From positions 1 to 15,095 of the forward strand of contig CAJWYZ010000017.1 of NCBI GenBank assembly GCA_913049525.1: 15,095 bases of DNA. The letters run 5' to 3'. This stretch comes from an uncultured Fidelibacterota bacterium. GTDB lineage: Bacteria; Fidelibacterota; Marinisomatia; SCGC-AAA003-L08; D37C17. The notes under the pieces were generated by a model. It was not told the origin of the DNA and did not search any database. It worked only from the letters and a program-made list of their open reading frames with translations. A program made the position numbers and the translations under genes. Shown here piece after piece: positions 1 through 15,095 of this stretch (position 1 is the stretch's first letter; each line of letters starts with the position of its first letter).

Positions 1-26
1 AGCCCCGCAGTAGCGGGGTTTGGTTT
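1..26. terminator. GC-rich hairpin, probable rho-independent (possibly bidirectional) terminator
   Basis: A perfect 6-bp GC stem (CCCCGC at 3-8, GCGGGG at 13-18) encloses an AGTA loop. It can extend by a G-U and an A-U pair using bases 1-2 and 19-20. On the plus strand it is followed by a modest T-rich tail (TTTGGTTT), which could end a gene left of the window. On the minus strand it lies about 115 bp after the stop of the UPF0489 gene and could end that transcript, but the bases that would form the minus-strand U-tract are outside the window. No ORF is seen between 27 and 133. Confidence 0.7.
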
Positions 27-133
27 AATGAGTATTCTTTGCAATATCATCAACAACCACTATCATATGCTTGACGAATAAACCAATACAATCATTATAA
101 TTAAAATAGATGGCCATGTAATAAATAGTAGAC

Positions 134-850
134 TTATAAATATTTATTCAATACTCTTCTTCTAATTTCATTTATATCAAAGCCCAATTGTCCATGTTCA
201 TTAATTGATTCTGTTACATCCAATGCGTTCTTCCACCCACCACACCATTCAGGACTCATTGCAATCGTTATACACGCGTTTCTATTGTTTTCTTTTAACT
301 CTTTTATAAGTGATCCAACTTTTTCGATAAATCTATTGGAATAAATTTGATACTTTTCATCTTGGTGTTCCATAAAAAAGGTATCAATATCTATGTTAAA
401 AATCAAATTTTCATGGCAAAATAAATCTTCATCTAAAATCATTGGAATTTCATTCATTTCATATTCTTGAATCTCATCGTCGCATGTATAAAAGTTAATT
501 AAGGCCTCTTTTTCTAATATTTTAAAATATTGGATGTAATTAGACCAATTATATCTTTTATTATTATTTTCATTTAATTCTGAAATAAATTGTTCAAAGG
601 TTTGTTTGCAGATTTTACTTACAGCCTTTCTTGTTTCTTTATTATTGGGGACTTCTTCATAATCATTGTGGTGATCTACATGGATAATTTGCGGATTCCC
701 AATTATTATTTTTTCTTGTCTGTGTTTTACCCAACACCAAAGAGCAGATAAATGATTATCCATCAGATAAACATTTTCCTTCCTATACAACATATTAACA
801 TTGTATATACCTGATTCTTTAAAGATATCTTTACTGTAAATTATTTCCAT
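134..850 (-). CDS. UPF0489 family arginase-fold protein, candidate peptide arginase
   Basis: This looks like a UPF0489 protein, a family related to arginases and deacetylases. One member, OspR of the landornamide pathway, hydrolyses arginine side chains in a ribosomal peptide to ornithine. Numbered from the start chosen here (239 residues), the expected metal-site pattern is present: DNH at 31-33, DHHND at 59-63, a DID pair at 154-156 and SPEWCGGW with E201 near the C-terminus. No signal peptide is visible, so it should be cytosolic. An in-frame ATG at 868 gives 244 residues, but the ATG at 850 has the better ribosome site (AAGG five bases upstream). It is transcribed away from the glycosyltransferase cassette and lies beside a radical SAM cluster, which favours a peptide-modifying role. 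The metal motifs are seen directly. Activity on a peptide arginine is inferred, and many UPF0489 members have no known function. Confidence 0.8.
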   Translation of the reverse strand: MEIIYSKDIFKESGIYNVNMLYRKENVYLMDNHLSALWCWVKHRQEKIIIGNPQIIHVDHHNDYEEVPNNKETRKAVSKICKQTFEQFISELNENNNKRYNWSNYIQYFKILEKEALINFYTCDDEIQEYEMNEIPMILDEDLFCHENLIFNIDIDTFFMEHQDEKYQIYSNRFIEKVGSLIKELKENNRNACITIAMSPEWCGGWKNALDVTESINEHGQLGFDINEIRRRVLNKYL

Positions 851-941
851 TATTACCTTATAAAACATTACCTGAATTAATGTATGAAAACTATAACATA
901 ATTTTGGATTTATACCTAATTTGTAAATTAGAGAAATTCAA
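851..941. promoter_or_regulatory. Divergent intergenic region with 16-bp inverted repeat
   Basis: This short AT-rich gap separates the minus-strand UPF0489 gene from the plus-strand glycosyltransferase cassette, so both promoters should lie in or near it. It contains a perfect inverted repeat, CTAATTT-GT-AAATTAG, at 916-931, ending ten bases before the ATG at 942 and touching that gene's AGAG ribosome-binding region. TATA-like hexamers occur (CATAAT at 897-902 on the plus strand; TATAGT on the minus strand), but no convincingly spaced -35 box accompanies them. The repeat could be an operator or an RNA hairpin that hides the start site. Chance is also possible in such AT-rich DNA. Confidence 0.35.
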
Positions 942-2279
942 ATGTTTAGTTTTTTTGCATTAATAGATCAAGACTTTATTTTAAATGAATGGGAAATATC
1001 CTCCCAAAATGAATGCCATCCTTTCAATAACGTATTTCAGGCATATCCGTATAGAGATAATAAACAATTGCTGGCAACTGACTGGAACAGTGATTCATTC
1101 ACAATAAAATACTGCGGTGATCCTGATGAAAAAGGCAAGTCTCTATTTATTACAGAGCCAGGTGTTGTGAGATATTTATCTAAAGGAAAAGAGAACATCA
1201 TTAACCGGAGTTCTGACGATATTGGATTTAAATATCAGATCGATTGGGAGAAAATCCAAAATCTGATGGGACCTGAAAAGTTTATACATCAGTTAGGGGC
1301 TATCATTGATCGCCAGTCATTGGATACACGAAGAATCGTCATCCCGGAACAGCCTTACATTCTCTACCTATCAAAAAAAACCCTATACTTCCATGATGTA
1401 GAGGAAGCATTCGTATTATTCCTAGATATTTTATTGTCAAATAATTGGAGAATACTAGAAAACAAGAATGTTGTTCTCTGTCCGTCCATGGTTCCACCAG
1501 AGACAAACTATTTACCACTGCTAACAACAATTGACTGGTTGTGTTCAGACCATAACATTCACCTTTTTATCACAACCTTGGATAAGGTTCAGCTCAAATA
1601 TTTACGCCATTCTAAATTCATAGAAATCTGTGAGAATTTTATGCACCGTTCGAGAATTAAAGATTTTTCTGATTTACCGGTTTTAAATAGATATCCATAT
1701 TTCATGTCCTGGGATTCAAACTGGCACCCGGATATGAAGGGCATGAAGTTGATACTCGAGTTATTTATGAAGTATAATATCAAAGATAAACTATACATTA
1801 AAATCCCCGATGGCTATCCCAACAATACAGTTGAAAGTGAAGTCTTTTATACTTACATCAAGGAGTATCAACAAGTGGTTGATATAGAATTGGTCACAAT
1901 GCCTGAAGATAGAAAAGAATTACTTCAAGCCTTTTATCAGGAAGTAGAAGTCTTCATCTATGTCTGTTATATGGATGGAGGGCCAAGAACTGTGTTTGAA
2001 CTGGCAGGAATGAACAAGAAAATTCTTTTTTATGACAGAAATGATTGCAATATTATAAAACACGGACTTCTAGATAAATATAGGGGATTTATCAGGTTTA
2101 ATAAGAATAATTTTCAAGAAAAATATGAGGAAATAAGTGAAGAAAAATATCCTGAGACAGTCCGTTATTTTGATGAATATAACTGGATGAAAACACGAGA
2201 TATATTTCGCGAGGAAACAGGTGATCAAAATATCAAAGGTTTTTGGTTTGATTGTTTCCTTGTACTAGATCAGGTTTGA
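942..2279 (+). CDS. Putative GT-B fold glycosyltransferase
   Basis: This 445-residue protein is probably a glycosyltransferase of GT1/GT4 type. The second half looks like the sugar-nucleotide-binding Rossmann half of a GT-B enzyme. Around 255-285 a strand is followed by a MKGMKLILELF helix, like the KG...li.a segment of GT4 enzymes. Around 343-364 is DGGPRTVFELAG followed by a hydrophobic strand, matching the position of the family's E-x7-E or EAmacG signature, with E353 as the likely nucleotide-binding acid. The first ~120 residues are strand-rich and I do not recognise them. No membrane segment is visible. It is the first gene of a plus-strand trio with a PIG-L deacetylase and a methyltransferase, and glycosyltransferase plus deacetylase is a classical pairing for adding and then N-deacetylating an amino sugar. 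The ATG has only a weak AGAG site. The fold assignment comes from pattern recognition; donor and acceptor are unknown. Confidence 0.55.
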   Translation: MFSFFALIDQDFILNEWEISSQNECHPFNNVFQAYPYRDNKQLLATDWNSDSFTIKYCGDPDEKGKSLFITEPGVVRYLSKGKENIINRSSDDIGFKYQIDWEKIQNLMGPEKFIHQLGAIIDRQSLDTRRIVIPEQPYILYLSKKTLYFHDVEEAFVLFLDILLSNNWRILENKNVVLCPSMVPPETNYLPLLTTIDWLCSDHNIHLFITTLDKVQLKYLRHSKFIEICENFMHRSRIKDFSDLPVLNRYPYFMSWDSNWHPDMKGMKLILELFMKYNIKDKLYIKIPDGYPNNTVESEVFYTYIKEYQQVVDIELVTMPEDRKELLQAFYQEVEVFIYVCYMDGGPRTVFELAGMNKKILFYDRNDCNIIKHGLLDKYRGFIRFNKNNFQEKYEEISEEKYPETVRYFDEYNWMKTRDIFREETGDQNIKGFWFDCFLVLDQV

Positions 2280-2317
2280 TTATTATCTATTGATGAATAA
2301 ATGAATGAAAAAGATAG

Positions 2318-3484
2318 TTGGCCGTGAAGAGAATTCTGATTGTTGTAGCTCATCCAGATGATGAGTCTTTTTATTATGGCGGTAGGATGCTTAATAATCC
2401 AGAAAATGATTATTCGGTTATTATTGTAACTGATGGTCAAGGCGATGGAAAACCAGATGAGCGTCAAGCCCATTTACAGAAAGCCTCTGAATTATTTAGG
2501 TTTAGAATATTATCTTTTGGTTCTCAAAAAGATATAGAGGGGAAAAGACTAGATGTAACTGACATTATGACTATACTCAAGAAGTATCAACCTGATTATG
2601 ATGAAGTATGGACACATAGTCCCCTGGGAGATTACCAGTCTCATCCACACCATCAAGACACTGCAATCGCATGTGCTCTGATATTCGAAGATAAAGTACG
2701 GTACAATCATATTGGGCTCTTTGGATGCGGTGATGAATTCAGCTTGACACATGAGGTATATAAAAAGAAAATGGAAACCTTGTATGAGTGCTATTCATAT
2801 GAAACATCAGCCAATGAAATAGCATGCCAATATTATATCAGTGAGCGTATGACGTCTCTTCCGAATATTGATAGCATATTTCTGTTATATGCCTGGTTTG
2901 CTGAAAATGACGTAGAAAAGATTGTGCAAGAAGATTCTCGCTTTCTTGATATATGGCAGCTAAAAACATCAAAATATGAAAATACGAAGGTGGATATCAC
3001 CATCAATATGTTATCTGAGATTAATAATTTCAATGGAAAACGTGGGTTAGTAGTTGGAGATGTGTCAGGTTTATATAGCGATAAACTAATTAAGAGTGGA
3101 ATTCTCGAAAGATTGGATGGTATTGAAGTATTCAAAAAGTATCAACAAACAATCGAAAGGTATGGATCTTGGCACCGCAATATAGATGATGTTGAAGATA
3201 CTCAATATAACCTTCTTCTGCTTATTGAAGTTATAAATCAATATTCCAATAAGCAGCTTGAGAACTTAATTGTAAATAGTTGTCCCAGTTTTATTCTTTG
3301 GATTGAACAGGAAATGACTTCAGAAGAAAATTTTTCAGTTTACGAAGCATTGGGAAAATACAAATTAATAACTAAAATAAACATTAACTCAGAATTTGAA
3401 TACGATTTACATAAATATTTTTTGTTCAGACGATTAGGGGTTACTGTATTTTTATTTAAGAAAAACTTAACCAAGGTAGAATGA
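2318..3484 (+). CDS. PIG-L/LmbE family deacetylase with C-terminal methyltransferase-like extension
   Basis: Residues 1-230 form a PIG-L (LmbE-like) zinc hydrolase domain, a family that removes acetyl groups from N-acetylglucosamine-type sugars (MshB, GlcNAc-PI deacetylase). The AHPDDE motif is at 11-16 (H12 and D15 as zinc ligands, D14 as catalytic base), and SHPHH at 108-112 matches the family's HPDH motif with H112 as third ligand. At 388 residues it is about 150 longer than a plain PIG-L protein. The tail (about 235-388) resembles an eroded class I SAM-methyltransferase domain: a GLVVGDVSG strand-loop where motif I would be, then LLLLIEVINQY and a terminal hydrophobic strand. That tail assignment is inferred. 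The first codon used here is TTG; a GTG six bases downstream (2324) giving MKRILIVV is equally plausible, and neither has a clear Shine-Dalgarno. It lies 38 bp after the glycosyltransferase and 12 bp before a methyltransferase gene. Confidence 0.85.
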   Translation: MAVKRILIVVAHPDDESFYYGGRMLNNPENDYSVIIVTDGQGDGKPDERQAHLQKASELFRFRILSFGSQKDIEGKRLDVTDIMTILKKYQPDYDEVWTHSPLGDYQSHPHHQDTAIACALIFEDKVRYNHIGLFGCGDEFSLTHEVYKKKMETLYECYSYETSANEIACQYYISERMTSLPNIDSIFLLYAWFAENDVEKIVQEDSRFLDIWQLKTSKYENTKVDITINMLSEINNFNGKRGLVVGDVSGLYSDKLIKSGILERLDGIEVFKKYQQTIERYGSWHRNIDDVEDTQYNLLLLIEVINQYSNKQLENLIVNSCPSFILWIEQEMTSEENFSVYEALGKYKLITKININSEFEYDLHKYFLFRRLGVTVFLFKKNLTKVE

Positions 3485-3496
3485 TTTAACACAATA

Positions 3497-4216
3497 ATGA
3501 CTAAAAAACAGAGAATAGAATATTGGAATATGTGGAATGACCATTTTGATAATAAAGGTATTGAACTTGATGCAATGAAGTCACTGGTTGAATTTAATGG
3601 GAAAAAGATACTTGAGATAGGCTGTGGCAATGGTAGAATCAGCAGATTACTGGGTCCATTATGCAGCCAGCTCACGGCCATAGATAATGATGAACTGATG
3701 TTGGATGCAGCCAACATATACAATAATCCGCCTAATATTGAGTTCCATCAAATGGATGCTTTAGATTTGATATTTGATAAAAATACATTTGATGTTGTTG
3801 TTTTTAGCTGGGTATTAACATGTATGCAGGGTTATGAAATACAGGCTCTAACTGAAGCAAAAAAAGTCATTAATAAAGGGGGAAAGATTCTCATTGTAGA
3901 TTTTGGAAATGCATCAGAATATGATGATATTATTAAGCCATTTGTTGAAGAATCGAATGCTTATGGAGCAAGAACTGATAATGCAAATATTAAAGAACTA
4001 TTAAAAGATATATTTTCAGAACCCATTGATGTGGCTGGCCCTCTGAGTACAGAATATAAATTTGATACAGAATCTCAATTGTGTGATATGATTGAATTTG
4101 CTCTTCATGAATTGCATCAGGCCAAAGTAAATGATCAGAAGAAATTTAAGATTCATTTATCAAAGTATGGGCAAGGCTATAAAGAATCTGTATTGTGCTA
4201 TTGTGCAGAAAAATAA
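3497..4216 (+). CDS. Class I SAM-dependent methyltransferase
   Basis: This 239-residue protein has a Methyltransf_11/25-type Rossmann domain. Motif I (LEIGCGNGRISRLL) is at 39-52, an acidic motif II strand (TAIDND) follows about 15 residues later, then HQMDALD and the motif IV strand FDVVVFSWVLTCM, ending with KGGKILIVDFG. The fold is complete at a normal length for small-molecule methyltransferases. It begins 12 bp after the PIG-L gene with a weak ribosome site, so it is probably cotranscribed as the third gene of the cassette. Its acceptor (an O, N or C atom on a sugar or peptide) cannot be told from sequence. The last ~80 residues replace the usual short C-terminal lid and may shape substrate specificity. 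It converges with the minus-strand radical SAM gene; the 49-bp gap shows no convincing terminator. Confidence 0.85.
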   Translation: MTKKQRIEYWNMWNDHFDNKGIELDAMKSLVEFNGKKILEIGCGNGRISRLLGPLCSQLTAIDNDELMLDAANIYNNPPNIEFHQMDALDLIFDKNTFDVVVFSWVLTCMQGYEIQALTEAKKVINKGGKILIVDFGNASEYDDIIKPFVEESNAYGARTDNANIKELLKDIFSEPIDVAGPLSTEYKFDTESQLCDMIEFALHELHQAKVNDQKKFKIHLSKYGQGYKESVLCYCAEK

Positions 4217-4265
4217 TAATAATTGCAGGCTTTTCAGTTTGCTATAGAATTTTTAATACGAACGA

Positions 4266-5426
4266 TTAATATGGAATTGGGGAAACCACATTTCTCTTTT
4301 TACGTAACTGAACGCATTGACGGCAGGGCAAATTCTGTCTCATAGGATAAACACCATAGATTTCGCCGCGAAGTTTTTTTACTTCATTTGAACTCATAAT
4401 ATCTTTAATACTATTTTTCTGAAGATCCCCAAGAATGATACTCTGGTAGTAATCCTGACAGCATAAAAAGCACTTACCTTCCCAACTTATATGCAAATGA
4501 CCGGCTATTCGCTCACAACCGCAGAAGCGATCCTGGTTAACGTGTGAATAAGAATTAATATATTTATTTGAAATTGAACCTGCTCGATTGTGGGAGTTTT
4601 GATTTACCACTTCTACATTTCCAAATTGACTGAAGTGTTCATCTATATTTTGTCTTCTAGGATCCTGGTTTTTTGTAGTTCCATTTATGAAAATGGATAA
4701 CAGTTCTATTTTATCACTAAATTTCTGGATAAACATTTCCATTTGATGTACTGTGTGCTCGAATAAATGTGTTGGAAGCTGCATAAAATATGACCATTCT
4801 TCTGGCTCCATTGATGGTAGATTAAAAATCACGCCAACTAGATCATTGGGTTCTAATAAATCAATAACCTGTGGTGATAGTAATGTCGCATTTGTCGTAA
4901 AGTATAGTTTAAGATTATTTTCTCTCAGCTGTATAACACGTTCTGTAAAAAAGGGGTCAAGTAAAGGTTCATTGTAATGAGTGAAAGCTACCCATTCAAT
5001 GTCATACGGTTTAATCTGGTGAATGATATTATTAAATATATCCTGTGACATTACGCCTTTCTTCTTTCGGGATTCACTTTGCGGGCAATAAAGGCATTGG
5101 GCATTGCAATGACGATTAGTTTCAATGTCAACTAGAAATGGATAATAATGACCTGTTTCATCCTCACCCGTTGGTACAATTACACGATCATCAAACAATT
5201 TTTGAATTAACTTCAAATCTTCTGGTTTGGAACAGATTGAATAAAAATCATTTTTAGGACCTGTTAGGTTAAATAATTGGTCGAATAAGCTATTCTGATG
5301 AGGCAGAAGAATATATTCTTCTGAGTTTATATCGTGAAATAACTGATTGCCTATTACATGAGAAAACATACTCATTTTGTACATTATATCAGGTTGTTCC
5401 TTTGATTGATGAATTCTTTGGGACAT
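4266..5426 (-). CDS. Radical SAM/SPASM domain enzyme (E)
   Basis: A 386-residue radical SAM enzyme with a C-terminal SPASM/Twitch-type domain. The 4Fe-4S cluster that cleaves SAM is held by CNAQCLYC at 107-114 (CX3CX2C). THYNEPLLDP near 149-158 is the family's SAM-binding strand after the core cysteines, and the N-rich NSHNRAGS segment near 277-284 is typical of SPASM proteins. Auxiliary-cluster ligands are probably among C302, C304, C319, C322, C323, C368 and C371. An N-terminal region of about 95 residues precedes the barrel, which could bind a peptide or partner. It is the last gene of the minus-strand array but sits 71 bp after the HxsB-like gene, with a hairpin and a TATAAT box in between. 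The ATG at 5426 has no Shine-Dalgarno; starts at M15 or M18 are possible. Peptide modification or sugar-alcohol oxidation are both within the family; the substrate is unknown. Confidence 0.85.
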   Translation of the reverse strand: MSQRIHQSKEQPDIMYKMSMFSHVIGNQLFHDINSEEYILLPHQNSLFDQLFNLTGPKNDFYSICSKPEDLKLIQKLFDDRVIVPTGEDETGHYYPFLVDIETNRHCNAQCLYCPQSESRKKKGVMSQDIFNNIIHQIKPYDIEWVAFTHYNEPLLDPFFTERVIQLRENNLKLYFTTNATLLSPQVIDLLEPNDLVGVIFNLPSMEPEEWSYFMQLPTHLFEHTVHQMEMFIQKFSDKIELLSIFINGTTKNQDPRRQNIDEHFSQFGNVEVVNQNSHNRAGSISNKYINSYSHVNQDRFCGCERIAGHLHISWEGKCFLCCQDYYQSIILGDLQKNSIKDIMSSNEVKKLRGEIYGVYPMRQNLPCRQCVQLRKKRNVVSPIPY

Positions 5427-5450
5427 CAGTTATGTGTAGAATTATACATA
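5427..5450 (-). promoter_or_regulatory. Possible -10 box ahead of radical SAM gene E
   Basis: Read on the minus strand, a perfect TATAAT lies at 5446-5441, in the longest gap of the array. A transcript starting about seven bases later would leave a leader of only about eight bases before the ATG at 5426, which fits the lack of a ribosome site there. I see no good -35 hexamer at 16-18 bp and no extended -10 TGn, so this is suggestive only. Confidence 0.3.
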
Positions 5451-5477
5451 CTTTTAACAATAAAACCCGATCATACT

Positions 5478-5512
5478 TGGCAAAAAATATTCAGAAACTA
5501 ATTTTTCTGCCA
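5478..5512 (-). terminator. AT-rich hairpin across the stop codon of the HxsB-like gene
   Basis: On the minus strand, TGGCAGAAAAAT (5512-5501) pairs with ATTTTTTGCCA (5488-5478) to give an 11-bp stem with one bulged G and a 12-base loop. The TAG stop codon is at the start of the loop. It lacks a U-tract after the stem, so it is not a textbook intrinsic terminator. It could attenuate readthrough, protect the 3' end, or serve as an RNA-processing site between the HxsB-like and downstream radical SAM genes. Confidence 0.35.
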
Positions 5513-7120
5513 GTTTACATTCATTAGCATTTTCTGGAATTCTTCTCTTGCATTTTCATCGTTGATGAAAAGTTCCACAATATGCTGAATCATCTTAAAA
5601 AATATCTCGCAGTGCCCTGTTTCTAATACATTAATCTGTATTTTATCTTTTTGCTGAAGGTGCAGTACGGGGCAAACACCGCAATAGGGTTTAAAGGCAC
5701 AATAATCACAATAATATTGTTCCAGAATTGATGATTCAAAAACAGACTGTGTTTTGGCATCAAGCAAAATATTATTTAACTGTTGATCATATATACTGCC
5801 GATTTGAAAATAGTCAGAATAAATCATTCTGCCCTCATCACAAGTATAGACTTGGCCGTCGTAATTATAAGTTATTTGTCCATATCCTGCTCCGCAAGGT
5901 GAACGGAGATCCATAAACCCCGTTTCATTGCCAAATAGTTTGGTCAGTATCAGCTCTAGGAAAAATTCAGAGATTTCTATTCCTTTGGCCCTTAACTCCA
6001 ATACATAGCCCACGGAATTCTTCCAGAAATCAACAAATTCTTCCGGTGTATACACTAAATTTTCTTTGGTATCCAGGGCTTTGCCTAAAGGTGTTAAGGA
6101 GCGAATATTTATTTGCGTTATACCGAAATTTAAATAGGTGTCAATGATCTCCCTAAATAAGGGCAGTGATGTTGTTGTGGTTGTCATTAATGCGTTAAGT
6201 TCTACTGGTTCATCTGTTAATGAAGCCCATATCTTTTTATAAAGGGCGACCTTCTTTTCCAAGATTTCAAAAGCATTTGGATAATTCCTGCCCCGATTTT
6301 TTTCATGCAATTCTTTTGAACCATCAAGGGAAAAGCTTATACTAACATTATTCTCCATGAGAAATATTAACTTCTCTTTGGTAACTGTAGAAGTGAAATT
6401 CGTGATCAGGCTGTACTCTACCTGTTTATGATCTCTTTCTGCTCTTCGATTTGCATATTGTATTATATTTTTGATTGCAGGGAAATTCATCAGAGGTTCA
6501 CCGCCTTGGAACTCAATGATAAAAGAATCCGATGGGCTTTCAAATATCCTGTCCACGGTCTCGTTTGCAGTAACCTGGTTCATATTGTTTGCTGCTACAT
6601 TGCTTGCCGAAGCCTGGCAGTAAATACAGCTTAAATTGCAGTTGGATGTTACTACAACAATATGCAGGGTAGGCCCTTCGGTAAGAAACCCATATCGGAT
6701 TCGAAGTTTATTGATATAAGAATCAATATTTTTTTCTGTAAGAAGAATAAAGTTTTTTTCCAGAACAGTTGATAGTGATTTATTAACAGTATTTTTCTTT
6801 AACAATTCATAATCTTCCTTTGATATGATCATCCAATTTCCAGTATCAACCGAAATAAAATATTCATCTTCACTGATCTTTAAGGACCTGAAATAGTTCA
6901 CTGCCGGCAAATCAGAAAGCTGAAATGAGCTGATTTCATCCACCGGATTTCCTATTATCTGATTATATTTATCAATCAGCAGTCGGTTGGCGTTTTCTCG
7001 AAGTTTATCATCGATTGCTACCTCCTGCAGCGTCTCACCATTACTAGAATTACATTCAGAAATAAATGATGGAGAGTAGAAGTCTTTAGATAATTTAATT
7101 GTATTAGTCATTTTTATCAT
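5498..7120 (-). CDS. hxsB: HxsB-like radical SAM/SPASM maturase (D)
   Basis: This resembles HxsB, the radical SAM maturase of the His-Xaa-Ser peptide system, a presumed peptide-modifying enzyme. The core cluster motif CNLSCIYC is at 161-168, FQGGEPLMNFP at 204-214, and an MTTTTTSLP stretch at 312-320. DLRSPCGAGYG with NYDGQVYTCDEGRM (404-432) matches the HxsB region between barrel and SPASM domain. C409 and C427 with CDYCAFKPYCGVC (471-483) and C504 form a full seven-cysteine SPASM set for two auxiliary Fe-S clusters. Residues 70-150 look like the HxsB N-terminal domain; the first ~65 residues and the last ~35 are extra, making 540 residues, longer than I expect for the family. The start overlaps the HxsD-like gene by 17 bp, or 8 bp from the ATG at 7111, implying translational coupling. 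Family resemblance is strong by eye; the chemistry on its peptide is unknown. Confidence 0.8.
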   Translation of the reverse strand: MIKMTNTIKLSKDFYSPSFISECNSSNGETLQEVAIDDKLRENANRLLIDKYNQIIGNPVDEISSFQLSDLPAVNYFRSLKISEDEYFISVDTGNWMIISKEDYELLKKNTVNKSLSTVLEKNFILLTEKNIDSYINKLRIRYGFLTEGPTLHIVVVTSNCNLSCIYCQASASNVAANNMNQVTANETVDRIFESPSDSFIIEFQGGEPLMNFPAIKNIIQYANRRAERDHKQVEYSLITNFTSTVTKEKLIFLMENNVSISFSLDGSKELHEKNRGRNYPNAFEILEKKVALYKKIWASLTDEPVELNALMTTTTTSLPLFREIIDTYLNFGITQINIRSLTPLGKALDTKENLVYTPEEFVDFWKNSVGYVLELRAKGIEISEFFLELILTKLFGNETGFMDLRSPCGAGYGQITYNYDGQVYTCDEGRMIYSDYFQIGSIYDQQLNNILLDAKTQSVFESSILEQYYCDYCAFKPYCGVCPVLHLQQKDKIQINVLETGHCEIFFKMIQHIVELFINDENAREEFQKMLMNVNWQKN

Positions 7121-7391
7121 AATAAGGCTCGAGAGCTTTCTTCATAATAGTTTTTCTAAGTGGGAGGGATTCCAACGATTTCATATAGATAAATTCAGCT
7201 TCAATAAGCTGATTGATAAATTCATTTTCCGAAATTTTGATATTATTGCCATTTTTAGGCTCAAACTGTATAAAATAGTCTGATTCATCTTCAAGAATGG
7301 CTACCCAATATTTCTTTAGATACATCTGCAGGGCTACGATAATAGCTTCTTTTTTATATAATGACTTTCTGATTTGTATTTTCTGATTCAT
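7104..7391 (-). CDS. hxsD: HxsD-like small partner protein
   Basis: A 95-residue protein directly upstream of, and overlapping, the HxsB-like gene, the position and size expected of HxsD. HxsD proteins are about 90-100 residues and carry a late motif of LLNDYxLRE type; here NQLIEAEFIYMKSLE at 60-74 occupies that place. The N-terminal half (IQIRKSLYKKEAIIVALQMY, then strands containing YWVAILEDE and YFIQFEP) matches the strand-helix-strand pattern I associate with HxsD. A likely role is to present or recognise the peptide substrate for the maturase, as RRE or PqqD-like partners do, but that is inference. The start has a good AAGGA site eight bases upstream, located within the end of the preceding methyltransferase gene, which stops 3 bp before. 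It has no cysteine, signal peptide or membrane segment. Sequence similarity alone is weak; context raises confidence. Confidence 0.6.
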   Translation of the reverse strand: MNQKIQIRKSLYKKEAIIVALQMYLKKYWVAILEDESDYFIQFEPKNGNNIKISENEFINQLIEAEFIYMKSLESLPLRKTIMKKALEPYYDKND

Positions 7392-7394
7392 CTA

Positions 7395-8135
7395 TTATCC
7401 TTTCTTATAGGCACGTACTTCAATTCGGGTTGTTTCATTGTCAAATATTTCTGCTCCGCTATCTGCATCTGTCATATCCACACTTGCAAAACCTGCTGAC
7501 AACAAAAGATCTCTAACGGTCTCTTTCTCTAAACTAGCATGTTGATGTTTTTCAGTATCTTGTATCCATACTCCATCCTGATATATATGCCAGTTGAACC
7601 ATTCAATGCCAATATCATTCGATCGATCATATTCTGCAATCCGTAATAGTGCCCAGTGTTCATTCTCATGATATTGTTTATAGCCAGGCCAACATTTTCG
7701 AATATCATAAAGAGTAACGAAATCAAAAATAAATTGACCATTGTCATTTAGAATGCTATAAACATTGAGAAAATATTTTTTCCACAACTTTTCATTTAAT
7801 AGATAGTTTATACTGTCATAATTGCATGTTGCAATATCGACAAGTTGAGGGGGTTTATAGGTTGTCATATCTTCTACTGATAGGATACGATCATCCTGTA
7901 TTAATGTGTTTATTTTGGCTATTTCTATCATCTTATCTGACAGGTCACAACCAAAGGTATTAAGGTTGTTCTTCTTAAATAATTTCATCAAGAGACCAGT
8001 ACCGCAACCAAAATCACAGATGGAATTGACACCTTCATTTTTTGCAATGGACAATATCATTTTATTTCTCTCATCCTGTGCAGATCGAGTAATCGTATCA
8101 TAATATGCAGCGAAAATATTATATGGCAACTTCAT
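7395..8135 (-). CDS. Class I SAM-dependent methyltransferase
   Basis: A 246-residue Rossmann methyltransferase of the Methyltransf_25/SAM-MT type. The sequence opens with PYNIFAAYYDTIT, the typical 'yd.ia..YD' entry helix of this family. Motif I (ICDFGCGTGLLMKLF) is at 39-53, motif II (TFGCDLSDKMIEIAK) follows, and the motif IV strand reads DIATCNYDSINYL, with an NDNGQFIFDFVT motif VI after it. The pattern resembles small-molecule N- or O-methyltransferases. Its start codon lies inside the end of the upstream B12-type radical SAM gene (17-bp overlap) and it stops 3 bp before the HxsD-like gene, so it is surely cotranslated with the maturation enzymes. It is clearly different in sequence from the plus-strand methyltransferase at 3497-4216, so the two probably methylate different sites. 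The substrate is not evident. Confidence 0.85.
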   Translation of the reverse strand: MKLPYNIFAAYYDTITRSAQDERNKMILSIAKNEGVNSICDFGCGTGLLMKLFKKNNLNTFGCDLSDKMIEIAKINTLIQDDRILSVEDMTTYKPPQLVDIATCNYDSINYLLNEKLWKKYFLNVYSILNDNGQFIFDFVTLYDIRKCWPGYKQYHENEHWALLRIAEYDRSNDIGIEWFNWHIYQDGVWIQDTEKHQHASLEKETVRDLLLSAGFASVDMTDADSGAEIFDNETTRIEVRAYKKG

Positions 8136-9837
8136 GTATATTACTTGTATTAAAGTGAGAGCGTTTTAATGTTAAATGACCTTCAATAAAATCGTTTGTC
8201 TTGGAACGTTCATTTATAAACCCAAATGTTTTTTGTATGCTTTGTGCGCGCTCTTCAATCAATTCGGTTTCTGATGGGCCTCTAAAGGGAACATCCAAGC
8301 TCCAATCCTCTTTATTTGAATTCATATCCCTGTTCTTTTCAAGTGTATTGAAAAATAGGGTGTGCGGTGTGAACTGGTACGGATATACTTCCAAGCCATG
8401 AATATAATCTTGATTATTATTAATAAAATTCACTGTTTCAATAAAATCACTTTCTGTTTCTCCTGGCAACCCGGCAATAACGAAAAGATGGTTTAAAATT
8501 CCCGAGTCAGCTGATTTTTTCAAGATCTCTGCCCGTTTCACCTGATTTAATATCCCACCTTTATTTATACTATCTAACACGTTACGACTCCCACTTTCAA
8601 AGCCCCAGCTTAATAGGGTACAGCCACCATCAAATAAATCAGAAAAGATATTCCCTGCAGAAAAAGTGTTTTCAAATCGAAGCTGAGCAGCCCAGTAAAT
8701 ATCAAGATCCTTCAAATTCATAAAGTTCTTTATCAGCGCTGGTGGCAGCGCATAATCCATAAACTGAATATGAGAGATGCCATTATTTTTCAAAGAAATC
8801 AATCCATTATAAATTTCTTCGTCCTTAAGGCGCCTTGAGGGATACTTCTTTTCATCAGCCAGAGAACAGAATGAACAATTAGACCAGTAACATCTATAAG
8901 AAACACTCGCACCCATAACGGGAAATGGTGTGATATATTCTGATGTGTCAACTAAAGGTATAATGCCTGGCAGAATAGTAACATTTTTTACTGAAGGGCT
9001 AAATTCGGGGTAATCTACCGATCCATCATTTATGATAAACGGGTGCTTTGCATCCATTAACCAGAAATCCGCTGAATAGTCTATCTTATATGCGATGATT
9101 TCATCACAGATGTCAAAAATCCCTGAAGGGCAAGATAGAGATAGTATCTTGTCTAAATGTTCTCCTGTTAAAGTAATATGATAATCGTATTCATCCTTGA
9201 GCCAAGCACTAAGTACCATTCCAGGCAACTGCTGAGTTTGATTTCTGATTACTATTAATACGAAATCATAATCCAACTTGGAAACATCACTAGAAAGATA
9301 GGTTTTATATAGTCTCCGAAGGCCATTATTGGGATTTTGGGCATATTCAAGAACATCCTGTGAGCGGTGGAAATTAACCTCATTCTCATAATGATCCAGC
9401 CATAGGGTTGAGTTTGGGTCTGTTTTTTTGACCATGTAATCAAGAAAACCATTCAGGCATTCCTGGCTATTTACATAATGATTATGATCAACATTGATAC
9501 TGTTGCCTGAAAATAGTGATAGTGATTGGCTGAGCAGTTTTCCAAACTTTGTATTATTCTTGCCATTTTCGTGTTGGAAGCTATTTCTAACAATAGAGTT
9601 ATTCGATTCATGGGCTTCATCAATGAAAAATGATTTTTTCAGGCAGTCAATCAGTAAATCACTATTATCTTCTGTTGATATGTGATTCAACACTTGGCGG
9701 TACAACCGAGCATTTATATCAAAGGCATTTGCCAGAGCCCCATGATTTTGCAGAACTTTTGTTATTCTATGAATGTCCGGATATGGAATTCCCGGTTCAA
9801 TAAATGGAGGCTCTATAACAAGTATTTTATGAGGCAT
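8119..9837 (-). CDS. B12-binding-type radical SAM protein with CX4CX2C motif (C)
   Basis: A 572-residue protein with the architecture of the BchE/RiPP class of radical SAM enzymes. The N-terminus (KILVIEPPF, then IHRITKVLQNHGALANAFDI) is the typical start of a cobalamin-binding-like Rossmann domain, and TLTGEHLDKIL with DEIIAYKID (222-253) continues it. I see no DxHxxG cobalamin ligand motif, so B12 binding is uncertain; many relatives lack it. The radical SAM motif CYWSNCSFC has ligands C316, C321 and C324, with spacing CX4CX2C rather than CX3CX2C. The barrel continues through LLSWGFESGS and FVIAGLPGETESDF, standard late motifs of this class. Relatives methylate, cyclise or epoxidise unactivated carbons on peptides and other natural products. 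The ATG abuts the stop of the HemN-like gene, and the end overlaps a methyltransferase gene. The reaction is unknown. Confidence 0.8.
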   Translation of the reverse strand: MPHKILVIEPPFIEPGIPYPDIHRITKVLQNHGALANAFDINARLYRQVLNHISTEDNSDLLIDCLKKSFFIDEAHESNNSIVRNSFQHENGKNNTKFGKLLSQSLSLFSGNSINVDHNHYVNSQECLNGFLDYMVKKTDPNSTLWLDHYENEVNFHRSQDVLEYAQNPNNGLRRLYKTYLSSDVSKLDYDFVLIVIRNQTQQLPGMVLSAWLKDEYDYHITLTGEHLDKILSLSCPSGIFDICDEIIAYKIDYSADFWLMDAKHPFIINDGSVDYPEFSPSVKNVTILPGIIPLVDTSEYITPFPVMGASVSYRCYWSNCSFCSLADEKKYPSRRLKDEEIYNGLISLKNNGISHIQFMDYALPPALIKNFMNLKDLDIYWAAQLRFENTFSAGNIFSDLFDGGCTLLSWGFESGSRNVLDSINKGGILNQVKRAEILKKSADSGILNHLFVIAGLPGETESDFIETVNFINNNQDYIHGLEVYPYQFTPHTLFFNTLEKNRDMNSNKEDWSLDVPFRGPSETELIEERAQSIQKTFGFINERSKTNDFIEGHLTLKRSHFNTSNIHEVAI

Positions 9838-11217
9838 CTAAATCAGTTGTTTTAAGTATTCCTGATTCCAGAAAAATTTGCTTAGGGCGGCATGCTCAAT
9901 ACGATCAGAACTGGTCAGCCTGAATTGTTTTTTATCTATTTTACATCTCTCTAAATAAAGAATTTCATTAATCTCCTGATTAAACACATCTTCGAACTTC
10001 TCTCCAAATAAATCAAGGAATTGGTTCAAGTCAACATATCTGTCACGGTTCAGTTTTTCTATGGTATAAATACGCTGCCGATCATTTTTGTAGACCATAT
10101 CAAATACATAAGATTTACTTTTTGGGTTAAAAGCATACTTTTTTTCTCTGCACTCATAACGGAAAAAATCCTGTGCATATGAAAAAGATGAATGTCCGAA
10201 ACCAACTGTATTATTGCCATATTCAGAGTCTGGCTGTGTCCGGTAGCCAGATAGTGAATATTCTCTCAAGTGTTCATCTGATGTAAAGTACTGATATTCT
10301 GTATTATCATCTTCAACGGTATCAACCCACCCGATTTCAGCAACTTTTTCTCGAGCTACCTTTAACATCTCAGGGACATGTTCTTTATTATAATTAACAA
10401 TGGTTTTTTTTCTTGCTGAATCTAATTGGTCCATATGGTGCTTGAGATGCCTGAATATATAAACTGTTATGCAGTCAGCACCAGCCTCATATGCGACTTG
10501 TATTCCATCTCTGAGACCCTGGGATGTTTCTTCCGGCAGGCCAATCATCAAGTCTATATTTATCTCTCCAAAGCCAGTTTTCTTTGCATACCCGATGATT
10601 TCTCTAATTTTTTGTTCATCCGCATAAGCCCTGTTTACTTTCTTCAGGACATTTGGCTCGATAGATTGCATACCAAAACTCAATCTGCTGATGCCAAAAT
10701 TTTTCAGTAATTCTATTTTTTCTTTTGAAGTGGTAAGGATAGATTGTTCATAGGTTTTTTCAGAACTAGGATGAAAACGAAAATCGTTTATTTTAGTGAG
10801 CAATTTTGACAGCTGATCTTCATTCAATAAGCTTGGTGTTCCACCTCCTATATACAGGGATTCAAAGGTACTCTTGGCAAATACAGGTTCAAAATATGTT
10901 ATATTATCAATCAGATATTGAACATACAGGTCAATCAAATTAGTGTCGTGTTTGATCAGTGCATAATACATGCAGTAATGGCATCGGGTTTTATAACAGA
11001 ATGGAATGTGTACATATAGTGAGAGTCTATCACTCAGCCTATTATTTTTCATGATTAAATTCCAGGCGTTTCTTATGAACTCGGCAGATTCAAATGGAAG
11101 CTTATTTGAAAAACTATTGACAGGTGTAAAAAGATTTTTCTCAATGGTTATATCTTTATACCAATTATATTTTTCAACAATATTATTCTGTAGTGTTTTC
11201 ACGTGACTGTCTATCAA
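9838..11217 (-). CDS. HemN/HemW-like radical SAM protein with CX4CX2C motif (B)
   Basis: A 459-residue member of the coproporphyrinogen III oxidase-like (HemN/HemW) radical SAM group. LYVHIPFC leads into CYKTRCHYC, giving ligands C74, C79 and C82 with one extra residue compared with the CX3CX2C of HemN. Then come LYIGGGTPSLL (121-131), the E-x-S stretch near 157-160, and ISRLSFGMQSI (176-186) with a following VNRAY, all in HemN order. The C-terminal third contains a HemN-like winged region. The setting among peptide-modification genes, and the altered cluster spacing, argue against a housekeeping heme role; HemN-like enzymes in natural-product clusters do methyl transfer, cyclopropanation and cyclisation using one or two SAM molecules. 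The start used is TTG at 11217 with a weak AAAGA site; a GTG five codons later is possible. It is 12 bp from the DUF483-like gene and abuts the next gene. Confidence 0.82.
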   Translation of the reverse strand: MIDSHVKTLQNNIVEKYNWYKDITIEKNLFTPVNSFSNKLPFESAEFIRNAWNLIMKNNRLSDRLSLYVHIPFCYKTRCHYCMYYALIKHDTNLIDLYVQYLIDNITYFEPVFAKSTFESLYIGGGTPSLLNEDQLSKLLTKINDFRFHPSSEKTYEQSILTTSKEKIELLKNFGISRLSFGMQSIEPNVLKKVNRAYADEQKIREIIGYAKKTGFGEINIDLMIGLPEETSQGLRDGIQVAYEAGADCITVYIFRHLKHHMDQLDSARKKTIVNYNKEHVPEMLKVAREKVAEIGWVDTVEDDNTEYQYFTSDEHLREYSLSGYRTQPDSEYGNNTVGFGHSSFSYAQDFFRYECREKKYAFNPKSKSYVFDMVYKNDRQRIYTIEKLNRDRYVDLNQFLDLFGEKFEDVFNQEINEILYLERCKIDKKQFRLTSSDRIEHAALSKFFWNQEYLKQLI

Positions 11218-11229
11218 TTATCTTTCTAT

Positions 11230-12129
11230 TTATTGAAATATCATCAGACGTTCGTACTTTGTCTGCTCGAAAGTGCCCAGTAACGTAGAATCCTTATAGA
11301 ATTCCATGACATTCTTATTTATCGTGATTTTATTTGAGTCCCATACACAATACTCATCTGCGTTCATTTCTACTTTCCAATCGTGAAGCCTGGATTTAGA
11401 CAAGTCGAATGTAATTATATTGGTACTCTCATTGTAATGTGATTGCTTAATTTGCACGACAACACCGCCTAAGATCAGAATAGGATGCTTCATTTCTTCA
11501 ATATAATCTTCAAGAATATCATTCATGCCGTATTTTTTAAGCAGGGTTTCAATAAATGAAGTGATATCAGCTGTTTTTTCACAAGAAAGAGAACAGGGGA
11601 AATAGTCAAAAAAGAGAGATTTCTCATTAAATAGATATGCGATTCTATTGGCCTTATAACTATATGTTTTTTCTAGCGGCGTATTAGATAGAAAAACCAT
11701 TAACCAGTCTGTATGCGCATTTATTTTTTCATAAGATGCGGTACAGCAATCTGGGTAGCCCAGTAGCCTGCCAAGCGCGGTGGGGTCTTCGTCATAGTCT
11801 TCAATATGCATTGCTCGGGTTGAAAGCTCTGCTGTGCGTGACACCATCAGGGAGTACTCACCTCCATCGGGATCATTAAAATCAATTAGTTCTGTATAGG
11901 TATCACCCAGGCTGGTTGTAAAAGCTGGTTTCTGCCTGAAATCTGAACGTGCTATTTTTAAATTGAACGACTTCAGAGCTGGAAGAACAAATTCATAAGC
12001 ATCATCGTTAACTACCAGCCGCATTACGGATTTTTTTCCATCAATTACAGCCAATGTTTCAATGATATTTCTCAAGTTGAAACAGGAGGTTTTATGATGT
12101 AGATCTAATAGTTGGTGTGTATTGTCCAT
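11230..12129 (-). CDS. DUF483-like cysteine-motif protein (short paralogue)
   Basis: A 299-residue protein of unknown function. It carries LLGYPDCC at 122-129 and FPCSLSCEKT at 177-186, so two adjacent cysteines (C128, C129) and a CX3C pair (C179, C183). This G-Y-P-x-C-C plus P-C-S-x-x-C pattern recalls DUF483 proteins; I assign that family by pattern only. Four cysteines at such positions could hold an Fe-S cluster or zinc, but no ligand role is known to me. The whole length aligns with residues ~286-564 of the protein encoded just upstream: a shared ALAV-like helix with GKK/GNKK then MR.VV/TV, D-P-D/N-G, YPDCC, and PCS..CEK. The ATG follows the upstream stop directly, with GGTGAG seven bases before. 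No signal peptide or membrane segment is visible. The two DUF483-like proteins may act as a heterodimer, as scaffold or substrate-binding partners for the radical SAM enzymes. Confidence 0.65.
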   Translation of the reverse strand: MDNTHQLLDLHHKTSCFNLRNIIETLAVIDGKKSVMRLVVNDDAYEFVLPALKSFNLKIARSDFRQKPAFTTSLGDTYTELIDFNDPDGGEYSLMVSRTAELSTRAMHIEDYDEDPTALGRLLGYPDCCTASYEKINAHTDWLMVFLSNTPLEKTYSYKANRIAYLFNEKSLFFDYFPCSLSCEKTADITSFIETLLKKYGMNDILEDYIEEMKHPILILGGVVVQIKQSHYNESTNIITFDLSKSRLHDWKVEMNADEYCVWDSNKITINKNVMEFYKDSTLLGTFEQTKYERLMIFQ

Positions 12130-13824
12130 TTACATCTCACCATTAAATAATAACATTCGTACATTGTCGCCCTGAATGGTCTTAATTGTATTGCGTCCTT
12201 TTAAAATATCCACAGAATCAGGTTGATTGATTCTAATTACCGATCCCTTACATATTGCCTTTCCCAAACTATTTTGAGTGGTCATTAATATTCTGTCTGG
12301 ATTATAACGCAGAAGATTATTATTCAAATTCGCATGAGGGAAAATATAAATCCCTCTATACTCATTATATAGAACGGGAGAACTCATGATATTTTTTAGC
12401 TCGATTGCATAATCAGGTAAATAATCCTGCAAAATATTGAAATACTGTCTTGAAATAGCTTTCGCTTTTTCGCAGGTATATGAGCAGGGGTAAAAGCTGA
12501 TAAGGTTTTTCATAAAATACCTGGCAGCAGTATTTAGTAAAAATGACCAGGGACCATCATGGGTGGTCTGGTCAGCCACTAGGGGTACCAGATCTCCCTG
12601 TTTTTTAGAAGAGATGGCAAGGTTTCTTTCGAAAGCCACCCGGCAGCAATCCGGATAGGATAATATTTCGCCAAATATTTCATCATTCTCTTTTTCAAAT
12701 AATAAAGCATTATTTACTACAGCATCTGACAGGCCGATATAGAGCATAAATTCATTGCAAAGAATATTCAATTCTCCATTGGGGTCATATAAGTTGCTCC
12801 ATCCTCCTTTTCCCTTATCCGTGGCATACTTGAAGGAAACTTTGTCACTTTTATAGTAGATATTATTTTTAGATAGATAGTCTGTTAACTGTTCATAACG
12901 ATGTGGATCAACAGTGGTTCGCATGGCTTTTTTATTGCCTGTGAGTACCATTAACATTTCTACAATTTCAAGCTCGTTCAAAAGCTCTTTATCCAAGAGA
13001 TGACGAATAATTTTCTGCATGGATGTTTTATTAGCCATAATGTTTGAAGAAGGTGTAGCTGATTTCTGCACTGATCCAATGGCAGTATTTAATGGTGGCT
13101 GCTGTCCGCCCTGAAAATTATTCTGATGGGGGTTAGAAGTGTATATACTGCCTTCCTGCAGAAGATGAATGCGTTCTATCTTGGGGAAGAGATTAATAAA
13201 GTTGAGGTATTTTTCACTGTCAGTTTCACCGTTCAGGTCATCAAGCAAGTCATCCTTATTAGAAAGATCATTAATTTCGCCTTGAATTTTATAGCCCAGT
13301 TCATGAAATGAATCAAATACTCGATAGGGTTTAGACTGGATATAGTGCTTTTCTGATAGATAATATTGAGAAAATTGAGGCGTTAAGGGAACGGATATCC
13401 ATTTCCCCTTTTCTTTTATTGTTTTTGGAAGGATGCCATCAAGAAATTCTACAGACAGGTGGCCTTCTTTGTTGCCCGGCAGTAAAAAGGAGAATCCCGA
13501 AAATCCTATATTCTCGAATTGATCCAGGAACGGGCAAATATGACGGGAAAAATAATCCAATAATCTTTTGAATTTTAGCCAGTCGATCACCGGCTGATTG
13601 CCCAGGTCAAGCCAGAGGGTATCTGTATGGTTTTCAGGTGAAAGCAGATTTATACCGGAGCGTATTTCCTGATGGCTGAGACGAATCTTATTTACATCAG
13701 ATATGGCGATTATAATATCGAGGGATTGAACACGGGTCCATGATGAGCCAATTTTATTCATTTCTGTACCATTATTGGAAGATATGGTCTCAGATTCCAT
13801 TACGTTCTGAAAAGAAGGATTCAT
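12130..13824 (-). CDS. DUF483-like cysteine-motif protein with N-terminal extension (long paralogue)
   Basis: A 564-residue protein in two parts. Residues ~286-564 are a paralogue of the neighbouring 299-residue protein, with LSYPDCC at 388-394 (C393, C394) and FYPCSYTCEKA at 444-454 (C447, C451), a DUF483-like pattern. Residues ~30-225 form a second domain with hydrophobic strands (LDIIIAISDV, DTLWLDLG, SGFSFLLPG) and the phrase QEIRSGINLL; I do not recognise it. Between them a polar, low-complexity linker (~228-268, rich in N, Q, P, S and G) suggests a fusion of two independently folding units. The partner domain may bind a peptide or dock a radical SAM enzyme, which is speculation. It starts 29 bp after radical SAM gene A; the ATG at 13824 has no strong ribosome site, and M9 is an alternative. 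Its stop is immediately followed by the ATG of the short paralogue, implying coupled synthesis. Confidence 0.65.
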   Translation of the reverse strand: MNPSFQNVMESETISSNNGTEMNKIGSSWTRVQSLDIIIAISDVNKIRLSHQEIRSGINLLSPENHTDTLWLDLGNQPVIDWLKFKRLLDYFSRHICPFLDQFENIGFSGFSFLLPGNKEGHLSVEFLDGILPKTIKEKGKWISVPLTPQFSQYYLSEKHYIQSKPYRVFDSFHELGYKIQGEINDLSNKDDLLDDLNGETDSEKYLNFINLFPKIERIHLLQEGSIYTSNPHQNNFQGGQQPPLNTAIGSVQKSATPSSNIMANKTSMQKIIRHLLDKELLNELEIVEMLMVLTGNKKAMRTTVDPHRYEQLTDYLSKNNIYYKSDKVSFKYATDKGKGGWSNLYDPNGELNILCNEFMLYIGLSDAVVNNALLFEKENDEIFGEILSYPDCCRVAFERNLAISSKKQGDLVPLVADQTTHDGPWSFLLNTAARYFMKNLISFYPCSYTCEKAKAISRQYFNILQDYLPDYAIELKNIMSSPVLYNEYRGIYIFPHANLNNNLLRYNPDRILMTTQNSLGKAICKGSVIRINQPDSVDILKGRNTIKTIQGDNVRMLLFNGEM

Positions 13825-13853
13825 AAATCAAACTATTTTTTTCCACTGTTTAA

Positions 13854-14813
13854 TCAGATCATTTCCACAACAGCGGGATCAGTGACAGGCTCAAACTCTT
13901 CATGGCCAAAACAATCAACATATTCAGTCCATGGGCCTTCGCATACCTTGTCCAGAACACATAAATTGCATTGTTCCCCCTTTGTTTTGATCTGCTTCCG
14001 CAGTTTTTCCCAGTCTTTTAGTTCATCTTCTCCTGTGGCCTGAATAAAAGCCTGATCATCTGACCCATATAGCATATATTTTATATCCAGTGAATTTTTC
14101 CAATATTCAGGTCTTTCTTTGAGTATGCATAATGGTATAGTTTCAAATTCCAGTTTTAAACTATTGTCTCTAGCAAAATCAAGAGCATCTATTACATGTT
14201 TCTGAACATCTTTATAAGTTGGAACAACTGCTTTAAATACTTCTTCCGGAAAGTCTTCTGCATGAGGAAATGCCATCATGATTCTTGTTATGCCAAGATT
14301 GGCAAGAAATTCAACGGTGTCTCTCAGCTGAGTCCGGTTCACTTTTGATATGACAAGCTTTCCACATACTTCAGCATTTTTATGCTTAATAAGGTTTTCT
14401 ATCGATAGAACTGTCTGGTTAAAACTATTGGGCACCCGCGTTACCCTGTCGTGGATGTCTGCAGTTGGACCATGTATCGCTACGATAAACTGAATCTTGG
14501 GTGTATTGTCCAGAAAAGACAACATTTCGGGTTTAGCAAGCTTGCGCGCATTGGTCTGTATGGTGACCTTAAGTCCTTTCGAAAGGGCATAATGAACCAA
14601 TTCATGAAAATCGTTCCGTATGGTAATTTCACCTCCAGTTAATACAACGGAATCAGAACCCCGGTCACATGCTTCATCAATAAATGTCTTAACAGTATCA
14701 GTTGATGAATCTATGCTTTCATCACCATCTTGAAGACTGACCTTTATGGGCTCAATGACGCAATGGGTGCAGTTGTTATTGCAGGAATATCCTACTTTGA
14801 TATCAGTATACAT
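13854..14813 (-). CDS. Radical SAM enzyme with C-terminal auxiliary cysteine motif (A)
   Basis: A compact 319-residue radical SAM enzyme. The barrel starts at once: DIKVGYSCNNNCTHC places the cluster ligands at C11, C15 and C18 (CX3CX2C). VVLTGGEITIR (57-66) is the SAM-binding GGE strand, and TIQTNARKL and FIVAIHGPTADIHD are the later barrel strands seen in MoaA/PqqE-like enzymes. The C-terminus has CNLCVLDKVCEGPWTEYVDC (282-301), so C282, C285, C291 and C301 in a CX2CX5CX9C pattern; this is a one-cluster auxiliary motif (Twitch-like) known from several peptide and small-molecule radical SAM families. It overlaps the upstream 92-residue gene by 11 bp and has a good AGGAGTGG site inside that gene, so the two are translationally coupled. 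That tight coupling suggests the small protein is its partner or substrate. The exact reaction cannot be told. Confidence 0.85.
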   Translation of the reverse strand: MYTDIKVGYSCNNNCTHCVIEPIKVSLQDGDESIDSSTDTVKTFIDEACDRGSDSVVLTGGEITIRNDFHELVHYALSKGLKVTIQTNARKLAKPEMLSFLDNTPKIQFIVAIHGPTADIHDRVTRVPNSFNQTVLSIENLIKHKNAEVCGKLVISKVNRTQLRDTVEFLANLGITRIMMAFPHAEDFPEEVFKAVVPTYKDVQKHVIDALDFARDNSLKLEFETIPLCILKERPEYWKNSLDIKYMLYGSDDQAFIQATGEDELKDWEKLRKQIKTKGEQCNLCVLDKVCEGPWTEYVDCFGHEEFEPVTDPAVVEMI

Positions 14814-15078
14814 CTACCACTCCTGTTGATAAATTTTTTTCAAGTATAGTTACTGCTGTTTCAATCTCAAATGGAATACCAGTATCCCTAATATCCTTTA
14901 AGTTCAATTCTTCATCTTTTGGGTGAATTAAATTCTCCGCACCAAGGTCTCGCAGAATCTTTATTTTATCTAATATATTGTCTACAGGGTATATGGCGAA
15001 GCTATTATTCCGGACAGGGCGGATATTGCCCCATGATACAGTTTTATTAGGCCATGGCGTATTGTTGGCATATGACAT
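14803..15078 (-). CDS. Small protein of unknown function heading the minus-strand array
   Basis: I do not recognise this 91-residue protein (92 with an upstream GTG). Its first ~32 residues look unstructured and are rich in Asn, Pro and aromatic residues, with tryptophans in NNTPWPNK and VSWGNI and arginines in NIRPVRNN. From about residue 33 on it is acidic and looks folded: a helix (DNILDKIKILRDLGAENL), a charged loop, and a second helix (EIETAVTILEKN). There is no signal peptide, cysteine or His-Xaa-Ser repeat. The start codon ATG at 15078 has AGGAG very close (two bases), so the GTG at 15081 is possible but unlikely. The end overlaps radical SAM gene A by 11 bp. It may be a substrate, a peptide-carrier or a small partner of enzyme A. 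Whether further genes lie upstream cannot be seen; the window ends 14 bases away. Confidence 0.6.
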   Translation of the reverse strand: MSYANNTPWPNKTVSWGNIRPVRNNSFAIYPVDNILDKIKILRDLGAENLIHPKDEELNLKDIRDTGIPFEIETAVTILEKNLSTGVVDVY

Positions 15079-15095
15079 CACTCCTAATAAAAAGG

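Follow-up and report, generated by a model that had tools for sequence, protein, structure and literature searches.

A probable divergent His-Xaa-Ser RiPP operon with five radical SAM enzymes, shared in large part between two bacterial phyla

One end of a contig from an uncultured Fidelibacterota bacterium carries ten genes that probably constitute a divergent and expanded His-Xaa-Ser RiPP biosynthetic operon, truncated on its 5′ side by the end of the contig. It adds further radical SAM enzymes, a pair of DUF483 proteins, a methyltransferase and, possibly, a peptidase of its own. Its product is most likely a RiPP, the peptide nature of which we infer. The window, i.e., the whole 15,095-nucleotide stretch analyzed here (contig C17:1-15095), belongs to a genome (G000) of 1.49 Mb in 236 contigs, with an estimated completeness of 91.7% and contamination of 4.9%.

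As proposed in a first-pass annotation made from the letters of the window, ten minus-strand ORFs occupy positions 15095 to 4266 (Table 1). Their closely spaced junctions were also borne out, with gaps of -11, 29, 0, 12, 0, -17, 3, -17, and 71 bases from the S16-like gene to the last SPASM gene. The five radical SAM cores announced there are all present (CNNNCTHC, CYKTRCHYC, CYWSNCSFC, CNLSCIYC, and CNAQCLYC); each of the five proteins exceeds the Pfam cut-off for Radical_SAM, and two exceed that for SPASM. Among the window's genes, HxsB alone is named outright by NCBIfam, and the HxsC-like, HxsD-like, HemN-like, and PhpK/B12-like proteins match below the respective cut-offs. The SPASM gene at the downstream end may be an accessory to the operon because the 71-base gap precedes it and the related locus L004, described below, lacks an orthologue.

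Table 1. Genes of the minus-strand array, listed from the contig end, with the matches on which each assignment rests.
Feature	Coordinates	Strand	Basis
S16 (Lon)-like protein, C-terminal part, cut by contig end	14803..15095	-	96 codons identical to end of P0014; 42% to L004 6682-7353; aligned to Lon domains
HxsC-like radical SAM enzyme	13854..14813	-	HxsC4 132.5 bits vs cut-off 500; 47% to L004 7366-8334
DUF483-a, 564 aa	12130..13824	-	PF04467 24.1 bits vs 25; 33% to L004 8346-9956
DUF483-b, 299 aa	11230..12129	-	PF04467 29.1 bits vs 25; 40% to L004 9944-10852
HemN-like radical SAM enzyme, CX4CX2C	9838..11217	-	HemZ 145.8 bits vs cut-off 321.4; 47% to L004 10862-12229
PhpK-like radical SAM enzyme	8119..9837	-	TIGR04479 50.5 bits vs 600; 33% to L004 12226-13923
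Class I SAM methyltransferase	7395..8135	-	PF13649 41.2 bits vs 27; 40% to L004 13899-14666
HxsD-like protein	7104..7391	-	TIGR03976 30.9 bits vs 50; 40% to L004 14663-14950
HxsB radical SAM/SPASM enzyme	5498..7120	-	TIGR03978 401.9 bits vs 370; 51% to L004 14953-16545
Further SPASM radical SAM enzyme	4266..5426	-	Radical_SAM and SPASM over cut-off (Pfam); 71-base gap before gene

The closest known relative of the array is the His-Xaa-Ser (Hxs) system, which Haft and Basu reportedly described in 2011 as consisting of HxsA, HxsB, HxsC, and HxsD. The window shares with it an HxsB, labelled HxsB-like in the first-pass annotation, that passes the TIGR03978 cut-off of 370 (395.6 bits in L004), together with HxsC-like and HxsD-like proteins; L004 adds a candidate ORF for a His-Xaa-Ser peptide. 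The HxsC-like protein scores 64.9 bits (70.1 in L004) against the TIGR03977 cut-off of 267.9; for it and its L004 orthologue, the best NCBIfam match is HxsC4 (NF038332), with the orthologue, at 109 bits, likewise below the cut-off. The HxsD-like protein had been predicted, and a TIGR03976 match was indeed found, but it falls short of the cut-off in both loci (28.7 bits in L004). These sub-threshold scores of the HxsC-like and HxsD-like proteins, and an HxsA match in L004 that lies far below its cut-off, count against the assignment to the Hxs systems. In gene order, hxsC directly follows hxsB in eight of nine plasmid Hxs loci (in the ninth, an unlabelled gene occupies this place), whereas the window's hxsC-like gene lies six genes before hxsB. 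The window further differs by its added DUF483 pair and its HemN-like, PhpK-like, methyltransferase, and S16-like genes. In a joint alignment, the window's HxsB is 52% identical to that of L004 and 29-33% identical to nine plasmid HxsB proteins. It has the full set of SPASM cysteines, and those at window positions 409, 427, and 483 are common to the window, L004, and the gut sequence L125; in contrast, all nine plasmid proteins lack cysteines 427 and 483, and only one has cysteine 409. Judged by this alignment, the window's HxsB keeps SPASM ligands that are missing from these plasmid proteins, a trait it shares with L125. HxsB and HxsC have been called putative maturases (PMC9062424), and background on SPASM is also available (PMC5682303). 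Within the open-licence literature, no account of Hxs chemistry came to light.

At the contig end, the first-pass annotation had placed a separate 92-residue protein. The frame of this ORF stays open up to the contig end, and a profile search returned P0014 (197 residues), the C-terminus of which matches the 96 codons of the window exactly; the ORF is thus the C-terminal end of a longer protein cut by the contig end. A second protein, P0015, is 70% identical to P0014. In all probability, the 197-residue protein is related to the Lon/S16 peptidase domain and stands alone, a reading to which the alignments lend moderate support. When three members of the S16-like family were compared by hhalign with 30 Lon domains taken from the host's relatives, the Ser of a GSSLG block and the Lys of a DK pair aligned with the Lon Ser and Lys columns, the former in a GxSxG-like block and the latter downstream of it; the window's own part includes only the Lys region. 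The resulting score was 33.1 (probability 44; E 2.3e-4 when counted as a single comparison), and the best of 100 column shuffles reached 23.3, with 0/100 attaining 33.1. A profile search of the PDB aligned the same block to Lon 2, in fourth place at E 0.63 and behind unrelated rows. Pfam saw no peptidase in the S16-like protein, the L004 protein had no Pfam or NCBIfam match and none in a PDB sequence search, and the structure model reached a pLDDT of only 35. The family also differs from Lon in that its members stand alone, at 191-198 residues, without room for the AAA ATPase part.

The motif of HemN, HemW, and HemZ is CX3CX2C. The HemN-like enzyme has HemN, HemZ, and HutW as its nearest named relatives, in keeping with its earlier label, but its best curated score is far below the cut-off, and the motif in both loci is CX4CX2C. 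Similarly, the enzyme once described as B12-type is nearest to the PhpK P-methyltransferases, although its score too is far below the cut-off, and no B12-binding domain (PF02310) was detected in it by Pfam at E 0.1. Of the two predicted DUF483-like proteins, DUF483-b passes the PF04467 gathering score (25.1 in L004) and, in the window, DUF483-a falls just short of it; the L004 DUF483-a scores 18.5. Nevertheless, a DUF483-b profile finds DUF483-a at 6e-19, and cysteines in the arrangement CC, C, and C are conserved in both DUF483 proteins of both loci. A PDB sequence search with DUF483-b gave no match. In the open-licence literature, DUF483 and radical SAM were found mentioned together only in a paper on Thermus phages, in which DUF483 adjoins radical SAM genes in the phages Cumys and phiMa and fusions are mentioned (PMC11437467). 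The likeness to the window lies in a DUF483 protein beside a radical SAM gene; the phage locus differs in having three genes, and DUF483-b has no phage match at E 1e-3. The modules of the Campylobacter phages CP220 and CPt10 resemble the array in grouping five radical SAM genes but include an amidinotransferase and otherwise a different gene set (PMC2853527); with phage proteins of this kind, the HxsC-like protein shares only about 21% identity.

Most of the genes recur together in a second genome. When genome contigs were scanned for two peptide patterns, a design that may miss diverged relatives, one other locus was returned: L004, from ‘uncultured bacterium isolate LJ_bin-5039’ (G+C 59% over the locus). 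Nine genes have the same order and strand in L004, namely S16-like, HxsC-like, DUF483-a, DUF483-b, HemN-like, PhpK-like, methyltransferase, HxsD-like, and HxsB, at the identities given in Table 1. According to genome groupings, the two genomes are in different phyla. A set of nine genes that is colinear in another phylum is therefore one inherited system and, on the evidence of gene order, travels as a unit. Homologues scattered among genomes and never found together, the outcome that the first-pass annotation had linked to chance assembly, were not observed; its coordinated pathway is upheld for nine of the ten genes, and the tenth lies outside the shared block. In addition, a search of 5.8 billion proteins with DUF483-b gave 12 protein clusters, and the window's own cluster, P0001, occurs on 152 contigs. 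The DUF483-b protein P0004 and the S16-like protein P0015 both have 17184 as their longest contig, suggesting a third occurrence of the gene set. For protein clusters of the marine form of the set, longest contigs of 25,996, 24,633, and 50,345 bases are also listed. Within each phylum, the system is rare: of the 245 genomes returned for the window's phylum, the DUF483-b profile matched the window's genome alone, and of the 80 for the other phylum, it matched the L004 genome (G060) alone (400 requested in both cases).

It is highly improbable that unrelated radical SAM genes came together here by chance, or that the array is an artefact of assembly or binning. The window's DNA had no match in five other genomes of the same genus, and HxsB exceeds its cut-off in only one of the 245 genomes of the phylum (123 show some weak radical SAM match to the model); the contig may therefore be an acquired island or misbinned. 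When the whole window was compared with 40 relatives, nothing outside G000 matched except two pieces, 47 and 25 bases long. However, a chance gathering is refuted by the colinearity of the nine genes in an unrelated genome, and the presence of P0001 on 152 contigs and a tetranucleotide composition within the spread of sampled host stretches both speak against an artefact. A mobile origin of the whole set was considered and set aside: DUF483-b was found in no plasmids or phages, and PhpK-like and HxsD-like proteins were found in no phages. Viral contigs contained neither DUF483-b nor the S16-like protein. HxsB matched 498 plasmid and 45 phage records, every one at less than 60% identity, and the HxsC-like protein matched 25 phage records.

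A candidate substrate for such an operon comes from L004, in which four more radical SAM genes lie upstream on the same strand. The first of these passes the cut-off for RiPP radical SAM C-methyltransferases (TIGR03975, 520 vs 281.85). A small ORF separates it from the following radical SAM ORF. Counted from position 3447, this small ORF has 58 residues, or 56 from an ATG at 3453; it is preceded by AGGAG and ends at 3623, 72 bases short of the radical SAM ORF that follows. Its C-terminal end, HQSHASSSKHSSNTNH, resembles the HxsA tails of Nostoc (HYSHRSHSSHRSHSSHYSSSR), Aeromonas, and L125, and its sole NCBIfam match is a weak one to HxsA (TIGR03979; 13.4 bits, E 0.056, cut-off 121.65). Composition-preserving shuffles of the peptide contained at least three HxS in 3333 of 100,000 cases, and when L004 itself was shuffled by dinucleotides, 17 of the 300 products had a frame in which three HxS fell within 16 residues; the real locus has one such frame. 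Given these frequencies, what speaks for the ORF is largely its position in a radical SAM operon, together with its ribosome site. From its sequence and setting, the 56-residue ORF is likely a candidate substrate. The heavily modified peptide of the first-pass annotation gains support, as a probable product, from this ORF and the C-methyltransferase; its peptide-sugar alternative is unsupported, as Pfam identified no glycosyltransferase among the window's ten genes.

In the window's own genome, a strict scan (three HxS within 16 residues) found no such frame in the window or in 178,620 host bases from 15 stretches, a loose scan (two HxS close together) found none in the window, and a homology search of G000 with the L004 peptide gave no match. 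The lack of a precursor from the window, the 15 host stretches, and the homology search counts against the Hxs reading. Nine loose-scan frames in the host stretches were rejected by eye, none being a small His/Ser-rich peptide. A DNA pattern for HxSHxS-like codons occurred at 130 places in G000 (65 and 65; control 24 and 32); among the 100 places listed, the eight with both Ser codons plausible were read, and the five that encode HxSHxS do so in frames of 17-28 residues, with no precursor among them. Orthologues of the four upstream L004 genes were absent from the eight other host places with a Pfam radical SAM match, at which only weak matches occurred (best 21.9% over 343 residues). The window's precursor may lie beyond the contig end, on the missing upstream side.

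Relatives of the HemN-like and PhpK-like enzymes and of the methyltransferase occur in small-molecule pathways. It is conceivable, if improbable, that a small molecule or nucleic acid is what these enzymes act on and that the L004 His/Ser ORF is incidental, a view also favored by the absence of a visible precursor from the window and by the Thermus phage locus, which, its authors suggest, may modify DNA (PMC11437467). Against this stand an HxsB over its cut-off with HxsC-like and HxsD-like partners, and the combination of an HxS peptide and a RiPP C-methyltransferase in L004.

A different question is the fate of the product. Peptide-derived cofactors such as PQQ and mycofactocin are kept in the cell, and there is a minor but appreciable chance that the present product is likewise a peptide-derived cofactor or metal binder rather than a secreted natural product; this proposal overlaps with the Hxs reading and differs from it in what becomes of the product. 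Pfam detected no transporter domain in the window's ten genes and four flanking genes, or in the 10 of 14 L004 cluster ORFs scanned. Moreover, the L004 peptide has no visible hydrophobic signal segment, unlike HxsA of Nostoc, L125, and Aeromonas, and the lower-ranked NCBIfam matches of the HxsC-like protein include heme b synthase and mycofactocin maturase. Conversely, exporters may be encoded off the contig, the L004 transporter scan was confined to cluster ORFs, and the cluster is rare and patchy, unlike those of core cofactors.

What the sequences themselves show is the gene content, its colinearity across phyla, the cysteines of the radical SAM and SPASM motifs, the truncation, and the His-Xaa-Ser ORF of L004. 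For the preferred reading, that of an expanded Hxs-type RiPP operon, we infer each enzymatic step, the order of steps, and a precursor in the window's organism as follows. A short precursor with a leader and a His/Ser-rich core would be bound, perhaps through the HxsD-like protein presenting it. HxsB, with its SPASM domain, and the HxsC-like enzyme might then act on His and Ser residues of the core, by analogy with what is presumed for Hxs systems. Two other radical SAM enzymes, the HemN-like and the PhpK-like one, could install further modifications together with the class I methyltransferase. Both DUF483 proteins, with their four cysteines, would partner the radical SAM enzymes; they may bind a metal or Fe-S cluster and assist with metal or electrons. 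Finally, the S16-like protein may remove the leader.

The operon represents a compact set conserved between phyla, and the candidate 56-residue substrate in L004 opens HxsB and its relatives to direct tests of their chemistry. A bolder and rather doubtful extension is that the set defines a new RiPP class, in which a His/Ser core, four to eight radical SAM enzymes, DUF483 proteins as Fe-S or metal helpers, and a stand-alone Lon-type peptidase would yield an intracellular redox or metal cofactor in different phyla. More broadly, the operon would link DUF483 with the modification of peptides by radical SAM enzymes, and it raises the prospect that a Lon-type domain serves as leader peptidase in a RiPP pathway.

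Beside the operon and in L004, the related locus from another phylum, further genes were placed as listed below. By its appearance on inspection, the transposase pair of L004 is presumably IstA/IstB-like. For the three radical SAM ORFs of that locus, no orthologues were found in the host stretches examined.

Genes flanking the operon in the window and additional genes of L004
Feature	Sequence	Coordinates	Strand	Remarks
Plus-strand gene set	window	942-4216	+	convergent with operon
445-aa protein	window	within 942-4216	+	no Pfam match
PIG-L deacetylase-like protein	window	within 942-4216	+	
Methyltransferase of flanking set	window	within 942-4216	+	
UPF0489 protein	window	134-868	-	beyond plus-strand set
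Three overlapping radical SAM ORFs	L004	3696-4811, 4714-5787, 5784-6770		between peptide and S16-like gene
Transposase pair	L004	16990-19364		directly 3' of HxsB

The protein cluster P0017 (89 aa) corresponds to the S16-like C-terminus, shorter and with another start; it is perhaps a sequence or assembly variant thereof. According to the protein cluster listing, the longest contig carrying it spans 50,345 bases.

The gut-derived record MT837156.1 was deposited as phage. Inspection by eye of its positions 847-6422 revealed HxsD-like ORFs, HxsC, an HxsB whose set of SPASM cysteines is complete, and a long peptide rich in HxS; a prepilin-peptidase-like ORF lies in between. This region looks like a bacterial Hxs locus.
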